Source: a virus. Taken from it: a DNA stretch of 64,000 bases. The stretch spans positions 1 to 64,000 of IMG/VR virus record IMGVR_UViG_3300020057_001229. One strand, written 5' to 3'. Both the position numbers and the translations under genes were made by a program. Below, one piece after another: positions 1 to 64,000 of the stretch (the stretch's first letter is position 1; every line of letters starts with the position of its first letter). The notes beneath the pieces are model-generated. The model worked only from the letters and a program-made list of their open reading frames with translations. It was not told the origin of the DNA and did not search any database.

Positions 1-1425
1 TCATCGTTGCCTTCTGTTGATGGGGGCTGACCAGTCGGAGCTATTTTGGGGAGCTTCAAGATACCACCGAGCCACTTTGTCCCATGACCGCTCCGTTATA
101 AACGTATGTTGATTGTCACGGACTTCTTGGGCGTAAGTTGGTTCTTCGAAAATCTTTTTAATCGTGGTCACGTATTCTTCTATAGAACGACAGACCGGAA
201 TGTAGCCTTTGAACTCGTGGAAGAAGGGAACGTCTCCTACGATTGTCGGCGTGCCGCTAGCAAGAGCAAGACGGACGGCACCGGACGCTCCATGCACTCG
301 CCAATCGGGATGGTTCCAATATGGAAACAGGTTGATTTTAGCCTGTTTCATGTAGGAGAAAAGAACTTGTTCCGATCTGAAGCCTTTATGTAGCACTACG
401 TTGCTATAGAGACTTCGCTCTTCGAGCTGCTCCATCAACTTTTTGTAATATTCTTCGTGGAACGACATGTAGAACTTAGACATATTGAAGATGCCGATGT
501 AGGCAACTTCTGGGTAGTCTTTGATAAGCGCATCGACGACATCTGGAACAGTTGACCACCCTTTGTATTCAAAGCCAAAGCCGAATTGGAAAAGCATGTT
601 CTGATTGTGGAACGTGGAGTGTTTGATTTCGGTTTCAGTTTGCTGCATACAGCCGTGGGGGATGTAGTGGATCGGTGCGTGGGTGATGCCTTTCTGGCGT
701 AGGAGGTCTCTTGCTGTCTCGCTGTGAACGATGATCTCTTGGCAAGGTGATTCAAAGACGAGCTTATCGACGTGTTCGTAAACCGAGTGCAAGATGACGA
801 CGGTCTTGTAGCGAGACGACAAGTAGCCGATCAACATGTTCCAAGACACGGGATTGTGAAAACTGCCGTACTCATGTTGGACGTAGATGATGTCGGGGTT
901 GTATTCTTTGATAGCTCCCAAAATCTTACTGTAGTCGCCCTTCGTTCTATCCCAGCAGCGGACAATGTTTTCTTCCGGTGGGATGTCGTCAGCCTGCTCT
1001 GCGAAGATGCAAATGTTTCCGACGAGCTTTGACATTTCTTCTACAAGCATTTTGCAGTAGGTGGACATCCCACAGTTTGTCCCATAGCTAGAAATGATAG
1101 CTACTTTTTGGTTAGTTTTCTCTTGCTGTGTCACGACTCGCTGACCTAAAGCAGTTGTGGCTGGACTCGTTGAGGGGCGAGACTTAGAGGTTCCCTGTGC
1201 TGCGATTTTATTAAGCATTGCAGCGGAAGTCCCCCTACGGGCAACTTTGCCGTCTACGACTTCGTAGTCTGCTTTTAGAATTTCGGGATCAATGTTTGCT
1301 AAGTCATTGTCTAGACGCACGAAGGTTGTGGTGCTGTTGTAAAGCAAGGTCTTGGAAACGACTTCTATTTTCGAACCACGATAGCCAATATACAAAGCAG
1401 CTTCTCCTAATTCTTTTGATTTCAA
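1..1425 (-). CDS. GT4-like glycosyltransferase with small N-terminal extension
   Basis: Family 4-type glycosyltransferase, 474 aa, expected to move a sugar from an activated donor, perhaps to a host surface glycan, a virion protein or modified DNA. Residues ~108-127 form the first Rossmann strand and Gly-rich turn (SYGTNCGMSTYC). QHEYG at 183-187 and a C-terminal donor-binding region (GASGAVRLALASG, ~379-391) match GT-B enzymes. Residues 1-65 are a separate small domain joined by a Ser/Thr-rich linker. The only in-frame start before the domain is TTG with no clear Shine-Dalgarno, so the exact N-terminus is uncertain. It lies downstream of the 1466-1909 gene on the same strand. Substrate unknown. 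Confidence 0.85.
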   Translation of the reverse strand: MKSKELGEAALYIGYRGSKIEVVSKTLLYNSTTTFVRLDNDLANIDPEILKADYEVVDGKVARRGTSAAMLNKIAAQGTSKSRPSTSPATTALGQRVVTQQEKTNQKVAIISSYGTNCGMSTYCKMLVEEMSKLVGNICIFAEQADDIPPEENIVRCWDRTKGDYSKILGAIKEYNPDIIYVQHEYGSFHNPVSWNMLIGYLSSRYKTVVILHSVYEHVDKLVFESPCQEIIVHSETARDLLRQKGITHAPIHYIPHGCMQQTETEIKHSTFHNQNMLFQFGFGFEYKGWSTVPDVVDALIKDYPEVAYIGIFNMSKFYMSFHEEYYKKLMEQLEERSLYSNVVLHKGFRSEQVLFSYMKQAKINLFPYWNHPDWRVHGASGAVRLALASGTPTIVGDVPFFHEFKGYIPVCRSIEEYVTTIKKIFEEPTYAQEVRDNQHTFITERSWDKVARWYLEAPQNSSDWSAPINRRQR

Positions 1426-1465
1426 AAGAGAATCTAGGAGCGATGGGCGGGAGTGTCCAACCTAC

Positions 1466-1909
1466 CTATTTTGTAGGGTGAAGGTCCCAAAACTCCTTGA
1501 GCCAGCGAGTGACACGGGGACGGTTGTGCGCCATTTGCTCTTTGAACCCACGGTCAAGCCCCATGAAGTCAGAGTCTTGTTTGTAAGGGTCAACATCCTT
1601 AGTGGCGAAGTCGTCGAACATCTTCGAGCCTTCAGTAAGGTCGATCCTCGTGTCGCCGACAACTGCGTAGACGTGATCCGAGTTCCCTCGCATCTTACCG
1701 CCGAAGAGCTTCACGGCGAACATGGCAGCGAAGATGCAGGCGTTGGTGAGGTCTGCCGGGTTGCTTTCGCCTCGCTCCGTGGAGCGTTCCCACCACTTGT
1801 CCAACAGAAACTTCTTCGCCGACTTGATGTTATCCGGCGTCGGTTCGAGGACACGTTTCTCGCCTGCTACGACGACGTATTTGCTTGTGATTTTACGAAT
1901 GATGCTCAT
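1466..1909 (-). CDS. Hypothetical protein with possible Cys-His-Asp triad
   Basis: 147 aa, not assigned to a named family. A Cys in NACIFAAMFA, a His in GNSDHVYAVVG and an Asp in RIDLTEGS follow in the order and spacing of papain/NlpC-like cysteine hydrolases, so a hydrolase or inactive relative is possible. This is pattern-based only. It sits just upstream of the glycosyltransferase in the same direction; the IS200/IS605-type element begins immediately beyond its 5' end. Confidence 0.7.
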   Translation of the reverse strand: MSIIRKITSKYVVVAGEKRVLEPTPDNIKSAKKFLLDKWWERSTERGESNPADLTNACIFAAMFAVKLFGGKMRGNSDHVYAVVGDTRIDLTEGSKMFDDFATKDVDPYKQDSDFMGLDRGFKEQMAHNRPRVTRWLKEFWDLHPTK

Positions 1910-1989
1910 GGCACCTAATCTGTGAAACGACGAAGGGTGGTTCCCCGTAGGAAACCACCCAAGCTTAGACTACGCTTTTAGTTCCTTCT

Positions 1990-3136
1990 GAAAGAAGCCC
2001 CCGTCCTCCGAGGGCGGGGATGAATTTCAGTTAGTTAAAACCTGAAATCAGTGTAATATAGTTCCATGTTTCTAACCTACAACTTCAGAGTCAAAGACGC
2101 TTCTACCAAGAACCTTCTGAAGAGAATGGCTTCTGACACAAACTTCGTTTGGAACTTTTCAAACAACATAGTCAAAGACAACTGGCAGAAATCTAGAAAA
2201 TATACCTCTAAGTATGATTTGAACCCTCTCTTAAAGGGAAGTTCTAAATACCTTAATATAAACTCGCAGACAATCCAAGCTGTAGCTCATGAATGTGTTT
2301 TGAGGACACAGAAAGCAAAGAAATAAGTCAGATTCAGAACCGCAAAAAGAAACTTGGGGTGGGTTCCAATAAACGGGCAGACCTTCAAACTCCAAGGCTC
2401 AACTCTCATTTATAATAAGAAATACTTCAAACTTTGGAAATCTAGAGACCTGCCTAAAGACGCCCTTATTAAAACAGGATGCTTCTCCCAAAACTCTGAA
2501 GGAAAGTGGTTTTGTAATATAACGTTTGAAACTAAGCTTCTAGCTCGGAAAGCCCCCGAAAGGGAAGTCGCTCTAGATCTCGGTTTAAAAACCCTCTACA
2601 CAACTTCAGACGGTTTAAAGTACGAACTGAGAGTTAATAACACTAAGAAATATGCTTTAAAGCTGGCTAAAGCGCAAAGAGCTAAGAAGAAAAAACAAGT
2701 TACTAAGATCCACACCAAAATTAAGAACTCTAGAAAAGACTGGAACCACAAAGAAACCACAAAACTAGCATCGAATTACAACCTTATTTTCGTCGGAGAC
2801 GTAAGTTCTAAGGCGCTGAAGAAAACTAAGATGGCGAAGTCTGTTTCAGACGTAGCCTGGTTTCAGTTTAAAACTTTCCTGAAGTATAAAGCTATTAAGC
2901 ACTCAGGAGAGATGCATGAAATTAAAGAAAGATTTTCCACAGTAACTTGCTCGGTTTGCCTGTCGAAGACAGGTCCGAGCGGACTAAGAAACTGTGGAGT
3001 AAGAGATTGGATATGCAGCGGTTGTGGCTCTAGCCATGACAGAGATACAAACGCTGCTTCAAACATTCTCCGTTTCGGGCATGAAACGCTTAACTTAAAA
3101 GGAATCCCACGGCTAAAGCCGTGGGGAGGATGTCAA
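1990..3136 (+). mobile_element. IS200/IS605-family element carrying only a decayed tnpB
   Basis: Left end: a G/C-rich hairpin (1998-2019) followed by GGGGATGAATT, shared with the second remnant at ~13.4 kb. Right end: a CCACGGCTAAAGCCGTGG hairpin followed by GGAGGATGTCAA (to 3136). No tnpA is present, so it could only have moved with a transposase in trans. The right end falls inside the 3' end of the lipoprotein gene at 3113-3583, supplying that gene's last codons. A separate 10-bp hairpin at 1936-1959 (GGGTGGTT arms) precedes the element. Confidence 0.85.
2066..3136 (+). pseudogene. tnpB: TnpB-type RNA-guided nuclease, interrupted by an in-frame TAA
   Basis: N-terminal part (2066-2323) and the rest (2327 onward) are in the same frame, separated by a single TAA at 2324-2326. 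Continuing through it restores an RFR...LGW segment usual in TnpB, so this is a nonsense mutation, not a frameshift. RuvC-I (EVALDLGLKTL), a four-Cys zinc finger (CSVC...CSGC) and RuvC-III (HDRDTNAASNI) are present. At the RuvC-II position the motif is IFVGDVSS, with Asp rather than the usual Glu. No stop occurs before the right end; the frame runs on antisense into the neighbouring lipoprotein. Probably inactive. Confidence 0.85.
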
Positions 3137-3583
3137 CGTACCTGGACGTTCAAACATCTGCTTAAGCCTAAGGCTCTCTGCCGTAATGCGGTAGAAAAGT
3201 TGATCGGCGTAGGTGCCGTAGGTGGTAGCTGCATACGCTGTGCGGAAGCCTGCGTAAGTCATGCGTTCATAAATACGGTACGCATCTTCGACCTTGAAGT
3301 AGGTCACTTCGTTAAGTGCCGTCTCCAAGTTCTCAAGGGAGAGCGTAGCCGTATCTATAGAATCACAAAGAGCCGAGTAGGTGTTTACACAACCTACCGG
3401 CGAACGGATGTCGGTGTAGTCAAGGCGAAGTGTCGTAAGCGAGCTTAAAGCTTCAGCACGACGGAACCAACGGGGATCATTCTCAACCGGAGCTTCAGGC
3501 GTAGGAGCTGAATCACTCTTCTTAGAAGAGCTACCGCAAGACACTAAAAATGTGAGACAGCACAAAGCTACAAGCCTACGCAC
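3113..3583 (-). CDS. Lipoprotein, C-terminus rewritten by the IS right end
   Basis: 156 aa with a classic lipoprotein signal (basic start, hydrophobic core, LTFLVSC lipobox, Cys ~16), then a Ser/Pro-rich linker and a mainly helical domain. Probably anchored in the host envelope during infection; function unknown. The last seven residues (LTSSPRL) and stop codon are encoded by the right-end sequence of the adjacent IS200/IS605 element, so insertion replaced the original C-terminus. Confidence 0.75.
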   Translation of the reverse strand: MRRLVALCCLTFLVSCGSSSKKSDSAPTPEAPVENDPRWFRRAEALSSLTTLRLDYTDIRSPVGCVNTYSALCDSIDTATLSLENLETALNEVTYFKVEDAYRIYERMTYAGFRTAYAATTYGTYADQLFYRITAESLRLKQMFERPGTLTSSPRL

Positions 3584-3595
3584 GCAACAACTCCG

Positions 3596-3799
3596 TCAGT
3601 TATCCTGTCTGTATAATTTTACCGCAGCACTTTCGGCGGTGAACGCAGCCATAAGTTGTTCTTTGGTCGCTACAGGCGAATGCCGAGGACCGCCAAAGAC
3701 GTAGGTCTTTCTCTTTTTCTTCTTGGACATAGGCTTGCGGGTCCGGTCAGTGATAGCTCCGGGTGCGGCAGGAACCGATGAAGTAAGATAGAATCGCAT
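3596..3799 (-). CDS. Small basic hypothetical protein
   Basis: 67 aa. I start it at the ATG at 3799 because GGAGG lies 9 nt upstream; the longer in-frame reading to 3829 lacks such a site. Contains a KKKKRK cluster around residues 25-30. Same strand as, and upstream of, the lipoprotein. No family recognised. Confidence 0.6.
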   Translation of the reverse strand: MRFYLTSSVPAAPGAITDRTRKPMSKKKKRKTYVFGGPRHSPVATKEQLMAAFTAESAAVKLYRQDN

Positions 3800-3870
3800 A
3801 GGAAATACCTCCACGGCAGATAGTGCCATAGTATTCTAATGAATACAAGCTGCATTCTATAAACTGCTTA

Positions 3871-4755
3871 TCATTTCAATAACTTGTACTTAGAAAGGAC
3901 ACGCTCTCTGAGGGAGCCTAAGACACGATTCCACACCGGAAGGTCTTTATCGCCAAGCCGTGCTATCTCTTTTTTGAAGCCTAAGTCTCGGGGCAGGTTC
4001 TTGTAAAAATGCTTAGCCTTCGATTGGCTGATCTTATACTGTTTTTTCACTTCTTCGTCTAGCATGATAATTTTTTGGGCACCGGCTTTTTTTGCCATAT
4101 CAACTAAGGTAGCCAAGAATTTCTTCTCCCAGCCGCCTAAGTGTTTGACCAAGAACTCTTGAAGCTGTTTGGTTTCGTCTACGTTGATGACGGACTTCAT
4201 AAACGTCTCAAGGCTTTCGGTCATCGACGAGAAGTCTTTTTCCCAACCTACGTAGTCCGACTGCATCTCTTCGACGATCCACATATCTTTCAAAGTGTAG
4301 ACCCGAGCCCATGCGAAGGTGTGGTCGCCCAAAGGGTGTTGTGAGCCTTTGTACTTCTCAAAGACTGCCGTAAAGAACTTGTTGGCGGCTGGGTCCGCTT
4401 CGATCTTGGTAATCATCTCTGGTGTGAAGTTGAGCTGGAACACCTTCTGAGCCGAAGGTAGGATCTTTTGCAGGTTCATCTTCCATTCAGTTTCCGAAAG
4501 CCAAAACTTTTCGTCTTTAGGATTGATTTGGCTGATTTCATTCTTGAGATCTTTGACGCTGATTTTGTTGGTCTTCGTAAAAAAGATGCTTTTGAGATTC
4601 TCCGCAATCTCAGGGTAAGCCTCTTTGACATCGTTATAGTGGATGACCCTATCGTCAGGTACAGCTTTTAGATCTTGATGGATCATCTCTTTAATAGGGG
4701 CAATGACCGTAGCGTTGCCTTTTTTGACGGATATTTTTGCGTTTACTTCGAACAC
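3871..4755 (-). CDS. QSD-motif polyvalent-type domain protein (paralogue of 50724-51668)
   Basis: 294 aa, GTG start with GAGG 8 nt upstream. Shares the block FAWARVYTLKD-W-(I/V)EE-(M/L)QSD, and a C-terminal RDLGFKK segment, with the 50724-51668 protein. The EE-QSD signature recalls a domain of unknown function in large phage polyvalent proteins. It follows the HEAT-like gene at 4761-6989 by 5 nt, as its paralogue follows the second HEAT-like gene, so the pair is a conserved two-gene module. Activity unknown. Confidence 0.8.
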   Translation of the reverse strand: MFEVNAKISVKKGNATVIAPIKEMIHQDLKAVPDDRVIHYNDVKEAYPEIAENLKSIFFTKTNKISVKDLKNEISQINPKDEKFWLSETEWKMNLQKILPSAQKVFQLNFTPEMITKIEADPAANKFFTAVFEKYKGSQHPLGDHTFAWARVYTLKDMWIVEEMQSDYVGWEKDFSSMTESLETFMKSVINVDETKQLQEFLVKHLGGWEKKFLATLVDMAKKAGAQKIIMLDEEVKKQYKISQSKAKHFYKNLPRDLGFKKEIARLGDKDLPVWNRVLGSLRERVLSKYKLLK

Positions 4756-4760
4756 GGTAG

Positions 4761-6989
4761 TTACCTCGCTAACGGCAAGAGAAGTTGGAGGAGGTCTAGC
4801 TTCTCGTCCGATATTACATCTTGCTTAAGAGCAGTTTTGGGATCAATAGCCTTCTTAAACCTTGGCAGTAAACCTTTGTCTGCAAACGCTTGGAGGAGTT
4901 CTTTAGAAGATTTCAAAGCTGGGATGGTGAGCAGTCGTTTGATAGTCGCCTTGTTGTATTCACCGATTTGTTCCCGGTGCTCAGCCATACGCTCCAAATA
5001 GTCCATTACGACATCTTTTGGATATTTCGATTTACGGTCGAGAAGCTTATTGATCGCAACCGCTTGCACATTGAACTCTTTAACTTCTAGCATCTTCAAA
5101 AGCGTCTTCGAGTTCATTAGATCTACGAACTTTGTAACACGGTCGTTCACTTCTCGAATTTCAATCTTTGTAGGGTTTGCGATCCAGCCTGCAAGTTGTT
5201 TGATGTTATGGTTAGACGCCTGCGTGAAAACGGAAGCATCGTCGCCAAGCTCATTAAGCAAAGGAGCTATCTTTTCGACTGTCGTAGCTTGCGGAAGTTT
5301 TTTGGCGAAGGCTTCCCACTCAGTATCCGTAAGCGAGATATCAACATCTTCTTTCATTGCGATGAGCAGGAGGTCCAACGCAGAGTTGACGTTCACTACA
5401 TTAAGCCAATCCGACGCATCGACTTGGGTCAGCAGCCTGCTCCTAATAAGGGGTGCTGTAAGCGCCATATCGACGAGGGTCTTAAACTGTTTGCTTTCTG
5501 GTCCGTCTGAGATGATCTGGTCGATAATTTCTGGATGCTTGAATATGAGATATGCTTTTTCTTTTTTATAATAGTCGTGGTCTATTAAAGCCTTTGCGTC
5601 ATGGGTAACTAAATCCTTTTCGGAGATGTCGAAAAGATCAAGCAGATGCTTAAAGTCTTCGTCGTTTCCTTTTAAGTTAATTTCGCTGACAATACTTGCA
5701 ACTAGCTTAGTTCCTTCGGTCTTAGCATTTAACACTACTTCTTGTTCATCATCGTCGTCTTCGTCGTCGTCTTCCTTAGCTTCGTATCTTCCCTTAGATG
5801 GTTTTAGGATGCCTAAAACACGAGGAATAAGAGCCTTAACCCACGAAGCATAACCTGACCTTTTATACAACAGGAAGAAGTTGTAAGCATCGTAGGGGTA
5901 ATCGTCAGATGCTAGACTTAATTTATCCCAATCTAAATTGAGGCTTTGGATCTCTTCGGGTTTTAAGCCCAACATAACTTTATAAAAGCTGTTGCCACGG
6001 TAGTCGTAGAGCGCCTCTTTAAATTCGTCAGGTCCGAGGGACTCCAGAATTTTGCTGAAATCCATCTCATGGGCACTCATGTAGGGAAGAAGACCGCTGA
6101 TATGTTTCGTCTCCATTCCAGCGAAGATTCTGTAGTCCGTGGCGTCATCACCATTGTTGGAGATGGCATCTTTTAGCTGTGAAACGAAGTCGTCTTTGTC
6201 TGCTGCTTCTTGGTAAAACCGAGGGACGAGCAGCGGCTTTTTTCTGTATATTTCGTCTACGATATCGTAGTCAGGATTTAAGATTTCGGGGAGATACTTC
6301 TCTCCGACTCTGAGAATATCTCCGAACAGGTCATGCTTACCCGTTGCATTGCTCTTGAAAAACTCGTAGGCAAATGACTTAAAGCGCTCTGGCTTGGGTT
6401 TTGTTCTTAGGTAAGCCTTTAAAAGTCTCAGTGCCGTTAATGAGGAGTCGCCTTCCTCAGCGTCATCCAACTGCTTCTTAAAAGCCGGACAAGAGATAAG
6501 AGCCTTAGCGACGGCTGGATCTGGCTCGTTAGAAGCAGTCAAGCGATTCACCATGGCTGTGAAAATGTTATCGTAGGACTCGTCTGTTCCAGTCGTCAAA
6601 ATATCGAGAAGTTCTGTGCTGTAGTCCCTTTCAAGAACATCAACGTCTTTAGAGAGCAAGTCTTCGTCGCCGTGCTCTTTAATGTCATCGAAAATCATTT
6701 TTCTCTGCACGTCATCTTTTAAGTCCATGAGGATGGAGAGAAGATTTGGACGGTGCTGATAGAGTGCGAACCTGTTCTCTAATGTAAAGGCTTTGGGTAG
6801 CGCCGTCATATAGATGGGAATAAGCTTTTCGTTTTCTCGAAAAAAGTCCACGAAGAAGTCATTATCGTTGATCCCTTCGGCTGCTTCAAGAGCAGTCTCT
6901 TTGTCTTTAGCGGCGTACTTAATAAAGACTTTTTTAAGGATGTTCTCAGACATTGATGCTACCTTTGATTGGAAGTTCGTAGCATTCAA
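4761..6989 (-). CDS. Large helical repeat (HEAT-like) protein, paralogue of 47562-50711
   Basis: 742 aa, almost entirely amphipathic helices with recurring D-x-x-hydrophobic patterns. An acidic run (EDDDEDDDDEQE, ~408-419) interrupts the middle. The C-terminus ends in LLLPLAR, matching LLVQLAR in the 47562-50711 protein. Probably a scaffold or surface-binding solenoid. Two starts are possible: TTG at 6989 close to AGAGGA, or ATG at 6953 with AAGGT upstream. It shares a short divergent upstream region with the phosphatase-like gene at 7013. Confidence 0.8.
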   Translation of the reverse strand: MNATNFQSKVASMSENILKKVFIKYAAKDKETALEAAEGINDNDFFVDFFRENEKLIPIYMTALPKAFTLENRFALYQHRPNLLSILMDLKDDVQRKMIFDDIKEHGDEDLLSKDVDVLERDYSTELLDILTTGTDESYDNIFTAMVNRLTASNEPDPAVAKALISCPAFKKQLDDAEEGDSSLTALRLLKAYLRTKPKPERFKSFAYEFFKSNATGKHDLFGDILRVGEKYLPEILNPDYDIVDEIYRKKPLLVPRFYQEAADKDDFVSQLKDAISNNGDDATDYRIFAGMETKHISGLLPYMSAHEMDFSKILESLGPDEFKEALYDYRGNSFYKVMLGLKPEEIQSLNLDWDKLSLASDDYPYDAYNFFLLYKRSGYASWVKALIPRVLGILKPSKGRYEAKEDDDEDDDDEQEVVLNAKTEGTKLVASIVSEINLKGNDEDFKHLLDLFDISEKDLVTHDAKALIDHDYYKKEKAYLIFKHPEIIDQIISDGPESKQFKTLVDMALTAPLIRSRLLTQVDASDWLNVVNVNSALDLLLIAMKEDVDISLTDTEWEAFAKKLPQATTVEKIAPLLNELGDDASVFTQASNHNIKQLAGWIANPTKIEIREVNDRVTKFVDLMNSKTLLKMLEVKEFNVQAVAINKLLDRKSKYPKDVVMDYLERMAEHREQIGEYNKATIKRLLTIPALKSSKELLQAFADKGLLPRFKKAIDPKTALKQDVISDEKLDLLQLLLPLAR

Positions 6990-7012
6990 TCTTCCTCTCA
7001 GAGTTCCCCAAA

Positions 7013-7504
7013 GTGATTATAACGCCTAAGCAATTGTCTAAAGAGCGCCTCGACATTGGTAACGCTTCCGGCATCTACGTTATGTCTCACGATCAAGCCC
7101 GAACGTTCTACCCGAAGAGGGACGCCTTCTGTATCCGCATTAGGTCGGCGAACTTTGAATGCCAGCCGCTCGTCCACGCCGACCGCTACAAAAGCATCGA
7201 CCTATTCACGTTCGCCGACGTAGACTTCGACGACAAAGACTTTGAGCCCTTCACCACGGCGCAAGCCGCAGCTATGGTTGATCTTTTCGAAAAGTTCAAA
7301 GACCTCAACCTCGTCGTCCACTGCATGGCTGGTCTGTCGAGATCACCGGCTACCGCTTTGGCTTTCCTCTACTTCAAGCAGGACGTTGAAGGCTTCAGGC
7401 AGGCTTCGCTCTACTTCACGATGGCTAACAGCCACGTCTACAGTCTGCTCAAAAACGAGATCGACCGCAGAGCCGAAATTTATACCAATAACGTTATGCC
7501 GTAG
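7013..7504 (+). CDS. Dual-specificity/tyrosine phosphatase-like protein
   Basis: 163 aa. HCMAGLSRS at ~103-111 is the CX5R P-loop of cysteine phosphatases (Cys104 nucleophile, Arg110). A general-acid Asp could lie in DVDFDDKD (~69-76). Could dephosphorylate host or phage proteins or RNA 5' ends. GTG start without an obvious ribosome site. Its 3' end overlaps the convergent ADP-ribosylglycohydrolase by 25 nt. Confidence 0.8.
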   Translation: MIITPKQLSKERLDIGNASGIYVMSHDQARTFYPKRDAFCIRIRSANFECQPLVHADRYKSIDLFTFADVDFDDKDFEPFTTAQAAAMVDLFEKFKDLNLVVHCMAGLSRSPATALAFLYFKQDVEGFRQASLYFTMANSHVYSLLKNEIDRRAEIYTNNVMP

Positions 7505-8271
7505 ACTTTCTGGAACCGTAAAATGGCGTCTACGAAATGTGAGGGCAGCCGTTTGAAGGTCTCCACCACCATCATCTTCGGGATCTTACGGTAGTGAGCT
7601 TCCGCAATTGCTCCGGCAATGGACGCCTGCGTATCGGCATCTCCACCTAACGAGATCGCAAGCCTTATCGCCGACTCGAAGTCCGTGCTCTCCAAGAAGG
7701 CTCTGATTGCTTGCGGAACGGAGCCTTGGCAGGTGGCGTCCATTTTGTATTTCTTACGGATCATGTCGAGCGGCGTCGAGAGGTCGTAGCCGAAGCGAGT
7801 TTCTAGTTCTTGCCGCAACTTGTCTTTGCAGTAGCCACCATGAACGCACTTGTTCACCCAAACGGCATAAGCAACAGCTTGAGCCCCCTTAATGCCTTCG
7901 GGGTGACTATGTGTGGGGTACGCCGACGCCGCAGCTTCACGTAGAAGGTCGGTCTCTTGGCACTCGCTGTAGGCAACAGGAGAGACCCTCATAGCTGATC
8001 CGTTTCCGAACGAGTCGCCGGGCTTGGGGTCGTCCGACATAAACCAAGCTTTGAACGTCTTGCCGTAGCCTGCGTCAGGGTAGCGGCGACACCAATGAAG
8101 AAGAGCAAGCTCGTAGTCTTTGTGGTGCATCACGGCTTCAGCAACGGCTAAGGTGCAGACCGTATCGTCGGTGAACTTAGAGAACGGTGTAAAGAGTTTG
8201 AAGTCCGTCCGTTTCGTAGGATGAAATTCATAGGTACTTCCAACCATATCGCCAATAAGCGCACCTAGCAT
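7480..8271 (-). CDS. ADP-ribosylglycohydrolase (DraG/ARH family)
   Basis: 263 aa, near normal family length. Motifs in order: GALIGDMVGS (3-12), FTDDT (33-37) for the dinuclear Mg site, SHPEG (~122-126), and SLGGDADTQAS (207-217) giving the C-terminal metal ligands. Removes ADP-ribose from proteins or nucleic acids, or hydrolyses related metabolites. With the macro-domain protein (46650-47111) and ART-like protein (20562-21170) it suggests the phage edits ADP-ribosylation. Confidence 0.92.
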   Translation of the reverse strand: MLGALIGDMVGSTYEFHPTKRTDFKLFTPFSKFTDDTVCTLAVAEAVMHHKDYELALLHWCRRYPDAGYGKTFKAWFMSDDPKPGDSFGNGSAMRVSPVAYSECQETDLLREAAASAYPTHSHPEGIKGAQAVAYAVWVNKCVHGGYCKDKLRQELETRFGYDLSTPLDMIRKKYKMDATCQGSVPQAIRAFLESTDFESAIRLAISLGGDADTQASIAGAIAEAHYRKIPKMMVVETFKRLPSHFVDAILRFQKVYGITLLV

Positions 8272-8280
8272 AATTTGATC

Positions 8281-8499
8281 CTAAGCTATGTTAGAAAGCT
8301 CTTCTTGTTGAACTACGGGAACGTCAAGCCAGAGGGGTGCGTTTTCTTCATCTAAGAACTGCTGCTGCAAAACCTTATCAGGAACTCGCAACATGCGTCC
8401 ATTTTGAAGAGAGACCACATGTCCCCTCTCAACGTAACGAAAGACCGGCGTGACTAAGTAGTTTTTACCTTCGATCTTTTTGAGCCAGCCGTTCGTCAT
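8281..8499 (-). CDS. Small hypothetical protein
   Basis: 72 aa starting at ATG 8499, with GGAGGT 5 nt upstream and an ATGA overlap with the stop of the preceding gene (8496-8753). Mixed beta-type composition (NYLVTPVFRYV, HVVSLQNGR). No family recognised. Last of a three-gene cluster just upstream of the ADP-ribosylglycohydrolase. Confidence 0.65.
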   Translation of the reverse strand: MTNGWLKKIEGKNYLVTPVFRYVERGHVVSLQNGRMLRVPDKVLQQQFLDEENAPLWLDVPVVQQEELSNIA

Positions 8500-8753
8500 T
8501 TGACCTCCGTCACATCTTCTAACTGGTAAACTCTTCTCACCCAACCGTTCGACACGTTGTCCATGCCGTACCAAACATGTACTTCCGTACAAGCAGGATC
8601 ATAGTAAAGACCGTTTACCTTCTGGCATTGGATGCCTACTACGGTTCCGATGCCGTCTACTGTTTTGACTTTACTGAAGATGGGAAGACGCAGGATGTCA
8701 ACGTGAGGAACATCACCGACTTGGCAGTGTGGATAGCAAGGTAGGTTTTCCAT
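8496..8753 (-). CDS. Hypothetical protein, beta-rich
   Basis: 85 aa from ATG 8753. Beta-strand-like segments (KTVDGIGTVVGIQ, EVHVWYGMD) suggest an SH3/KOW-like fold as in many small phage proteins, unproven. Its stop overlaps the next start (ATGA), and its start lies inside the upstream gene's 3' end, implying coupled translation. Confidence 0.6.
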   Translation of the reverse strand: MENLPCYPHCQVGDVPHVDILRLPIFSKVKTVDGIGTVVGIQCQKVNGLYYDPACTEVHVWYGMDNVSNGWVRRVYQLEDVTEVK

Positions 8754-8973
8754 ACGTGCCACGGTCTCCAGTAAAAGGTTTCCAATTGGAAATCTCCACG
8801 GCGGAGATCCTGACAATCTGGTCAGACCTTACACGGCACGGCGTATGCACGATGTTGTACCAGTCTACGATGAGCGAGATTGTCCCGTTGTCATCTTTAC
8901 CTAAGTAGCCTCGAAATTCAAGAGCTACGTCAGTGTTTCGGTCATGTTTATAGAGCTGGTGTCTCTCGAACAT
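8713..8973 (-). CDS. Hypothetical protein
   Basis: 86 aa, ATG preceded by GGGAG. First gene of the three-gene cluster 8281-8973. Contains ALEFRGYLG and ISLIVDWYN strands. No recognised family. Its 5' side is bordered by an IS right-end remnant at 9018-9060. Confidence 0.6.
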   Translation of the reverse strand: MFERHQLYKHDRNTDVALEFRGYLGKDDNGTISLIVDWYNIVHTPCRVRSDQIVRISAVEISNWKPFTGDRGTYGKPTLLSTLPSR

Positions 8974-9017
8974 TTTTCAACTCCCTTCCGCTGAAGCTGC
9001 TACCGAGGCAGATTACC

Positions 9018-9060
9018 TTTGACATCCTCCCCACGGCTAAAGCCGGGGGATTCCTCTTTT
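9018..9060 (-). repeat. Solo IS200/IS605 right-end remnant
   Basis: Reading on the minus strand: GGAATCCCCCGGCTTTAGCC followed by GTGGGGAGGATGTCAAA, the same right end as the tnpB element at 3103-3136, but with no tnpB beside it. Confidence 0.8.
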
Positions 9061-9125
9061 AGTAACACCAGCACTATTGATCCGCAACTACCTCACAGTA
9101 CACAAAGCCAGTAACATATCTTTAA

Positions 9126-9201
9126 TGGAGCCCGAGGTCGGAGTCGAACCGACGACCTTCACATTACAAGTGTGCTGCTCTACCAACTGAGCTACTCGGG
9201 C
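9126..9201 (-). tRNA. tRNA-Thr (anticodon TGT)
   Basis: Complete cloverleaf: acceptor GCCCGAG/CTCGGGC, D arm GCTCAGTTGGTAGAGC, anticodon loop CTTGTAA, T arm GTCGGTTCGACTCCGAC, discriminator T and encoded CCA. Pair 27-43 (G-A) is mismatched. Confidence 0.95.
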
Positions 9202-9212
9202 ATTTTAAAAAA

Positions 9213-9299
9213 TGGCGGAAACGGTGGGACTCGAACCCACAAGGCTTTTACACCCACTCGCTTTCCATGCGAGCCGACTACCAATTATCACACGTTTCC
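9213..9299 (-). tRNA. tRNA-Ser (anticodon GGA)
   Basis: Class II tRNA with long variable arm. Acceptor GGAAACG/CGTTTCC, anticodon stem CTCGC/GCGAG with loop ATGGAAA, encoded GCCA end. 11 nt upstream (in transcription order) of the Thr tRNA. Confidence 0.95.
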
Positions 9300-9307
9300 A
9301 TAAATAA

Positions 9308-9535
9308 TCATTCTTCACAAATCGCAACTCTGAAAATGGGGTCCTTATGAAACAGAGGAGGACAATCGTCGGATTGATACATATTTTCTACACACCCGAT
9401 AAACCCCTCGTCCCCTTCTCGATACTCTACTACTTTCTTTTCTCTCAGCATGAACTTTAAAAACTCACAATGCTCAGGTCTTTGAGCGACTACGGAGTAG
9501 AGTGCTAATTCTGATTCGTAGATCACTCGGTACAT
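9308..9535 (-). CDS. Small hypothetical protein
   Basis: 75 aa. Its ATG overlaps the stop of the upstream gene (TAATG), implying translational coupling. Acidic, with several Cys (IGCVEN, SDDCPP, VAICEE). No family recognised. Lies between tRNA genes. Confidence 0.65.
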   Translation of the reverse strand: MYRVIYESELALYSVVAQRPEHCEFLKFMLREKKVVEYREGDEGFIGCVENMYQSDDCPPLFHKDPIFRVAICEE

Positions 9536-9777
9536 TACGTCTCCATTTGAGCTAACAGCGGCGTTACACGAGCGTTTCTCTCTGCAAAATAAATAGGACT
9601 AGGCTGCTTAGCTATCCACTCAACGCACTCTTCTTCCGTATCGAAATCTGCTGCTACGATGTCATCTTGTTCGTCGATTACAAACCAAGCCTTCATCGAC
9701 TTTTCCGACCGCTCTTTACACTCGTCGTGGTACTTGAACCAAGAATCTGGCGGTCTGCCCACGTTTACATCATCCAT
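9535..9777 (-). CDS. Small acidic hypothetical protein
   Basis: 80 aa. Central segment (MKA-WFVIDEQDDIVA) followed by an EEECVEWI helix resembles small phage proteins of unknown role. Coupled to the next gene by TAATG. Located between tRNA-Ser(TGA) and tRNA-Ser(GGA), so probably co-transcribed with them. Confidence 0.65.
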   Translation of the reverse strand: MDDVNVGRPPDSWFKYHDECKERSEKSMKAWFVIDEQDDIVAADFDTEEECVEWIAKQPSPIYFAERNARVTPLLAQMET

Positions 9778-9794
9778 AAATCACCTTTGAAAAA

Positions 9795-9882
9795 TGGCGG
9801 AGCAAGTCCGATTTGAACGGACGGTACTTTTACATACGGCGGGTTTCAAGTCCGCTGGTTTAAACCGCTCACCCACTACTCC
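9795..9882 (-). tRNA. tRNA-Ser (anticodon TGA)
   Basis: Class II cloverleaf: 5' GGAGTAG, anticodon stem GCGGA with loop CTTGAAA, long variable arm, T arm GTCCGTTCAAATCGGAC, encoded GCCA. The acceptor stem contains two G-T pairs. Confidence 0.93.
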
Positions 9883-9894
9883 GTTATAAAGCAC

Positions 9895-10116
9895 TTACAA
9901 ACACCTCTGTAGGTTTCCGTTCTTATCTTGTTGCACATCCCAAACAGAACCGTCGTTTTCGACGATGACCGTAATGCGCCCTTCTACGAAGTCACACGTC
10001 ATACATTCGTACTTGTTGACGACACGAACGATGTGGTCTCCTGCAAAGGAGAGAACCATCTTTTCGCTGTTACCGTCCCAAGGGTGTCCTACGAGATCTT
10101 TCAAAACTTGCATCAC
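9895..10116 (-). CDS. Small hypothetical protein
   Basis: 73 aa (or 72 from the second Met at 10113, which has GGAG 7-8 nt upstream). Beta-rich, with CMTCD and a VENDGSVWDV segment. No family recognised. Sits between two tRNA-Ser genes. Confidence 0.65.
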   Translation of the reverse strand: MMQVLKDLVGHPWDGNSEKMVLSFAGDHIVRVVNKYECMTCDFVEGRITVIVENDGSVWDVQQDKNGNLQRCL

Positions 10117-10127
10117 TACACTCCGAA

Positions 10128-10511
10128 CTAAAGAATGGCGGTAGCGGAGAGACTTGAACTCTCAAGGCTGTTACACCCGACCGCTTTCGAAACGGCTCCA
10201 ATACCATTATGGGACGCTACCATATCAATAAAATTCAACCTTTGCACTTTTGCCAAACAACTTTTTGAGTCTCTCTTCCGACGCCTCTTTATCTTCTTCG
10301 GACCCCAACCGGGACCTTCGCCGTGGTACCGCTCGTGCTCTTCCAACAAGTCTGCCGCAGCGTAGATCTTGTTACCTAAGTCGTGCCTGATCTTGTCTAA
10401 TTCCTCAGCCGTGTATACTTCTTGAGCAGACGACCCTAAGCCAATTTGCTTACCATTACCTTGCTCCGCTTCAAGCTCGGCAACAGCCGGTAAGTCTTCT
10501 TCGTTATTCAT
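10128..10511 (-). CDS. Hypothetical protein whose frame runs through a tRNA gene
   Basis: 127 aa. The N-terminal ~95 residues (acidic start, helical EELDKIRHDLGNKI, then GPGWGPKK and basic KRRRKRD) look like a real protein. The last ~31 residues are encoded by the tRNA-Ser(CGA) gene, with the stop at 10128 just beyond the tRNA. A tRNA was probably acquired inside or against the gene's 3' end. Confidence 0.6.
   Translation of the reverse strand: MNNEEDLPAVAELEAEQGNGKQIGLGSSAQEVYTAEELDKIRHDLGNKIYAAADLLEEHERYHGEGPGWGPKKIKRRRKRDSKSCLAKVQRLNFIDMVASHNGIGAVSKAVGCNSLESSSLSATAIL
10136..10221 (-). tRNA. tRNA-Ser (anticodon CGA)
   Basis: Class II: acceptor GGTAGCG/CGCTACC, anticodon loop TTCGAAA, long variable arm, T arm GAGAGTTCAAGTCTCTC, encoded GCCA. 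Third Ser tRNA in 1.1 kb; GGA, TGA and CGA together read all four UCN codons. Confidence 0.93.
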
Positions 10512-10544
10512 TTTTCAAAGATCCTTAATTGAAGGTAAAAAGAA

Positions 10545-10578
10545 AGAACCCCGCTTCCTAGTCGGAGAGCGGGGTTCT
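10545..10578 (-). terminator. Rho-independent terminator
   Basis: 11-bp stem AGAACCCCGCT/AGCGGGGTTCT; on the minus strand it is followed by T-rich sequence. Placed 3' of the 10707-11102 gene. The 10579-10706 stretch holds nothing else I can identify. Confidence 0.85.
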
Positions 10579-10706
10579 TATATCGTGCAAACACGCCGTA
10601 AGAAGTCACCCGCCCTCGGTCGTCGAGGAGGTTGAGCAGCTACTTGTCGTGGAAACGAAATTCTTCATACGTTGGATAATCTCACAAGCAAAAACGAAAC
10701 GCAAGC

Positions 10707-11102
10707 TCACTTAGATACGTAGTGGTAGCCAAGTGCAAAAGTTACTAACAATATGAAGCCCCAAAGGCTACCGAAAAGCAACCACTCTAGCCAACACCAA
10801 TCTTGGAGACCACGGTGCGTCCACAAGATCTCGACACTCTTCTTCTCAGTCTTCTTATGTTGGATTACGAGGACAGCAGAGCGGGGGACGAAAGTCTTTT
10901 CGTCGATCATAATGACTTCTCGGTGCTTGAAGGCGTACTCCATATCGAACTTGCGCCAAACGAGCGGACCTTTTTTGTAGTCGTACCAGTCCGCTTCTTC
11001 TTGGATCAGCTTCGTGTAGGTGTTACCTTTGAGGTCTGTGATCTCAAAGGTGTAGACGTTCACCTCTACATGACGCTGCTCAATTACCGTTTCCCACCGC
11101 AT
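10707..11102 (-). CDS. Hypothetical protein with C-terminal membrane helix
   Basis: 131 aa from ATG 11102 (GGAG upstream), overlapping the 3' end of the HD-domain gene by 23 nt. Soluble beta-rich N-terminal domain, then a C-terminal hydrophobic helix (WLLFGSLWGFILLVTFALG), so a tail-anchored membrane protein is likely. No family recognised. Confidence 0.7.
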   Translation of the reverse strand: MRWETVIEQRHVEVNVYTFEITDLKGNTYTKLIQEEADWYDYKKGPLVWRKFDMEYAFKHREVIMIDEKTFVPRSAVLVIQHKKTEKKSVEILWTHRGLQDWCWLEWLLFGSLWGFILLVTFALGYHYVSK

Positions 11103-11595
11103 GGAACGCTCCAAGTCTGTAGAGATCTGTGATGTAGCGCTGGAAGCGTTCGACATCTTTCTCAGTTAATTTACGGTTCTTGAGCCTATCAAGCCTTGCG
11201 TTGTCTTTCATGTCAAGGATTTTGATCTTACGGGCAACGGGGCTCTTTTCAATATTTTGCAAATACTCTTCGTGGTCGAGACCATCTCTCTTAGTAAGAG
11301 CGTCTACGATTTTGAGTTGGCTCGAAGTCATTCCCAAGTTCTCAAGGTCAGGCAAAGACAAGAAAGTATCTTCGACGGCATCGTGGAGCACTCCGCAGAT
11401 CATTTCATCTTCGGTGCCGAGCTGTTCCATGACACGCAGCGGATGCCGGATGTAAGCGTTCTTCCCTTTGTCCTCTTGCGTGCCGTGAGCTACGACGGCG
11501 ATTGCAATCGCTTTCGGAAGCGTCATAGGTCCGTCAAGCAATTTCATAAAGCTTTGCATGAGAACATTTTTGGTTTGTTCGCTTAGAACCGCCAT
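11080..11595 (-). CDS. HD-domain phosphohydrolase, (p)ppGpp hydrolase-like
   Basis: 171 aa. Metal ligands of an HD fold are visible: His37 (AHGTQEDKG), His51 (YIRHPLRV), His71-Asp72 (VLHDAVEDT), and a late Asp in KILDMKDNARLDR. This order matches the hydrolase domain of SpoT/MESH1-type enzymes, which remove pyrophosphate from (p)ppGpp. It may blunt the host stringent response or an alarmone-based defence (inference). Same strand as its neighbours 10707-11102 and 11598-12038. Confidence 0.85.
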   Translation of the reverse strand: MAVLSEQTKNVLMQSFMKLLDGPMTLPKAIAIAVVAHGTQEDKGKNAYIRHPLRVMEQLGTEDEMICGVLHDAVEDTFLSLPDLENLGMTSSQLKIVDALTKRDGLDHEEYLQNIEKSPVARKIKILDMKDNARLDRLKNRKLTEKDVERFQRYITDLYRLGAFHAVGNGN

Positions 11596-11597
11596 CG

Positions 11598-12038
11598 TTA
11601 CTCCTCCTTGAAATACACCTTGTACGTGTTGCCGTTGTTGTCGGCTTTGAATATAAACCAGATCTTCTCTACGGCGTCTGAAATTGGATCGTAGATCTCG
11701 GAGACGTAAGGCACCTCCCGAAGATCGTCGCCGTCTTTGTACTCTGCCTTAGAAACTTTAAGGAACCAAGCGTAGGCTTTGTTGTACATCTGACAGCGGG
11801 CATTGATGTCGGAAGCTACTTGGTCTGCCCGCTCGCCGACATCTGCCGAACGCTCGAACCATTTCGTAATGGGTATGACGTGGGCATGGTGGCTGTCGCA
11901 AGGCGTCAGATCCGGGGAGCCGTCTTCATGGAGTACAGGGATCATAGCCATACTTAACCCTTTCACATTTTGTCGGAAGTGGGCGAGTACGTCGCAGATA
12001 GTTTTTGCCGTGGCTTTTTCATAGCGACATCTTAGCAA
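11598..12038 (-). CDS. Hypothetical protein
   Basis: 146 aa from a TTG start, or 117 aa from ATG 11951, which has the better ribosome site (AAAGGG 8 nt upstream). Contains a CDSHHAHVIP segment with three His, possibly metal binding, and an aromatic Lys-rich C-terminus. Ends 2 nt before the HD-domain gene. Confidence 0.65.
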   Translation of the reverse strand: MLRCRYEKATAKTICDVLAHFRQNVKGLSMAMIPVLHEDGSPDLTPCDSHHAHVIPITKWFERSADVGERADQVASDINARCQMYNKAYAWFLKVSKAEYKDGDDLREVPYVSEIYDPISDAVEKIWFIFKADNNGNTYKVYFKEE

Positions 12039-12087
12039 GAGCTAGTCTACGATGTCTTCTTCAAACTCAATTTAGAAAGGTTTTTCT

Positions 12088-12468
12088 ATGACGATTAGCT
12101 ACCGCAAACTGGTAATGCAATCAGACCTCAACCCCGGAGGACGCCTCTTCGGTGGAGACTTGCTTCGTTGGGTGGATGAAGCGGCGGCTCTATATGCTTT
12201 CTGCCAACTACGCTCCTACAGAGTCGTCACTTTGAAGTTGAGCGAAAGCATTTTCAAAATACCAGTTGAGTTAGGTGACTTCTTGGAGTTTGACTGCACC
12301 GTGCTAAAGTTCGGCAAGACGAGCTTGACCATCCATGTGTCGGTCTGCACGAAGATCATCCGCAACATGGACGTAAGGCGGGAAGTATTCGCTACCGACG
12401 TGACGTTTGTTTCCATCGACGCCGATGGTACGCCTGTCGCACACGGCTGCACCGAAGTCAGGACGTAA
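12088..12468 (+). CDS. Acyl-CoA thioesterase-like hotdog protein (YciA/BFIT type)
   Basis: 126 aa, the length of a single hotdog domain. The signature DLNPGGRLFGGDLLRWVDEA (~12-31) is the active-site helix of YciA/BACH-type acyl-CoA thioesterases. Start supported by AGAAAGG 8 nt upstream. Could redirect host lipid metabolism or remove acyl groups. Ends at a strong terminator. Confidence 0.85.
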   Translation: MTISYRKLVMQSDLNPGGRLFGGDLLRWVDEAAALYAFCQLRSYRVVTLKLSESIFKIPVELGDFLEFDCTVLKFGKTSLTIHVSVCTKIIRNMDVRREVFATDVTFVSIDADGTPVAHGCTEVRT

Positions 12469-12499
12469 AAAACCCCGCTAACCGATGTCAGCGGGGCTT
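12466..12499. terminator. Bidirectional terminator
   Basis: Stem CCCCGCT/AGCGGGG flanked by A-run on one side and T-rich sequence on the other, between convergent genes ending at 12468 (+) and 12510 (-). Confidence 0.8.
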
Positions 12500-12509
12500 C
12501 GTCAACTAA

Positions 12510-12866
12510 TTACGCAGTAGCAGGTGCGGCTACGCCGAGCTGATTCATTTGCGTTTTCCAAAACGCTTCCCTGACCGGGATGTCATGTTGGTCGGGGATC
12601 AGTCCGAGTTCTTCAAGCTTATACCAGTAACCTGATCCCGGCTTCAGGGTGTCAGTCCTGATTATAAGCGAAGACAGCAGATGTTTCCCGGCAGCAGCAT
12701 CGACTTCCACCATTCGCCCTAGTGCCGTTGCTATCCAAATGCTACGAGGTGAGTGACCTCCTAGCAACTGAGCCAGCTCGTGGTAGTAAAGCGTCTTTTT
12801 CTGTTGGTGGAGATTCAGAAGGATCACGGTGAGACGGATAAGCAGAGAGTCGAATTTCTTGCTCAT
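12510..12866 (-). CDS. Hypothetical protein, same family as 15270-15644
   Basis: 118 aa; start has AAGGAG 8 nt upstream. An N-terminal helix-turn-helix-like stretch is followed by LGRMVEVDAAAG-HLLSSLI and a GSGYW segment. The same pattern (ILGACSRIS, GVLLSAIVIN, TGNPGKDFY) occurs in 15270-15644. This matches a widespread unnamed bacterial and phage family in which a short helical domain precedes LLSAxVV-N-TG-PG. Function unknown. Confidence 0.7.
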   Translation of the reverse strand: MSKKFDSLLIRLTVILLNLHQQKKTLYYHELAQLLGGHSPRSIWIATALGRMVEVDAAAGKHLLSSLIIRTDTLKPGSGYWYKLEELGLIPDQHDIPVREAFWKTQMNQLGVAAPATA

Positions 12867-13030
12867 GGCAAGACTCCTTAGGATACTTGGTCTCCGGCAT
12901 GAAGCTCCGAAATGGAGCTGTATAAGCCGCAGAACATTATGTAGGATGTAGTTACATTGGTAGGAGTTGCAAAGTCAATGGTAATCTTTAAAAGATATCG
13001 TTCGGCTCTTAAAAACTATGGTTCAACTAT

Positions 13031-13165
13031 ATGAGGCGAGTAGGCTACGTAGCCGTTTTATTCGCTGCTGTTTCAGCAGCTTGCTTCTTCCACCCCATAG
13101 TGGTCGGAGGTTTCGGCTACGCCTGCGTAGGATATCTGATCGGATATTATCAAAACCCAGCGTAA
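13031..13165 (+). CDS. 44-aa membrane peptide abutting an IS right end
   Basis: ATG at 13031 to TAA at 13163-13165. Sequence is mostly hydrophobic with two candidate membrane segments (VAVLFAAVSAACFF, GGFGYACVGYLIGYY). Its last residues (QNPA) and stop fall in the conserved CAAAACCCAGCGTAA of the IS right-end unit, so the original 3' end was probably replaced. No strong ribosome site seen. Confidence 0.45.
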   Translation: MRRVGYVAVLFAAVSAACFFHPIVVGGFGYACVGYLIGYYQNPA

Positions 13166-13198
13166 AACCCCCGGCTTTAGCCGTGGGGAGGATGTCAA
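13145..13198 (+). repeat. Solo right-end unit (~54 nt) of the IS200/IS605 family
   Basis: TATTATCAAAACCCAGCG then TAAAACCCCCGGCTTTAGCC and GTGGGGAGGATGTCAA. The same unit recurs at 35370-35414 and 55379-55428. Here it abuts, in opposite orientation, the truncated tnpB 5' end at 13199-13340. Confidence 0.8.
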
Positions 13199-13340
13199 TT
13201 GTGTATTTCCGAGAACGTCGCCAGTTTTCACGAATGACCTCATTGCAGGTATTCCAGACGAGGTTGACCTGCCCGGCGAATCCCTTCAGCAGGTTTCTTT
13301 TGTTTTGATCTTTTAGACGAAACCTGTAGGTCAATATCAT
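13199..13340 (-). pseudogene. tnpB 5' fragment (second copy)
   Basis: First ~47 codons of a TnpB (MILTYRFRLKDQNKRNLL..., VWNTCNEVI, WRRSRKYT), clearly homologous to the start of the 2066 copy but distinct in sequence. The frame then runs directly into an inverted right-end unit, so everything from the middle of the gene is deleted. Confidence 0.85.
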
Positions 13341-13470
13341 GTGGCACCTGTACGCAAGAGTAGCTGTGGAAGCTAGCGCAATTCATCCCCTCCCTACGTC
13401 TTACCGCTCGTCTCGGGGAGCCGTCGCGACGAGAGGGAGGGGACTTCTTGCTGGAATAAGTTAAAACCAC
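13341..13470 (-). repeat. Left end of the second IS remnant
   Basis: On the minus strand: AAGTCCCCTCCCTC ... GGGAGGGGATGAATTGCG, an elaborate hairpin ending in GGGGATGAATT like the left end at ~2010. No gene seen in this interval. Confidence 0.65.
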
Positions 13471-13476
13471 GCCTGT

Positions 13477-14043
13477 TCAGAGACCTTTGACGTTGATCTC
13501 GAACTCGCCACGCTTCAAGCGGATAATGTTTTCAACTTTGTAATTACGGACCATGACGGGGTTTGCGAGCCCTTGGTGGCTCATCTCTTCGTCTTCCTCT
13601 TCACGCTTCGGCGGCAAGAACTCGGCGTAGAGATCTTGAAACTCAGACGGCGAATGACGCCTGCCGTCACCGTCGATGACGTAGACTTCGTATTTAAATG
13701 CGTGACAAAGGTTCGGGTAGACTCTGAGGTAAAACTGCTCACGGTCTTTGTGCTTGTAAAGAATAAGCGAGCTGTTGACGGGCAAACAGTAGGTGCGGTC
13801 AGCTTGGAAGTCAGCTTCTTTGCCTTCTTTCACGAGACGGTTGTTGACGGCAGCTTCGTAGTTGTTGCCGAGCGACACCGTAGTCATGATGAACTTTTGA
13901 GCTTGCTCGACATTGGCAGGCGTTGCCACTTTTGTAAGTCGGCTCTTCTTCAACGCCTTGACGGGCGTAAGAGCCTCAAAGCTAAAGATGCCTTTGATGT
14001 CTAGTCCGTAAATTTCGGCAAGCACCTCTTGTTGTGTCATCAT
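13477..14043 (-). CDS. Hypothetical protein
   Basis: 188 aa. A C-terminal acidic linker (KREEEDEEMS) separates a ~145-residue globular part from a final basic beta segment (VENIIRLKRGEFEINVKG). No recognised family or catalytic motif. A -10-like TATAAT (minus strand ATAATTATAAAGG) lies about 20 nt upstream. Confidence 0.7.
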   Translation of the reverse strand: MMTQQEVLAEIYGLDIKGIFSFEALTPVKALKKSRLTKVATPANVEQAQKFIMTTVSLGNNYEAAVNNRLVKEGKEADFQADRTYCLPVNSSLILYKHKDREQFYLRVYPNLCHAFKYEVYVIDGDGRRHSPSEFQDLYAEFLPPKREEEDEEMSHQGLANPVMVRNYKVENIIRLKRGEFEINVKGL

Positions 14044-14108
14044 TGAGCGTCTAATCCTTTATAATTATGTCGTGGTAGAAACGCAGGAGCTAGACCTGAG
14101 TCTCGACC

Positions 14109-14228
14109 TTACTTCTTTAGCTTTGGAATGCGGCTGAGAATTTCGAAAACCGCAGCAGAGGCTTCTTGCGAAGCTTTCGCAGGGGCGATGGCTTTACGAG
14201 TTTTGTAGAGAATACGGATGTAGCCCAT
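14109..14228 (-). CDS. 39-aa basic peptide
   Basis: ATG at 14228 with GGAAAGG about 10 nt upstream, TAA at 14109-14111. Sequence begins MGYIRILYKTRK and continues with Ala/Ser-rich helix and IPKLKK end. Reads in a different frame from the overlapping 14117-14368 reading. I favour this one for the overlap because of its ribosome site. Confidence 0.5.
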   Translation of the reverse strand: MGYIRILYKTRKAIAPAKASQEASAAVFEILSRIPKLKK

Positions 14229-14368
14229 TGCATTTTGCCTTTCCGTTTTGTTGATAGGGACTTATCGGCAGTCCGTTTCAAACCTTGAGCAAAATCTCCT
14301 AAGTACCAGTAAACCAATTGGTTTTTAAGTACCCGTAATTTACAGCCGTTGCTAATTCTAGTGTCCAT
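14117..14368 (-). CDS. Possible small basic protein, overlapping alternative
   Basis: 83 aa. Its ATG overlaps the stop of the upstream HTH gene (TAATG), which argues for translation. The last 35 residues coincide with the 39-aa frame and are of low complexity, so the true gene may be shorter or frameshifted. No family recognised. Confidence 0.4.
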   Translation of the reverse strand: MDTRISNGCKLRVLKNQLVYWYLGDFAQGLKRTADKSLSTKRKGKMQWATSVFSTKLVKPSPLRKLRKKPLLRFSKFSAAFQS

Positions 14369-14778
14369 TATTCGCTCCAGTCTAAGGCTCTGAAAATGTC
14401 TCGGAACTCTGGTGCAAGACCATCGAACCGCTCAGCACCCCGATACTGAAGTAAATTAAGACTCAAAACCTTAGCCATATCTTGTTGATTCAAATAGGCA
14501 CAGAAGCGGAGAAAGCGCAGCTCTTTATGTGTGAGACGACCATCGCCCCTTAAGACCTCTTGGACTTTTTTTAGTTCGAGCTTGCGCTCAAAGCCAGGAG
14601 CATAAAACGCTGCGTGACAACTGTGACAAAGAACAAAATCTAATTCAAGTTGTTCTCTCACATCTAAATTATGCCAAAGGTGAATACCAACACGCTTCTC
14701 GAAAACAAAACTACCACCACACTCGTCGTCGCTGTGTCCGTGTCCAAACATTGAATCGTAGAAGCTAAGTGTTCGCAT
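14368..14778 (-). CDS. Zn-ribbon/HTH protein, MqsA-like
   Basis: 136 aa. N-terminal half contains ECGGSF and LCHSCHAAF, a likely zinc site. C-terminal half (LTHKELRFLRFCAYLNQQ-MAKVL... YRGAERF) resembles an XRE-type helix-turn-helix, as in MqsA/YgiT antitoxins. Probably a transcription regulator. No toxin partner is adjacent: IF3 lies upstream and a small basic protein downstream. Confidence 0.7.
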   Translation of the reverse strand: MRTLSFYDSMFGHGHSDDECGGSFVFEKRVGIHLWHNLDVREQLELDFVLCHSCHAAFYAPGFERKLELKKVQEVLRGDGRLTHKELRFLRFCAYLNQQDMAKVLSLNLLQYRGAERFDGLAPEFRDIFRALDWSE

Positions 14779-14791
14779 GATGTCTTCTGAC

Positions 14792-15256
14792 TTATTTAAT
14801 TGGCTCTAGCAAAGCTGCTCCAGGCATTCTCGTAACTTTGCATGGAACTAACGCCGTAACACGTTTGATGACATCTTGAGCACGCTCAGGATGCTCACGT
14901 TCACGTCCTTTAAGACGCACCGTGATTTTCACTTTGTCGCCACGCTCAAGAAATTTCTTGATGTGGTTTACTTTCGTTTCAAGATCGTGGTCAGCGATGT
15001 TGACTTTGAATTGAACTTCTTTCAGCTCCGAAACGACTTGCTTCTTTTTCTCTTTCCGCTTTTCGTACTCAAGTTTTTTCAAATCGAGAATACGAACGAC
15101 GAACGGAACAGACTTGTCGCTTACAATCACAAGATCGAGACCTTGATCTTCAGCAAGCCTAAGTGCAACGTCGGTTGACACTACTTCGTTGGTATCGTTA
15201 CTGATGAGACGGACTTTAGGAACATTACGGGCTTGCTGTCTTGTGAGAACTTCCAA
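14792..15256 (-). CDS. infC: Translation initiation factor IF-3
   Basis: Binds the 30S subunit, keeps 50S away and checks start codon-anticodon pairing. Both IF3 domains are present. N-domain: RLISNDTNEVVS, ALRLAEDQGLDLVIVS, ILDLKKLEYEK. Lys-rich linker. C-domain: KEVQFKVNIADHDLETK, HIKKFLERGDKVKITV, RLKGRE. I start it at TTG 15256, because AGAGGTG lies 6-8 nt upstream; this gives 154 aa, slightly shorter than the bacterial ~180. A reading from TTG 15289 overlaps the upstream gene. A phage IF3 would bias initiation toward phage messages. Confidence 0.93.
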   Translation of the reverse strand: MEVLTRQQARNVPKVRLISNDTNEVVSTDVALRLAEDQGLDLVIVSDKSVPFVVRILDLKKLEYEKRKEKKKQVVSELKEVQFKVNIADHDLETKVNHIKKFLERGDKVKITVRLKGREREHPERAQDVIKRVTALVPCKVTRMPGAALLEPIK

Positions 15257-15269
15257 AAAATTACACCTC

Positions 15270-15644
15270 TTATTGTTTGTATGCCGCAAAGACCGCCGTG
15301 ACCTCTGCTGACCAATCTGCTAACTTGTCACCACTGTTGCGGTGGACAAGTTCTAGTAGTGGATAAAAATCTTTTCCGGGATTACCCGTTGTGGCGTTGA
15401 TGACGATAGCGGAAAGAAGCACGCCCCTGAGGTCTGCCGAAATTCGAGAGCACGCACCTAAGATCCGCCAAAGCTCAAAGCTCTCGGCGGGCAAGCTGAC
15501 GACGGCTCCAACCGGACTATAGTGCGTCACACTCTTTTTCACCGCCATGTATTCAAGATAGCCGTACACTTTAATCACCTTGAGGGGATCAAGCTTGGGG
15601 TCAATCTCAAAGCGAGACAGACATGACTCCGTAGTCAAATCCAT
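15270..15644 (-). CDS. Hypothetical protein, same family as 12510-12866
   Basis: 124 aa, ATG with GGAGG ~7 nt upstream. Shares the ILGACSRIS...LLSAIVIN...TG-PG-FY pattern with 12510-12866. Ends 13 nt before IF3, so probably in the same transcript. Function unknown. Confidence 0.7.
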   Translation of the reverse strand: MDLTTESCLSRFEIDPKLDPLKVIKVYGYLEYMAVKKSVTHYSPVGAVVSLPAESFELWRILGACSRISADLRGVLLSAIVINATTGNPGKDFYPLLELVHRNSGDKLADWSAEVTAVFAAYKQ

Positions 15645-15728
15645 AAAAAAGCCTCCACATGCGGAATGGGGAGGAGAGTATCACGAATATTGACTATGGT
15701 AAATGTCTAAAAATCCTGTAGTGTTGTG

Positions 15729-15805
15729 TGGTTGCGGGAGCGTGAGTCGAACACGCCGAGCTTTAGGTTATGAGCCTAACGAGCCTCCCTTGCTCCATTC
15801 CCGCT
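15729..15805 (-). tRNA. tRNA-Met (anticodon CAT), initiator-like
   Basis: Anticodon stem-loop TTAGG CTCATAA CCTAA, T arm GCGTGTTCGACTCACGC, encoded ACCA. The stretch TGGAGCA, GGCTCATAACC and the ...CGCAACCA end (A72-A73) match bacterial initiator tRNA, including an unpaired 1-72. The anticodon stem, however, has only two of the three G-C pairs typical of initiators. Lies close to IF3. Confidence 0.85.
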
Positions 15806-15851
15806 GAAACCTAATCTACACCAGATCTTCGTGGAGTCAAGACAACGCAAC

Positions 15852-15883
15852 AAAAAAGGCGCTCCGTGAAGAGCGCCTTTTTA
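15852..15883. terminator. Bidirectional terminator
   Basis: Stem GGCGCTC/GAGCGCC with A-run before and T-run after; ends the secreted-protein gene at 15900-16358. Confidence 0.85.
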
Positions 15884-15899
15884 AGTCAGAGACCCAAGC

Positions 15900-16358
15900 T
15901 TAGTTCGAGTCGTTGCCGTCTGGATCGACTGGCTTAGCGACGAGCGTGGTGTACGTCTGACCGTCGTCGCCAGTGATAAAGGCGAAGGTGTAAGTCGTCA
16001 CAGTCTCATTACACTCAGTCAGCGGTTCGTCGCTCCACGTAGGAACGAGCGAGCCGCGAGCGGTGCCCAGCGTACCTGCGGTACGGTAGCCAACGGAGAG
16101 GTTCGGCGAGTAGTCGGCGTCGTTCGTCTGAAGGCGGTAGAGTACCGATGTGTACTGCTGAACCCGCGTAACTTGCGCGAAGTCACCGACTCCCCACTCA
16201 CTGGTGACGATCATCGTTTGCGGGAGAAGGTTCTCGACGCAGACTTGGGCAAAGCGAGCTTCTTGGTCACCGTCGTCGCGTGTCTCAGCAACTTTCGTTG
16301 CGGCGAACGCGGGCACGGCAAGGAGGACTGCGGCTACTGAAAGAAGAAGGCGTTTCAT
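15900..16358 (-). CDS. Secreted/periplasmic protein
   Basis: 152 aa from ATG 16358 (AAAGG upstream). A Sec signal peptide (MKRLLLSVAAVLLAVPAFA, cleavage after AFA) precedes a small beta-rich domain with two Cys and an acidic tail (DPDGNDSN). Function unknown; exported during infection if expressed. Confidence 0.75.
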   Translation of the reverse strand: MKRLLLSVAAVLLAVPAFAATKVAETRDDGDQEARFAQVCVENLLPQTMIVTSEWGVGDFAQVTRVQQYTSVLYRLQTNDADYSPNLSVGYRTAGTLGTARGSLVPTWSDEPLTECNETVTTYTFAFITGDDGQTYTTLVAKPVDPDGNDSN

Positions 16359-16503
16359 GGGGGAACCTTTCAAAAGGGGGATTGGATAAGTCCCACCGTA
16401 GACCACGCATTAGAGACGGGCAAGAATTTTTCGATAAAAATGGTAGCTATCATTTAGGAGAACTAAAGGTGTGCAAAAGGAGGACAGCTCAAAGGAGGAC
16501 AGC

Positions 16504-16935
16504 TTAAAACTTGTGCGACTCCGCTACGGCTAAAGCGTCTACGCGGTCGTTGTCAGGATCGCCCGAATGCCCTTTGACCCACCGCCAAGAGACGTTGTGG
16601 TGCTCGACGAGCTTGTCTAATACAAGCCACAGGTCTTGATTCTTGACATCACCCGTGCTGCTTTTCCAACCTTTTTTCTTCCAGCCAACGATCCAACCCT
16701 TGACGAAGGCGTCCATAACGTATTTCGAGTCAGTGATGACTTCGACTTCGACGGGCTCTTTGAGCGCTTCAAGACCTCTGATGACGGCGACAAGCTCCAT
16801 CCTATTGTTGGTGGTAGCTGGATCTCCACCTTGGAGTATTTTCTCGACGCCGTTGTACCGAAGGATGGTCGCCCATCCCCCAGGTCCGGGGTTTTTGCGG
16901 CAAGCGCCGTCCGTAATCATCGTGATCTTTTTCAC
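16504..16935 (-). CDS. rnhA: Ribonuclease HI
   Basis: Cleaves RNA in RNA-DNA hybrids, e.g. replication primers. 143 aa, full length. Catalytic residues visible: Asp9 (TDGA), Glu47 (NRMEL), Asp69 (TDSKY), His123 (KGHSG), Asp133 (NDRVDALA). GTG start with weak ribosome site. The first 25 nt of its coding region are repeated at 20072-20096, so the next 3.1 kb look inserted beside this gene. Confidence 0.95.
16911..16935. repeat. 25-nt direct repeat, left copy
   Basis: CCGTAATCATCGTGATCTTT plus TTCAC, the 5' end of the RNase HI gene. The copy at 20072-20096 differs at one base. Together they bracket the methyltransferase-helicase cassette. Confidence 0.85.
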
Positions 16936-16984
16936 TGTGAACTCGCTACTTGAAGTAACTGGCGACTTATTGCATTATTTATCT

Positions 16985-17758
16985 ATGACTCAAACGGATA
17001 CATTCAGCCAGCTTTTCCATGGAGATTGCCTTTCGATAATGAAGGCTTTACCTGATGGTTCCGTAGACCTTATCTTAGCCGATTTGCCTTACGGCACCAC
17101 GGAACTTAGTTGGGACTCGATCATTCCGCTTGAAGCCTTGTGGGCAGAATATTGGAGAGTTCTTAAACCTAAAAATGCCGTTGTTCTTTTTGGCTGCGAG
17201 CCGTTCTCGTCGCTTCTGCGAATGTCGCAGATCAAAGCTTACCGCTACGATTTCGTGTGGGTAAAGAATGGTGTTACTGGCTTTCCTAACGCGAAACACC
17301 GACCTTTAAAACAGTCGGAGCGGATTTCTGTATTTAGTAAAGGTCTCGCAAGACCAAACGCAGGGGATAAAGCGATGCCCTATAACCCTCAAGGTCTGAC
17401 GACTATTCAAAAGACTGTGAAGAACTCGAACGTCGAGCGTTCGACTTGGTGTACGCGCCCGAACCATCGACCACCGTCATACACTCAGACGCAGACGGGT
17501 TACCCTAGAGATGTTCTTTTCTACAACCGTGAGACGGGACTACATCCCACACAAAAACCTGTTCTGCTGCTCGAATACCTAATAAAAACCTACAGCAGTC
17601 AAAGTGAAGTAGTTCTTGACAACTGCATGGGGAGCGGTAGCGCTGGGGTAGCTGCTCATAATACGGGCAGATCTTTTGTCGGCATTGAGCAGGACGAAAC
17701 GTACTTCAAACTTGCATCAGACCGTATCCGAGAGAACCATCTTAGACGGTCTGCTTAG
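16985..17758 (+). CDS. DNA N6-adenine/N4-cytosine methyltransferase, beta class
   Basis: 257 aa from ATG 16985. The catalytic motif IV is ADLPYG (33-36 DLPY), and AdoMet-binding motif I (NCMGSGSAGVAA) lies near the C-terminus, the order of beta-class enzymes. Long upstream reading frame has no start evidence. 3' end overlaps the convergent 17717-18316 gene by 42 nt. Likely modifies phage DNA against host restriction, or is the M of an RM cassette. Confidence 0.9.
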   Translation: MTQTDTFSQLFHGDCLSIMKALPDGSVDLILADLPYGTTELSWDSIIPLEALWAEYWRVLKPKNAVVLFGCEPFSSLLRMSQIKAYRYDFVWVKNGVTGFPNAKHRPLKQSERISVFSKGLARPNAGDKAMPYNPQGLTTIQKTVKNSNVERSTWCTRPNHRPPSYTQTQTGYPRDVLFYNRETGLHPTQKPVLLLEYLIKTYSSQSEVVLDNCMGSGSAGVAAHNTGRSFVGIEQDETYFKLASDRIRENHLRRSA

Positions 17759-18316
17759 CATCGCTTTGCGACTCTTCAAGAAATCGCGACCGCTGAACAA
17801 GGACAAACTGATGTTGCTGTCGTGCATCATGTCCTCGGCTGAGGTCGCTGCAACGACCTTGGTCGTCGTCTTGGCAAAAAGGAATAGAACAGCTTTGAAG
17901 GCTTCCCCTTTGCGTGTTTCGACAACTATAAACCCTGAAGTTTTGGTCCCGTAGCCACCTTGCGGGACCGATCTACCTTTCCCTTTTATGACCTTTACGG
18001 CATCGATGTTGGTCTCAGTAAAGACAACACGCACATCGTGTGGAATCGAGGGGTCTTTGCTGGTCGCGTTCGTGATAAGGAGATGCGAGAAAAGTTTTGT
18101 CACTGCGCCTCTTGCGCGTGGTGATGTGGCTATCACAGCACGCTCACGCAAATCTTTGAGGTGCTTTTTAGAAAATTCTCGAACGGAAGCAGTCACATCG
18201 CGCTTTTGCTCAACGTTCCGCGCCGTCTTGATGGCGGCGCTCTTCACGCGTCTCGCGATGTTGTCCGTCCCTAAGGGTTCAAGTCTACTGATAAAGGGCA
18301 GTTCATGACCTGGCAT
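17717..18316 (-). CDS. Unknown protein paired with the SF2 helicase
   Basis: 199 aa from ATG 18316 (GGAGGT 5 nt upstream), starting 2 nt after the helicase stop. N-terminal basic helices, then a beta-rich half (VRVVFTET, TSGFIVVETRKGEAFKAVLFLFAK). The latter could be a degraded nuclease core, but I see no decisive PD-(D/E)XK. Between a methyltransferase and a helicase, a restriction role is the natural guess. Confidence 0.7.
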   Translation of the reverse strand: MPGHELPFISRLEPLGTDNIARRVKSAAIKTARNVEQKRDVTASVREFSKKHLKDLRERAVIATSPRARGAVTKLFSHLLITNATSKDPSIPHDVRVVFTETNIDAVKVIKGKGRSVPQGGYGTKTSGFIVVETRKGEAFKAVLFLFAKTTTKVVAATSAEDMMHDSNISLSLFSGRDFLKSRKAMLSRPSKMVLSDTV

Positions 18317-18317
18317 A

Positions 18318-19667
18318 TCAACCTCCATCATTAAGGTATCTTAGATAACGCCGAACTCTCTCTGCGTCTGCATACAGGTGAATTTCCGTGTTGTCGGTGA
18401 AACCACAAAAACGCCCCCCAAGACCTTGCATCTCAGTGTCGAGGTTCACACCCGAGTCAAAACCACCCCAAACTTTGTCTTTTTCAGGAAGGTTGACACC
18501 CACCCGTAGAAATCCTAAAATGACCACAAGACACGGCTTTTCAACCTTTACCAACCAATCCTTCATAGGATAGTCTTTTTGACGGTGTTGGTCATAGATG
18601 ACAACGTCAAAAGCTTTCCCGAACTTCTTAAGACAGTGCTTCTTAATCGCCGCAGCTTGTCTACCGTTACCGACTCTCAAATATGAGATGAACCTTTTCT
18701 TCGTGAAGATCGAAGCAAAGTGGTCTAGGAACGTAACGCCGACAGAAGTGATCGTCACAGGCTTATAGGCTTGTTTGCCCCGTATTTTACCACCACCCCT
18801 GAGAGCGGGGCTTCCTCCTGTGTCAGTTAATTGGAGTCGATCTATGCCGTAGTAGCCCTCGAAGTCAAGTACCTCTTTAGGGATACTTAAAGTGAGAAAG
18901 TGGTTCGCCGCAATTTCGCTTCCCTCGACCGCAAAAGCTGTGGCGCTCATAACTATGATGAAGCACCCTGGATCAGACATTGCTTCTGAAAATACGTTCC
19001 GACTAACTAGACTTCCAGATTCAGATCCAAAGTGGATCTCATCTACGATAAGGAGAGAAAGCATCGTGCTTTCCGAATTGTGAAGTCCTGCCTTAGTCTT
19101 GGGTAGGTAAGCGTCGGGGTTTATCTCACAGATTTTTATCTTGTCGCTATCCTTATTCTCTTTGTTCTGAAGCGTGCTCACGAAATGAGCGCTGATTTCA
19201 CCAAGCATTAGCTCGTACTCAGGGGGGAGTTTGACAGTAGGCAGAAACTTTAACCAGAAAAGAACGGCACGAGCGAAGTCTGCTTTTCCGGCTTGAAACG
19301 GGAACGGAATTAAAACCCCTTTCAAGCGCGCCTTGTCATAAAAGCAAGCGACATAGATGTCAATGACAATAAGCGCAGCAACAAGCGCCTGGCGAAAAAG
19401 AAAGGAGCGGGTGCCGTCAACTCCTACTATGCTCAACCCACGCTTGTCAAGCTCGACCGCGCCGCTCTTCAAAGTTAGATCAATCAGGGCACTGCTACGA
19501 GAGCTGCAATAGAAGTCCACACCTTTGAAACGATTGCTCTTTTTTAGCTTCTCAATCCACTGCCTGTAGCAAATCGGCAGGGTATACGCCGCGATTTTTG
19601 CCTTACTGACCTCTTTCGTTACAGCCATTGCGCTGCTTTTCTTTGTAGTAGACGCCGCTCGTACCAT
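18318..19667 (-). CDS. SF2 helicase/translocase-like protein
   Basis: 449 aa from ATG 19667 (AGAGGT 6 nt upstream). Motif II DEIH (209-212), motif III MSAT (240-243) and motif VI-like QGLGGR (414-419) identify an SF2 ATPase. Motif I is unusual: PFPFQAGKAD (~121-130) with Ala in place of Thr/Ser after Lys. The layout recalls helicases of multi-gene restriction systems (Z1 or type III-like). Probably translocates DNA in a restriction or defence complex with the 17717-18316 protein and the methyltransferase. Confidence 0.8.
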   Translation of the reverse strand: MVRAASTTKKSSAMAVTKEVSKAKIAAYTLPICYRQWIEKLKKSNRFKGVDFYCSSRSSALIDLTLKSGAVELDKRGLSIVGVDGTRSFLFRQALVAALIVIDIYVACFYDKARLKGVLIPFPFQAGKADFARAVLFWLKFLPTVKLPPEYELMLGEISAHFVSTLQNKENKDSDKIKICEINPDAYLPKTKAGLHNSESTMLSLLIVDEIHFGSESGSLVSRNVFSEAMSDPGCFIIVMSATAFAVEGSEIAANHFLTLSIPKEVLDFEGYYGIDRLQLTDTGGSPALRGGGKIRGKQAYKPVTITSVGVTFLDHFASIFTKKRFISYLRVGNGRQAAAIKKHCLKKFGKAFDVVIYDQHRQKDYPMKDWLVKVEKPCLVVILGFLRVGVNLPEKDKVWGGFDSGVNLDTEMQGLGGRFCGFTDNTEIHLYADAERVRRYLRYLNDGG

Positions 19668-19724
19668 GTTCGTACCTCTCAGCTTGAGATGTTCATTTAC
19701 AGAGCACCTATATGGCTCCAACCG

Positions 19725-20065
19725 CTATCGTTGGCAAGGAGAATCATCAGACCTGGGAGATGTAGGACATGAGCTTGTGTCAGGCTGATCAGCGATGGCG
19801 AGCGCCGTAGACTTCAGCTCTGTGAACGACAGAGGATCATCTGAGAAGATGTCGTCGCCTTTATCGACTTCGTTGCCGTAGACGAAAGCCCGATAAACCT
19901 TGTAATTTTCATGATCTAACTGCGTCTGAAGCCATGCTTTGTATTTCTTGACCGAAGCGTCTGACGCTGAAGGCAGCCACCAAGTCCGCGAACGTACTGC
20001 TGAATGACCTTCGGAGGCAGCATAAGCTTTTCAGCTTTGGCTTGGACTTTGGTGACATAACGCAT
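19725..20065 (-). pseudogene. Frameshifted gene of unknown function
   Basis: ATG at 20065 begins MRYVTKVQAKAEKLML; near 19990 a one-base change shifts frame to LPSASDASVKKYKAWLQTQ, ...YRAFVYGNEVDKGDD, SFTELKSTALAIAD, ending at 19725. Both halves look protein-like, so the gene was intact recently. It lies between the helicase and the right-hand 25-nt repeat. Confidence 0.6.
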
Positions 20066-20071
20066 GGTTGA

Positions 20072-20096
20072 CCGTAATCATTGTGATCTTTTTCAC
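20072..20096. repeat. 25-nt direct repeat, right copy
   Basis: CCGTAATCATTGTGATCTTT plus TTCAC, one mismatch to 16911-16935 (start of RNase HI). Marks the right edge of the inserted cassette. Confidence 0.85.
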
Positions 20097-20136
20097 CATA
20101 GAAGGTTCCTACAAGATTCATGACTAGAGGTCAACG

Positions 20137-20565
20137 ATGCGTTATGTGAATTTAGTCGAAGCTAAGCTTAAAGGCTTTAAAGACAATAAAGTCGGTAAAG
20201 CGCTGACTGGCACAAAGTCTAAAGAAAAACTAACGATCCATTGGGAGTTCTTTGACCTCGACCGAGACGAGTTCTTCTATGGGTGTGAACTGAACATGGT
20301 AGTCAAAAATTCAACACGTATCGAAGTAGGTAGAGCCTATTTTAAATTCGATCAGGATGGGGACGAGCTTGTACCCTTTGACACTTACGATACAGCGGTT
20401 GAAGTAGATGAGAAATATAGACGACTTGGCATAGCGAACAAAATGTACGAGCTAGCTGAGAAGCTCACGTCCAAAAACCTCGTAGGTGGAGGTGAGCAAT
20501 CAAAAGACGCGAGCGCCCTATGGTCACAGAAAAATCGACCTTGGGGGAAGGGGTCCTATAAATGA
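20137..20565 (+). CDS. GNAT-like acetyltransferase
   Basis: 142 aa, AGAGGT 7 nt before ATG. The acetyl-CoA pyrophosphate-loop region VDEKYRRLGIANKMYELAE (~87-105) matches the GNAT motif A pattern (R-x-x-G-I/L-A/G). Substrate unknown. First of three genes joined by ATGA overlaps (20562, 21167). Confidence 0.7.
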   Translation: MRYVNLVEAKLKGFKDNKVGKALTGTKSKEKLTIHWEFFDLDRDEFFYGCELNMVVKNSTRIEVGRAYFKFDQDGDELVPFDTYDTAVEVDEKYRRLGIANKMYELAEKLTSKNLVGGGEQSKDASALWSQKNRPWGKGSYK

Positions 20566-21170
20566 GCCTCAAAAATACGATATCAGAACGCTACCACATC
20601 GTAGCCACAGGCGATTATCGCGGCGAGCATGAAGCGCCCGATCGCGACGGCAGCGCTCCTATGCATAAGCTAGACGGGACATACCCCGACGATATCTATT
20701 CGGTGGAGGGTGCTCGCATGTACGGCGACAGCGGCGGCGACAGCCGTGACGTTCAATCGGTATCCGTCATCATAGGCGTCAAAGGTAGACCGAATGCAGG
20801 TGTCAAAGTTTACCGAGCTGTCCCCAATATCCTCTCAAGAGATGGGCAGATCTCAGCACTGCAAGAGCAGAAGCGCTACATCCTGAAGCACGGCAAGGTA
20901 CCTAAAGGCGTCGTCACCAGTTTGAACTCTAGTCGCTACTACGAGAAACTCATTGATGACATTGCCGCTCTAGAGGCTCAACCTTCGACGCCCGACGCAG
21001 AGAAGATCAAGCTAAACAAAGGAGATTGGGTCACCATTAACCGTGCCTACGCCGTTGAACACGGCGAAAGCAACCTCAACAACAGATACAAGATCCTGAC
21101 AAAGACCGTCAAAGCCTCGCAGCTTTTCACGGACGGCAACAGTATTCATGAGTGGGGATTTGATCCATGA
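20562..21170 (+). CDS. Phage ART-like (ADP-ribosyltransferase fold) candidate
   Basis: 202 aa. Blocks YPDDIYS..GARMYGD, GVKVYRAVP, KGDWVTINRAYAVEHG and HEWGF resemble a domain seen in phage polyvalent proteins. Arg in YRAVP, Thr/Asn strand and Glu in HEWG could supply an R-S/T-E type NAD site. This is inference by pattern. Overlaps neighbours by ATGA on both sides. Confidence 0.6.
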   Translation: MSLKNTISERYHIVATGDYRGEHEAPDRDGSAPMHKLDGTYPDDIYSVEGARMYGDSGGDSRDVQSVSVIIGVKGRPNAGVKVYRAVPNILSRDGQISALQEQKRYILKHGKVPKGVVTSLNSSRYYEKLIDDIAALEAQPSTPDAEKIKLNKGDWVTINRAYAVEHGESNLNNRYKILTKTVKASQLFTDGNSIHEWGFDP

Positions 21171-21171
21171 C
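21156..21171. repeat. 16-nt direct repeat (second copy 21616-21631)
   Basis: GGGATTTGATCCATGA occurs across the start of the region after the 20562 gene's stop and again at the start codon of the 21629 gene, suggesting the 21172-21615 segment arose by a recombination or duplication at this sequence. Confidence 0.7.
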
Positions 21172-21562
21172 TCGTTTTTGCCAACTTGTTGCAGAAGCTA
21201 CAGCATCAGTGTCCGACCGCACGGTTCTAAAGCATTGGAATGAGACCTACCAAGATGACGAACTTGACCAAGATGAAGGTCCTGGCGAGTTGAAGCCAAA
21301 AGGTCTAAAGGATTTGAAAGGTTTCAAAAAATGGGAGTTGATCGACGTGCCTCTCTCGAAGATCAAACCGCACCACAACATGCCTGAAGATGACCGCGTA
21401 GATACATACACACAGATGAAGGAATCTGGAGGCACTGACTTTCCAGCGATCATTCTCATCCCTAAAGGCACGAAGTACGAAACGCTCGACGGCGTTCATC
21501 GCTATTGGGCTGCGCGCAAAAGTGGTGCTAAGACGATGAAAGCTTACGTTCCCTTGACTTAA
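21167..21562 (+). CDS. ParB/sulfiredoxin-like small protein
   Basis: 131 aa. LSKIKPHHNMPEDDRV, then ETLDGVHRYWAARKSGAKTM, match the ParB/Srx nucleotide-binding core (G-x-H-R signature). Single-domain proteins of this type in phages may act as nucleases, CTPases or ATP-dependent modifiers. Third gene of the 20137-21562 operon. Confidence 0.75.
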   Translation: MTRFCQLVAEATASVSDRTVLKHWNETYQDDELDQDEGPGELKPKGLKDLKGFKKWELIDVPLSKIKPHHNMPEDDRVDTYTQMKESGGTDFPAIILIPKGTKYETLDGVHRYWAARKSGAKTMKAYVPLT

Positions 21563-21628
21563 GTCCAAGCGGCGAAGACACGCAAGAAGCCTAAGACGCA
21601 GCAGGACGGCATGGATGGGATTTGATCC

Positions 21629-22123
21629 ATGAATCGGAAAGAAGACTTCTTCTCGCCGAGAAAAAAGGCTATTAAGGTTGCTAACTACAACCCAAAACTT
21701 TCAAACGGCAGGACTATAATGGCAAGCGTTCGCATCTCGTGTCTTCGACGTGAAGAGTTGGTAATGAGAGCGGTAAAATCTGCTGCGAAAACGCTAGGTG
21801 AGTGCTTCCACGCGGAAGATAAGGCTCTGGTTTACTTTCAAGGAAGTAAGATTCGTATAGCTGCACGCTTTGCCTCACGCGGTGCCAAAGGCATACATTG
21901 GTTTGGCATAAGTGCGCGAGATCTTGAAATAATAAACGATTCAGGGTACTTGCTTTTTGTGTGTGGGGAAAACGCCTATCTTTTAGAGGCGCTAAAAGCC
22001 GTGGCGGCTAGTGCAGCGTGCCCCCCGTCTAAGAATCATTTTAACTTAAAGCTTCATGTGGCTGATAACATTGCCTATATACGTCTTAAGGATCGCACGG
22101 CTATTATGCCGTTGCGCGTTTAA
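21629..22123 (+). CDS. Unknown protein upstream of the AIPR-like gene
   Basis: 164 aa, or 134 aa from ATG 21719 with CAGGA upstream. Central KIRIAARFASRGAKGIHWFG and ISARDLEIINDSGYLLFVCG look like the beta core of small nuclease-like or DNA-binding proteins found with restriction genes, but no catalytic triad is evident. Ends ~100 nt before the AIPR-like gene. Confidence 0.6.
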   Translation: MNRKEDFFSPRKKAIKVANYNPKLSNGRTIMASVRISCLRREELVMRAVKSAAKTLGECFHAEDKALVYFQGSKIRIAARFASRGAKGIHWFGISARDLEIINDSGYLLFVCGENAYLLEALKAVAASAACPPSKNHFNLKLHVADNIAYIRLKDRTAIMPLRV

Positions 22124-22139
22124 GTCGAATTCAAAGAGC

Positions 22140-22191
22140 TTGACATCTAGGCTCTCGTTACCGTATCTTGCGGTTGCCTAAATTTTAGGCA
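22140..22191 (+). promoter_or_regulatory. Sigma70-type promoter with overlapping operator palindrome
   Basis: TTGACA (22140-22145), 18-nt spacer, TATCTT (22164-22169). Just downstream is a perfect 17-nt palindrome TGCCTAAATTTTAGGCA (22175-22191), then GGGAGGT and the ATG of the AIPR-like gene. Position fits a repressor or controller-protein site on the transcript start. Confidence 0.6.
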
Positions 22192-22225
22192 GTGCAAGTG
22201 ATCGTAACATGGGAGGTACTAGTTC

Positions 22226-23413
22226 ATGGCTAAGGCTAAGGCTAAGAATCTGAAGGTTTTTGCGTTTCCTGCTGAAGCATTTTCCCAGTTTATAAACCCT
22301 AAGTCACCAGGAAGTTTAATAATCTCAGCCTTCTACACCCCGGTCTCGTCTTTAAGTATCCTACCTGCGGATAACAACCCCCGACCAGGATTCGTACCAA
22401 GCCCTAACGTCCGCAGGGAGGTTCTAGCTACCGTCTCCGAAACTCCTGATTCCGCCCCACTAGCAGCCATGAATCGCGGGCTACTTGCTCAGGCGGAGAG
22501 TGTCGAATACCGAGCAAAGGATCGTACAGTTCTCATCACTTTCGATTTAAGTGAAATCAAGTGTGGTTTCCAGGGTTTGTGTGATGGCAACACGACGCAA
22601 ACCACGATTGCGCAAGCCCTCGCTAAGGGCGTCGTTAACCCTGATCAATACATCCGCATTGAGGTTTTGACGGGTGCTTCCGCTCTTATCGCTGAGAGGA
22701 CGGCTCTGGCTCGTAACAACAGCTTGGCTGTCAACGCTTTGACTGTGCGCACCTACACGGGGGTCCATGACTCTTTGAGGAGCCTGTTAGTGCTTTGCCC
22801 TGACAACGTCGTCTTCTCTCAAGGAGATGAAGCCTCTCACCGCAAGAACCACGTTGACGCCGGCAACGTCGTCCAACTTCTCTGTCTTGCCCATCCACTT
22901 CTCGTGCGTGGGGGGGATATGAATAAAGCGAAAAGCCTTTATGTTGGCATGTCGCCAGCGTATAAGCTTCTTGAAGGGCAAGCCAGCAAGTTCGACATGT
23001 ACGAACCTGAGATTGTGCAAGAAATCTTAGGGCTATACGACAGCGTTCATGCAATCTTGGGACCTAAGCCTCGCCAAGTAAAGTCGGCAGGAGACAACGG
23101 CAGCATTTGGAAAGGGTCCTACAGCCCTCTTTTCTCTCGCAACGAGATCGTAGGGCACCGTCTCGGCAAGGGCTTCGCTTTTCCGCTGTTCTTTGCCCTG
23201 ACCTCCGCTTTGACTGTTGTAGATGGGAAAGTGGTTTGGAACATCCCCCTTGAGGATGTTCTAAACCTGTGCAAACGCAAGCGCGACTCGCTCGTCAACT
23301 ATTTCCAGAAGTACGACAACGACACTTTTGGGAAGGATGTGGCGCAGTGGAACATGGTTCACAGCTTGGTTTGGGGCACCGCAAGCGCTTCTAATAGTTT
23401 GGTAGCGGTGTGA
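22226..23413 (+). CDS. AIPR-like protein (abortive infection/restriction associated)
   Basis: 395 aa, strong GGGAGGT ribosome site. The block CGFQGLCDGNTTQTTIAQA (113-131) resembles the G-x-x-D/N-G-x-x-T-x-x-I signature of AIPR proteins, which occur with methyltransferases and helicases in restriction and abortive-infection systems. The rest of the protein has no motif I can name, so the assignment is tentative. Stop overlaps the next start (GTGA). Confidence 0.55.
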   Translation: MAKAKAKNLKVFAFPAEAFSQFINPKSPGSLIISAFYTPVSSLSILPADNNPRPGFVPSPNVRREVLATVSETPDSAPLAAMNRGLLAQAESVEYRAKDRTVLITFDLSEIKCGFQGLCDGNTTQTTIAQALAKGVVNPDQYIRIEVLTGASALIAERTALARNNSLAVNALTVRTYTGVHDSLRSLLVLCPDNVVFSQGDEASHRKNHVDAGNVVQLLCLAHPLLVRGGDMNKAKSLYVGMSPAYKLLEGQASKFDMYEPEIVQEILGLYDSVHAILGPKPRQVKSAGDNGSIWKGSYSPLFSRNEIVGHRLGKGFAFPLFFALTSALTVVDGKVVWNIPLEDVLNLCKRKRDSLVNYFQKYDNDTFGKDVAQWNMVHSLVWGTASASNSLVAV

Positions 23414-23967
23414 GTCATCGCGAACTGGTTAAGGGCTTCAAAACAGCGGTCGCTCAAGCGATTGTGAATGAGATACCAGAGCACAAGGTATTTGTGCAGC
23501 CCTGTATAGGCTCATACGACGTTTTGAGCCTTAAGCCTCCCTCGCTTAGGGAGATTGTCAGCGACACAAATCTCCACGCCGCACATTTCTTTCGTGATTT
23601 GAGAGACAATACGTCTATAGCTAGAGAGCTACGCAGACACGGCTTTGATAGCCTTGCGTTTGATGCTTCTAAGATACCAATTGACAAAGTCTGTAGGGCA
23701 GCTTTGGATCTGCGTGATCCTTACCCCTTCGCGGCGAGGCTCAAGCTTTGCCAATTTGTCCACAACAGAAGTGAGAGTGTTCTTATCGACGCACATGTTC
23801 TTGATGAACATTGCGTCCTCTATCTCGATCTTCGTTTCACTCCTCTGGAGATTGATTTCAGCGGGCGTGCCAAAGCTTCCATCATCGTTCGCTCTGACTT
23901 TATAAGAAAGTACAAAGGTTTGCGAACTTGCACCGTAGGCAAAGAGCACCTTTATTTCAATTTTTAG
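23410..23967 (+). CDS. Dam-like protein lacking catalytic motifs
   Basis: 185 aa, GTG start overlapping the AIPR-like stop. Residues ~25-65 (HKVFVQPCIGSYDVLSLKP, SLREIVSDTNLHAAHFFRDL) follow the N-terminal half of D12-class adenine methyltransferases. Motif I (FxGxG) is replaced by CIGSYD and no DPPY is seen. It may be a target-recognition or pseudo-enzyme partner for the true Dam that follows 44 nt downstream. An alternative antisense frame covers its 3' half (see rejected list), so the C-terminus is less certain. Confidence 0.55.
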   Translation: MSHRELVKGFKTAVAQAIVNEIPEHKVFVQPCIGSYDVLSLKPPSLREIVSDTNLHAAHFFRDLRDNTSIARELRRHGFDSLAFDASKIPIDKVCRAALDLRDPYPFAARLKLCQFVHNRSESVLIDAHVLDEHCVLYLDLRFTPLEIDFSGRAKASIIVRSDFIRKYKGLRTCTVGKEHLYFNF

Positions 23968-24011
23968 CGTCTCCGCCATAAGGGCGATCCCGTATTGGAA
24001 AGTTTCCATAA

Positions 24012-24758
24012 ATGTTGAAGACGGTGCTACCTACCTGGGGATCTAAGAGCGGCATTGCTTCACAAATTATTGCCATGCTTCCACCCCACGATCTTTACAT
24101 TGAAATTTTTGCTGGATCGCTGTCTGTCCTTCTAAATAAGCCTCTAAGCAAACATGAGATTGTCTACGATCTTAGCCCTGAAATTATTAACTTCTGGCGT
24201 ATAGTGAAGAACAGCCCTAATGAATTGGCGGAAGCAATATGGCTAACTCCTTACGGGGCTCCAATCCAAGCGTTATCGGATGCCCATCAAGCTGCTGCTT
24301 TTTGTGCCTCCCAAAAGATGGGCTACAGCGGTCACACAAAGAAAAAATTCAGCCTTACTTTAGATACGTCACAAAGCACCACTTCAAAGGCTGAAGTGTG
24401 GGCAAACTGGTTTAAAAGAATTGCCCCAGCAAGTAGGCGCGTCTCAAACGTCACGATGGTTCTCGGAGACGGGCTCTCAGCGCTTGCAAAGTACGGCTGG
24501 AACAAAGACGCAGTCATCTACGCAGATCCTCCCTACTTCGGGCACGAACATGAGTACCAATATGGAATTGGGGTTGAGTATACTGACTTCGTCAAGAAGA
24601 TGGCTTTATGCAAAGCTAGGATCATAGTCTCTGAGAGAGAACAAGCACTTCAATTCTACAAGAATTGGTACGTCACAGAGACGGTAAATCTACGCAGTAG
24701 AACTAAGAGGGCAGAGTTCCTCCTCACAAACTTCCCCAGCATTGGGACTAGAATTTAA
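24012..24758 (+). CDS. dam: D12-class DNA adenine methyltransferase (Dam)
   Basis: Alpha-class N6-adenine methyltransferase, 248 aa. Motif I EIFAGSLSVL (31-40) and motif IV YADPPYF (DPPY at 172-175) are intact; an N-terminal GSK (10-12) is typical of the class. Recognition sequence unknown. Its 3' end overlaps the convergent C5 methyltransferase by 69 nt. Confidence 0.93.
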   Translation: MLKTVLPTWGSKSGIASQIIAMLPPHDLYIEIFAGSLSVLLNKPLSKHEIVYDLSPEIINFWRIVKNSPNELAEAIWLTPYGAPIQALSDAHQAAAFCASQKMGYSGHTKKKFSLTLDTSQSTTSKAEVWANWFKRIAPASRRVSNVTMVLGDGLSALAKYGWNKDAVIYADPPYFGHEHEYQYGIGVEYTDFVKKMALCKARIIVSEREQALQFYKNWYVTETVNLRSRTKRAEFLLTNFPSIGTRI

Positions 24759-25559
24759 GAGGATCTCGAAGGCTCGCCGCGCTTGGAGCGGTACCACTGA
24801 ATTCCCAAGGGACTTAATTCTGTCCACTTGATTGGGTACCCCATTAACCACTCGCACCAATTTGGGTTCAATTTCCCACGACAAAATGGTTGCACCTCCG
24901 AGCCAGGATTCAAGATCTTCCCCTCCTCGACGATCTGAACGTAGCGACCTAGACTTAAGCTGGTCGTGTGCCCCGTCTGGGTTTCCCGCCGAATGGAGCC
25001 TACCTTCGTCACTACATAGCGATCCTTTGCCCCGAGCACCGCCGCTGCCGTAGCGTCTGTCGTTGTTAAGGTGGGCAAGCATAAACCAACGTTTCCTCGG
25101 GTGAGGAGCGCCAACGGCTCCAGCCGATATAACGAGCCACCTACAATCATACCGAAGTTTGGCAATCTCTCCTGTAACTTCAAGTAGTCCGTTTTTGGTA
25201 ATGTTGGACACGTTTTCCAAGAAGACGAAGCTAGGTCGTAGATCATCAATAAGCCTAACGACTTCGTAGAAAAGACCGCTGCGCTGTCCTGCCAAGCCAT
25301 GTTGACTTCCATGGCTTGAAATGTCCTGGCATGGAAATCCCCCCGTGATGAGATCAATAGAGGACTCAAAGTGATCTTTTGACAAGGTTCGGACATCTCC
25401 CCAGATAGGGGCAAGATCAAGGTAACCGTCGTGCATTCTGGAGAGTAAGACACTCTGGCAAAATTTATTGTTTTCACAATATGCGATTGTTCTGGCGTAG
25501 CCTCTGAGGGAGAGGGACAAGCCCCCAATTCCGCTAAAAAGATCCAAGGCATTTAGCAT
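24690..25559 (-). CDS. dcm: DNA (cytosine-5) methyltransferase
   Basis: 289 aa, short for the family, mainly in the target-recognition region. Motif I LDLFSGIGG (5-13), motif IV GGFPCQDIS with catalytic Cys77, motif VI ENV (115-117), motif VIII region PHPRKRWF, motif X SLGNSVVP near the C-terminus. Makes 5-methylcytosine. Upstream promoter-like TTGACG and a tandem 9-nt repeat suggest its own regulation. No strong ribosome site. Confidence 0.95.
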   Translation of the reverse strand: MLNALDLFSGIGGLSLSLRGYARTIAYCENNKFCQSVLLSRMHDGYLDLAPIWGDVRTLSKDHFESSIDLITGGFPCQDISSHGSQHGLAGQRSGLFYEVVRLIDDLRPSFVFLENVSNITKNGLLEVTGEIAKLRYDCRWLVISAGAVGAPHPRKRWFMLAHLNNDRRYGSGGARGKGSLCSDEGRLHSAGNPDGAHDQLKSRSLRSDRRGGEDLESWLGGATILSWEIEPKLVRVVNGVPNQVDRIKSLGNSVVPLQARRAFEILLNSSPNAGEVCEEELCPLSSTA

Positions 25560-25568
25560 CTACTTTGT

Positions 25569-25586
25569 GTTTCCAGTGTTTCCAGT
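25569..25586 (-). promoter_or_regulatory. Tandem 9-nt repeat upstream of the C5 methyltransferase
   Basis: GTTTCCAGT repeated twice head-to-tail, 10 nt from the start codon. On the minus strand a TTGACG element lies further upstream. Spacing fits an operator or auto-regulatory site; unproven. Confidence 0.4.
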
Positions 25587-25661
25587 TATTCACTAACATT
25601 AAATCACAGCGTCAACTTGAAATAAAGACATAATGGAAGACACGCAAGACTTCAAAGGACT

Positions 25662-26075
25662 TCATTTTGAAGAACGACGAGACCTAACAATCAACTCGTC
25701 GAAGAGCTGCTGCCAGTTGGAGCCGTCCGTCTTCGCTTCGTTCAAGTCCGAGTTCATGATGGTGTGCTCGTAGGGATCGTCAGGATGCATGAGACCTACG
25801 GCGCAGTGACCCATCTCGTGGTAGAGCACTTTCCGCTTCTGCCACTTGTTCCCCGTCCGCCAAAACTCAGCATTGAGAAAGATCTCGTGCGTCCACATAT
25901 TGCAATAGGCGTGGGCTTTGCGGCATTGCTGATTCACTACATCGTCAACGTCGGGCATGTCGTCGGAGAGCCTGATGGTGACGGGGGCTTTAGAGATGAA
26001 CAGACGAAAGTCCGTCAGCTCCTCAGAGAGGTCTAAGGACAACATCAGCGCTGCTACAAACAACAAAGGAGCCAT
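25662..26075 (-). CDS. Zinc metallopeptidase with metzincin-type motif
   Basis: 137 aa. N-terminal hydrophobic segment (PLLFVAALMLSLDL) suggests export or anchoring. LYHEMGHCAVGLMH is HExxHxxGxxH-like, giving three His ligands and catalytic Glu; IMNSD downstream could serve as the Met-turn. May act on envelope proteins or peptide bonds in the periplasm. Substrate unknown. Confidence 0.8.
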   Translation of the reverse strand: MAPLLFVAALMLSLDLSEELTDFRLFISKAPVTIRLSDDMPDVDDVVNQQCRKAHAYCNMWTHEIFLNAEFWRTGNKWQKRKVLYHEMGHCAVGLMHPDDPYEHTIMNSDLNEAKTDGSNWQQLFDELIVRSRRSSK

Positions 26076-26113
26076 GCAGAGAATCTGCGCGGCTCATTGG
26101 CTGACCAGCCAGT

Positions 26114-26722
26114 TTAGTCTTCGACAGGCAGCTTCATGAACTCGATGCGGTCAGTGATCCCTAGCTCCCACAGCATGGTGCGGATGTAGCCGAGGTCTAG
26201 CTTGTCGTCACCGAGCTTGTGGCGAATCGCCATAATGTCGGCTTTGTCTTTGTAGCGCATAGAGCCAAGCTTCGTCAGGATCAAGTCTTCCGCTGAGACG
26301 ATCTTGACGCTTTGACCTAAAAGGGAAGTTGACTTCGCTCTCTTTAGCATCGACGCCGTAAACGTTGCGTCTTTGTAGCCGATGAAATCAACTTCACGCC
26401 CGCGATACTCCATCTTGTAGATGACGCGGTTTGGCTTGACGTAGGGCAGCTCTTCCTTCAAGACGAAGCCAAGCTTCTTGAAGTGGTCAGCGAGCTTGTC
26501 TAGGTCTGCGGCAGCTACCACGAAGTCCAAGTCTTCGGTGGCACGCGGCTTAGCGTGGACAGAGATCGCAAGACCACCAGCAAGCACTGCGTCCTGAGAC
26601 GAAAGCTCTTTCAAGACGAGGTTCAAGAACTCGCCAAGCTGCATTCGGTTAGGGGCAGCGAAGATGGCTTCTAGTTCTAAGGCATCGGCGACGGCTTGTT
26701 GTTCTGGTTGTTTGACGGTCAT
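26114..26722 (-). CDS. Nucleotidyltransferase-fold protein (AbiEii/MNT-like)
   Basis: 202 aa, AGGGA before ATG. AGGLAISVHAKPRATEDLDF (~47-66) is the GG...R-x-T-x-D-x-D core of minimal nucleotidyltransferases, and VDFIG supplies the third acidic residue. C-terminal helices (SAEDLILTKLGSMRYKDK) are typical of this group. Such proteins are toxins (AbiEii), antitoxin modifiers or tRNA modifiers. No obvious antitoxin is adjacent. Confidence 0.8.
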   Translation of the reverse strand: MTVKQPEQQAVADALELEAIFAAPNRMQLGEFLNLVLKELSSQDAVLAGGLAISVHAKPRATEDLDFVVAAADLDKLADHFKKLGFVLKEELPYVKPNRVIYKMEYRGREVDFIGYKDATFTASMLKRAKSTSLLGQSVKIVSAEDLILTKLGSMRYKDKADIMAIRHKLGDDKLDLGYIRTMLWELGITDRIEFMKLPVED

Positions 26723-26874
26723 AGATTCCCTATCGGCTCATCCCTGAAATTCTTTAGACTATAATCTATAACCCCTAGGTTTGCCTACGGGTTTCTACCT
26801 ACTACTGGGACTTCCCAGAACAAACGTATTGATAGGGGCGCGGAGCCCTCGGGCAGCCACCTCGGGAGGGTCTT

Positions 26875-26955
26875 ATGCGAGTCTGGTCCTTGGTTATGTT
26901 CGTCGTCGCCTGCGTCATGTTCTACCTGACGTTAATCGGCAAGCTGCCCGTCTGA
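26875..26955 (+). CDS. 26-aa membrane peptide
   Basis: ATG 26875, TGA 26953-26955, with GGGAGGG about 6 nt upstream, a strong ribosome site. Sequence is a single hydrophobic helix (WSLVMFVVACVMFYLTLIG) with Lys near the C-terminus. Function unknown. The rest of 26723-26966 holds only promoter-like A/T-rich sequence (TATAAT near 26760). Confidence 0.6.
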   Translation: MRVWSLVMFVVACVMFYLTLIGKLPV

Positions 26956-26966
26956 TTTCACTCAGC

Positions 26967-28106
26967 CTAAATTTGGACTCGGTGACATTGTGTTGACATT
27001 ATAGGATGTTGCTGAGCGTGAGGCTCAAGAACTTCGTTGTCGCCAGTCTCGAAAGGTGGCGTGGTCGTAGCGACCTTACACTCAAGAAGAACCCGTTCGA
27101 GGTCTTCCTCAGTTTCCAACTTGAAGAACCGATCGCCGGTTATCTTGTAGACCTTATCCCAGTCGATTTCCCGTAGCTGATACCTGCGTGGGACATCGTT
27201 TGGCACAGACATGTAGACGAATTCGGCGATGTCGAACGGCTTCTGAATGTTGGGTACAATAATACCTAGCCAGGCAAATCGTTTGATGGTTTTCAGTTTA
27301 TCAGCGTCTTTCTTTTGAACTTCCTTAAAAGCTTCCATGCCGAAAATTGGTTTGTAATGATGAATACCGTTGTACTCTAACACTATGTAGTAGTCCCCAA
27401 CCTTAATTACAGAATCGAATTCCCGCTCTCTGTTTCTATCTTTAACAGCTAGCGCCCCGACGAGCGTTGAAAGAGCGATTGTTGCTACAAGCTCTGGTCG
27501 AGTAGTGGACCTGTTGCGCTTCATATGCGAGCAAATATCATTTAGAATACCAAGCTTACAAGCGGCGCTATATTTGCCGGGACTACCTTCTTTGAAGGCT
27601 AATCTTGTCTCATATTTCAAGGCTTCAGCTTGAAGTGACTCTAAAGTGTGTTCCTTGTAACGAACAATCATATGCGAGCAAATATCAGGTATAATACCAC
27701 GCTTATGAGCGCTATAATATTCGCTGCGGCTACCTTCTTTGAAGGCTGCCATTGTCTCATATTTCAAGGCTTCAGCTTGAAGTGACTCTAAAGTGTGTAC
27801 CTTGTGCTGAGCAATCATATGCGAGCAAATATCATTTAGAATACCAAGCCTCCGAGCGGCGCTATATTCGGCGGGACTACCTCCTTGGAAGGCTGCCCTT
27901 GTCTCATATTTCAAGGCTTCAGCTTGAAGCGACTCTAAAGTGTGTTCCTTACGCTGAGCAATCATATGCGAGCAAATATCGTCTAGAATACCAAGCCTCC
28001 GAGCGGTACTATATTCGGCGGGACTACCTTTCGAGAAGCCTATCCTTGTCTCATATTTCAAGGCTTCAGCTTGAAGTGACTCTAAAGTGTGTTGTTTATT
28101 TGCCAC
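26967..28106 (-). CDS. Four-repeat DNA-binding protein with VSR/EDxHD-like nuclease domain
   Basis: 379 aa, GTG start with GGAG upstream. Four tandem 49-aa repeats (28091 to 27504), each starting HTLESLQAEALKYET and ending DICSHM. The first 15 residues are identical in all four, indicating recent expansion. The C-terminal domain has VLEYNGIHHYKP, then KKDADKLKTIKRFAW, like very-short-patch-repair or EDxHD homing nucleases. The repeats resemble DNA-binding modules of phage mobile nucleases. Probably a homing-type endonuclease. Confidence 0.75.
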   Translation of the reverse strand: MANKQHTLESLQAEALKYETRIGFSKGSPAEYSTARRLGILDDICSHMIAQRKEHTLESLQAEALKYETRAAFQGGSPAEYSAARRLGILNDICSHMIAQHKVHTLESLQAEALKYETMAAFKEGSRSEYYSAHKRGIIPDICSHMIVRYKEHTLESLQAEALKYETRLAFKEGSPGKYSAACKLGILNDICSHMKRNRSTTRPELVATIALSTLVGALAVKDRNREREFDSVIKVGDYYIVLEYNGIHHYKPIFGMEAFKEVQKKDADKLKTIKRFAWLGIIVPNIQKPFDIAEFVYMSVPNDVPRRYQLREIDWDKVYKITGDRFFKLETEEDLERVLLECKVATTTPPFETGDNEVLEPHAQQHPIMSTQCHRVQI

Positions 28107-28253
28107 TAATGCGCTCCATAGGATTTCTTAAAATAATGAAGCGGTGAGAGCTGGTTGTCAAATTTGAAGAACTTGGAACACCAAATTAAAAGTTTGGTGC
28201 CCTCAAAATAAAATCAGGCAACAGTTGCCGTATACTTTTGTATTTTTTGAGAT

Positions 28254-28328
28254 TGGCGACCCTGGCAGGAATCCAACCTGCACGAAGGCGTTAGAAGCGC
28301 CTGATGCTATGCATTACATCACAGAGTC
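28254..28328 (-). tRNA. tRNA-Arg (anticodon TCT)
   Basis: Acceptor GACTCTG/CAGGGTC (with wobble pairs), anticodon stem AGGCG/CGCCT with loop CTTCTAA, T arm GCAGGTTGGATTCCTGC, discriminator G and encoded CCA. The T-loop (TTGGATT) is slightly atypical. Confidence 0.9.
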
Positions 28329-28512
28329 AATTGTTTGCTGAAGAGAGGGGAGTGCGAACGTAAGATGCAAACGCGGAAGGTTACACCCGCCTGCGTTTTG
28401 CCTTAGAGAAAGATCTTGAAGATGTAGAGAGAAAGAACATAGTAGTACCTAGATATTCACGTATACAATTTAGTATATTGTCTTCTGGAAAAAAATGTCA
28501 AAGGGAAATTTC
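28329..28512. other. Intergenic region with one hairpin and promoter-like sequence
   Basis: Contains GCAAACGC...GCGTTTTGC arms (about 28367-28403) and a TATATT-like -10 near 28470 ahead of the 28513 gene. On the other side of the Arg tRNA, 28180-28229 holds two small hairpins (CACCAAA/TTTGGTG, GGCAAC/GTTGCC). No gene seen. Confidence 0.4.
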
Positions 28513-28950
28513 ATGGATTATCCAATAGCCACCGTCCGCGAGATCAACGGAGAACTTTTTCTCGACGATCCTACGGCGCTTGCCGTCATCAAAGCCACCA
28601 GCCGCGCCGCTTGCCGTAAGACGTTTGAGATGCAAAGAGACCGCGTAGAGCACTTCGTCACTCGCACCAGTGCGCTCAACCTTTCGACGGAAGATGTTGT
28701 CATCGTTTTAGCCAACGCCGATGACCCTAACGGCAAACAGCTCGCCGAAGCCCTCATGCCGAACCACGATTGGCAAGCTTACCGCAACCTAGGCGAGCTT
28801 CCCTTTGCTCGCGGGCTTGCTGAGAGGGAAGGCATCCAGTGGTTCATAGAGGATATGGAGCCTGACATGGCTTCGGTGCTCAAGAACCATGCTGGAGTTG
28901 CTGTAGTCGTCGTAGACCACGGCGTCATAGAAGTTCTTTCGCCGTCGTAA
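28513..28950 (+). CDS. Hypothetical protein
   Basis: 145 aa from ATG 28513 (AAGGGA 6 nt upstream; the earlier ATG at 28495 lacks a site). Alternating alpha/beta composition (DVVIVLANADD, AGVAVVVVDHGVIEV). No family recognised. First of a run of five same-strand small genes. Confidence 0.7.
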   Translation: MDYPIATVREINGELFLDDPTALAVIKATSRAACRKTFEMQRDRVEHFVTRTSALNLSTEDVVIVLANADDPNGKQLAEALMPNHDWQAYRNLGELPFARGLAEREGIQWFIEDMEPDMASVLKNHAGVAVVVVDHGVIEVLSPS

Positions 28951-28990
28951 GAGTAGTGGTAGGCTTTCTGAAATCCCAAAGGAGCGTCTA

Positions 28991-29263
28991 ATGACTGACA
29001 CCCGCGCCGAAGTTGATGCGGCATATGCGGCAATTGCAAAGAGCGAAGCGCGTTTAGCTGAGATTCGTGCAGCTTGTCCTCACACCAACTGCCGCATCGG
29101 AAACTATTCGTACCGCATCGGCAACGTCCAGCCTGTACGGCTTTGTAGCGATTGCGATCGCGTAGTGGGCGCTCTCTCGTATGAAGAATACACCGCTTGG
29201 GCAGGGAAAGAGCCTGTGTCAGCAGTAAGCACAACAACAACTAAGGTGTCTTATGGGTCGTAA
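28991..29263 (+). CDS. Small Cys-containing coiled-coil protein
   Basis: 90 aa, AAAGGAG before ATG. N-terminal helix (RAEVDAAYAAIAKSEARLAE) then a CPHTNC...LCSDCD zinc-like site. Overlaps the next gene by 11 nt. Function unknown. Confidence 0.7.
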   Translation: MTDTRAEVDAAYAAIAKSEARLAEIRAACPHTNCRIGNYSYRIGNVQPVRLCSDCDRVVGALSYEEYTAWAGKEPVSAVSTTTTKVSYGS

Positions 29264-29522
29264 GCGAGTTGTTCATTTCTCAACTTGGAACGTTTGCGTC
29301 AGCTTCGTCCCTGCGTGCAAGCTAGACTGGTGCTACAACCACGGCTTGTTTGAGGCTCCTCACACCGACGACGAAAGCGAAGTCACTTGCAAGCGTTGCT
29401 TGAAGCAACTTGCGGAGTGGGAGTCGATGGACTTTGAGTTCGTTGACCTCCCAGAGCCACAACCAAACGTAGAACTTCTTTCGTGGCTTGGGCACCCACC
29501 TAAAGACGGTAAAACGGCATGA
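29253..29522 (+). CDS. Small Cys-containing hypothetical protein
   Basis: 89 aa. CKLDWCYNHG and CKRCLKQL could form a zinc site. Stop overlaps the next ATG (ATGA). Function unknown. Confidence 0.7.
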   Translation: MGRKRVVHFSTWNVCVSFVPACKLDWCYNHGLFEAPHTDDESEVTCKRCLKQLAEWESMDFEFVDLPEPQPNVELLSWLGHPPKDGKTA

Positions 29523-29839
29523 AAATTAATGTTGAGCAAGCAATCGCCTCCCGCAAGCTTTTGGCTGAACGACTACATGAGTTCTTCAAGGACCAACGTG
29601 GGAAAATGATCAGCAAGGCGCTTTTAGACCAAATGTACGGCGAACTCTACGTGTTGATCGAATCGATTAAGCAAGCAGACGTAGGCGGTATCCCGCTTGA
29701 GGCTCCTAAGTTCATGCTAAGGTTCGACGCTTTTAACAAAAGCATGTTAGAAGTGCTTCCTACCAATGAGTCTGCCGTATGGATGACAATGCTGTGGGAG
29801 ACACTAGACGGCGAACCACCACACGAAAGGCAGGCATAA
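29519..29839 (+). CDS. Hypothetical helical protein
   Basis: 106 aa, coupled to the previous gene by ATGA. Mainly helical, no motif. Its last ~15 codons are repeated in the tandem duplication that follows. Confidence 0.7.
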   Translation: MKINVEQAIASRKLLAERLHEFFKDQRGKMISKALLDQMYGELYVLIESIKQADVGGIPLEAPKFMLRFDAFNKSMLEVLPTNESAVWMTMLWETLDGEPPHERQA

Positions 29840-30000
29840 GTTTGGACATGGCGACTTGGACACTCGACACAGCCACATTCAAGATTTTGGATGATGCTGT
29901 GGAAGACACTAGACGGCGAACCAGCTACACCATGCGAAAGGCAAGCCTAAGTTTGGACATGGCGACTTTGACACTCGACACAGCCACATTCAAGATTGTG
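29790..30000 (+). repeat. Tandem duplication of a gene junction (~105 bp units)
   Basis: Unit 1 (29790-29889) covers the end of the 29519 gene and the start of the next. Unit 2 (29895-30000) repeats it with few changes and a 6-nt insertion: both contain GACACTAGACGGCGAACCA, and TTTGGACATGGCGACTT. Confidence 0.85.
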
Positions 30001-30297
30001 GAAGAGCTGCGGCAGCTTCTGCTAGAGGGGCAACAACAGTTCAAGTTTGAAATGTTCAACGATCCTAAGTGCTACGGCTTTGATCTTGAAGTTGAAAGCT
30101 TTAAAGCGTCCGTCTATCTGTGGCACGAACTCAGCGCGATTGTCGTAGCTGTCTGCGGAGACGGAAGCGTCAAGAATTCAAAACAAGAGAAATTTCCGTT
30201 GATACACTTCTACGGCAAAGACACCGCCGTCGCAGAGTTCGTGCTCAAGAGTCTCGGTGCGCAGACCAAGTTCTCGCGCTGGAGTGACGCTCTTTGA
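29848..30297 (+). CDS. Hypothetical protein with duplicated start region
   Basis: 149 aa from the first ATG, or 112 aa from the second copy at 29959. The repeat adds 37 codons in frame (MATWTLDTATFKI then MATLTLDTATFKI). The core (FKFEMFNDPKCYGFDLEV, LSAIVVAVCGDG) is unassigned. Neither start has a clear ribosome site. Confidence 0.65.
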   Translation: MATWTLDTATFKILDDAVEDTRRRTSYTMRKASLSLDMATLTLDTATFKIVEELRQLLLEGQQQFKFEMFNDPKCYGFDLEVESFKASVYLWHELSAIVVAVCGDGSVKNSKQEKFPLIHFYGKDTAVAEFVLKSLGAQTKFSRWSDAL

Positions 30298-30430
30298 AAG
30301 AGGCAGCTTGAGTTGCCCTAAAAATATATACTTTGCAAATCAACTAGTTACAAGCTTTACTTAAAGCTTTAAGATTAAATCCCGAGAAGTCTCCTGTTGG
30401 TGCCACGCACCACATCACAAAGGAGACCAG

Positions 30431-31162
30431 ATGCCAATCATCACTCGCAAGCAAGACGGCACCGAAGAGCTGACCTTCGTAGGTATGGTTCTTCAAGTCC
30501 ACGGTTACGTCTATATGGGTAACGACTGTGAGAAGGCGTTTGCTACGGTCTGGCTCGAAGCTGAGGGTCGCCCTAAGCGCGTCGGCTACAGCTCGCTCCA
30601 CTACGACTACGGTCAAGACCGCAACTCTGCCGTCATCGACGCCTCCCCAGAGATCAAGACCCTCTTCAACAACTGGTGTGCCGCCGAAGAGGCGCGCCAC
30701 GACGCAGAGGAAGCTGCTCGCCGCGAGCGCGAGTTCGGTCGCGGTAAGAAGGTCGTCGTCGCTCGCGGACGCAAGGTCCCTAAAGGCACCATCGGTGAAA
30801 TCTTCTGGATCGGTGACAACGGCTACGGCGAGTCGCTGGGGCTCTTCCTAGCTGACGGCACGAAGGTCTTCACGGCATCGAAGAACTGCGACATCATTCT
30901 TAAGAACGGTGTTGCTGAGCGTGCGGAAGGGGCGGCGTCCACTGAGACAGTCAAAGCTGAGTTCGCCAAAGGCGTCGGCGTCGAACTGAACGGCGAGCAG
31001 GGAACCATCTTCTGGATTGGGCAAGCAAAGAACGGCAGCGGCGTTCGTGTAGGCGTCGAATTTGCGGACGGCGACCGCCGCTTCTACGCACAGGAGCAGG
31101 TCGCAATTCCAGGTGCGCAAGTGCAGAAGAGCCTTGAGGCAAGCACGCAAGCACACCTCTGA
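30431..31162 (+). CDS. Two-KOW/SH3-like domain protein
   Basis: 243 aa, AAAGGAG before ATG. Two similar beta modules: RGKKVVVARGRKVPKGTIG-IFWIGDNGYG (~103-130) and KGVGVELNGEQGTIFWIG (~178-195), each followed by GV/GLF-ADG. This resembles KOW/SH3-like repeats used for nucleic-acid or protein binding. The Ala/Arg/Glu-rich helix between them is a spacer. Preceded by a 130-nt gene-free leader. Confidence 0.7.
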   Translation: MPIITRKQDGTEELTFVGMVLQVHGYVYMGNDCEKAFATVWLEAEGRPKRVGYSSLHYDYGQDRNSAVIDASPEIKTLFNNWCAAEEARHDAEEAARREREFGRGKKVVVARGRKVPKGTIGEIFWIGDNGYGESLGLFLADGTKVFTASKNCDIILKNGVAERAEGAASTETVKAEFAKGVGVELNGEQGTIFWIGQAKNGSGVRVGVEFADGDRRFYAQEQVAIPGAQVQKSLEASTQAHL

Positions 31163-31258
31163 AAAGATCAGATGATGATCAGGCAGTTACCAGTCTTACT
31201 CTAAAGTCTTTAACCATTCGTCCGATAGAAGTCGTAACCACTCACAGAAGGCTTACCA

Positions 31259-31459
31259 ATGAAAATCAAATTGGACCTAGACGATCGGCTCAAGTTAGAA
31301 AAGCTAGCGAAGCTAGAGGGCTTCTCGTCTGCATCTGAGTACGCCTGCTTTCTCTTGGATAGTGCTATGAACTCCCTCTTGGAGAAGGCTGGTGGTGACG
31401 AAGACTACGCCGCTCTACTTGGCGCGGAAGAACTCTTCGGGAAGCAACTCCGTCAATAA
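31259..31459 (+). CDS. Small protein, possible ribbon-helix-helix
   Basis: 66 aa. KIKLDLDDRLKLEKLAKLEG-SASEYACFLLD has the beta-strand plus two helices of RHH DNA-binding proteins. AGAAGG precedes ATG. Could regulate the neighbouring operon. Confidence 0.6.
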   Translation: MKIKLDLDDRLKLEKLAKLEGFSSASEYACFLLDSAMNSLLEKAGGDEDYAALLGAEELFGKQLRQ

Positions 31460-31473
31460 AGAGAGGCAAGAAA

Positions 31474-31872
31474 GTGAAGATCAAGCTTCAGGGGAACCTT
31501 CACGTTGCCCAAGAAGTCTTGAACGCCGTACAAGCTTTAGGCGTTCTCGACTCGTCGTTGCTGTGGGTGGAAGCCTACTCTAACGGGCGTGAGCAGGGCT
31601 TTGCGATCTTTCGTGCGACATCGAAAACAATGTCCGCCCGCTACATCATGTTCTCGGAATCTCGCGGCTCAGACCGCATCGTCATCTACGACAACGGCGA
31701 CAAGTCTCCCAACATGCAAGGCAACACGCCGTCTGAAGAGGCGTACAAAAAAGCGACGTACTTCGACTGCGGGCACTACACGCTCGCTGCCCAACACATC
31801 ATCGGTCTTCTCGAAGAAGTTCCTACGACACGGCTCCAACGCTGGACGCAGAACCTTTCCCTCTCCGACTAA
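31474..31872 (+). CDS. Hypothetical protein
   Basis: 132 aa, GTG start with AGAGAGGC upstream. Mixed alpha/beta with central SESRGSDRIVIYDNGDKSP. No family recognised. 14 nt after the RHH-like gene. Confidence 0.65.
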   Translation: MKIKLQGNLHVAQEVLNAVQALGVLDSSLLWVEAYSNGREQGFAIFRATSKTMSARYIMFSESRGSDRIVIYDNGDKSPNMQGNTPSEEAYKKATYFDCGHYTLAAQHIIGLLEEVPTTRLQRWTQNLSLSD

Positions 31873-31879
31873 AAAGTCT

Positions 31880-31985
31880 AGACAAAAAGACCGCTACGGT
31901 TTAAAGGTGCAATACCTTCTCCTTCCATCGCTACCGTAAAGGTGCAGAGCAACCCGTCCCTTTCTATTTTTCAAGGCAGAAAGGG
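31880..31985 (+). promoter_or_regulatory. Leader repeat, copy 1 (copy 2 at ~32335-32460)
   Basis: GTGCAATACCTTCTCCTTCC, then ATCGCTACC, GTAAAGGT, AGCAACCCGTCC and CTATTTTTCA reappear, diverged and lengthened, at 32362-32458. Each copy lies just before a small Cys-containing gene (31993 and 32492). In copy 2, TTGACG and a CCGTA-CTACGA-TACGG inverted repeat precede it. Likely a duplicated promoter or 5' leader. Confidence 0.6.
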
Positions 31986-31992
31986 AAACGAA

Positions 31993-32256
31993 GTGAGCAC
32001 CATCTGGATGAAGCTGTTCAATAAGGTCGAAGAGGTAGCCAAGCCCTTCCTCGTCATTTCTGAAACCGCCACCTCGACCTGGCACTACCACTTCCGACTG
32101 GTAGGTCCCGAGGGCGCGGCAGCGCTATGCGGCGCGAAACTCGGATGGGACACGACGATGCCGCTCTCGACGTGGGGGCTCAAGGATCACATCCCGTCCC
32201 GCTACTGCGGAACATGCGAAAAGGAAGCGCGTGCTCGCGGTTTGTGGGCGGGGTGA
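31993..32256 (+). CDS. Small zinc-binding-type protein
   Basis: 87 aa from GTG 31993 (AAAGGGAA upstream). LCGAKLG and YCGTCEKEA give three or four Cys ligands. Similar small proteins are common in phages. Function unknown. Confidence 0.65.
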   Translation: MSTIWMKLFNKVEEVAKPFLVISETATSTWHYHFRLVGPEGAAALCGAKLGWDTTMPLSTWGLKDHIPSRYCGTCEKEARARGLWAG

Positions 32257-32491
32257 AGCTTAAGCTCTGCGTCTGCGAGAAGACCGCTGACGACTAAAAA
32301 ATTCTCATCTACGCCTCGAAAAGTATTGACGAAGAGACCGTACTACGATACGGTTAATTTATGCAATACTTTCTCCCTCCATTGCTACCCCTCCTGACCA
32401 AGCTCTTACCGTAAAGGTAAAAGCAACACCGGTCCTATCTCCGTCTCTATTTTTCACCAGCTAAGTTTTTGAGGACAATCGTCATGTTAAA

Positions 32492-32644
32492 ATGACTCCA
32501 TATCAGTGTTCGTGCTGTGGCTCCAAGACGACGCTCCCAACGTTGGTTTGGTTGCCTGAAAAAGCGCCAGAGATAGTTAAGGTAGAATGTTTAAGGTGCG
32601 GGTTTGTGTGGTTGAAGCCGAAGGGCTTTAGTATCGTTCGATAA
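32492..32644 (+). CDS. 50-aa zinc-ribbon peptide
   Basis: ATG 32492, TAA 32642-32644. YQCSCCGSK at the N-terminus and CLRCGFVW at ~37 form a four-Cys zinc ribbon. A GAGGA ribosome site drives a 3-codon mini-frame (ATG TTA AAA TGA) whose stop overlaps this ATG, so translation may be by re-initiation. Confidence 0.6.
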   Translation: MTPYQCSCCGSKTTLPTLVWLPEKAPEIVKVECLRCGFVWLKPKGFSIVR

Positions 32645-32645
32645 T

Positions 32646-32723
32646 CGGGCAGTGGGCTAATTGGTAAGCCGCTTGGTTTGGGACCAAGACATCATGCGAG
32701 TTCAAGTCTCGCCTGCCCGACCA
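32646..32723 (+). tRNA. tRNA-Pro (anticodon TGG)
   Basis: Perfect acceptor CGGGCAG/CTGCCCG, anticodon stem CTTGG/CCAAG with loop TTTGGGA, T arm GCGAGTTCAAGTCTCGC, encoded ACCA. Confidence 0.95.
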
Positions 32724-32763
32724 CTTCCTTAGATTCGTTTGGGAACTCAAAAGGAGATCCCAA

Positions 32764-33129
32764 ATGTCTGACGACATAGAGAAAAAAAGAAAGTATTGGC
32801 GTGATTGGTACTACAGAAAGATGGATCAAGATCCTGAGTGGCGTAAAGCAGAATCAGAGCGGAATAGCGTCAAGCGCAAAGTTAAGAGGGACTGGTTAGT
32901 AGGGCTGAAAAAAAGTATGAAGTGCGCCAGATGTGATTTTTCAGATTTTAGGGCGTTGTGCTTCCATCACTCCGATCCTTCGCAGAAAAAGGGGGAGATC
33001 GCAAATATGATAAAAGAAAACTACGGCAAAGAGCGGATTTTGGAGGAGATGGCTAAGTGTGAAGTTCTGTGTCAGAATTGCCACCATATTGAACACTATG
33101 AACAGCGTACACAGTCTAAAGTCGCATAA
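32764..33129 (+). CDS. HNH endonuclease
   Basis: 121 aa, AAAAGGAG before ATG. CARCDFSDFRALCFHH and CEVLCQNCHHIEH give the zinc-bound HNH fold with catalytic His. A basic N-terminal helix probably binds DNA. Free-standing homing-type nuclease next to tRNA genes, a common phage arrangement. Confidence 0.88.
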   Translation: MSDDIEKKRKYWRDWYYRKMDQDPEWRKAESERNSVKRKVKRDWLVGLKKSMKCARCDFSDFRALCFHHSDPSQKKGEIANMIKENYGKERILEEMAKCEVLCQNCHHIEHYEQRTQSKVA

Positions 33130-33183
33130 ATATCTTTTGAGTCTCGTGTGGTGGTGAAACTGGTTTACTTAGGATTGGGGGGA

Positions 33184-33233
33184 GAGAAGTAGGGCATCTA
33201 TAGGTTCTATAGGACCATTTTCACCTACTTCTC
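33184..33233 (+). promoter_or_regulatory. Hairpin abutting the ribosome site of a 34-aa peptide
   Basis: GAGAAGTAGG/CCTACTTCTC (10 bp), with an inner CTATAG-GTT-CTATAG, ending one nt before the AAAGGG site at 33235. May control translation of 33248-33352. Upstream GTGGTGGTGAAACTGG looks like a degraded tRNA-Leu 5' end. Confidence 0.45.
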
Positions 33234-33247
33234 AAAGGGCTTTTTCA

Positions 33248-33352
33248 ATGGCATATTTCAACGGTTTCGTTAGCGGCGTTCTATTTGGTCTCGGACTTTT
33301 CGTCGCTTCTGTGTTAGTACAGGCATTGTTCCATATGCCTTTGCTTGGGTAA
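33248..33352 (+). CDS. 34-aa membrane peptide
   Basis: ATG 33248, TAA 33350-33352, AAAGGG 9 nt upstream. One membrane helix (VSGVLFGLGLFVASVLVQAL). Ends 7 nt before tRNA-Leu(GAG). Confidence 0.6.
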   Translation: MAYFNGFVSGVLFGLGLFVASVLVQALFHMPLLG

Positions 33353-33359
33353 ATCTTCC

Positions 33360-33444
33360 GCTGGCATGGTGGAATTGGTAGACACATCAGTCTGAGAGGC
33401 TGACGGGGAAACTTGTGCAGGTTCGAGTCCTGTTGCCAGCACCA
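33360..33444 (+). tRNA. tRNA-Leu (anticodon GAG)
   Basis: Class II: acceptor GCTGGCA/TGCCAGC, anticodon stem TCAGT with loop CTGAGAG, variable arm, T arm GCAGGTTCGAGTCCTGT, encoded ACCA. Confidence 0.95.
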
Positions 33445-33462
33445 TGTTTAGAAGAGAGTTCT

Positions 33463-33861
33463 GTGGAAATTAAAGGCACGCTAGCGGGTTGGTTTGAGAC
33501 TGGTTCTGAAGGTACCTATTGGACCCTTCAAGATGAGAAACACATCGACGACAAAGGCATGTACTCCTACGAAGGGATGCATGTACTAAAAAGCGGTATG
33601 CAGCTAGTTATCCACTATCCAAAGTCAGATAAAGTCTATTGGGAAGGTCAGCTTGTTCTCGTTCCGGGTTACGATCCGAAACTTTTGAAAAAGCTAGGGT
33701 TGCATTACTACGTAAAAAAGCATCCGTCAGGGCTTAAGCAGCTCTCACTCGGCGGCTACTGGATACATAATTTACCGGTCGGGTTTGATTTAGCAATTTG
33801 GTACCGGATCTTCTTTCTCGACGAAGGTTGGACCGGGACCTTAACCTTAATTAAGGACTAG
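33463..33861 (+). CDS. Hypothetical protein
   Basis: 132 aa from GTG 33463 with AGAAGAGA upstream; a longer reading would start inside the tRNA and is rejected. Beta-rich (EIKGTLAGWFETGSEGTYW). No family recognised. The next gene follows after 3 nt. Confidence 0.65.
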   Translation: MEIKGTLAGWFETGSEGTYWTLQDEKHIDDKGMYSYEGMHVLKSGMQLVIHYPKSDKVYWEGQLVLVPGYDPKLLKKLGLHYYVKKHPSGLKQLSLGGYWIHNLPVGFDLAIWYRIFFLDEGWTGTLTLIKD

Positions 33862-33864
33862 CTG

Positions 33865-34101
33865 ATGCTACGAATGACGTTAGGTGCCAAAGCATATCTT
33901 GCGGGAAAAGCTCTTACGACGCCGCTGCTCAATGATCCCGTAGGTGATGAAGTGATACGCAGGCTCGACAAAGAGGATAGTGACGATCAGTTCGATGCTT
34001 ACATGATGTCTTTAGGCGACGGTGCTTCGCCCGACGACGTAGAGCTTACAGACGAAGAGTTAGACGAGTTGCGAAGAAGCAGTGAAGAGTACGAAGACTA
34101 A
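33865..34101 (+). CDS. Small acidic hypothetical protein
   Basis: 78 aa, strongly acidic C-terminal half (DDVELTDEELDELRRSSEE). No family recognised. Ends 1 nt before tRNA-Leu(CAA). Confidence 0.6.
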   Translation: MLRMTLGAKAYLAGKALTTPLLNDPVGDEVIRRLDKEDSDDQFDAYMMSLGDGASPDDVELTDEELDELRRSSEEYED

Positions 34102-34102
34102 A

Positions 34103-34186
34103 GGACCGATGATGGAATGGTAGACATGTCAGTTTCAAAAGCTGATGCTGTAAGGTGTGAGGGTTCAAGTCCCTCTCGGTCCACCA
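34103..34186 (+). tRNA. tRNA-Leu (anticodon CAA)
   Basis: Class II: acceptor GGACCGA/TCGGTCC, anticodon stem TCAGT with loop TTCAAAA, variable arm, T arm GAGGGTTCAAGTCCCTC, encoded ACCA. Confidence 0.94.
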
Positions 34187-34190
34187 TAGC

Positions 34191-34245
34191 GGGGACGTGG
34201 TGAAATCGATAGACGAAAAGGGCAGACTTACCCATAATGAAAACG
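34191..34245 (+). pseudogene. Truncated tRNA-Leu remnant
   Basis: GGGGACGTGGTGAAATCGAT then AGAC matches the first ~25 nt of the intact tRNA-Leu(TAG) at 34570 with two differences. The anticodon and 3' half are missing. Confidence 0.7.
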
Positions 34246-34279
34246 ACTATTCTAACCACTTCTCATAAAGAAGAGTGCC

Positions 34280-34566
34280 ATGCAACAGCTCATTAACATG
34301 TTTGTTGGGAATCTTCCAAAACGAGTGTCTACCATTCGAGAAGCACAAGAAAGTGGGGACCTAGCAGAGGTTCAAAATTTAGCACATCAGATGTTGGGAT
34401 GTGCTGAAGGTTACGGCTTCCCTCAGTTAGGGCAAGTAGCAAGCAAGCAAGCAAGCTCGAAGCACTAATAAAAGACCATGGCAGCGAGCATAGCATCGAG
34501 TTGATGATTAATGCATTCGATGCCCAATGCCACTGCATTATCATCAGGCATGGTAATAGGCACTGA
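34280..34566 (+). CDS. Hpt phosphotransfer protein, off-frame at a tetranucleotide repeat
   Basis: As sequenced, translation from ATG 34280 stops after 62 aa (34468). NLAHQMLGCAEGYGFPQLG contains the Hpt phospho-acceptor His36 in its usual H-x-(M/L)-x-G setting. After a (AAGC)4 run at 34441-34456, the protein-like sequence continues in another frame (KLEALIKDHGSEHSIELM...) to TGA 34564-34566. One extra AAGC unit would restore a ~95-aa Hpt domain. It may be phase-variable or a pseudogene. Would connect the hybrid kinase at 43839 to the receiver at 59174. Confidence 0.7.
34441..34456. repeat. (AAGC)4 simple repeat inside the Hpt gene
   Basis: Four perfect AAGC units, preceded by a partial unit AGC. 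Change by one unit switches the reading frame of the Hpt coding sequence. Confidence 0.85.
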
Positions 34567-34569
34567 AAT

Positions 34570-34654
34570 GGGGACGTGGTGAAATTGGTAGACACACCGC
34601 GCTTAGAATGCGGCGATGAAAGTCATGTCGGTTCAAGTCCGACCGTCCCCACCA
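34570..34654 (+). tRNA. tRNA-Leu (anticodon TAG)
   Basis: Class II: acceptor GGGGACG/CGTCCCC, anticodon stem CCGCG with loop CTTAGAA, variable arm, T arm GTCGGTTCAAGTCCGAC, encoded ACCA. Confidence 0.95.
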
Positions 34655-34683
34655 CTTTAAGTTAGCAAAACACATATCTCTAA

Positions 34684-34759
34684 GTCCACGTAATCCAACG
34701 GCAGAGATAGAGCGCTTAAAACGCTTCCAGCGTGGGTTCGAATCCCACCGTGGACACCA
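34684..34759 (+). tRNA. tRNA with Leu-type anticodon TAA but class I (short variable loop)
   Basis: Acceptor GTCCACG/CGTGGAC, anticodon stem GAGCG/CGCTT with loop CTTAAAA, so positions 34-36 are TAA (reads UUA). The variable loop is only 5 nt (CCAGC), whereas bacterial tRNA-Leu is class II. Encoded ACCA. Charging identity is therefore uncertain. Confidence 0.85.
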
Positions 34760-34840
34760 ATTTTTTATCCGAAGTATCAAGGCGCTCCGTTTTAGGCTAG
34801 ACTCTATACGGAATTGCCCTCTCATACAAAGGTTTTAAAA

Positions 34841-35134
34841 ATGGAAACCAACTTCGCTAAACTTAATGATTTAATTGCCGATCATCTCATGGACGGCGAC
34901 GTTGCAAACTATTCTAATGATGCTGCTGACGCTATTCTTATTGTTAAGAAGTTCCGCATGGACTTCATAGCTAATTTGACTGTCACCGACCATATGACCT
35001 TTATCACCTTAACGCATCTTTTAGAAACTAACAGAACTGTCACTATTAAAGAGCACAAGGCTGAAATGAGTGACCCCATCGCTACAGCCATTTGCAAAGC
35101 GTACTTAGCTATCCACGAGATCGAGTACGATTAG
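34841..35134 (+). CDS. Hypothetical helical protein
   Basis: 97 aa from ATG 34841; the region upstream in frame lacks a start with a ribosome site. Helical and acidic (NDLIADHLMDGDVANYSN). No family recognised. Followed by the first permuted tRNA-like locus. Confidence 0.6.
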   Translation: METNFAKLNDLIADHLMDGDVANYSNDAADAILIVKKFRMDFIANLTVTDHMTFITLTHLLETNRTVTIKEHKAEMSDPIATAICKAYLAIHEIEYD

Positions 35135-35189
35135 CACTCCCCGATATGCCAAAGCTATTGTTGACACCTCCCATCATTTCGGACGTGCT

Positions 35190-35335
35190 GGTGACACGTT
35201 CGGTTCCCCCATGTAGGTCTTACAAGCACTGTAAATGCCGTTGCGTTGGTTCGAACCCAACCCTCCCGGTAACGGGGGGTAGCTCAGTTGGTAGAGCACG
35301 AAATTTAGCCCTATAACCTTGAACCGAACTTCACC
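35190..35335 (+). ncRNA. Permuted tRNA-like RNA, copy A (3' half before 5' half)
   Basis: Order on the strand: arm GTTCGGTTC (35198-35206); 38-nt segment; T arm GTTGGTTCGAACCCAAC (35245-35261); 3' acceptor strand CCTCCCG (35262-35268); linker GTAA; 5' acceptor strand CGGGGGG (35273-35279); TA; D arm GCTCAGTTGGTAGAGC (35282-35297); 23-nt segment; arm GAACCGAAC (35321-35329). Outer GTGA/TCAC extends the closing stem. Acceptor strands pair across the linker with one G-T pair. No anticodon arm and no CCA are visible. Copy B at 58909-59052 has the same design with different but compensating arm sequences. Confidence 0.75.
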
Positions 35336-35369
35336 CACCGCAAGGTGGGTGTCCTCTTTCTGGAGATAT

Positions 35370-35414
35370 TTATCAAAACCCAGCGTAAAACCCCCTGCTT
35401 TAGCCGTGGGGATA
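35370..35414 (+). repeat. Solo IS200/IS605 right-end unit
   Basis: TATCAAAACCCAGCGTAAAA, CCCCCTGCTTTAGCCGTGGGG as at 13145 and 55379, but the terminal GGATGTCAA is replaced by ATATAAGC. Preceded by a small CACCCACC/GGTGGGTG hairpin (35332-35352). Confidence 0.75.
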
Positions 35415-35433
35415 TAAGCTGGCATTAAAACTA

Positions 35434-35640
35434 GTGCTAATATATATCATATTTACCTTAGCTGGTGCTGTAGGTGGTGGCATCGTCTTCGGCAGCAAAA
35501 GGTTAGGCAAGTGCTTAGCCATCGTCGAGTTTCCGTCCCGTCGAAAGTCACGCCGTCTTAGGCGTCATTCTGCGGTTGGGCTGTCGCCACTGTCTCAAAA
35601 AACAGCGCGGTTTTTATGCGCGCACGAGCAAGGTGTTTGA
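35434..35640 (+). CDS. Possible small membrane protein beside an IS remnant
   Basis: 68 aa, GTG start without clear ribosome site. N-terminal helix (LIYIIFTLAGAVGGGIVFG) looks real; the Arg-rich remainder is less convincing. May be a gene cut by the right-end unit immediately upstream. Confidence 0.35.
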   Translation: MLIYIIFTLAGAVGGGIVFGSKRLGKCLAIVEFPSRRKSRRLRRHSAVGLSPLSQKTARFLCAHEQGV

Positions 35641-36005
35641 GGTGACCGTTTCGAGTCGTAATTGTCTCAATTCGGGCTATCTGCGATGGACGGGGTACCG
35701 CCATTTCTCGATGATTTTGAACGTCCGCGCAACCCCAATGGCAACAAGAGCAAGTGGCACCCGAGCAAATGTTGACAATATCTCAGTAATATCTATGTGT
35801 TGTCATCCCAACCGTAGAATGACGCCTAAGCACGCCGTAGTACACCCGCAGGTAGAGCCTTTTACAAAGCGAGTTCGGGGATCGCTTCGTTCTTTACGTT
35901 CTTTCAGATCTTCGTCGTGAACTTCAAGAAGGATCATTGTCCTTCCATTGAATGGGACGACTAAGAGATGTAAGCTGGAACTTCATATTCACAAAGGAGT
36001 TCTAG
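35641..36005. other. Gene-poor stretch
   Basis: I see no convincing gene; frames here are Arg/Ser-rich and lack ribosome sites. AAAGGAG at ~35995 belongs to the thioredoxin gene. Confidence 0.4.
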
Positions 36006-36320
36006 ATGTCCGAAGTAAAGAACAATGACCTCGCCTCGCATATTCCCGATAGCAAAATTACCTTCGTCGATTTTTGGGCTCCGTGGTGCGGACCCTGCAA
36101 AGGGCTTACGCCTATCCTTGAAGGCTTAGAAAAAGAAAACCCTGACAAGATGAAGCTCGTCAAGGTCAACATCGAAGACAACCAAGAGCTGTCTGAAAAG
36201 TTTGGTATCCGCACCGTCCCTACGATCATTGTCTACAAAGACGGTCAAGAAAAGCAGCGGATCATCGGCTCAAAACCTAAAAAGTTTTGGGAAGAGATCC
36301 TGACCGCTGATGACTTTTAG
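36006..36320 (+). CDS. trxA: Thioredoxin
   Basis: 104 aa, AAAGGAG before ATG. Active site WCGPC (27-31), with VDFWAP before it and cis-Pro in RTVPTIIVY. Reduces disulphides; phage thioredoxins can feed ribonucleotide reductase or act as polymerase processivity factors. Its stop meets the end of the convergent fibre gene. Confidence 0.96.
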   Translation: MSEVKNNDLASHIPDSKITFVDFWAPWCGPCKGLTPILEGLEKENPDKMKLVKVNIEDNQELSEKFGIRTVPTIIVYKDGQEKQRIIGSKPKKFWEEILTADDF

Positions 36321-37111
36321 TCGATGTAGTAAGTTCCCTGAAACTCTATGGTCTTATTGAACGGAGCCGACGTTGCAATGGCTACGCCGGAGACTACGGC
36401 GGCAGAGTTATCAATTACCTCTGCGATACGAAGACTTGTACTTGCGTTAGCAATAAAAAGATCGGCTTGAATGGTTGTCGCACCGAGGTCGATGTTCGAG
36501 AGGTACGTTGGAATTGGCGATCTGCCGCCTAAGGTAATAGCAGCATAAGGAGCGCCGTTTATTTGAAATGATACCGATCCACCGGTTGCAGCCGACCACA
36601 CTACGAGTCCGTAAAGAAAAACGGCTTTTTCGGTGCGGAGGTAGTAGCCGACTTGGGACACGTAGACTACGCCAGTGTAGGCACCTGAGCTTCCGGTGAT
36701 GCTCGGCGTCCAAGTTCCAGACTCTACGACCTCTTCCACCCACCAATGCGCTGGCGTGGTGGGGTTGTCTTGCAGAGCTATCACTTGAACACGCCCTGCT
36801 CTAATCGCTGCCAAGCCTCCTGAGCCACCTGCACTAGTAAGTGACGTGCCGTTGCTAGCTTTGATGTCAAGAACGAAGTTAGAGCGGTTCACAAACTTGA
36901 AGCAGCGCCCTTGCTTGACCGTCTTAGTGTCGGGGTCTGTAGAGGGAAGCGTTACGGCACGGTTTGCCGAGATGTTGAAATAATGGATATCGTTTGCTGT
37001 CGATAAAAGCGTGATGTCGGAATCCGCTTGAAAAGAAGCTTTGTGACCGAGACCTGTATAGCCATCGGGGAACTGAGCTATGGTGCTTAACGCCCCAGGT
37101 ATAATTGCCAT
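36317..37111 (-). CDS. Tail fibre/receptor-binding-like virion protein
   Basis: 264 aa, AAGGAG before ATG. Gly/Ser/Thr-rich beta structure throughout. N-terminal MAIIPGA is shared with the next upstream gene (37158-38330), suggesting a common attachment peptide. Middle: NISANRAVTLPS typical of phage fibre repeat domains; C-terminal globular beta domain. Probably binds host surface sugars. Confidence 0.75.
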   Translation of the reverse strand: MAIIPGALSTIAQFPDGYTGLGHKASFQADSDITLLSTANDIHYFNISANRAVTLPSTDPDTKTVKQGRCFKFVNRSNFVLDIKASNGTSLTSAGGSGGLAAIRAGRVQVIALQDNPTTPAHWWVEEVVESGTWTPSITGSSGAYTGVVYVSQVGYYLRTEKAVFLYGLVVWSAATGGSVSFQINGAPYAAITLGGRSPIPTYLSNIDLGATTIQADLFIANASTSLRIAEVIDNSAAVVSGVAIATSAPFNKTIEFQGTYYID

Positions 37112-37157
37112 TTTAAATACTCCTTATATCATTACGAATACAGTCAATTTTCCAGGC

Positions 37158-38330
37158 TTACAATTCGGCTGAATTGCTTATTACAGTGGTTATGAGGTAC
37201 AAAGACGCACCACCCGTCAGTCCGTGTGTGGTTTTCGCTGCTTGAATAAGAATTGCGTCCACCCCAAGGGTGTAGGTACTGAATGTAAAACCTGTTTGCG
37301 ACACTCCTTGTAAATTCGCAACAGAGATGTCGGTATCTGCAACGCCGTAGTTTACGACTCCAATCGCTCTCATTGGTGCGAACGAGTAGGAAAAGTAGAT
37401 GTTGTTAGACGACTGCTCGACCTGACTGATGCGGCGAGATAACCCTGACCCACCCCATACTTGAAAATAACGCTGACAGAGATCGAACTCTGCTTGGATA
37501 CTTACGCCTGTGCGACTAAACGGCACGGCAGCCGCAGGTACCGTAGAGAAGTCTCCAGGGCAAAGAGACATTTGAGCAATTCGGAACGTAGCTCCCGTAG
37601 TTGCAGCCCAATCAACGCATCCCGTAGGTCCGTTTGCAGAAGACGCTATCCAACTGTTTGTGGTGCTTGCTTGGAAGTTGGTTCCTAGACTTAAGTTTAT
37701 CAAGATGTAGAGACCAAGACTGTTGTCAAATATCCATGTACCTGTCGTGTCAAAGGTCAAATCTATCGCTTTTAGTTCCCAGGTGTTTGCGGCATTGATT
37801 GTAAACTTTGTAAGATAAGCCCGTGTCGAACCGTTGCCGAGACCTAAGCTGTAGTCGCCGGTTATAGACGCCTTTACCCAAAAGCTAAGCCTTGCAGGAC
37901 GACCATGTAGCTCTTGGAGGTTGTAGCCTTCGAGCCTGTGTTGGACTTGTGTGAAGCCGCCAACGGCGGTGGCAGCTCCGGTTCCGTTCGTGAACAGGGC
38001 ACTGTACACGCTTTGGTAGCCTGACTCGGCTAGTGTCGGTACGTCCGTCGAGCGTGTGGCTGTGGTTGTGTGGGCAGAATCCACAACTAAACGAAGACGG
38101 TCGGCGGTGTAACCGTTCGTGTTTGAGATAGTGAAAGACGTTCCCCGCTGCCAAAAGTCCATGTTTCCGTTGATTAGCTGATTTCGACGGGGAGCTTGTG
38201 AGACATAAGTGAAGGCTCCGGTCGAAGTCGTACTTACAAGAGATCCGGCAGGTAAAGTTGTTGCCGTCGTAAGCTGCGTGCCTGAGGGAAGTTGAGCTGG
38301 CGCACCTATCGCTCCGGGTATAATTGCCAT
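37158..38330 (-). CDS. Phage virion carbohydrate-binding (tail fibre-type) protein
   Basis: 390 aa, GAGGATC before ATG. NQLINGNMDFWQRGTSF followed by YTADR is a well-known phage fibre/carbohydrate-binding signature, and the rest is a beta-jelly-roll-like sequence. Shares MAIIPGA start with 36317-37111. Likely a host-recognition component. Confidence 0.82.
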   Translation of the reverse strand: MAIIPGAIGAPAQLPSGTQLTTATTLPAGSLVSTTSTGAFTYVSQAPRRNQLINGNMDFWQRGTSFTISNTNGYTADRLRLVVDSAHTTTATRSTDVPTLAESGYQSVYSALFTNGTGAATAVGGFTQVQHRLEGYNLQELHGRPARLSFWVKASITGDYSLGLGNGSTRAYLTKFTINAANTWELKAIDLTFDTTGTWIFDNSLGLYILINLSLGTNFQASTTNSWIASSANGPTGCVDWAATTGATFRIAQMSLCPGDFSTVPAAAVPFSRTGVSIQAEFDLCQRYFQVWGGSGLSRRISQVEQSSNNIYFSYSFAPMRAIGVVNYGVADTDISVANLQGVSQTGFTFSTYTLGVDAILIQAAKTTHGLTGGASLYLITTVISNSAEL

Positions 38331-38419
38331 CTATGATCCTCGTAGTAAAAAATTTAACCTTTAGAAGCTCTCCAACTCCTGAACGGACGCTGGACGCCTA
38401 GAATAATAATCTGAGGTAA

Positions 38420-38692
38420 GTGCTCGAAAGATTCGTTGGTATGAAGAAGATTGGACAATTTTTTAATGCTCTTTTCCCGCAAGATAAAGCGATACACTTC
38501 ATCGTCGGTCTACTGGCTTTCGCCTTAGGGGCATTTTGGTCGCCGTGGTTAGGCAGCGGACTTTGTGTAGGAGCGGCATTTTTGAAGGAATATTGCGACA
38601 AGTACCTCGAAACAGGACATTTCGAGGTTGCCGACTTTATCTACACCGTAGCAGGTGGTGCGGTAGGTCTTTATCTGACGTTGTGTACGTGA
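38420..38692 (+). CDS. Small membrane protein, DUF2279/YfiM-like
   Basis: 90 aa, GTG start with GAGG upstream. Pattern DKAIHFIVG ... FLKEYCDKYLETGHFEVADF ... GGAVGLYL matches small YfiM-type envelope proteins with two or three membrane helices. Could be a spanin- or holin-associated factor (inference). 3' end overlaps the convergent HAD gene by 22 nt. Confidence 0.65.
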   Translation: MLERFVGMKKIGQFFNALFPQDKAIHFIVGLLAFALGAFWSPWLGSGLCVGAAFLKEYCDKYLETGHFEVADFIYTVAGGAVGLYLTLCT

Positions 38693-39243
38693 TCCATCCA
38701 GTCAGGTTTCAAACGCTCTAAGAGCGTGAGCACATCGTTCCACATAAACCCCACGACAGGATTAGTACGGATGAGCTTAGGGTCTAAAGCCCCGAACTCT
38801 TCGTCGTCGTCTAAAATCACGATGTCGTCCACTTGAAACTTCGGCATAAGGCAAGACTGCTCTGAGACTTTGGTGTTCTCGTCGAGCCAAGCTTGAACTT
38901 CTTCCCCTCTGATGACATTCCGATGCATGTCCCCCCACGGCGTTTTCGTGGACGACGACAGGTACGGCGTTTTGTCAAGTACCCGATCTGAATAGAGAAA
39001 TCCGTTGCTTGTCAGTATTTTCCGCAAAGTACATACATCTCGGTTTGTCCTCCAGCTTGACGATATGACGACGTTGAGGTCTGCAATCATCTCGCAGACG
39101 AAGTTCAAGTTCGAGATCGCAAGCGGGCAGAAAAAGTCAACGGGCATCCCGAACTCGTCGGAACGTCCTAACCCTCTGAGGTGGTAGACATCGCTTTGAG
39201 CGGAATTGAGGACGCCATCGAAATCAAGGAAGAGCAGTTTCAT
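38671..39243 (-). CDS. HAD-family phosphatase (Swiss-army-knife RNA repair type)
   Basis: 190 aa. LDFDGVLNS (6-14) contains both catalytic Asp; VISSSWRT is motif II and VILDDDEEF motif IV. SSSWRT-type HADs belong to the group linked to RNA end repair in phages. May remove phosphates from RNA ends or nucleotides. Confidence 0.82.
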   Translation of the reverse strand: MKLLFLDFDGVLNSAQSDVYHLRGLGRSDEFGMPVDFFCPLAISNLNFVCEMIADLNVVISSSWRTNRDVCTLRKILTSNGFLYSDRVLDKTPYLSSSTKTPWGDMHRNVIRGEEVQAWLDENTKVSEQSCLMPKFQVDDIVILDDDEEFGALDPKLIRTNPVVGFMWNDVLTLLERLKPDWMDHVHNVR

Positions 39244-39254
39244 AACTTAGTATG

Positions 39255-39668
39255 TTACTTGGCTGCCTTCATTTCCACTATGACTTTTTTGAGGAAAGCT
39301 TCTACGTTGGTCATGTCTACGAAGGCGTAGTCAAACCCAGGCTGCTTGTGGAGGTCGATGACTAAAGGAGCTTGGGGGTCTAAGAAGTCTTTGTGCTCTT
39401 CTGGGATCAAGTAAACGATGGCTGCGCCGTCTGTGTACTCCATTACGTCGTCGATCCAAAGACGAGCTACGAAGTGCCCTGCTTTGGTGACCTCAAAATA
39501 CTCACCTTTGAACTTGTCGAAGGTCTTCGCTGTGGCGACGTAGCCGAGCTTCTTGAAGCCGTCGAAGACGGCGTGGTAAAGCGAAGCTGGCTCCGACTTC
39601 GGCAGCTCGTCGGTGCCTTCAGAAGGCTTTGCCGAAACTTGGTATTTGTTGTGGAGCCACTTAAGCAT
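39255..39668 (-). CDS. Hypothetical protein
   Basis: 137 aa, mixed alpha/beta (HFVARLWIDDVMEYTDGAAIVYL). Ends 11 nt before the HAD gene, same strand, so probably the same transcript. No family recognised. Confidence 0.7.
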   Translation of the reverse strand: MLKWLHNKYQVSAKPSEGTDELPKSEPASLYHAVFDGFKKLGYVATAKTFDKFKGEYFEVTKAGHFVARLWIDDVMEYTDGAAIVYLIPEEHKDFLDPQAPLVIDLHKQPGFDYAFVDMTNVEAFLKKVIVEMKAAK

Positions 39669-39754
39669 TGGAGTCCTCGGATTTTCTATTAAAGAATCTC
39701 CGAAGGCAGGCAGCTATCCATCTAATTCGGACGGTTAAGAGCCTAAAGCTGCGC

Positions 39755-40267
39755 TTAAGCGGCTTCTTTGACGGATAAGAGTTTCAAAGCTTTAAGCATC
39801 ATGGCTATATCTTTGAGATCAACGATGCCTTTATAGATCCACTTCAAACCATCGAATTGAAAAAGAACAGGCACGTCAGCTTCGTCGTCGAAGTTCTCTT
39901 TGTCGGAGTCCTGAAGACGAACGATGAGATCCGGGATCATAGGTGCAAGCGCCTCGGCGACACCTTGCTTCAACGATCTTTCGGTGTCATCGGTATCGTC
40001 GATAAATTTCCCTGACGGAAGTTGGGTCATATATTGGTATGTGAAACCTACATGCAGCGGAATCTTAGCTGGGGTTTCATCAGCATCGTCATCTACTTCA
40101 CTATCACGGGCTCTGATATCAGAGGTGTAAGACTTTTTTGGAGGAGCTTTTCTCCAATTCTTGTCCAAATACACAACGATAGAACCGTAGTCGGCGCGGT
40201 GTGATTCGCAGATCTGAATTTGAACTAGGCAGTAAGTGCCTTGCTCCGTTACGAGTTCTTCTGACAT
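39755..40267 (-). CDS. Hypothetical acidic protein
   Basis: 170 aa with an acidic linker (EVDDDADETPAK) splitting two beta-rich parts. C-terminal helix LKDIAMMLKALKLLS. Function unknown. Confidence 0.7.
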   Translation of the reverse strand: MSEELVTEQGTYCLVQIQICESHRADYGSIVVYLDKNWRKAPPKKSYTSDIRARDSEVDDDADETPAKIPLHVGFTYQYMTQLPSGKFIDDTDDTERSLKQGVAEALAPMIPDLIVRLQDSDKENFDDEADVPVLFQFDGLKWIYKGIVDLKDIAMMLKALKLLSVKEAA

Positions 40268-40352
40268 TTTTTTGTCCTCCAGCAGAAAAAACTACCAGAG
40301 GTAAGGTGAAACATCAAACTTTAAAGTAAAGCAACCGTAATTTATTTGTCTC

Positions 40353-41018
40353 TTAGTCGGGTATCGCCGCCGAGCTGATGGCGTGTTCAGTTTTCAAATC
40401 TAGCAAACCTATGTAGAGCAAGTACATCACTACAGCATTAAAAATGTGCCACATGAAGTGGGTGCCTAGCGGGAAAGACTTGCAAAGTGGCAAGTCCAAA
40501 GCCCTCAACGTCAAAGAGGCTATAAACAGTACAGTTGCGCCTACGAACTTTTTGGTTGCTACCGAGCCTTTAACCCACACTTGGTAAGTAGCGATGGCGC
40601 TGAGCAGTAGAGTTCCGAAGTAGTAGTTGGAGTTGGCGACTAGGGAGTGATCGACGTAGGTCAAGAAGCCAAAGTTGATAGCGAAGAAGAGGGCGTAAAT
40701 TGAAAGAACTATCCAAGGTCCCAACGCCAACGCACTGTAGAAGGCTCCTATAAAGACTATGATCCAAGAAACCAACGGAAAGACATCAAGCCACCTCCCC
40801 CACGGCTCGCCGTAGACGTGCAGTAAAGCACTGCCTAAGCCCGTTACGAAGGTAAAGAAGGTCAAAAGAACTTTCGATAGAGACCAGTTCTTTGTCTCTA
40901 GTATCATGAACAGACCAGCAATCAGGAAGGCGACGTTTGACCATGTATTGAGAGGCTCGTAGAAGACTCTAGTGCCCGTTAAGCGTTCGCAGTAGGACGT
41001 AAGTGTGTTGTAGTCCAT
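40353..41018 (-). CDS. Alkaline ceramidase/CREST-family membrane hydrolase
   Basis: 221 aa with about seven membrane helices. CREST residues are visible: Ser63 and His67 (GSALLHVYG), Asp78 (WLDVFP), and His187/His191 (THFMWHIFNA), the zinc-hydrolase set. TWSN near residue 25 is also typical. Alkaline ceramidases cleave ceramide; bacterial relatives act on other membrane lipids. May remodel host membrane lipids. Confidence 0.8.
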   Translation of the reverse strand: MDYNTLTSYCERLTGTRVFYEPLNTWSNVAFLIAGLFMILETKNWSLSKVLLTFFTFVTGLGSALLHVYGEPWGRWLDVFPLVSWIIVFIGAFYSALALGPWIVLSIYALFFAINFGFLTYVDHSLVANSNYYFGTLLLSAIATYQVWVKGSVATKKFVGATVLFIASLTLRALDLPLCKSFPLGTHFMWHIFNAVVMYLLYIGLLDLKTEHAISSAAIPD

Positions 41019-41034
41019 AGGTTCTCCAATCAGG

Positions 41035-41829
41035 TCATCCGCTCGATAGACCCGTCGAAGATGAATCTTGAGCCCTGCGAATGACTGGAATTTGGGATCT
41101 TAAGAAATCCCTGTTTTGGGTAAACACTGGAATATTATTATCAAGCACAAACCCCTCATCTTTAGGGGACTTAACAACCATTCGCCCCCTTTTCTGATAG
41201 ATTGGCAGATCGTTCCAGTTGATCCCCTTTGCCATTAGCATGTCGTGCATATTAGAGCAGTTCTTACCTTCTAGCTCTTTATGAGAATAAAGGCTTCTAG
41301 CCATCATCTGAAGGCTGTTGCGGGAGGCGTCTTGCTGCCGCCAAATGAAGTAGTTTTCTACCTCGATGGGGTCCGCAATTGTGAAGACTCTAGAATCGAA
41401 AAGAGCTATTTTGAATGTATCTTGAGAGCTTCGGAACCGGTTAGGAGCAAACGGAAAATCGTGGACCGATCCCTCACTTTGGAAACGGTTGTTAAAAGCC
41501 GCCGTAGCTACAGACGCACTTATTGAACAGATCTTCTGTATGTTGCCGTCAAAATAAGCGTCGGTGTTGTCGTTGCCGAAGTCTGTCATGAGAACCGAGA
41601 TTTCGTCGCTTTGTGTATACGAAAAGACCGCTCCGCTTAATGTCGTGCAAAGCAGATCGGCAGCGGCGTCCATGGAGCAAACAAGGCTGTCATCAATGGG
41701 GAAGTTCATTCCCTTCGTGAACGTATGGAAGGCTTTGCCGTCGATCCTGACCACCGTATACGTCCGCCGTGGCAAAAAGTAACGGGTGCGGTTTTCGTAG
41801 TTGCCTTTCATCCGGTCGCCGAGTTCCAT
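41035..41829 (-). CDS. Thg1-like 3'-5' polymerase (tRNA-His guanylyltransferase family)
   Basis: 264 aa. Opens LGDRMKGNYENRTRYFLP; VVRIDGKAFHTFTKG (metal Asp30, GKAFHTFT signature) and YTQSDEISVLM (Asp75-Glu76) are the two-metal catalytic motifs. Thg1-like proteins add nucleotides to tRNA 5' ends in the 3'-5' direction and repair truncated tRNAs. Relevant to the phage's tRNA set and permuted tRNA-like RNAs. Start overlaps the upstream gene by 22 nt. Confidence 0.92.
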   Translation of the reverse strand: MELGDRMKGNYENRTRYFLPRRTYTVVRIDGKAFHTFTKGMNFPIDDSLVCSMDAAADLLCTTLSGAVFSYTQSDEISVLMTDFGNDNTDAYFDGNIQKICSISASVATAAFNNRFQSEGSVHDFPFAPNRFRSSQDTFKIALFDSRVFTIADPIEVENYFIWRQQDASRNSLQMMARSLYSHKELEGKNCSNMHDMLMAKGINWNDLPIYQKRGRMVVKSPKDEGFVLDNNIPVFTQNRDFLRSQIPVIRRAQDSSSTGLSSG

Positions 41830-42647
41830 CGTCGAGGTCGCCTTTCTTTTACTTCGCTTACGTTACCCAAAGACCAGACGAGGTTCTCATCTATGTGGAG
41901 AAGCTGCAAGATATTTACGAGATGGTCTTCCTTCGGCACGTCTTTGTCGGAGTGAATGCAAATGCTGAAAAGCTTCTTGTCTGGAGTTCTTACCTTTACG
42001 GTGCCAAAGTACGGAATGACGTAGTAACCACGGACGCCTTGGAAGCCGACGAACTTTCTAACTACGAAGCGTTTGTAGTCCGCCTCCGAGATCATGTCCC
42101 GCAACGACAGTCGTGCTCTGAGGTCTGCACCGGGAAGCTTGACCTTCTTTGCCTTGCTTTCGTAGAGAGCCCGCATCTTCATTATCACATCGTCGTCGTC
42201 AAAATATTTGGCGGGCTTGTGCTTGCGGACTAAGCGGTCCTTCAAACTTTTAAGCGGGTTGCGGTAAAACTTGCCGTTTTCAACCAAAACTACGTAGCGT
42301 TCTAGCGACTGCAAAACCGTGTTCATGTTGGGGTGTATGAGGGGAGCAGATTGGGTCTCGTCAAGCTTTTGAAAGCTCGTGATGTAGCCTTCCTCGATTC
42401 CAAAGTTGAGGTCTTCGGACAGGATGCGGAAGCACTGCGTACCTTCGACCATGAATGTGCAAGCCTCGAAAGCTAAGCCAGCGATGCTCGTAACCGTACC
42501 GTCAGCATTTTTGATGTAGTCTTCGTGGACGAACTCGGGGTTGGTGACGTGAAGCTCGATGTCGGTACGACGCAAGATGTCTTCAAGACGAAGCCCGATG
42601 TCACATGCTGGTTGCATAATAGCTGCTGGTTGTGTACTGGTAGGCAT
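41808..42647 (-). CDS. Hypothetical protein co-transcribed with Thg1-like gene
   Basis: 279 aa from ATG 42647 (GGGAAAG upstream). No recognised motif; contains a basic middle (KSLKDRLVRKHKPAKYFDDDD) and KVRTPDKKLFSICIHSDKD. Overlap with Thg1-like gene suggests linked function. Confidence 0.75.
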   Translation of the reverse strand: MPTSTQPAAIMQPACDIGLRLEDILRRTDIELHVTNPEFVHEDYIKNADGTVTSIAGLAFEACTFMVEGTQCFRILSEDLNFGIEEGYITSFQKLDETQSAPLIHPNMNTVLQSLERYVVLVENGKFYRNPLKSLKDRLVRKHKPAKYFDDDDVIMKMRALYESKAKKVKLPGADLRARLSLRDMISEADYKRFVVRKFVGFQGVRGYYVIPYFGTVKVRTPDKKLFSICIHSDKDVPKEDHLVNILQLLHIDENLVWSLGNVSEVKERRPRRWNSATG

Positions 42648-42743
42648 AGACTTTCCCGTGCAAATTTTAGGCTGAATGGTGTACAATAGTACATCCACGC
42701 CTCGAACACTAAGTCAAAGATAAACCAAAGGAGTCGCCAACTT

Positions 42744-42983
42744 ATGCCAATTGCAAAACGACTTTTAGCGAAAGCTGCCGCCCTCAGTCAGCTCGTAAGC
42801 ATCGAGGCTGAGAGCCTCTTTAGGATGTTCGAGAGACGCAACTACCGTGAGCAAGAAGTCGAGCGGATTCTTACGTGCTTCAAAGATATGGGAGCTAACC
42901 CTGAGAACCTAGAAGGCGAACGCAGGCGTCTATTGGAAGATGATCTCTACTTAGAGTCATGGCAGGAAGCGACATCTGCGTAA
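42744..42983 (+). CDS. Small helical protein
   Basis: 79 aa, AAAGGAG before ATG. Fully helical, with RNYREQEVERILTCF. Stop codon lies in a GCGTA/TACGC hairpin (42978-42992) followed by A-rich sequence. Directly upstream of the large structured RNA. Confidence 0.7.
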   Translation: MPIAKRLLAKAAALSQLVSIEAESLFRMFERRNYREQEVERILTCFKDMGANPENLEGERRRLLEDDLYLESWQEATSA

Positions 42984-43014
42984 AAAATACGCAAAAGAAA
43001 AAAGCGAACGACAC

Positions 43015-43755
43015 CGAAAAAGCTCTTGCACTCTTCGAGTGGTTCACTTAAAACCTTCCTTGTCGGAAGCACTGAAGCAAACGTCGCAAGACAAGCCTGC
43101 TTCGGGGACTGAGAAGAGATAAGGCTTTAAATCGTGCTTTCTCAAAATCGAGCCGACACTCGGTTGAGTTAGGGTTTAACTCAATGAAAAGCATTGGTGA
43201 CAATGCAAGTCGAACTTGTGACAAGACAAGCCTTAAAATTTGTCAGAGATCAGGTTCAACTAAAAACTCCCTCGAAGATATCAAATTCGAGGCAAGCCGA
43301 CTCTTGAACTGTAGAGGTTCAAGGCGTAACTGGAGATAGACAGCTTGCGGCTCTCCATGGGGAGAAAGAGTTTGACATCGTTCAAGCTCCCGGATCTTGA
43401 AAATCCGGACCTCTGAAACCCGTCCAGACATGACGTAAAAATGTACGCTTCTCGCTCAAAGGGTTAAACCTACGAGCAAACTATAAGGTTCCCTGTAAGG
43501 GACGTTAAAGGAGAAGGGCGATGGCGGAGAAAAGTTGGGATTGTAATTCTAGACCGATCATCTGGAATATCTAAACGCCCCCAACAGAGAGACAACTCTT
43601 CAAACAATCGGAACTGCAACAGGGATTAATTATCCCGCCTTCGGCTAAGAGGATTAGTGCTCATCTTAGGGTGAGCCGAGTTAGCCAGGAGTGTAACGGT
43701 CCTAGTTCCGCGTCCGAGGAAGCCCGCTTAGGTTTACAGACCTAAGCGGGCTTCC
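43015..43755 (+). ncRNA. Giant ornate structured RNA (GOLLD/ROOL-like class)
   Basis: About 740 nt without a convincing gene but with a dense set of hairpins, e.g. CTTCC/GGAAG (43055-43069); GAAGCA/TGCTTC enclosing GTC-GCAA-GAC; TTGAGTT/AACTCAA (43164-43184); GCATTG-gtga-CAATGC (43191-43206); CCTCGAA/TTCGAGG (43270-43292); CTTGAAC/GTTCAAG (43303-43323); CCGGAT/ATCCGG (43390-43408); ATTCTAGA/TCTGGAAT (43546-43569); GGGAT/ATCCC (43622-43636). AAGGCTT (43121) can pair with AAGCCTT (43228) to close a multi-branch domain. GTGCTCA/TGAGC overlaps another stem, a possible pseudoknot. Ends in a 13-bp terminator (43721-43752). Size, position near tRNAs and style fit phage giant RNAs; family membership is unproven. 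Confidence 0.75.
43676..43709 (+). repeat. 34-nt direct repeat, copy 1 (in RNA 3' end)
   Basis: CCGAGTTAGCCAGGAGTGTA, then ACGGTCCTAGTTCC. Copy 2 at 45321-45354 has three differences. The two copies flank the histidine kinase gene. Confidence 0.85.
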
Positions 43756-43757
43756 AA
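43720..43757 (+). terminator. Terminator of the structured RNA
   Basis: Stem AGCCCGCTTAGGT/ACCTAAGCGGGCT (13 bp) with a 6-nt loop; no long T-run follows, so it could also be a stabilising 3' hairpin. Confidence 0.7.
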
Positions 43758-43838
43758 CATTTAATTTGGCTTGCTTGAGCATCGTGCTGACACTACTCTC
43801 AGGCGTCTGAAGACATATCCGAGTAGAGGGTTGCCGAC

Positions 43839-45329
43839 ATGCTGAAGGCAGTGCTGCGCATAGGAGGTGGTTTAGTCGCCGTGTTCGGTGTCGTGCTGGT
43901 GACGTACACACTTAAGAGGATAGACTCTTACCTCGCGGACACACCCCTGCTTCTAGGCATATCTTCGCTTACGCTGATCGCGTTTTTCTTCGGCTGGTGG
44001 TCCGCCGTCATCTCCGCGCTTGCTTTTATTACCCTCATTAAGCTCTACGTTTCGCCAGAAATCCACACGGTGTCTTTCAGTCTTTTTGTCGCTCAGACTG
44101 CGATCATTGCGGGGCTCATCGAGAAGCTAGGTAACGCACGCCGTAGCTGCTCAGACGAAGCTACCAAATGCCAAGAGACCGAACACGAGCTTCGAGCCGC
44201 AAAAGAGCACGCAGAAAGATCTAACCAGACTAAGGGAGAATTTCTAGCCAACATGAGCCACGAGCTTCGCACTCCTCTCGGTGTCATTCTAGGCTACAGC
44301 GAAATCATAGCGAACGACACGCCTTCAAAGGAAGAGAAGATAGAATATGCTGACGCTATTAAGCGCAATGGTGAAACGTTAGCCAGATTGATAGATGACA
44401 TACTTGACCTAAGTCTTGCAGAAGCACAAAAGATAAGTATTGAAATACTACCTACATGCCTTAAAGATCTATGTACAGTTTTAGAAAAAGAGATGACGCC
44501 TCTAGCTGTACTAAAAAATATACGATTAAAGGTACACTGCGCCGATGTTCCTAATAACATACGCACTGACCCAATTCGTCTTAGACAAATACTTAGCAAT
44601 CTAGTTAACAACGGTATTAAATTCACCCCTTACGGAGGTGAAGTAAGCGTGTATGTGGAAAAATATGAAGAGACGCTATGCTTCGTCGTTCGGGACAATG
44701 GTAAGGGAATTTCTACTGAAGAAGCTAAGAAGCTTTTCAAGCCCTTCTCACAAGCCGACAGCTCTACGACGCGGAAATATGGGGGGACAGGCTTAGGCTT
44801 AGCGCTTTCTAAAAAGCTTGCTCAAAGCCTTGGCGGGGATGTTTTTTTGCGGGAAAGCGTTCCCGGCAAAGGGAGCACATTCGTTGTTCAAATCCACTTG
44901 ACGCCGACATCCTTGCACGAGACCAAGAGCAAGCATAAACATTTTGACGGCGCTCTCGACGGTGTCCGAGTCCTTCTTGCCGACGATGCCTTCGATAACA
45001 GACTGCTTTTGAAAGCGCTTTTGAAGCCAACGGGTGCGCTGCTTCGACTAGTGGAAGACGGCGAGCAAGCGCTTCAAGCTGTGCAACAGCACGACTTTGA
45101 CGTTGTTTTCTTAGATCTTCAAATGCCTATAATGGACGGCTACGAAGCTTGCCGTGCGCTGAGAAGTCAAGGCTACACAAAACCTATCATCGCTTTGACC
45201 GCGCACGCTATGCAGGAAGAAAGAACCAAAACGAAGACTGCTGGGTTCGATGCCCATGTCACTAAGCCGGTCAACGTCGGAAACCTCGTGAGCGCAATTC
45301 GTGCCTCGCTCGACGCCAAACCGAGTTAG
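43839..45329 (+). CDS. Hybrid sensor histidine kinase (TM-HisKA-HATPase-REC)
   Basis: 496 aa. Three to four N-terminal membrane helices (~5-95), no large periplasmic sensor, coiled coil (~100-130), HisKA with His141 (ANMSHELRTPL), HATPase with N box (SNLVNNGIKF), DNGKGI and GGTGLGL, then REC with Asp382/383, phospho-acceptor Asp426 (FLDLQMP), Thr454 and Lys476. All catalytic residues intact. AGAGGG lies upstream of ATG. Needs an Hpt protein to pass phosphate on: see 34280 and receiver 59174. Its last codons lie in the 34-nt repeat. Confidence 0.95.
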   Translation: MLKAVLRIGGGLVAVFGVVLVTYTLKRIDSYLADTPLLLGISSLTLIAFFFGWWSAVISALAFITLIKLYVSPEIHTVSFSLFVAQTAIIAGLIEKLGNARRSCSDEATKCQETEHELRAAKEHAERSNQTKGEFLANMSHELRTPLGVILGYSEIIANDTPSKEEKIEYADAIKRNGETLARLIDDILDLSLAEAQKISIEILPTCLKDLCTVLEKEMTPLAVLKNIRLKVHCADVPNNIRTDPIRLRQILSNLVNNGIKFTPYGGEVSVYVEKYEETLCFVVRDNGKGISTEEAKKLFKPFSQADSSTTRKYGGTGLGLALSKKLAQSLGGDVFLRESVPGKGSTFVVQIHLTPTSLHETKSKHKHFDGALDGVRVLLADDAFDNRLLLKALLKPTGALLRLVEDGEQALQAVQQHDFDVVFLDLQMPIMDGYEACRALRSQGYTKPIIALTAHAMQEERTKTKTAGFDAHVTKPVNVGNLVSAIRASLDAKPS

Positions 45330-45354
45330 TCAGGAGTGTGACGGTCCTATTTCC
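45321..45354 (+). repeat. 34-nt direct repeat, copy 2
   Basis: CCGAGTTAGTCAGGAGTGTG, then ACGGTCCTATTTCC; overlaps the kinase stop codon (TAG 45327-45329). Confidence 0.85.
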
Positions 45355-45384
45355 AACCAGGGGTTCTGGGATAAAATTGAGGTA

Positions 45385-45413
45385 CAAAAAAAGGAGGCAT
45401 AGCCTCCTTTTTC
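45385..45413 (+). terminator. Rho-independent terminator
   Basis: Stem AAGGAGGC/GCCTCCTT with A-run before and T-run after; between the kinase and the convergent exported-protein gene, so may serve both strands. Confidence 0.85.
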
Positions 45414-45430
45414 TTCGCGCCTCTAATGAC

Positions 45431-45886
45431 TTACTCCGTAAAGAGCATGACGTTGATGCGGCGGTTGAGTTCCTCGAAGAGCAGTTGCGTCTTAGCGAGA
45501 TGCAATGCTAGGTCAGCGTAGCGACCAGCGAACGGACGAAGCTGCGTGCGTGTGTGCAGCCACTCAGAGCGAAGCTCGTAGAACGAGTCGCCGATATCGT
45601 AGGTCCCGTAACCATCTTGCGCACCGTTCAGCGCCTTCGAAAGGTAACGACCGTGGCTCTTCACCGACTGCACTTCGTCCGTGAAATGGACGATGCGGTT
45701 GTTGTTCGAGACAACATTGAAAAGCTTTTGAACTTCGCGATTGAAGTTCTGACTCGCCGTGATGGCGTCTTGGGACGTGAGCTGAACGCTTTGGACCGAT
45801 GATTGGTCCTGCGTACCGGTCTCGGCTACGCCGTAAGCGGCTGGGAGGGCGAGAGCGAACGCAAAGGCAACTTTCAACAACTTCAT
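45431..45886 (-). CDS. Exported protein with helical domain
   Basis: 151 aa from ATG 45886 (GGAGG 8 nt upstream). Signal peptide (KLLKVAFAFALALPAAYGVA), then a Gln/Ser-rich helical domain. No family recognised. Probably periplasmic. Confidence 0.72.
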   Translation of the reverse strand: MKLLKVAFAFALALPAAYGVAETGTQDQSSVQSVQLTSQDAITASQNFNREVQKLFNVVSNNNRIVHFTDEVQSVKSHGRYLSKALNGAQDGYGTYDIGDSFYELRSEWLHTRTQLRPFAGRYADLALHLAKTQLLFEELNRRINVMLFTE

Positions 45887-45989
45887 GACAAGAACCTCCA
45901 AAGAAACGTTTAAGGGAGTTCGGGTTTACGCCCGCTACCCCTCACCGTCAATGGAATTTCCCTATACGAGTCTGCCTACTTGCTGAGCA

Positions 45990-46253
45990 TTATCGCCGTT
46001 GAAGACCTTCGATATCTGAAGGTCTCACTAGCGCCGCAACAGCTACGGCGTCTTTGAGGCTCGTCGGCTGACCTGCGAGGACAGCGCGAAGTTTTTGGCA
46101 GTCCATGGCTGCCATGCCACAATCTTGAGCAGACCGTCCCCAACTTACGGCATGGACCGTGTTCGTTTTATGGTCACGAGCGAAGACGATGATCTGATCC
46201 AAGCCGTAGCTGTCAGCAAGCGCCTTTGCCGCGTCTACAGGTAGATCAGTCAC
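45990..46253 (-). CDS. Small conserved-type phage/bacterial protein
   Basis: 87 aa. TDLPVDAAKALADSYGLDQI then VHAVSWGRSAQDC-MAA-DCQKLRAVL matches a widespread unnamed family (LPVxAAKxLAExFGLxQVIV...T-GxTxxDC). Start overlaps the upstream stop (ATGA). Function unknown. Confidence 0.75.
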   Translation of the reverse strand: MTDLPVDAAKALADSYGLDQIIVFARDHKTNTVHAVSWGRSAQDCGMAAMDCQKLRAVLAGQPTSLKDAVAVAALVRPSDIEGLQRR

Positions 46254-46612
46254 TTTCGGAACCCCACAGTGGCTTCCAAATTGAGAATGAAGTTTCCTAA
46301 AGGAAAGTATTCAGCATTGACCATGAGGTCGTGCGGACCCTCCCCAGGGAACGCCCCACAACTTACCAAAAACTTGTAGTAGCAGCTTCTGAAGTCTCCG
46401 CTGCCTACGCAGTTCTCTTCAGCTTCGAGCCTGTCTGTGGTCGGCAGGTCGCAGGAGACAGGGTACGCCTTCTCGACGACGCCAACAAAACGAACAAGGC
46501 GAGCGTCTTGAAGGATCAAGGTTGCTAGACGTGGATCGACGGGCTCAGCTCTGAGGTTCGTCGGGAGGCTTGTAGCCAACAAGGTCGCAAACACCTTCAA
46601 ATTAGGAAGCAT
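46250..46612 (-). CDS. Exported Cys-rich protein
   Basis: 120 aa from ATG 46612 (AGGG upstream; longer readings lack a site). Signal-like N-terminus (LKVFATLLATSLPTNLRA), then DLPTTDR and several Cys (ENCVGSGDFRSCYY, SCGAF) that may form disulphides. Confidence 0.65.
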   Translation of the reverse strand: MLPNLKVFATLLATSLPTNLRAEPVDPRLATLILQDARLVRFVGVVEKAYPVSCDLPTTDRLEAEENCVGSGDFRSCYYKFLVSCGAFPGEGPHDLMVNAEYFPLGNFILNLEATVGFRK

Positions 46613-46649
46613 TTTCAATGACCCTACTTGTTTGGTAAATGGTGAGCAA

Positions 46650-47111
46650 CTAGCATTGAAATTTCTCAGGCGTACAGACTGTCCAAGTGCGGAGGTCTTG
46701 GATCTTTTCAATAAGAGCTTTGGACTGCTCCCAAGGCACGTAGAAAAGTCCGCTGTTGAAGCGGTTGCTGTAGATCTCTAGCTCTTTAGGAGCTTTCATC
46801 ATGAGGTCCATCAAAGCAAGAACGGTTGCGGTGAGGATCTTTGAGGGAGAGTCAACTTGAGCGCCGTAAGCCACTGAGGTCATCAGACAGCCGATGAAGT
46901 AGCCGCTGTCTTTAACTATGACGGCTCTTCCTAAGAGGTCTGCGCCGTGCTTTTCACAGGAGGCTCTATATTGTTCGTAGCCGACTGGGAAGCGTTCGCG
47001 AAAGGATTTGGCGATACCACTACCCCAGACGCCCTTAGTGTTGCAGGCATGAACAAGAAGGCTACCTGGAGCTGCTTCAAAGAGATCGTCCGAGGTCTCG
47101 ACTACCTTCAT
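46650..47111 (-). CDS. Macro-domain protein (Poa1-like ADP-ribose phosphatase)
   Basis: 153 aa. HACNTKGVWGSGIAKSF (21-37) is the ADP-ribose-binding loop with catalytic Asn/His environment; C-terminal YSNRFNSGLF-VPW matches Poa1-type macro domains. These dephosphorylate ADP-ribose-1''-phosphate, a by-product of RNA 2'-phosphate removal, or reverse ADP-ribosylation. Start overlaps the membrane protein gene by 35 nt. Confidence 0.85.
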   Translation of the reverse strand: MKVVETSDDLFEAAPGSLLVHACNTKGVWGSGIAKSFRERFPVGYEQYRASCEKHGADLLGRAVIVKDSGYFIGCLMTSVAYGAQVDSPSKILTATVLALMDLMMKAPKELEIYSNRFNSGLFYVPWEQSKALIEKIQDLRTWTVCTPEKFQC

Positions 47112-47457
47112 ATGAAATCGAACCTTTCTTCACGCCTCTTTGACTGAGAAGCTTTGCGTTGTGTTTGTGGTAGGCGTGGGGACGACTTAATTTATACAAG
47201 CCTACCGCTAAAAGCAAAGTTAAAACAGTAGAGAATAGTTCGGTATGCAATGGTGGTCGATAGCCTTGCGCAGCAATCTCAAAACAGACTAACGCCCGAC
47301 GAAGCGTCGAGAAGCTAAAGGCTAAAGTGATGAAAAACCAACCTTTGTTGTACTTGAAACCTAACCTCGTATTGAGGGTCACCGACATCACGGCGCTGTA
47401 GGCTTGAAAGATCAAGGTCAGGAGCGACAAAACTATGAGAACGTGCAAGGTGGTCAC
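47077..47457 (-). CDS. Three-helix membrane protein
   Basis: 126 aa, GTG start with AAGGAG upstream. Three hydrophobic helices (LHVLIVLSLLTLIFQAY, GWFFITLAFSFSTL, FSTVLTLLLAVGLYKL), basic C-terminal tail. Function unknown. Confidence 0.75.
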   Translation of the reverse strand: MTTLHVLIVLSLLTLIFQAYSAVMSVTLNTRLGFKYNKGWFFITLAFSFSTLRRALVCFEIAAQGYRPPLHTELFSTVLTLLLAVGLYKLSRPHAYHKHNAKLLSQRGVKKGSISYEGSRDLGRSL

Positions 47458-47561
47458 GCTGGTACTTCTCCTTTCTTGAGTAGTTTCACTTAATCTGCGC
47501 CCGTAGAAGACCTACTAGAACGTCAGATTAAATCATAAACTTACGCCTGGAGCGCTCCTCT

Positions 47562-50500
47562 ATGTCCTATTTGAAACGAGTCAACGAAGTTCTTGCTTGG
47601 GGTAACAACTGGTATTTTCACGAGCCTACTGATCCAGATGAAAAGAAGGATCAAACAGACGAGTGGACCAAGGAGCCTTTGCAGTCGATTAAACGTCCTT
47701 TAGGTAAGTACGCGAAGACGGGCAAGCTCTTCGACGAAGACGCCAACTACACTAGGTGGGACCACGACAAAAACGACAGCGAACGTAAGGCAATGATGGT
47801 CGAAGCTCCTAACTCGGCTGCCGTAGAAGAGGCTCATAAGAAAGCAGCCACTAAGTCTCGTAAGCGTAGTGACCGCTATATCGCTATCAAGAAAATCCAA
47901 GATCAGAAATTCTTGAAGGACATGGTGCTTGATAGTAGCGTCCACGAAGATCTTCGGTCTGCTGCTGCCACACGCATCAAAGACGAGAAAGACATCGAAG
48001 ATCTCTTCCTTAAGCGCGTAGAGGGTGACTCAAGCTTTCCTGTTTCGACGCTTGTAGATTTCTTAAAGAACGAAGCTTTCATCATCAAGAATTTCGACAA
48101 GATCAAGAAGGCAGATGCTCTTCTTCATGTCAACGACGAGAAGCTTTTGACTGAACTACTGCTCGCAAATGCTGACCTCAGAGAGCACTCCTCCGACGTT
48201 CGTAGAATTCTCGACAAGATCAACGACCAGAAGCTTATCTCCAAACTGGCTTTAGACACTAAGAACGGCGACGACCAACAGTACCGCGAGTTTCTCGCCG
48301 TAAAAAGCGACGACAAGAAAGCCTTAGAGCATCTCGCCGAACTAAAGATCGAGCGTGATCCAGCTCGCCACTACTACCACAGTGAGCCAGTTAACCATGC
48401 TGCGTCAGTAGCCTTGTTTAAGCTCAAAGACAAGAATCTCGCCAAGAAAGCCTTAGACGACTCTAACACTACCTACTTAGAAAAGCAGGTAGCGCTCTCC
48501 GTTCTTGAAGATGAAAACGAGTTCAAGAAAGTTGTCACTGACGCTGTCAAAGACGCCAGAAGGAAAAAAGCTGCCCGCGATAACGACAGCGGCAATGACG
48601 AAGACGAAAACATCGACGATGCAGGAATCGAATTTGACGATGAAGACAACTTAGACATGCCTTCGTTCAAAACAGGTTATAACCACTACAGAGGTGGTGA
48701 GCGTAACGAGCTTGTCAATTTTGCTTTGAGCAACATTAAAGACCAAGACTTCCTCAAGAAGGTTCTCCCTACGAGCCCTGACTTTTGGGATCTGGTTAAA
48801 GACCAAAAGTGGAAAGAAGAAATTTTCAAGACGAAAAAGGCAGAAGACGGCTCAGCGCCTGTCGAATATTTGAGCAAAGTAGGCGACGAAAAATTCATCA
48901 TGAAAGAGATTATCGACGCTCTAAAACGTGGCTCTAGCCGTTGGATTATCGACGCCATCAAAGAAGTCCACGATCAACCCTTCTTGAAAATCCTCTATGG
49001 GAAAATGGATCCTAAGAAAGAAGGCAGCTCCCTTCGTAAGGTCATCGTCGAAAACATCACAGACTCTGAATTTCTACTCAAGATCTACAAAAGCGACAAG
49101 TCTACTGACGTTCGGGAAGCTGCCTTCAAGCACTTAGAAGATCCAGAAGCACTCTTCAAAATGTTGATGAAAGAGCGCAGCAAGAGTAACCGCCACACAC
49201 TCATTTGGAAGCTTAGAAAGAACCCTGAGTGGATTGCCAAATATCTAGCTGAAGACTTCGACGACTCAGACACGCACTCTTACGGTACTGGTAAATTAGA
49301 CGCAGCTACAGCCAAAAAGATCTTGAGCGGCGATATCAAAGGTCCCCACATTAGTAGTCTTGATATGAAGAAGTTTACTGAAATTTTCAAAGACGATCAG
49401 CCAACTCTTATCAAGATGCACAACCGCAACGACCGTTTTTCTGGAAGCGCCGTAGACTACATCACCGACGAAGACTTCATTATGGAGAATGTCGGCGCAG
49501 AGAATATGGCTTGGGAAATTGTCGAGAAGCTAAAGAAGCCCGCTAACATTGCCAAGATTGCTATAGAAAATAGAGATTCTACTGTTGCAATGCGCGCGTT
49601 CCACAATCTTAAGAATCCCCCTATCGAAATTTACAACGAGATCGCCGTCAAAGCGAAAGCTGCTGACGTCCGTAAGGCAGCCGTGCCTTATGTCACCGAC
49701 GACAAAGTGCTGAAGAACATTCTACTTTTCGACAAAGATATCGGTACCGTCGTACTTCCCCACTTCAAAGGTGACCTCAAGACCTTGCAAGAAGCTCTTC
49801 TTAAGGCAAAAGATCCTGGAGTGCTCAAAGCCCTCGCAGGGCGTATCAAAGACGACGCGACGTTGAAAGCCTTCGTCCTGAAGGCAACCAACCCCGAAGT
49901 TGGAAGCCTCGCTCTCAAAAGAGTCAAGGACAAAGAATTCCTGAAAACTGTCGCTGAGAAAGGCGTTGAACCGACGTTGGTTCGAACTGCTCTTACGACG
50001 CTAGCTGAAGACGAAGGCAATAAGGCGTTTCTAAGAACGATCTACTTCGAGCGCGACTGGCAGCCGATCTTCGATAAATCGGGTTGGAGATCGCCGTTCG
50101 GTCCCGAAAACCTCAATACTTTGATCGCTCCCTTTCTTAACGCAGACGATATGAAAAGTATCGTCATGAATCCGTCACTACTCAACAACTTCCCTCCTGA
50201 AAAGTTGGATCTAGACGAGAAGATTGCTGCCGAGGCTCTGTCGCAAAAGCCAGAGATTGTTAAAGGCTATAACAACAACCAGCTTCAAGTTCTCTTCGAC
50301 TTAGCTCCAGAGAAAGCAAAAGCGTTCTTCAGTATGAGTTTAGAGAAAATGCTCTTGTACCCGAGCATTCTCTTCGTGGCTGTGCTCCATCTTGAGCCTG
50401 AAGACCTGAACGAAGAAAACATCAGCAGCGTATACGACTGTATAAAGAAGTCGCCGCTGCAAAACCGTATTCCACAAAAAATCATCGACAAGAGTTACGA

Positions 50501-50711
50501 GCTTGGTGATGAAGTGCAGAAGGCAGCTCTCGCTAACCGAGCTTCTGAAGGCGTCCTGACTCCAGAGCACAAAGACAAAATTGGACGTGAGCGCTTTAAG
50601 TACCGGTCGCCTACTAACCGTAACAAGCACAACCTTCCGACGAAGATCAAAGAGGCGGTCAAACATCCTAAAGAAGAGTTGTTGCGTCTTCTCGTTCAAC
50701 TCGCACGCTGA
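47562..50711 (+). CDS. Very long HEAT-like repeat protein, paralogue of 4761-6989
   Basis: 1049 aa made of ~30-residue helical units with recurring D-(E/Q)-x-(F/L)-L-x-x-(L/M) and VR-x-A patterns (e.g. DQKFLKDMVLD, DDKVLKNILL, DPGVLKALAGRIKDDATL). An acidic insert near residue 347 (NDEDENIDDAGIEFDDED). C-terminus LLVQLAR matches its paralogue. Probably a solenoid scaffold. GGAG of the ribosome site lies in a GGAGCGCTCC palindrome. First gene of an operon with 50724 and 51665. Confidence 0.85.
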   Translation: MSYLKRVNEVLAWGNNWYFHEPTDPDEKKDQTDEWTKEPLQSIKRPLGKYAKTGKLFDEDANYTRWDHDKNDSERKAMMVEAPNSAAVEEAHKKAATKSRKRSDRYIAIKKIQDQKFLKDMVLDSSVHEDLRSAAATRIKDEKDIEDLFLKRVEGDSSFPVSTLVDFLKNEAFIIKNFDKIKKADALLHVNDEKLLTELLLANADLREHSSDVRRILDKINDQKLISKLALDTKNGDDQQYREFLAVKSDDKKALEHLAELKIERDPARHYYHSEPVNHAASVALFKLKDKNLAKKALDDSNTTYLEKQVALSVLEDENEFKKVVTDAVKDARRKKAARDNDSGNDEDENIDDAGIEFDDEDNLDMPSFKTGYNHYRGGERNELVNFALSNIKDQDFLKKVLPTSPDFWDLVKDQKWKEEIFKTKKAEDGSAPVEYLSKVGDEKFIMKEIIDALKRGSSRWIIDAIKEVHDQPFLKILYGKMDPKKEGSSLRKVIVENITDSEFLLKIYKSDKSTDVREAAFKHLEDPEALFKMLMKERSKSNRHTLIWKLRKNPEWIAKYLAEDFDDSDTHSYGTGKLDAATAKKILSGDIKGPHISSLDMKKFTEIFKDDQPTLIKMHNRNDRFSGSAVDYITDEDFIMENVGAENMAWEIVEKLKKPANIAKIAIENRDSTVAMRAFHNLKNPPIEIYNEIAVKAKAADVRKAAVPYVTDDKVLKNILLFDKDIGTVVLPHFKGDLKTLQEALLKAKDPGVLKALAGRIKDDATLKAFVLKATNPEVGSLALKRVKDKEFLKTVAEKGVEPTLVRTALTTLAEDEGNKAFLRTIYFERDWQPIFDKSGWRSPFGPENLNTLIAPFLNADDMKSIVMNPSLLNNFPPEKLDLDEKIAAEALSQKPEIVKGYNNNQLQVLFDLAPEKAKAFFSMSLEKMLLYPSILFVAVLHLEPEDLNEENISSVYDCIKKSPLQNRIPQKIIDKSYELGDEVQKAALANRASEGVLTPEHKDKIGRERFKYRSPTNRNKHNLPTKIKEAVKHPKEELLRLLVQLAR

Positions 50712-50723
50712 AAAGGATCTCAA

Positions 50724-51668
50724 ATGTTTTTCACTATCACGGCTGACCCCATTAAGGTCACAGAAGTAAAGAAGGCTCCAAGCCTTCCTATCAAGCAGAT
50801 CCTCCTCGACGAGAAAGGCGATAAGGTCTTAGAGAACATCTCAGACGAAGCAGAAGTCTTTTGGGCAGACGTAAAGAAAGCCTTCCCAGCTCTCGAAGCG
50901 CAGCTCAAAGCGATCTTCGGTGGTAAAGACCGTCTCTCTGTTGGCGATCTCAAAAAGAAGATGGGGACTGTAGAAGACGACGAAGCAGCTCTCTGGCTCT
51001 CGCACGTTGACTACAACGACGCATGGCGTATTCAGCGGGAGCTTCCTGAAAACGGCGACGACGATGAAGAAGGCAACAGGGTCGAGTATAAACAGATCGC
51101 GATCCAGCTCAACATCGGACCTTCACTTGTGAAAGCTATCGACGCTGACCCCATTGCGCAAAAGTTCTTCGAGGCTTACTCAAAAATGACTGAAGGTGAT
51201 CACCTTCACCCTAACCACACCCAGTCGATTGCTTGGGCGCGTGTCTACACCTTGAAAGACAAATGGATCATCGAAGAGCTTCAAAGCGATATTTGGGGCG
51301 CTAGTCTTAAAGCTAATGAAATTCCAGACGATGCTAAAGCCTACGACATCATCAATAAGATGCCGAAAGAGGAACAGTCTGACCTCGAACGCTTCTTTCA
51401 TAAGCACTTCATGGATTGGGACAAGAAGCTCATTGCATCCGTCATCAACATGGCGCGTAAGGCAGGTGTCAAAGACATCTATATGTGGGACGAGTCGATC
51501 AAGCAGAAGGTGACACGCTCCAAAAGCAAGCTCGACAAATACTACAAGATCGTACCGCGTGACTTAGGCTTCAAGAAAGATACGCTCAACATCGCAAACA
51601 AAGATCGTCAGGTGTGGCACCGCATTGTCGCCACCTTCAAAGACAGAATTACAGCGAGTCTCAAATGA
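50724..51668 (+). CDS. QSD-motif polyvalent-type domain protein (paralogue of 3871-4755)
   Basis: 314 aa, AAAAGGA before ATG. SIAWARVYTLKDKWIIEELQSD is the block shared with 3871-4755, as are DWDKKLIASVINMARKAG and RDLGFKKD. Coupled to the next gene by ATGA. Role unknown; conservation of the HEAT-like plus QSD pair suggests they form a complex. Confidence 0.82.
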   Translation: MFFTITADPIKVTEVKKAPSLPIKQILLDEKGDKVLENISDEAEVFWADVKKAFPALEAQLKAIFGGKDRLSVGDLKKKMGTVEDDEAALWLSHVDYNDAWRIQRELPENGDDDEEGNRVEYKQIAIQLNIGPSLVKAIDADPIAQKFFEAYSKMTEGDHLHPNHTQSIAWARVYTLKDKWIIEELQSDIWGASLKANEIPDDAKAYDIINKMPKEEQSDLERFFHKHFMDWDKKLIASVINMARKAGVKDIYMWDESIKQKVTRSKSKLDKYYKIVPRDLGFKKDTLNIANKDRQVWHRIVATFKDRITASLK

Positions 51669-52141
51669 AAATCGTAAAAGAGAAATATCAAATTGTAGCC
51701 AAAGATTGGTCTAACGAAACATATTGGGCTTGCTTCGCTTTCGAAGACGAGATCCCCGACGACCTCCACTGCACGCACAAGTTCTTCGGTGAACAAAGCG
51801 ACGAAAGCCGGGACAAGATCTTGGAGACGATGGATTCTTACTTCGCCAAGAAACCTTACGAGACCATCCAAGCCAAGTTTGACCACGAAGAGTTCTTCGG
51901 GGCTGATAAAGACGTTCGGGTTCTTCGGCTTGAGGACGGCGCTAGCCTCGATCCGTTTCTTCTCGATCTCCGCAAGAAGCTTGACGCTTTCGCCGACGAC
52001 AGCTTCCCCGGCTACAAGCCGCACGTCACGACGGACCTCCCCGTAGTCGAGAAGCCTCTGACACGCTACTGTCTTTGTCAGGGTGACAAGATTATCAAGG
52101 AGTGGAAAGCAATGGAGAAAAAAGCAGCAGCAGCAGCTTAG
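51665..52141 (+). CDS. 2H phosphoesterase-like protein
   Basis: 158 aa from ATG 51665. LHCTHKFFGE and GYKPHVTTD are the two H-x-T motifs of the 2H superfamily (LigT/CPDase), which act on cyclic phosphates at RNA ends or cyclic nucleotides. C-terminal Lys/Ala tail. Third gene of the 47562 operon; no copy beside the 4761 module. Could be RNA repair or an anti-defence cyclic-nucleotide hydrolase. Confidence 0.8.
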   Translation: MKIVKEKYQIVAKDWSNETYWACFAFEDEIPDDLHCTHKFFGEQSDESRDKILETMDSYFAKKPYETIQAKFDHEEFFGADKDVRVLRLEDGASLDPFLLDLRKKLDAFADDSFPGYKPHVTTDLPVVEKPLTRYCLCQGDKIIKEWKAMEKKAAAAA

Positions 52142-52261
52142 GGTTGACGAGTTCTGTGAGAGCTGCTAGGATTTGGGTAATGGGAGTTCACAAAATGTTC
52201 CGTTCCGTAAATAACAATAATGAAGAAACAAGCTAGGGTCGAAAGTCCTTTCTGGCTTACG

Positions 52262-52290
52262 ACCCGTTTGGTAACCCAAGCGGGTTTTTT
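52262..52290 (+). terminator. Rho-independent terminator
   Basis: Stem ACCCG/CGGGT extended by TTGG/CCAA, followed by six T. Ends the 47562-52141 operon, ahead of tRNA-Asn. Confidence 0.85.
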
Positions 52291-52307
52291 ATTTGTATCG
52301 AATTTAT

Positions 52308-52385
52308 TCCGGTGTGGGGGAAGTTGGTAATCCCGCCTCGCTGTTACCGAGGAGCATGTACGTTCGATCCGTACCACCGGAGCCA
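52308..52385 (+). tRNA. tRNA-Asn (anticodon GTT)
   Basis: Acceptor TCCGGTG/CACCGGA, anticodon stem CCTCG/CGAGG with loop CTGTTAC, T arm GTACGTTCGATCCGTAC, encoded GCCA. The D arm is slightly enlarged. Confidence 0.93.
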
Positions 52386-52403
52386 ACTTTTTTAAAGGAC
52401 ACC

Positions 52404-52637
52404 ATGAGAACTTTGAACACGCATCCGAATTGTCCGCCGACTGTCAGCAAAAACTCTGACGGTACCTTTACTGCACACGACATCGGCGAGATGTTGGATT
52501 GGCTTGCGGGAAGTCATGGGGACAGCGGTGTCCTGAAAATGTTGGCTCCAATGAAAGCAGTTGATACAGGTCGAGTCAGTGGTGTTGAGCCTGATGTTAG
52601 CGTTAGTTTAGGAAGTTACGAAGTGTGTGTAGTTTAA
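52404..52637 (+). CDS. Small hypothetical protein
   Basis: 77 aa from ATG 52404 (AAAGGAC upstream). Frame upstream would run through the tRNA and is rejected. TFTAHDIGEMLDWLAG helix. Function unknown. Ends against the convergent HNH gene. Confidence 0.65.
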   Translation: MRTLNTHPNCPPTVSKNSDGTFTAHDIGEMLDWLAGSHGDSGVLKMLAPMKAVDTGRVSGVEPDVSVSLGSYEVCVV

Positions 52638-53137
52638 GCAGTTTCTAGCCTTATTTCTTGGTGTATTTCACGGTGGCAGTTAGCGCAGACCATAACACAT
52701 TTGTCTAATTCTTGTTTTGTACGTTCCCAAGATCTAGTGTGTCCTCCTTGAGAGGGATTGAAATCTTTCACGTTAGGGTCGAGATGGTGAAACTCAAGGG
52801 CGCTTACGCATTTACTGTAGCCGCAACGAGCACAGGAGCCTCCTTTATATGCAATAGATAGCTGCTTTAACTCTCGTCTTCTGTTCGTTACTTTGTCTTT
52901 ACTGTTACAGTTTATCGAGCAGAAACGTGTTTGGGTTCCAGTTAGAGGTTTTTGGCATACGTGCCATGTGCAATAGTTTCCGTTAGGTAGAGGGTTGCGT
53001 TCGTTTAGTGAGCGGGTATTGTGTAAGCCAAAGGGCGAGCAAGTAAGACAAAATTTGCGGTTACACAAATTTCTTTTTTTACCGTCAATTACAGTGTTTA
53101 TTGAGAAATGTGTGTTGCACTTTAGACAAGTAGGCAT
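52634..53137 (-). CDS. HNH endonuclease with extra zinc sites
   Basis: 167 aa. N-terminal CLKC...CNRKFCLTC and CTWHVC...CSINC zinc pairs, then HNH core CARCGYSKCVSALEFHH and CVMVCANCHREIH. Free-standing homing-type nuclease among tRNA genes; similar in core to 32764-33129. Confidence 0.88.
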   Translation of the reverse strand: MPTCLKCNTHFSINTVIDGKKRNLCNRKFCLTCSPFGLHNTRSLNERNPLPNGNYCTWHVCQKPLTGTQTRFCSINCNSKDKVTNRRRELKQLSIAYKGGSCARCGYSKCVSALEFHHLDPNVKDFNPSQGGHTRSWERTKQELDKCVMVCANCHREIHQEIRLETA

Positions 53138-53202
53138 AAGTGTTTTCCGTAGCTAAGAGTTGGGTAACCAAATGGTGTTACTTAATCTAAGCGACGGTCA
53201 TG

Positions 53203-53290
53203 GGGAGAGTAGCCTATCGGCACGAGGCAGCGGCTTGTTAAGCCGCCAGTGGACGTAAGTCCGAAGTGGGTTCGATTCCCACCTCTCCCT
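53203..53290 (+). tRNA. Class II tRNA with Asn-type anticodon GTT
   Basis: Acceptor GGGAGAG/CTCTCCC, D arm GCCTATCGGCACGAGGC, anticodon stem GCGGC/GCCGC with loop TTGTTAA, long variable arm containing GGAC-gtaa-GTCC, T arm GTGGGTTCGATTCCCAC. No CCA is encoded. Asn tRNAs are class I; a long arm is usual for Leu, Ser or Tyr, so identity is unclear. Confidence 0.85.
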
Positions 53291-53385
53291 CTTTTTTTCT
53301 ATAAGGAATTTTCGATATGCTGTTTCGACTAGAAGAAGAACAAATTAATTCGGGCTGAGAGAGTCGGTAACGACAACTCTTTTAT

Positions 53386-53412
53386 GCCCGATCTTTGGAT
53401 CGGGCTTTTTTT
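53386..53412 (+). terminator. Rho-independent terminator
   Basis: Stem GCCCGATC/GATCGGGC followed by eight T-rich bases; a weaker GAGAGT/ACTCTTTT hairpin precedes it (53358-53382). Confidence 0.88.
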
Positions 53413-53416
53413 ATGT

Positions 53417-53491
53417 GGCGTGCTCGTCTAGTGGTTAGGACGCTTGGTTCTCAGCCAGGAAAGAGGGGTTCAATTCCCCTGCACGCCTCCA
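53417..53491 (+). tRNA. tRNA-Glu (anticodon CTC)
   Basis: Acceptor GGCGTGC/GCACGCC, anticodon loop TTCTCAG, T arm AGGGGTTCAATTCCCCT, encoded TCCA. Confidence 0.95.
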
Positions 53492-53496
53492 AGTTC

Positions 53497-53570
53497 GGCG
53501 CATTCGTCTATTGGTAGGATTTCAGAATTTCAATCTGAAGAAAGGGGTTCAATTCCCCTATGCGTCACCA
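53497..53570 (+). tRNA. tRNA-Glu (anticodon TTC)
   Basis: Acceptor GGCGCAT/ATGCGTC, anticodon stem TCAGA/TCTGA with loop ATTTCAA, T arm AGGGGTTCAATTCCCCT identical to the preceding tRNA-Glu, encoded ACCA. Position 32 is A, unusual. Confidence 0.94.
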
Positions 53571-53624
53571 CTTTACACATTAAAGATTCAGTGTCAGCCC
53601 AGCACCCGCAAGGAGCTTTGACGC

Positions 53625-54380
53625 ATGAATCGCACTCTCTCCGGTTGGTTATCTGCTCACGAAGCGATATGTCCTTCGTGGAGAGAGTTTGTGCATCACG
53701 ACCTACCCTTCGATCACTTAGCACTTAGAACCTTTGCTCACTACGGCGTCGGACAAGACCTCGGTCTAGATGCTCTCAGCTCCATGATCTGCCAAGACAT
53801 GGGTTACAAAGTAGCAGCCGAGTACAACCTAACTGAAAAAAAGGTACGAGCTTACTACCTCGAACGTCAAGACTACCCCAAGATCTTTATCAGCGAGCTT
53901 CTTTGGAGGGAGTTCACTGAAGATGTCCAAAAGGTTTTAGAACGTGTTTTGTCCCACAATGCACCTGTAAGGCTTGCGCCGTGGCTCTTCAAAGGAACTA
54001 GACCTTGGATCAACGCAAGTAAAGAGGACTACGACGCGGTAGCTAAGGAGTCTAGCTACGGCGCTTGGCTGATTGCTTGGGGTTATGTCGCCAACCACTT
54101 CGCCGTTCACCTCAGCATGGACAAGTCGATAGCTCTCTGCAAAAGTCTCAACTTGTCGATGAATGGTGACGGCAAAGTGCAAGGCTCTAAGAGTGTAGGT
54201 TTAGAACAGTGCTCCACGAAGGCGGATCAAATTGTCCACCCACTCTTCGGAGCCTATCTCGACGGCGGCTTCGTTGAGTTCGTTCAGCGTTGGCAAGACC
54301 CCCAAGATCCATTCAAGCTCTACTCCGGCTTCGTAGAGAAGTCGGCAAGCAAAGTCATGGAGTCTACGGGGGAGCGTTGA
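53625..54380 (+). CDS. DUF1338-family (HglS-like, VOC fold) protein
   Basis: 251 aa, AAGGAG before ATG. HLALRTFAHYG (31-41; His31 a probable metal ligand), ESSYGAWLIAWGYVANHFAVH (~142-162), and VQGSKSVGLEQCSTKAD match DUF1338 proteins. HglS of this family is an Fe(II) 2-oxoadipate dioxygenase/decarboxylase. Its role in a phage is unknown: metabolic help or small-molecule modification are possible. Confidence 0.85.
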   Translation: MNRTLSGWLSAHEAICPSWREFVHHDLPFDHLALRTFAHYGVGQDLGLDALSSMICQDMGYKVAAEYNLTEKKVRAYYLERQDYPKIFISELLWREFTEDVQKVLERVLSHNAPVRLAPWLFKGTRPWINASKEDYDAVAKESSYGAWLIAWGYVANHFAVHLSMDKSIALCKSLNLSMNGDGKVQGSKSVGLEQCSTKADQIVHPLFGAYLDGGFVEFVQRWQDPQDPFKLYSGFVEKSASKVMESTGER

Positions 54381-54470
54381 AAAAAGCTCCCGGTCGATCT
54401 CGTCACATTCCCTGTTTATCTCCTGAGTTACGGTCCAATACTCTAAAAGATCTTCGATCACAATTCCCAT
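54201..54470 (-). CDS. Possible small helical protein antisense to DUF1338 3' end
   Basis: 89 aa, ATG with GGGGGGC upstream as in other genes here; sequence looks protein-like (IVIEDLLEYWTVTQEI). It overlaps 180 nt of the DUF1338 gene, which lowers confidence. Confidence 0.35.
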   Translation of the reverse strand: MGIVIEDLLEYWTVTQEINRECDEIDRELFSTLPRRLHDFACRLLYEAGVELEWILGVLPTLNELNEAAVEIGSEEWVDNLIRLRGALF

Positions 54471-54503
54471 AAAAAAGCCCCCCTTGGTAAAGAGAGGCTT
54501 TTA
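54471..54503. terminator. Terminator-like hairpin
   Basis: AAAAAAGCC ... GGCTTTT arms with A/T tracts on both sides, after the haem lipoprotein gene (minus) and near the start of 54201-54470. Confidence 0.6.
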
Positions 54504-54508
54504 GTAGT

Positions 54509-54877
54509 TTACGGCGGCAGATGTCGAGCGACATCAAAGGTCCGCCACGGACATCCGTGAGCTTTAAACCATGACACTAGCTCCGCACGCTCGCTGTCGG
54601 ACGGCTGCGTAGGAAACCTAGAAGGGGGCATCTTTTTCTCTTCGGCTTCGTGAGCAGCTTTGCGAGCAAACGCTGCGGCGTGCTCCGTCGTGTCGAGGAC
54701 GACGTTTGCCTTCGGTTCGGGACCGCTATGACATCTAGCACAGTAGGTGGTCAGAAGCTCTTGAGCCCTTGCGTCAGTAACCGCAGCAGGTGCAGGAGTG
54801 TCGTCGTGGTTAGACCCTTTGTCGTCACCACAGCCAGTCAGAAGCAGTGCAAGAGCAAGGCTTGAACGTAATAGTAT
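54509..54877 (-). CDS. c-type haem lipoprotein with ATA start
   Basis: 122 aa. Lipobox LALALLLTGC, linker rich in Asp/Pro/Ala, then YCARCHSGP with the CxxCH haem c motif, a downstream KKMPPSRFP (likely Met ligand) and ERAELVSWFKAHGC, the usual order of small cytochrome c domains. No ATG, GTG or TTG is available before the signal. The GGGGGG ribosome site is 6 nt from ATA at 54877, and a stop lies just upstream (54893-54895). So either ATA (or ATT) is the start, or the start was mutated. Confidence 0.7.
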   Translation of the reverse strand: MLLRSSLALALLLTGCGDDKGSNHDDTPAPAAVTDARAQELLTTYCARCHSGPEPKANVVLDTTEHAAAFARKAAHEAEEKKMPPSRFPTQPSDSERAELVSWFKAHGCPWRTFDVARHLPP

Positions 54878-54961
54878 GGAAATCCCCCCAATCTAAATTT
54901 ATAGACAATCGGTTGATTGTAGAGCCCAAAGGTATGGCTATCAAGCTGTCATAATGGCGGG

Positions 54962-55234
54962 TTAAAAACCGCTCACGAGGACGCCGTTATTTATGTTGAG
55001 GAAGTCGAAGAGTTCTGAGTAGGGATAATACCATTCTCTAGTCCCTTCCACTCGGTACTCTTTTAAGTGCTCGTGGTAGAAACGCTCGTCTTCGATATCA
55101 CCGTTGTCGATGCGTAAGACTAAAAGTTGCTGCGGGAGGGTAGCTGCGAGGACGGCTATGCGTTTATCAGCATCTTTACTAAAGCCGATTTTAACACGGT
55201 GAGGTGCCTCTTTTTCTTGAATCACGTAGACCAT
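54962..55234 (-). CDS. T5orf172/GIY-YIG-like nuclease domain protein
   Basis: 90 aa. VYVIQEKEAPHRVKIGFSKD, then RIAVLAAT-P, ERFYHEHLKEYRVEG-REWYY follow the T5orf172/MUG113 pattern (Y-V, KIG, R, E, H). Short single-domain version. May be a homing nuclease or DNA-processing enzyme. Confidence 0.75.
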   Translation of the reverse strand: MVYVIQEKEAPHRVKIGFSKDADKRIAVLAATLPQQLLVLRIDNGDIEDERFYHEHLKEYRVEGTREWYYPYSELFDFLNINNGVLVSGF

Positions 55235-55278
55235 GACTCAAGTCTATCTGGTATTGAATACCAGTACAACTGGGTTTC

Positions 55279-55378
55279 TTAATTGTCGTGTTCGCTATTT
55301 TGGTGCCCACACTTGTTACAGGTCTCACCTTTGACTAGAAGTCGGTAAAACCAAACACCGATACCTGCACCAACTATA
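55279..55378 (-). pseudogene. Gene fragment truncated by IS right end
   Basis: Minus-strand frame reads IVGAGIGVWFYRLLVKGETC then NKCGHQNSEHDN and stop at 55279: a membrane helix followed by a zinc-ribbon half (CNKCGH). No start codon; the right-end unit at 55379 sits exactly where the N-terminus should be. Confidence 0.5.
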
Positions 55379-55428
55379 TTGACATCCTCCCCACGGCTAA
55401 AGCAGGGGGTTTTACGCTGAGTTTCGAT
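55379..55428 (-). repeat. Solo IS200/IS605 right-end unit
   Basis: Minus strand: TATCGAAACTCAGCGTAAAA, CCCCCTGCTTTAGCCGTGGG, GAGGATGTCAA. Same ~50-nt unit as 13145 and 35370. Confidence 0.82.
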
Positions 55429-55430
55429 AA

Positions 55431-55456
55431 AAAAGCCGCTTAAGGCGGCTTCTTTT
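55431..55456. terminator. Terminator-like hairpin
   Basis: AAGCCGC/GCGGCTT stem with A-run before and T-run after. Confidence 0.75.
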
Positions 55457-55476
55457 GTAGAGCTTCTTGCTCTCGA

Positions 55477-55557
55477 CTATTTTGATGGGCACTCATAGCA
55501 CTCTGTTGTCGGAGCCTTCCTCGGTTTGTACTTAGGGTGTTTTTCGCAACGGTTCAT
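55477..55557 (-). CDS. 26-aa zinc-knuckle peptide
   Basis: ATG 55557, TAG 55477-55479. MNRCEKHPKYKPRKAPTTEC ends YECPSK: the C-x-x-H-P-K-Y ... C-x-x-C form is a familiar tiny phage protein. Overlaps the 3' end of the HAD gene. Confidence 0.6.
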   Translation of the reverse strand: MNRCEKHPKYKPRKAPTTECYECPSK

Positions 55558-55888
55558 AGACTCTTTTTCCCATGAAGTAGCTCGGCTGCAAATCGTCGTA
55601 AAACAAGTAGGGCTTGTTGACAACGATGTCAACGTAATCTTGTAACTCTAAAGCCCTCACCACCTTCTCTGCCCACTGACTACCACCCTGCGACCAAACG
55701 ACAATTACATACTCATCAAGCTCCTTGTGATCTTTGAGAAGTGCGATGTGGTTCGTTGCTTTGAGAAATCTAGTGCCGTCTACGGTGACGATATCTCTTT
55801 CAGGAGTGTCGTCTTGGATACGGTCGTACAAGATGAGCGTGTCGTCGATATCAAAAAAAATAGTTGGCTTATCTGGTAGAACATTCAT
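55532..55888 (-). CDS. HAD-like phosphatase
   Basis: 118 aa. IFFDIDDTLI (10-19) is HAD motif I; VIVVWSQGGSQWAEKVVRAL motif II; KPYLFYDDL motif IV region. Small capless HAD, seen in other phages. Possible nucleotide or RNA 5'/3' phosphatase. Confidence 0.82.
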   Translation of the reverse strand: MNVLPDKPTIFFDIDDTLILYDRIQDDTPERDIVTVDGTRFLKATNHIALLKDHKELDEYVIVVWSQGGSQWAEKVVRALELQDYVDIVVNKPYLFYDDLQPSYFMGKRVYEPLRKTP

Positions 55889-56002
55889 ACTGGTGATTGT
55901 AGGGTAACCCCGAGGTTTTTACACCTCGCTTTTCGCCGTAGGGAACAAAAAGAACAAGCCCATCCTAGGCAAGCTGGGAACTCGGTTTAAAGTGAGGCAA
56001 TC

Positions 56003-56128
56003 GTGAAGAAGACAGCCAGTAAGCAAAGCACCACGAGACGTGTCAAGGACATCTATACACCCTCTACAAAATTTGCAGCCCAACCTTTAGTAAACTTGAA
56101 AGATGCTCTTGCAATTAATCTTTGCTAA
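56003..56128 (+). CDS. 41-aa basic peptide
   Basis: GTG 56003 with GAGG 6 nt upstream, TAA 56126-56128. Basic N-terminus (KKTASKQSTTRRVKD). Upstream 55889-56002 holds a CCTCGnnn/CGAGG-type hairpin but no gene. Confidence 0.5.
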   Translation: MKKTASKQSTTRRVKDIYTPSTKFAAQPLVNLKDALAINLC

Positions 56129-56209
56129 ATAATCCCGTATCAATACATAAGTTTTAACAATGGCTGGTAACATTCCCGCTTATGTGTAGCCCAGCTAAAG
56201 GTTTAGAAA

Positions 56210-57505
56210 ATGATCGACTTACATGCCTTAATCACTGATCAAATAGCCGAATTGAAAGGCAACCAGTTCTTTCATGGTGGTTTCATACTCGGCGTGTTGG
56301 GTGCGATAGCGGCGATCTTTAGGCAAGTTCCACATAAGATCTGGGGTCTTTTTCTCCGCTACATTCTGACGACGGTGGAGTTTACGAGTCAGGACGATTT
56401 CTATGTATGGTTCAGTCTTTGGTTGAACAAGCAAACGTTCATCAAAGACAAAAACCGTCTACGCATTCAAACCAAAGTGCATCGTGACGGCGACCACGGT
56501 CCACGCTTTGGGGGAGGAGCCGACCAACAGCGAAAGATCGACGTGATTTACACTTTAGGCAACGGCACCCACATCGTCCGCTTCGGCTCTCTGTTTATGC
56601 GTGCGACGAAAGAGAAAGAGCCGCAGACGCAGGGTTCCGCCCACGGCAATATGGCGGCACGAGACATGTTCGTACTCACCATCTTAAGCTTCCAACGCCG
56701 CAGACTAGAACGACTTATTACGTCTATCAGTGACGAGTTCCAGAAAGAGCACACCAACAAAACCACCATTTTGCACTTCAACGTAGGCTACGACGAGTGG
56801 GTGCCGTTGTCGGTGCAGTCCAAGCGGGACATTTCGTGCGTCGTCCTCAAAGAAGGTCAGATGGAAGAAATTTTAATTGACTACGAAAACTTTCAAAAGG
56901 ACAAACCGCTTTATGATTCTTTAGGCATCCCCTACCAAAGGGGTTACCTCTTGCAGGGACCGCCAGGTACAGGCAAGACGAGCTTGATCTTTGCCTTTGC
57001 GAGCTACTACGACTTAGCCGTATGTACGTTGAGCCTCAGTGACTTCGAATCTGACCGTCAGTTTCAAAAAGCGGTCATGGGTATGCCGGACAAAGCAGCA
57101 CTCGTCATCGAAGACATCGACTCGTTCTTCAAAGGTAGAGAAACCGTCTCTGAGAAGCCTGCGTTTTTATCGTTCTCAGGCTTGTTGAATGCCCTCGGCG
57201 GACTCGCCGTCAAAGAGGGTAGGGTTCTCTTCGTTACCACCAACAAGCCTGAAGACATCGACCCTGCGTTGACTAGAGCAGGTCGTCTAGATAAGAGCTT
57301 CCTATTGTCCTACGCCGATGCCTACCAAGTCCGCCGTTTGTTCCTGCAAGTCTTTCCAAATGCCGTAAGCCAAGCAGATTCATTTGCTGAGACGGTCGCC
57401 GAGATGAACCTGTCCCCGGCTAAACTTGTGGACTACCTTTTCACAAACAAAAGCAGTCTCTCGGACACACTCCGACTTACGCATAGGCTCAGCGCTGGAG
57501 GATAA
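56210..57505 (+). CDS. BCS1-like AAA ATPase
   Basis: 431 aa, AAAGG before ATG. N-terminal membrane helix (~22-38, FILGVLGAIAAIFRQV), BCS1-specific beta domain (~60-200), AAA module: Walker A GPPGTGKTS (250-258), Walker B LVIEDID (298-304), sensor TTNKPEDIDPAL, Arg fingers R356/R359. Mitochondrial BCS1 translocates a folded protein across a membrane; prokaryotic and phage relatives are little studied. May move a protein across, or extract it from, the host membrane. Confidence 0.92.
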   Translation: MIDLHALITDQIAELKGNQFFHGGFILGVLGAIAAIFRQVPHKIWGLFLRYILTTVEFTSQDDFYVWFSLWLNKQTFIKDKNRLRIQTKVHRDGDHGPRFGGGADQQRKIDVIYTLGNGTHIVRFGSLFMRATKEKEPQTQGSAHGNMAARDMFVLTILSFQRRRLERLITSISDEFQKEHTNKTTILHFNVGYDEWVPLSVQSKRDISCVVLKEGQMEEILIDYENFQKDKPLYDSLGIPYQRGYLLQGPPGTGKTSLIFAFASYYDLAVCTLSLSDFESDRQFQKAVMGMPDKAALVIEDIDSFFKGRETVSEKPAFLSFSGLLNALGGLAVKEGRVLFVTTNKPEDIDPALTRAGRLDKSFLLSYADAYQVRRLFLQVFPNAVSQADSFAETVAEMNLSPAKLVDYLFTNKSSLSDTLRLTHRLSAGG

Positions 57506-57528
57506 CGACAACATCGGCGACACCTACT

Positions 57529-58635
57529 TTAAAGGGCTTCCAGAAGTCTTGAAGCATTGTCGTGACATGTTGTAGCTCGTTCGCTGCAACTACCGCTATC
57601 CGGTTCTGGGAGTCGGGGTGGTTGGTGAGGGAGTAACTTACATGGTACATAATCATGCGTGATGCCCTTGCGCTGAGCTGCGAGTAGAGCCCGCTTTCGG
57701 CGACCTCTCTCGCACTCGAAGTTCCTGTTCAACATATAGTACATTTTACGGTAGTGCTTTTCGCACATCCCCTTACAGTGCCCTAGCTCTGTACAGTTTT
57801 CAACTCTACACTCCGTCTTGTTGTGCCGTTTTACGACAACTTCCTTTCCAAGACGTTGCCGTGTGTAGTGATTCTTACACATAAGCAGAGCATGTGCAGG
57901 CTGCTTGCACTTGAAGACCGAACAGGTTTTGCCGACGTTGTAGTTGGCGATCTTTCTAAGTGGGACGCCACGGTCATCTATGAAGCCCATCTCCCACTGC
58001 TTGTAGTGGCGAACGCAGAAGCATCGTGACTTCGGTCGCATCTTACACCCACGAGCACGGCACTGCTCGTTAGCGCCGTATGTTTTACGGTTGCGTCGAA
58101 GCTCGCCGCCGTCGTTGTCGATCAAGCCGTAGCGGTGTTCTTGTTGGTAGTGTTTGTGGCACAGTCCCCGGAGGAGGTCACCACCTGCTGTACAAAGGCG
58201 ACAGGTTTTCAGTGTGTGGCTTTTACCTTCCCGCTTTTCTCCTAGATGGATCTTGCAGAGCTTCTCGTCAACGCTGCGGTATTGGCAGTTGAGGACGTAG
58301 CAGAAGGCACGACCCTTCTGCCTCGGCTGGCGTATGATTTTCCCTTCGAGGTCACAGTCACCCTTCAAGAACCAATTGTAGTGACGTTTGCAAAAGCGAC
58401 CGCCATGTATCAGCGGCTTGTATTCTTTGCAGCCCTCGATAAGACATTTTCTTTTACGCAATTCTTCGTCTAAGACGACGGCGTAAATCTCGGTGCGTAA
58501 GCCGTCTTCCGTGATGTGGTTTTCCTTGAACTTGCGGTAGTGATAGCCGCAAAACCTTTTGGCGTAGAACGCCTTACCGCAATGTTCGAAAATGCAAGTC
58601 GGCTTTCCAACAGCAACAACAGCCTCAACCAACAT
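57529..58635 (-). CDS. Seven-zinc-finger repeat protein
   Basis: 368 aa from ATG 58635 (GGAG upstream; GTG 58641 also possible). Seven tandem C-x3/4-C-...-C-x2-H-Y units, e.g. CIFEHCGKAF-RFCGYHY, CRARGCKMRP-CFCVRHY, CRVENCTELG-GMCEKHY. Such units occur in phage HNH-type and DNA-binding proteins; here they form the whole protein, suggesting nucleic-acid binding. Confidence 0.78.
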   Translation of the reverse strand: MLVEAVVAVGKPTCIFEHCGKAFYAKRFCGYHYRKFKENHITEDGLRTEIYAVVLDEELRKRKCLIEGCKEYKPLIHGGRFCKRHYNWFLKGDCDLEGKIIRQPRQKGRAFCYVLNCQYRSVDEKLCKIHLGEKREGKSHTLKTCRLCTAGGDLLRGLCHKHYQQEHRYGLIDNDGGELRRNRKTYGANEQCRARGCKMRPKSRCFCVRHYKQWEMGFIDDRGVPLRKIANYNVGKTCSVFKCKQPAHALLMCKNHYTRQRLGKEVVVKRHNKTECRVENCTELGHCKGMCEKHYRKMYYMLNRNFECERGRRKRALLAAQRKGITHDYVPCKLLPHQPPRLPEPDSGSCSERATTCHDNASRLLEAL

Positions 58636-58849
58636 CCGCACGTCTCCATCGCTTCACGTACAAACCAGGATTCCTCCGCTCGAAGGAAGCAAAGAGCTTC
58701 TCTTTCGTGGAGAGAACGGTGCCTAAGTAGCAACCATTTTTTAGGGTGCGATTTGTCCAGCCCGCAGAGCAGCTCCGATCACCGTAGCGACCGCGAACGC
58801 AGTAAATGCATGGTACAAATTTTATATAGTTGGAATTAGCTTCCCGCAC
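58625..58849 (-). CDS. Possible small Cys-containing protein
   Basis: 74 aa, GTG start with weak site; CIYCVRGRYGDRSC could bind zinc. Stop overlaps the start of the zinc-finger gene. Moderately protein-like only. Confidence 0.4.
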   Translation of the reverse strand: MREANSNYIKFVPCIYCVRGRYGDRSCSAGWTNRTLKNGCYLGTVLSTKEKLFASFERRNPGLYVKRWRRADVG

Positions 58850-58908
58850 TTTATTTTCCGAATCCGCAAAAAGTCTTGAAATTTGATTGGCGGATAACTC
58901 AAGAGAAG

Positions 58909-59052
58909 AGTGAGTCGGTCCAAGATGCCAATGCGTATTTTCCGTGCTCTACCAACTGAGCTACCTCCCGGTAAAGTCGGGAGGGTTGGACTTGAACCAA
59001 CGACAGCGGGCTTTAATAGCGTGTAAGCACTGACTGAGGGGACCGACTCACT
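58909..59052 (-). ncRNA. Permuted tRNA-like RNA, copy B (3' half before 5' half)
   Basis: Minus-strand order: arm GTGAGTCGGTCC (59051-59040); 38-nt segment; T arm GTTGGTTCAAGTCCAAC (59001-58985); 3' acceptor strand CCTCCCG (58984-58978); linker ACTTTAC; 5' acceptor strand CGGGAGG (58970-58964); TA; D arm GCTCAGTTGGTAGAGC (58961-58946); 24-nt segment; arm GGACCGACTCAC (58921-58910). The 12-bp outer stem is perfect and an A-T pair extends it. Acceptor strands pair perfectly. Aligned with copy A, acceptor and outer-stem changes compensate. Confidence 0.78.
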
Positions 59053-59173
59053 GGTGTATGGTAGATGAGACTGGATACTGACGCAAGCGTAAAATTTGAG
59101 TGGACATGTTCTTGCAGTCGCCTCGACGACAACCAATCATGGAAGATGTATAAAAAAAGCGCAGGAGGCACCT

Positions 59174-59575
59174 TTGCGTATTTTAACAGTAGACGATAGC
59201 CATGACAGTGTAGTCCTTCTAGCGAAGGTGTTAGGCGACCATAACGTCATCTATTGCACGACGGAGCAAGAGATCCATGACGAGCTAAAAAGGTTTAAAC
59301 CCGAGTTGATTATTTTTGACTACTTGATACATGAGACGAACGCAATAGAGATTTACGACAGGCTTTCCGAACAAATGGAGCTGCCGACCTGCTTTTGCGT
59401 CTCGGGCTACTCCCCGAAGAATCTAGGGCTTTGCCTTGCCGCCACGCCGTTCTCGGCTTGGTTTCAGAAGCCTTTTAATTGGCGGGATCTCAGGGAGGCG
59501 ATCACTCGATTGGAACTTGGAGTATTCGCAGAGGGGACTTTTTCAGCTTCTCAATCAGCATCCTCAGCGTTCTGA
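59174..59575 (+). CDS. Stand-alone response regulator receiver (REC)
   Basis: 133 aa from TTG 59174, chosen because AGGAGG precedes it. RILTVDDS (Asp7/8), phospho-acceptor Asp49 (LIIFDYL), Ser77 (CVSGY), Lys99 (FQKPF). No output domain, so it probably acts like CheY/Spo0F by protein contact. Candidate endpoint or intermediate for the kinase-Hpt relay. Starts ~120 nt from permuted tRNA-like copy B on the opposite strand. Confidence 0.88.
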   Translation: MRILTVDDSHDSVVLLAKVLGDHNVIYCTTEQEIHDELKRFKPELIIFDYLIHETNAIEIYDRLSEQMELPTCFCVSGYSPKNLGLCLAATPFSAWFQKPFNWRDLREAITRLELGVFAEGTFSASQSASSAF

Positions 59576-59753
59576 CTTCTTCTACCAAAGACGGCACCCA
59601 AGAGGCAGCGTTGCGAGCAAATTCGTCTACGGCGTATTGCTCGCTTTTGGTATAGCCGCCGAGGCAAGTTCCGGCGTGTTCGGCAATTTCCTGCATATGG
59701 ACTAAAAACGATTCAGTTAAAAGATGTTGGTTTGTTTTAGTCACCGACGACAT
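59502..59753 (-). CDS. Small phage protein with C-terminal coiled coil
   Basis: 83 aa. NAASWVPSLVEEVRTLRMLIEKL at the C-terminus resembles common phage proteins (..W-P-LV-EV-LR). Overlaps the 3' end of the receiver gene by 74 nt. Function unknown. Confidence 0.65.
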   Translation of the reverse strand: MSSVTKTNQHLLTESFLVHMQEIAEHAGTCLGGYTKSEQYAVDEFARNAASWVPSLVEEVRTLRMLIEKLKKSPLRILQVPIE

Positions 59754-59967
59754 ACCTTTTGTTTTGCAGGGCTCTGTACTCTTCGTGATCTACATGCCCA
59801 TTTTCTGTCATGTAGCCCCAAGGAAAGCGACTCTTTCCCACAAAGCAAAGACCCCACACTTCGTCCGACAGGAGGCGAAGCTTGTGGTATTGGGTCGTCG
59901 GCATCCAAAAGCATGACAGAAAACTGTTGCACCGCAAGCCGTCGTCGTAAGCACCACGTAAGATCAA
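59737..59967 (-). CDS. Hypothetical protein, possibly 5'-truncated by an IS remnant
   Basis: 76 aa, TTG start with weak site. WMPTTQYHKLRLLSDEVWGL looks protein-like. The IS right-end scrap at 59988-60008 lies just upstream, so the original N-terminus may be lost. Stop overlaps the next start by 17 nt. Confidence 0.5.
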   Translation of the reverse strand: MILRGAYDDGLRCNSFLSCFWMPTTQYHKLRLLSDEVWGLCFVGKSRFPWGYMTENGHVDHEEYRALQNKRYVVGD

Positions 59968-59987
59968 TCCGACAAAGTTCCAGGGGT

Positions 59988-60008
59988 GGTTATGGGGAGG
60001 ATGTCAAC
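59988..60008 (+). repeat. IS200/IS605 right-end scrap
   Basis: GGTTATGGGGAGGATGTCAA: only the outer right end remains; the hairpin is degraded. Confidence 0.6.
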
Positions 60009-60013
60009 ACTTT

Positions 60014-60091
60014 CTAATAGATGAAGCAGATAGACATCGCCCCAAGGAGTCGATAGCAGTAGCCAACGACGAAAATGTAAGGCACTAGCAT
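60014..60091 (-). CDS. Possible 25-aa membrane peptide
   Basis: ATG 60091, TAG 60014-60016: MLVPYIFVVGYCYRLLGAMS then ICFIY. Strongly hydrophobic; upstream AGAGAGA is a weak ribosome site. Confidence 0.35.
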   Translation of the reverse strand: MLVPYIFVVGYCYRLLGAMSICFIY

Positions 60092-60200
60092 TAGTGCAGA
60101 TCTCTCTTAGCATTTTCATAAACTGCTTACCAACTTAAGTACCACCCCAATGATCTACTGAAACGGGTATCTTACGGCGTCCAAGCTGAGGGTTCCCTAA

Positions 60201-60560
60201 TTAGCTCTTTCGCCAATAAAAGTTGGTATCTAAGGCGCTGCCGCTTAGCGTAGTTTGCGTACAAAGCCATTCGTCATCAGCTTCGATCATAATTTTAAGA
60301 ACCATGAGACCGAGTAAAAAAGCGGCAGTAGGCTCGTCTTCAGCGATGTCGTAGACGTAGATGAGGGGTGTGTTCCACTCCTTAGGAACAAGGCTGCCTA
60401 TGGCAAATTTGGTCTCGCCTTTGAGCCGTGCTTGGAGGTGCGAGCAAACTTTTCCGTAGGCACCTGGGGGAAACATCGAAATCCAACGATCAAAGTTCCG
60501 ACCAAAAGGGATAGTTTTAAGCTCGCAAAAGCCCCCGCTTTCGCCTATCGTACTCAACAT
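60201..60560 (-). CDS. Hypothetical protein
   Basis: 119 aa, GGAG 8 nt before ATG. Mixed composition with AAFLLGLMVLKIMI helix. No family recognised. Gene-free 60092-60200 upstream of its stop holds nothing identifiable. Confidence 0.7.
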   Translation of the reverse strand: MLSTIGESGGFCELKTIPFGRNFDRWISMFPPGAYGKVCSHLQARLKGETKFAIGSLVPKEWNTPLIYVYDIAEDEPTAAFLLGLMVLKIMIEADDEWLCTQTTLSGSALDTNFYWRKS

Positions 60561-60662
60561 TAGCCACTCCGTTTATTGGAACTGAATGAGAGCACCGTAG
60601 CAAACGGCTATCTTCTTTTCAAGAGCTTAAAACTTTTTATTTATTTATCAGATCAGGTGTTT

Positions 60663-61310
60663 ATGAAAGAGCTGCCTAAAACTAGAGACGAGCAAAAGCA
60701 AGCCATTTTAGACCTAGCCAAGCTCAAGCTGACCTTCGGGCGGGAGCAGCCTGTTTCCTTCTTTTTCTTCAAAGGTCCCACCTGTCTAGTTATCAACAAT
60801 GAGGCAGGCTTTTCACGAAACACCCTTTTATTGCTTGCACAGACGGTTGTACTTTGGTTGAGCCCAGACGAGTACGTAACTGTGTCGGAAGCTGTCATGA
60901 CAACTTTTCCAATGGACGAAGATAAAACCCCAGAAGAAATTCAGAAAAATTTCGATGAGAGAGCTAAAGAGGTGCAAGCCAAGTTGGAGGCAGGTGAAGG
61001 CACACGTATAGAATGTCTGCTTTTCGCCGAAGCAACGAAGACTAGTCGCAAGCTTGTGACTTACGAAATAAAACGTACCGGCGAGTTCGTAGACTTTGTA
61101 AAAGCCATCGCACCTACAAGCCCTGAAGTGGAATTGCGCGGAGACTTCTTCTCTCTGTTCGACTACACAGCAGAAGTGAAGGATGGTCACGACATCAATA
61201 AGGTATTTGAGCCCTTATTCGAACAGGGAATTTTGATGACGTTTAAGGACTACTGGAAGCGCTGCCAAGATCTGCTTAAACAAGACAAACAGGACGTTAT
61301 TTGGAACTGA
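60663..61310 (+). CDS. Hypothetical protein
   Basis: 215 aa from ATG 60663 (AGGTG upstream; the longer reading to 60576 lacks a site). Alpha/beta with an acidic helical middle (DEDKTPEEIQKNFDERAKE). No motif recognised. 3' end overlaps the convergent metallophosphoesterase by 14 nt. Confidence 0.72.
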   Translation: MKELPKTRDEQKQAILDLAKLKLTFGREQPVSFFFFKGPTCLVINNEAGFSRNTLLLLAQTVVLWLSPDEYVTVSEAVMTTFPMDEDKTPEEIQKNFDERAKEVQAKLEAGEGTRIECLLFAEATKTSRKLVTYEIKRTGEFVDFVKAIAPTSPEVELRGDFFSLFDYTAEVKDGHDINKVFEPLFEQGILMTFKDYWKRCQDLLKQDKQDVIWN

Positions 61311-62013
61311 TTCCTTTGGGGAGATCAAGTTGGAACGTCACAGGCTTATTGACCATGCGGTAGTCACGATTTACGACTGAGGCATTAATCATCTTGATCC
61401 CTTCAAGATCCCCACGTCCGTCGAAAACTCCGTAGCCCTCATGGATATGCCCGAAGATGTGAGCTTGCGGCTTCACACGACGGATTGCGTCTAGAAGCTC
61501 GTGGCAGCCGACGTATTCGTGCTTGACGACGCTGCGCTCAGACAGGTCAGGACTACGACGCCAATAGACTCTATCCACTCTGTCGCCGTAGCCGTGCGGT
61601 GGACCATGTGTGATTAAGATGTCGGTATCGTCGGGGATCTGGTCCCAATGGATAAATAAATCACCACGGGGAACATTGAACGCCCAATCGCAGAACTCAG
61701 GCTGTTGCGGTGCGCCGTAGATCTTGAAGCCGTCAATGATGACTTCGTTTTCTTGGAGGTAGATCAAGCGGTCGGACAGGTGTTCCTTTATGAACATGTC
61801 TCGTTGGTCTTTACGCTCGAACGTCAGCTCGTGGTTACCTGCAATGAAGACGATGTGACGGTAGATGGCGAGCTGCTTTTTGAAATAATCAATGGTCGCC
61901 ATGACCTCTTCACGTCGTCCCTTCCACGTAAAGTCACCTGCATGTAGGAGGAGATCGCCACCAGGAAGTTCAGGAAATTGACAATGGGTATCGCTGATGG
62001 CGGTTACTAACAT
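61297..62013 (-). CDS. Calcineurin-like metallophosphoesterase
   Basis: 238 aa. All motifs present: ISDTH (Asp8, His10), AGDF (Asp27), GNHE (59-62), THGPPHG (135-141), GHIHEGYG near residue 190. Hydrolyses phosphodiesters or phosphomonoesters with two metal ions. Substrate could be cyclic nucleotides, RNA ends or nucleotides. Confidence 0.93.
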   Translation of the reverse strand: MLVTAISDTHCQFPELPGGDLLLHAGDFTWKGRREEVMATIDYFKKQLAIYRHIVFIAGNHELTFERKDQRDMFIKEHLSDRLIYLQENEVIIDGFKIYGAPQQPEFCDWAFNVPRGDLFIHWDQIPDDTDILITHGPPHGYGDRVDRVYWRRSPDLSERSVVKHEYVGCHELLDAIRRVKPQAHIFGHIHEGYGVFDGRGDLEGIKMINASVVNRDYRMVNKPVTFQLDLPKGISSK

Positions 62014-62024
62014 GGGGTCTCTCT

Positions 62025-62267
62025 TTACGGTTCCTTAGCTGGAATTATTATGGTGTCCACAACGTCGTCGGCTTGCGTGTAGGTTCCTTCGCCACGAGGA
62101 CGAACTGATTTAGCTGCCTCAAAAGCAGCCATGAACCAGTGGATGAGTTCTATACGTTGAGGTTCGGAATACTTCTGCCACATCGTTTGTGCTTTTATGT
62201 GCCAGGAGCGGTCAAGTGTCGTGCCGTACTCGGTGCCTAAACGTTCAATCTCTGCTTGAAGACTCAT
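62025..62267 (-). CDS. Small hypothetical protein
   Basis: 80 aa, helical. Start overlaps the upstream stop (ATGA). Precedes the metallophosphoesterase in the same direction. Function unknown. Confidence 0.68.
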   Translation of the reverse strand: MSLQAEIERLGTEYGTTLDRSWHIKAQTMWQKYSEPQRIELIHWFMAAFEAAKSVRPRGEGTYTQADDVVDTIIIPAKEP

Positions 62268-62584
62268 CGAGTTATCTCTCCTAGTTTGGTTGTAATTTGT
62301 GTTCTGAAGGCATTTGACAGCATAAGTTTTAAGATCTCAGGAGCGCCCTGCAAAACGAACCCACCAAGAACTTCGTGGATGTTCTTTTCAAGACCGTACT
62401 TAGAGCCTCTTGCTGCCGGAACATCAAACTCGCCCGAAGAGGTTTCAAGAGCTTGGTAAATAACCTTTTCATCTCGTTCTAGCTTGTTGGTGCGTTTGTT
62501 TTTAAAATCTACACCCTCTTCGATGACACAACGAATCCAAGCGAGAGCTAGAACTTGTTTTATGAGCATTTCAACCTGAGTCAT
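62264..62584 (-). CDS. Hypothetical helical protein
   Basis: 106 aa, coupled to the next gene by ATGA; 2 nt after the upstream gene's stop. No family recognised. Confidence 0.7.
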   Translation of the reverse strand: MTQVEMLIKQVLALAWIRCVIEEGVDFKNKRTNKLERDEKVIYQALETSSGEFDVPAARGSKYGLEKNIHEVLGGFVLQGAPEILKLMLSNAFRTQITTKLGEITR

Positions 62585-62586
62585 TA

Positions 62587-62868
62587 CTATCTCCCACCGA
62601 AGTAGCCGTAGGTTTCATAACTGTCGTCGGAGTCGTGAGCATTGTTGTTTGCGACTACAGGACATTCTTCTTTTAACTGTGGCGGATCTTTCACCAACTT
62701 TAGCAGATGGAGAAGATACTCACCAGGATCTTCTGCATCACTCACCGCTTTTTCCTTTTCAGGATAAAGGGGATGTCCGCTGGCTTTTTTAACCAGTTTG
62801 ATGTCTTCGAAGAGGTTGTCTACAACCGTCTCGTCGGTATCTAAATTGCGTATGATGACTTTGAACAT
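62587..62868 (-). CDS. Hypothetical protein
   Basis: 93 aa, beta start (FKVIIRNLDTDETVVDNL), acidic/Asn-rich tail. First of a four-gene run to 61297. No family recognised. Confidence 0.7.
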   Translation of the reverse strand: MFKVIIRNLDTDETVVDNLFEDIKLVKKASGHPLYPEKEKAVSDAEDPGEYLLHLLKLVKDPPQLKEECPVVANNNAHDSDDSYETYGYFGGR

Positions 62869-62889
62869 AGGGAGGTAATCTCAGGGCGC

Positions 62890-62932
62890 AAAAAAGCCTT
62901 CTTGGTTCCCCTACGGCGACAAGAAGGCTTTA
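62890..62932 (-). terminator. Rho-independent terminator
   Basis: AAAGCCTTCTTG/CAAGAAGGCTTT 12-bp stem; on the minus strand followed by T-run. Ends the lipoprotein gene 62942-63319. Confidence 0.88.
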
Positions 62933-62941
62933 ATGCAAAGC

Positions 62942-63319
62942 TTAGAACGTAACGATAGCTTTACACTTATCGAGGATAAGTTTTTCGCCTTCAGCACCGA
63001 TAGCACCACCCGTACAACCCCATTCGGTTGGAAGAGCAGAAACACCCATACCGACGACAAACTTGCTGACCTGACCGCAGACGAGATCGCCGACGAGCCC
63101 TTGAGCACCTTCAGCACACATCTTAAGGTCGGTGACTGGCTTGGTTAGTGTTGCTTTGACTGCGGCAACATTGGAACAAGCAAGTGCTTCAGCTACACCT
63201 TGAGCAGCACCGTCAAGAGCACGGACGGCAGTGTCACAGAGGGGATCTGTAACGGCGGTCTTTGTGCAGCCTGAAAGAGCGATGACCGCAAAAAGCGGTA
63301 GAACTAGAAAACGTTTCAT
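62942..63319 (-). CDS. Lipoprotein
   Basis: 125 aa, GGAGG before ATG. Signal MKRFLVLPLFAVIALSGC with lipobox Cys18; several further Cys and a Gly-rich end. Next to the endolysin-type peptidase, so an outer-membrane spanin or superinfection-exclusion role is possible, not shown. Confidence 0.78.
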   Translation of the reverse strand: MKRFLVLPLFAVIALSGCTKTAVTDPLCDTAVRALDGAAQGVAEALACSNVAAVKATLTKPVTDLKMCAEGAQGLVGDLVCGQVSKFVVGMGVSALPTEWGCTGGAIGAEGEKLILDKCKAIVTF

Positions 63320-63390
63320 AAGGAGCCTCCAAAAAGTGAATCATGATTAGTCTGAAGTCTATGGAAAAAACCAGACGAAGGCAAGCCTTC

Positions 63391-63969
63391 TCACACCTTT
63401 TTCTTAGCTGGTGCCTTTTTCTTAGTCTTAGGTTTCGGCGTCAAAGGTGTAACGAGAGGAGCTGGTGCCTTTACTTTTTTAACAGCGGGCTTTTTCTTTG
63501 CTGCTGGCTTCTTAACCGTTGACAGAAGCTCCCAAGCTCCAGCTAAGCCTTTAGCAGCTTTGGCTGCCTTCAGCTCGTGGACGGTTACAGCAGTCTTCCA
63601 TTGGACGTGGGGGTACTCTGGAAAGGAAGTCCAATCACCTGCCCAACTTAACTTGTCTGAAAACTGCGCCTTGATAATTTTCCCAAGTAGACCGTAGTTA
63701 CCATTCCAAGTCCACTGATAACCCGGCTTCGCGGCGTCGTTGTCGAAAACGAGGTCTACGGCAAGTCCGTAGTTGTGGAAGCTTAAACCGGCGTCGGCGT
63801 TTGTTACTTTGATCCCAGGAGTTGTTCGACCTTGAGCGTAGAGCTGAGCTTGACGCTCGTCGGAGCGGTTTGCTTCAAAGGCGTAAATTAAAAGACCCTC
63901 TTTGTGGCACTCCGTAAGTAGCGCTGCGATTGCGTCAGCGAACGGCTTGTAGACGGAAGGATCTGCCAT
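63391..63969 (-). CDS. L-alanyl-D-glutamate peptidase-type endolysin (M15)
   Basis: 192 aa. Zinc ligands His65 and Asp72 (SFHNYGLAVDLVF) and His121 (YPHVQWK) with SDERQAQLYAQGR match VanY/M15C phage endolysins that cut peptidoglycan cross-peptides. A ~50-residue Lys/Ala/Pro-rich tail follows the enzyme domain and could bind cell envelope polyanions. No signal peptide: would need a holin. Confidence 0.93.
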   Translation of the reverse strand: MADPSVYKPFADAIAALLTECHKEGLLIYAFEANRSDERQAQLYAQGRTTPGIKVTNADAGLSFHNYGLAVDLVFDNDAAKPGYQWTWNGNYGLLGKIIKAQFSDKLSWAGDWTSFPEYPHVQWKTAVTVHELKAAKAAKGLAGAWELLSTVKKPAAKKKPAVKKVKAPAPLVTPLTPKPKTKKKAPAKKKV

Positions 63970-64000
63970 GTCTCTATTGATAGGGAACGCAACAGCAGCA

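Follow-up and report, generated by a model that had tools for sequence, protein, structure and literature searches.

GOLLD and ROOL are large natural RNAs that are unrelated to each other and both form RNA cages; many GOLLD members exceed 800 nt, and how common cage formation is among large natural RNAs is presented as an open question in PMC12286853. ROOL is found in phages and plasmids, whereas GOLLD is of phage origin and is frequently, though not obligatorily, located near tRNA genes. A further RNA of this size class is described for the lytic phage ICP1, which has no tRNAs: an orphan of ~800 nt between gp139 and gp140 is the most abundant transcript, and the same article cites GOLLD as accumulating in lytic infection yet being dispensable for phage production (PMC7567579). 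Here we describe a candidate large structured noncoding RNA, located at 43015-43755 on the + strand of a phage genome fragment and recognized by its predicted fold, hairpin excess, strand bias and lack of long open reading frames.

The region lies in a stretch of 64,000 nucleotides (hereafter, the window) corresponding to bases 1-64000 of an 88,687-base IMG/VR virus record. Judged by the relatives of its major head protein and by the identity levels to its nearest IMG/VR record, this record is a fragment of a divergent, PaBG-like jumbo phage. The head protein, encoded beyond the window in L004 (phrog_2522, E = 5.8e-59), is closest among named phages to those of PaBG, Lu11, BcepSauron and Erwinia jumbo phages (~31-33% identity), and is 70% identical to that of the nearest record (G001, 236 kb), with the remaining matched proteins mostly at 30-60% identity. 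There are 15 ARAGORN tRNA calls within the window, and the record also carries a Thg1 gene, identified as a Thg1-like tRNA-His guanylyltransferase at 41035-41829. Next to it, at 40353-41018, a ceramidase-like membrane protein scored just below the cut-off.

Genes at 39.7-42.7 kb are on the - strand. They are followed by a 79-aa ORF with an AAGGAG motif (42744-42983, + strand), a gene-free gap of 855 nt (42984-43838), which contains the region, and a hybrid histidine kinase with HisKA, HATPase_c and receiver domains (43839-45329, + strand), so that the genes on either side of the gap are both on the + strand. Neither the 79-aa ORF nor the 296-aa protein to its left could be assigned to a family or linked to relatives in phages. 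The kinase has matches in 214 records of the phage collection, only six of which cover 80% of its length, and it is followed by a hairpin at 45388-45412 flanked by A and T runs, the usual kind of bidirectional terminator. A separate receiver-domain-like ORF at 59096-59575 fell just below the cut-off.

In agreement with the initial annotation, no credible gene was found within the region, where the longest ORF does not exceed 62 aa. When reassigned stops were tried, frames on the + strand never exceeded 114 codons, and the longest frame under any reassignment (166 codons) appeared on the - strand, with TGA as a sense codon; following this test a recoded gene was dropped from consideration. The sole coding hint is a possible mini-ORF of 17 codons (MAEKSWDCNSRPIIWNI) at 43521-43574 on the + strand, with AAGGAG at 43508-43513, 7 nt upstream. 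An equally strong upstream match precedes 18 of the 1687 ATGs in the window.

The region is distinguished primarily by its hairpins. We counted a hairpin as confident if its stem had at least 5 bp and a mean pair probability of at least 0.7, and used as the core the first 701 nt of the region, which exclude the hairpin at its 3' end. The + strand of the core has 13 confident hairpins, compared with 3.35 ± 1.7 in shuffled versions (none of 60 reached 13) and 4.6 ± 1.8, with a maximum of 11, in 80 other windows of 701 nt. The initial count of at least fifteen stable hairpins is thus reproduced with stems of at least 3 bp (16 hairpins), but not when 5 bp are required. Perfect local stems of 6 bp are similarly overrepresented (10 versus 2.2 ± 1.8 in shuffles, 0/200 as high), and two GNRA loops, GCAA and GUGA, were found, in line with the GNRA loops noted initially, against 0.08 per shuffle. 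The signal depends on the strand: the core has 13 confident hairpins on + versus 7 on -, and both GNRA loops are on the + strand only. Among 588 windows of 500 nt taken across the whole record, just four had nine or more hairpins. Two of them cover the region on the + strand (9 and 10 hairpins, compared with 5 and 6 on its - strand), and the others correspond, one per strand, to the tRNA cluster near 53.1 kb, which is an internal positive control for the scan.

Folding energy also indicates that the structure is real and that the region is strongly folded, beyond chance. The fold of the complete region has z = -6.64, part of which stems from the 3' hairpin; without it, the core has z = -4.29 (30 shuffles) or -3.18 (24 shuffles), whereas 20 comparison folds ranged from -2.95 to +0.67. 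The 855-nt gap (z = -8.23 on + and -8.04 on -) outscores all others when the 34 gaps of 350 nt or more in four records are ranked; second comes a gap with a tRNA inside, at -4.6. A gene-poor gap of 491 nt at 54471-54961, ~1 kb after a tRNA cluster, has z = -4.0 on + and -3.1 on - and no Rfam family. By energy the two strands of the region are nearly equal: the core scores -3.41 on - versus -4.29 on +, and in another shuffle set the full region reaches -7.17 on - and -6.15 on +. When 1108 windows of 200 nt were scanned, the body of the region did not stand out, with z reaching -6.3 elsewhere (20001-20200, as well as 4321-4520 of L004, are among the strongest scores of the record at z ~ -6.3), and the segment 43500-43620 folds at chance level. 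Hairpin count sets the region apart better than fold energy does. Unpaired bases are 46% A on the + strand and 25-26% on the - strand, which favours +, although this share equals that of shuffles and so follows composition; as evidence of base placement, A-enrichment was dropped.

The predicted fold can be described as a succession of domains on the + strand. Domain A (43019-43130) is multibranched and includes the GNRA (GCAA) hairpin at 43083-43092. Domain B (43130-43300) is a multibranch junction with about five hairpins, among them the GUGA tetraloop hairpin at 43191-43206 and a hairpin at 43270-43292 with the palindrome GAUAUC in its loop; its z of -4.52, equalled by none of 200 shuffles, agrees with the multi-branch closing pair reported initially. 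Domain C (43303-43408) is a row of compact hairpins with mean pair probabilities of 0.78-0.98. Domain D (43411-43529) is a branched stem that pairs most of the AAGGAG of the mini-ORF, and is followed by hairpin domain E (43534-43585), which has the palindrome GAUC in its loop and an apical stem with a mean pair probability of 0.96; the stretch 43411-43585 as a whole has z = -2.23, with 5/200 shuffles as good. Hairpin domain F (43587-43715) is predicted with mean pair probabilities of 0.40-0.81. The region ends in a perfect hairpin at 43718-43755, lacking a U-tract after it, which is a possible 3' end of the RNA. This is the long 3' hairpin of the initial annotation, unmatched in length by any other perfect hairpin in the 88.7-kb record, with 17 bp in the predicted fold and 16 in a perfect-repeat scan. 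The pseudoknot previously read from overlapping stems fared differently: long-range complementary 7-, 8- and 9-mers number 9, 3 and 0, versus 13.4, 3.4 and 0.9 in shuffles, and such complementarity was ruled out as support for pseudoknots. Because it is at or below chance, a pseudoknot and any tertiary plan remain guesses. OLE and GOLLD make self-kissing contacts through loops of the same kind as the palindromic GAUAUC and GAUC loops here (PMC12286853), but the latter are a lead only, since about 20 loops are roughly estimated to yield palindromes this short by chance. A repeat, CAAGACAAGCCT, was dropped as a motif, having two copies only.

To place the region among known RNAs, we compared it with all 4227 Rfam models. 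No family was found in the region at the gathering thresholds, and relaxing the threshold to E up to 10 added only four matches, all of chance level and well short of their cut-offs. Thus, the initially suggested GOLLD, ROOL, OLE and HEARO models did not match, nor did introns, RNase P, tmRNA or other Rfam families, and ARAGORN called no tRNA or tmRNA in the region. Searching the record with the ROOL (RF03087) and GOLLD (RF02032) models one at a time likewise returned no match; the ROOL model recovers the known ROOL of pMP118 at 130.4 bits, and the GOLLD result stands without such a positive control. Both families were also absent from all 46 records searched (44 head-protein relatives and two pattern hits), an empty answer that is weak evidence. 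The proximity to tRNAs often seen for GOLLD and ROOL, as mentioned in the initial annotation, does not hold here: the nearest tRNA genes lie 8.3 kb to the left (ending at 34759) and 8.6 kb to the right (starting at 52308). Of the proposal that the region is a member or a new relative of these families, what stands is the looser kind, a large structured phage noncoding RNA, as the region occupies several hundred gene-free nucleotides of a phage genome and is structured beyond chance. Membership in GOLLD or ROOL is not supported, and kinship to them cannot be claimed because no sequence relative was found; the analogy is in size, host type and absence of genes.

The same measures were applied to the described RNAs. 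ROOL, like the region, is large, gene-free and structured, and its unpaired bases are 44% A on the true strand versus 46% for the + strand of the region, whereas the two differ in the lack of any sequence-structure match and in the distance of the region from tRNAs. In the same test, ROOL of pMP118 (true strand) has z = -2.3 compared with -3.2 for the core of the region. GOLLD shares the size class and phage origin and differs in tRNA proximity and, by the uncontrolled search, in model match. The ICP1 RNA, taken as the whole gene-free space less 110 nt on the strand of the flanking genes, is likewise an orphan located away from tRNAs, no Rfam family exceeds its cut-off in it, its unpaired bases are 47% A versus 46%, and its fold z is -2.6 versus -3.2. 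It differs in that its expression was measured, and blastn of the phage collection revealed no similarity between the two. Confident hairpins per 100 nt amount to 0.55 in ROOL and 0.67 in the ICP1 RNA versus 1.85 in the region, which is therefore not a typical look-alike but a denser chain of local hairpins, and its architecture may differ from theirs; the lower densities of ROOL and the ICP1 RNA perhaps reflect in part their poorer G+C. Since a true ROOL scores low, hairpin density was dropped as a hallmark of giant RNAs. Many short hairpins in a chain are also characteristic of the protein-sponge RNAs of the CsrB/RsmZ type, which carry GGA in hairpin loops. By contrast, GGA is found in none of the 21 predicted loops listed for the region.

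Homologues were sought in several ways. With blastn, the region had none in 50,697 phage records and 72,556 plasmids, and comparison with 34 whole related records gave only matches of 15-28 nt. Looser blastn against four records (G001, G002, G003 and G019) produced three weak matches, all in G001 (53-75 nt, 66-72% identity), which, with E-values of 0.048-0.35, were taken as chance. G001, the closest relative, has 22 gaps of 350 nt or more, none of them comparable. Pattern searches of IMG/VR retrieved 10 stretches for a repeat motif, which are coding-like repeats and not homologues even though the spacing in four is exactly that of the window; 3 and 0 stretches for loop patterns, none related to the region; and 40 stretches for a 16-mer, rejected because all are in open frames (39 longer than 100 codons, one of 89) and without an alignment to the region beyond 49 nt. 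Two patterns yielded no stretches in genome contigs; exact patterns are poorly suited to detecting diverged RNAs, and near-identical records may be absent from the search results. A covariance model built from the single sequence of domain B had no match at E up to 1 in a set of 47 records that included 45 relatives, and its best non-self match in 444 kb of sequence had 14.5 bits. Neighbouring and other window genes, used as anchors, did not lead to relatives either, and literature searches on giant, ornate or abundant phage noncoding RNAs, including those of jumbo phages, turned up no entry that names the element. By sequence the region is thus an orphan, which is not proof that homologues are absent.

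Our preferred explanation, which we hold with moderate confidence, is that the region encodes a + strand structured noncoding RNA of ~740 nt that constitutes its own family and has a lifestyle like that of GOLLD, ROOL and the ICP1 RNA; it is a candidate analogue in kind of giant phage RNAs and not a demonstrated relative. A large structured phage RNA is supported by the hairpin excess, the + strand bias and the position in a run of + strand genes, to which the strongest gap z can be added. Counting against it are the missing homologue, the - strand folding almost as well, and the lack on the + strand of a sigma-70-like promoter within 42400-44000 and of a terminator-like site in the gap. Transcription would probably proceed with, or from within, a unit starting near 42.7 kb, and the 17-bp hairpin would bound the RNA at its 3' end. 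In the predicted fold, compact hairpins follow one another in an A-linked chain that has one multibranch hub or more, and the RNA would most likely act in trans as a stable folded particle during infection, as proposed for GOLLD and ROOL.

The main rival is a cis-acting inter-gene or leader RNA controlling the histidine kinase or the mini-ORF, with no separate life as an RNA. The + strand genes on either side and the distance of 83 nt to the kinase start downstream speak for such a role, as do the failure to find an own promoter and U-tract terminator on the + strand and the mini-ORF AAGGAG, which is spaced at 7 nt and largely paired in the predicted fold. On the other hand, the strong 3' hairpin separates the region from the kinase, a chance AAGGAG with ATG is not very unlikely at this length given its frequency in the window, and usual leader RNAs are far shorter than 740 nt. 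We regard cis control as rather unlikely. Still less probable is an element acting at the DNA level or a neutral one, such as a hairpin-rich origin, a packaging or spacer region, or sequence that has decayed in this particular lineage. Both strands beat shuffles by energy and related phages yielded no homologue, as would suit such an element, but the hairpins are biased to the + strand in the core as well as in the record-wide scan, both GNRA loops are confined to that strand, and decay would not be expected to yield such an excess of hairpins. That the region is a genuine GOLLD or ROOL that has diverged strongly, as size, phage genome, absence of genes and many hairpins could suggest, is highly improbable given the empty Rfam and single-family searches, a ROOL model that works on known ROOL (130 bits), 0/46 related or fetched records with either family and a location away from tRNAs.

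Within the favoured reading of a free-standing + strand RNA, an unlikely but consequential version would make the region the first recognized example of a new giant-RNA family in phages, one without sequence kinship to GOLLD or ROOL and constructed as an exceptionally dense row of compact hairpins; the GAUAUC and GAUC loops would then provide self-kissing contacts for homo-oligomer assembly. If true, phage RNA particles would have arisen independently a third time. Another giant RNA from a jumbo phage, unrelated to those two, would offer a direct test of how common cages are, and the case suggests that such RNAs can be orphans which family models miss and which are found only by strand-specific hairpin density.

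The record has several other features of interest. A TnpB-like gene (OrfB_IS605 and Cas12f1-like TNB domains) at 2066-3448 on the + strand is split into ORFs of 86 and 364 aa and has a relative in G001 at 45-50% identity; its 3' half, which has no Rfam match, shows unusually strong folding on either strand, the stronger being on -. The start of a second ORF, at 13023-13340 on the - strand, resembles the N-terminus of the TnpB-like protein. In addition, the window encodes an ADP-ribosylglycohydrolase at 7480-8271 and a macro domain at 46650-47111.
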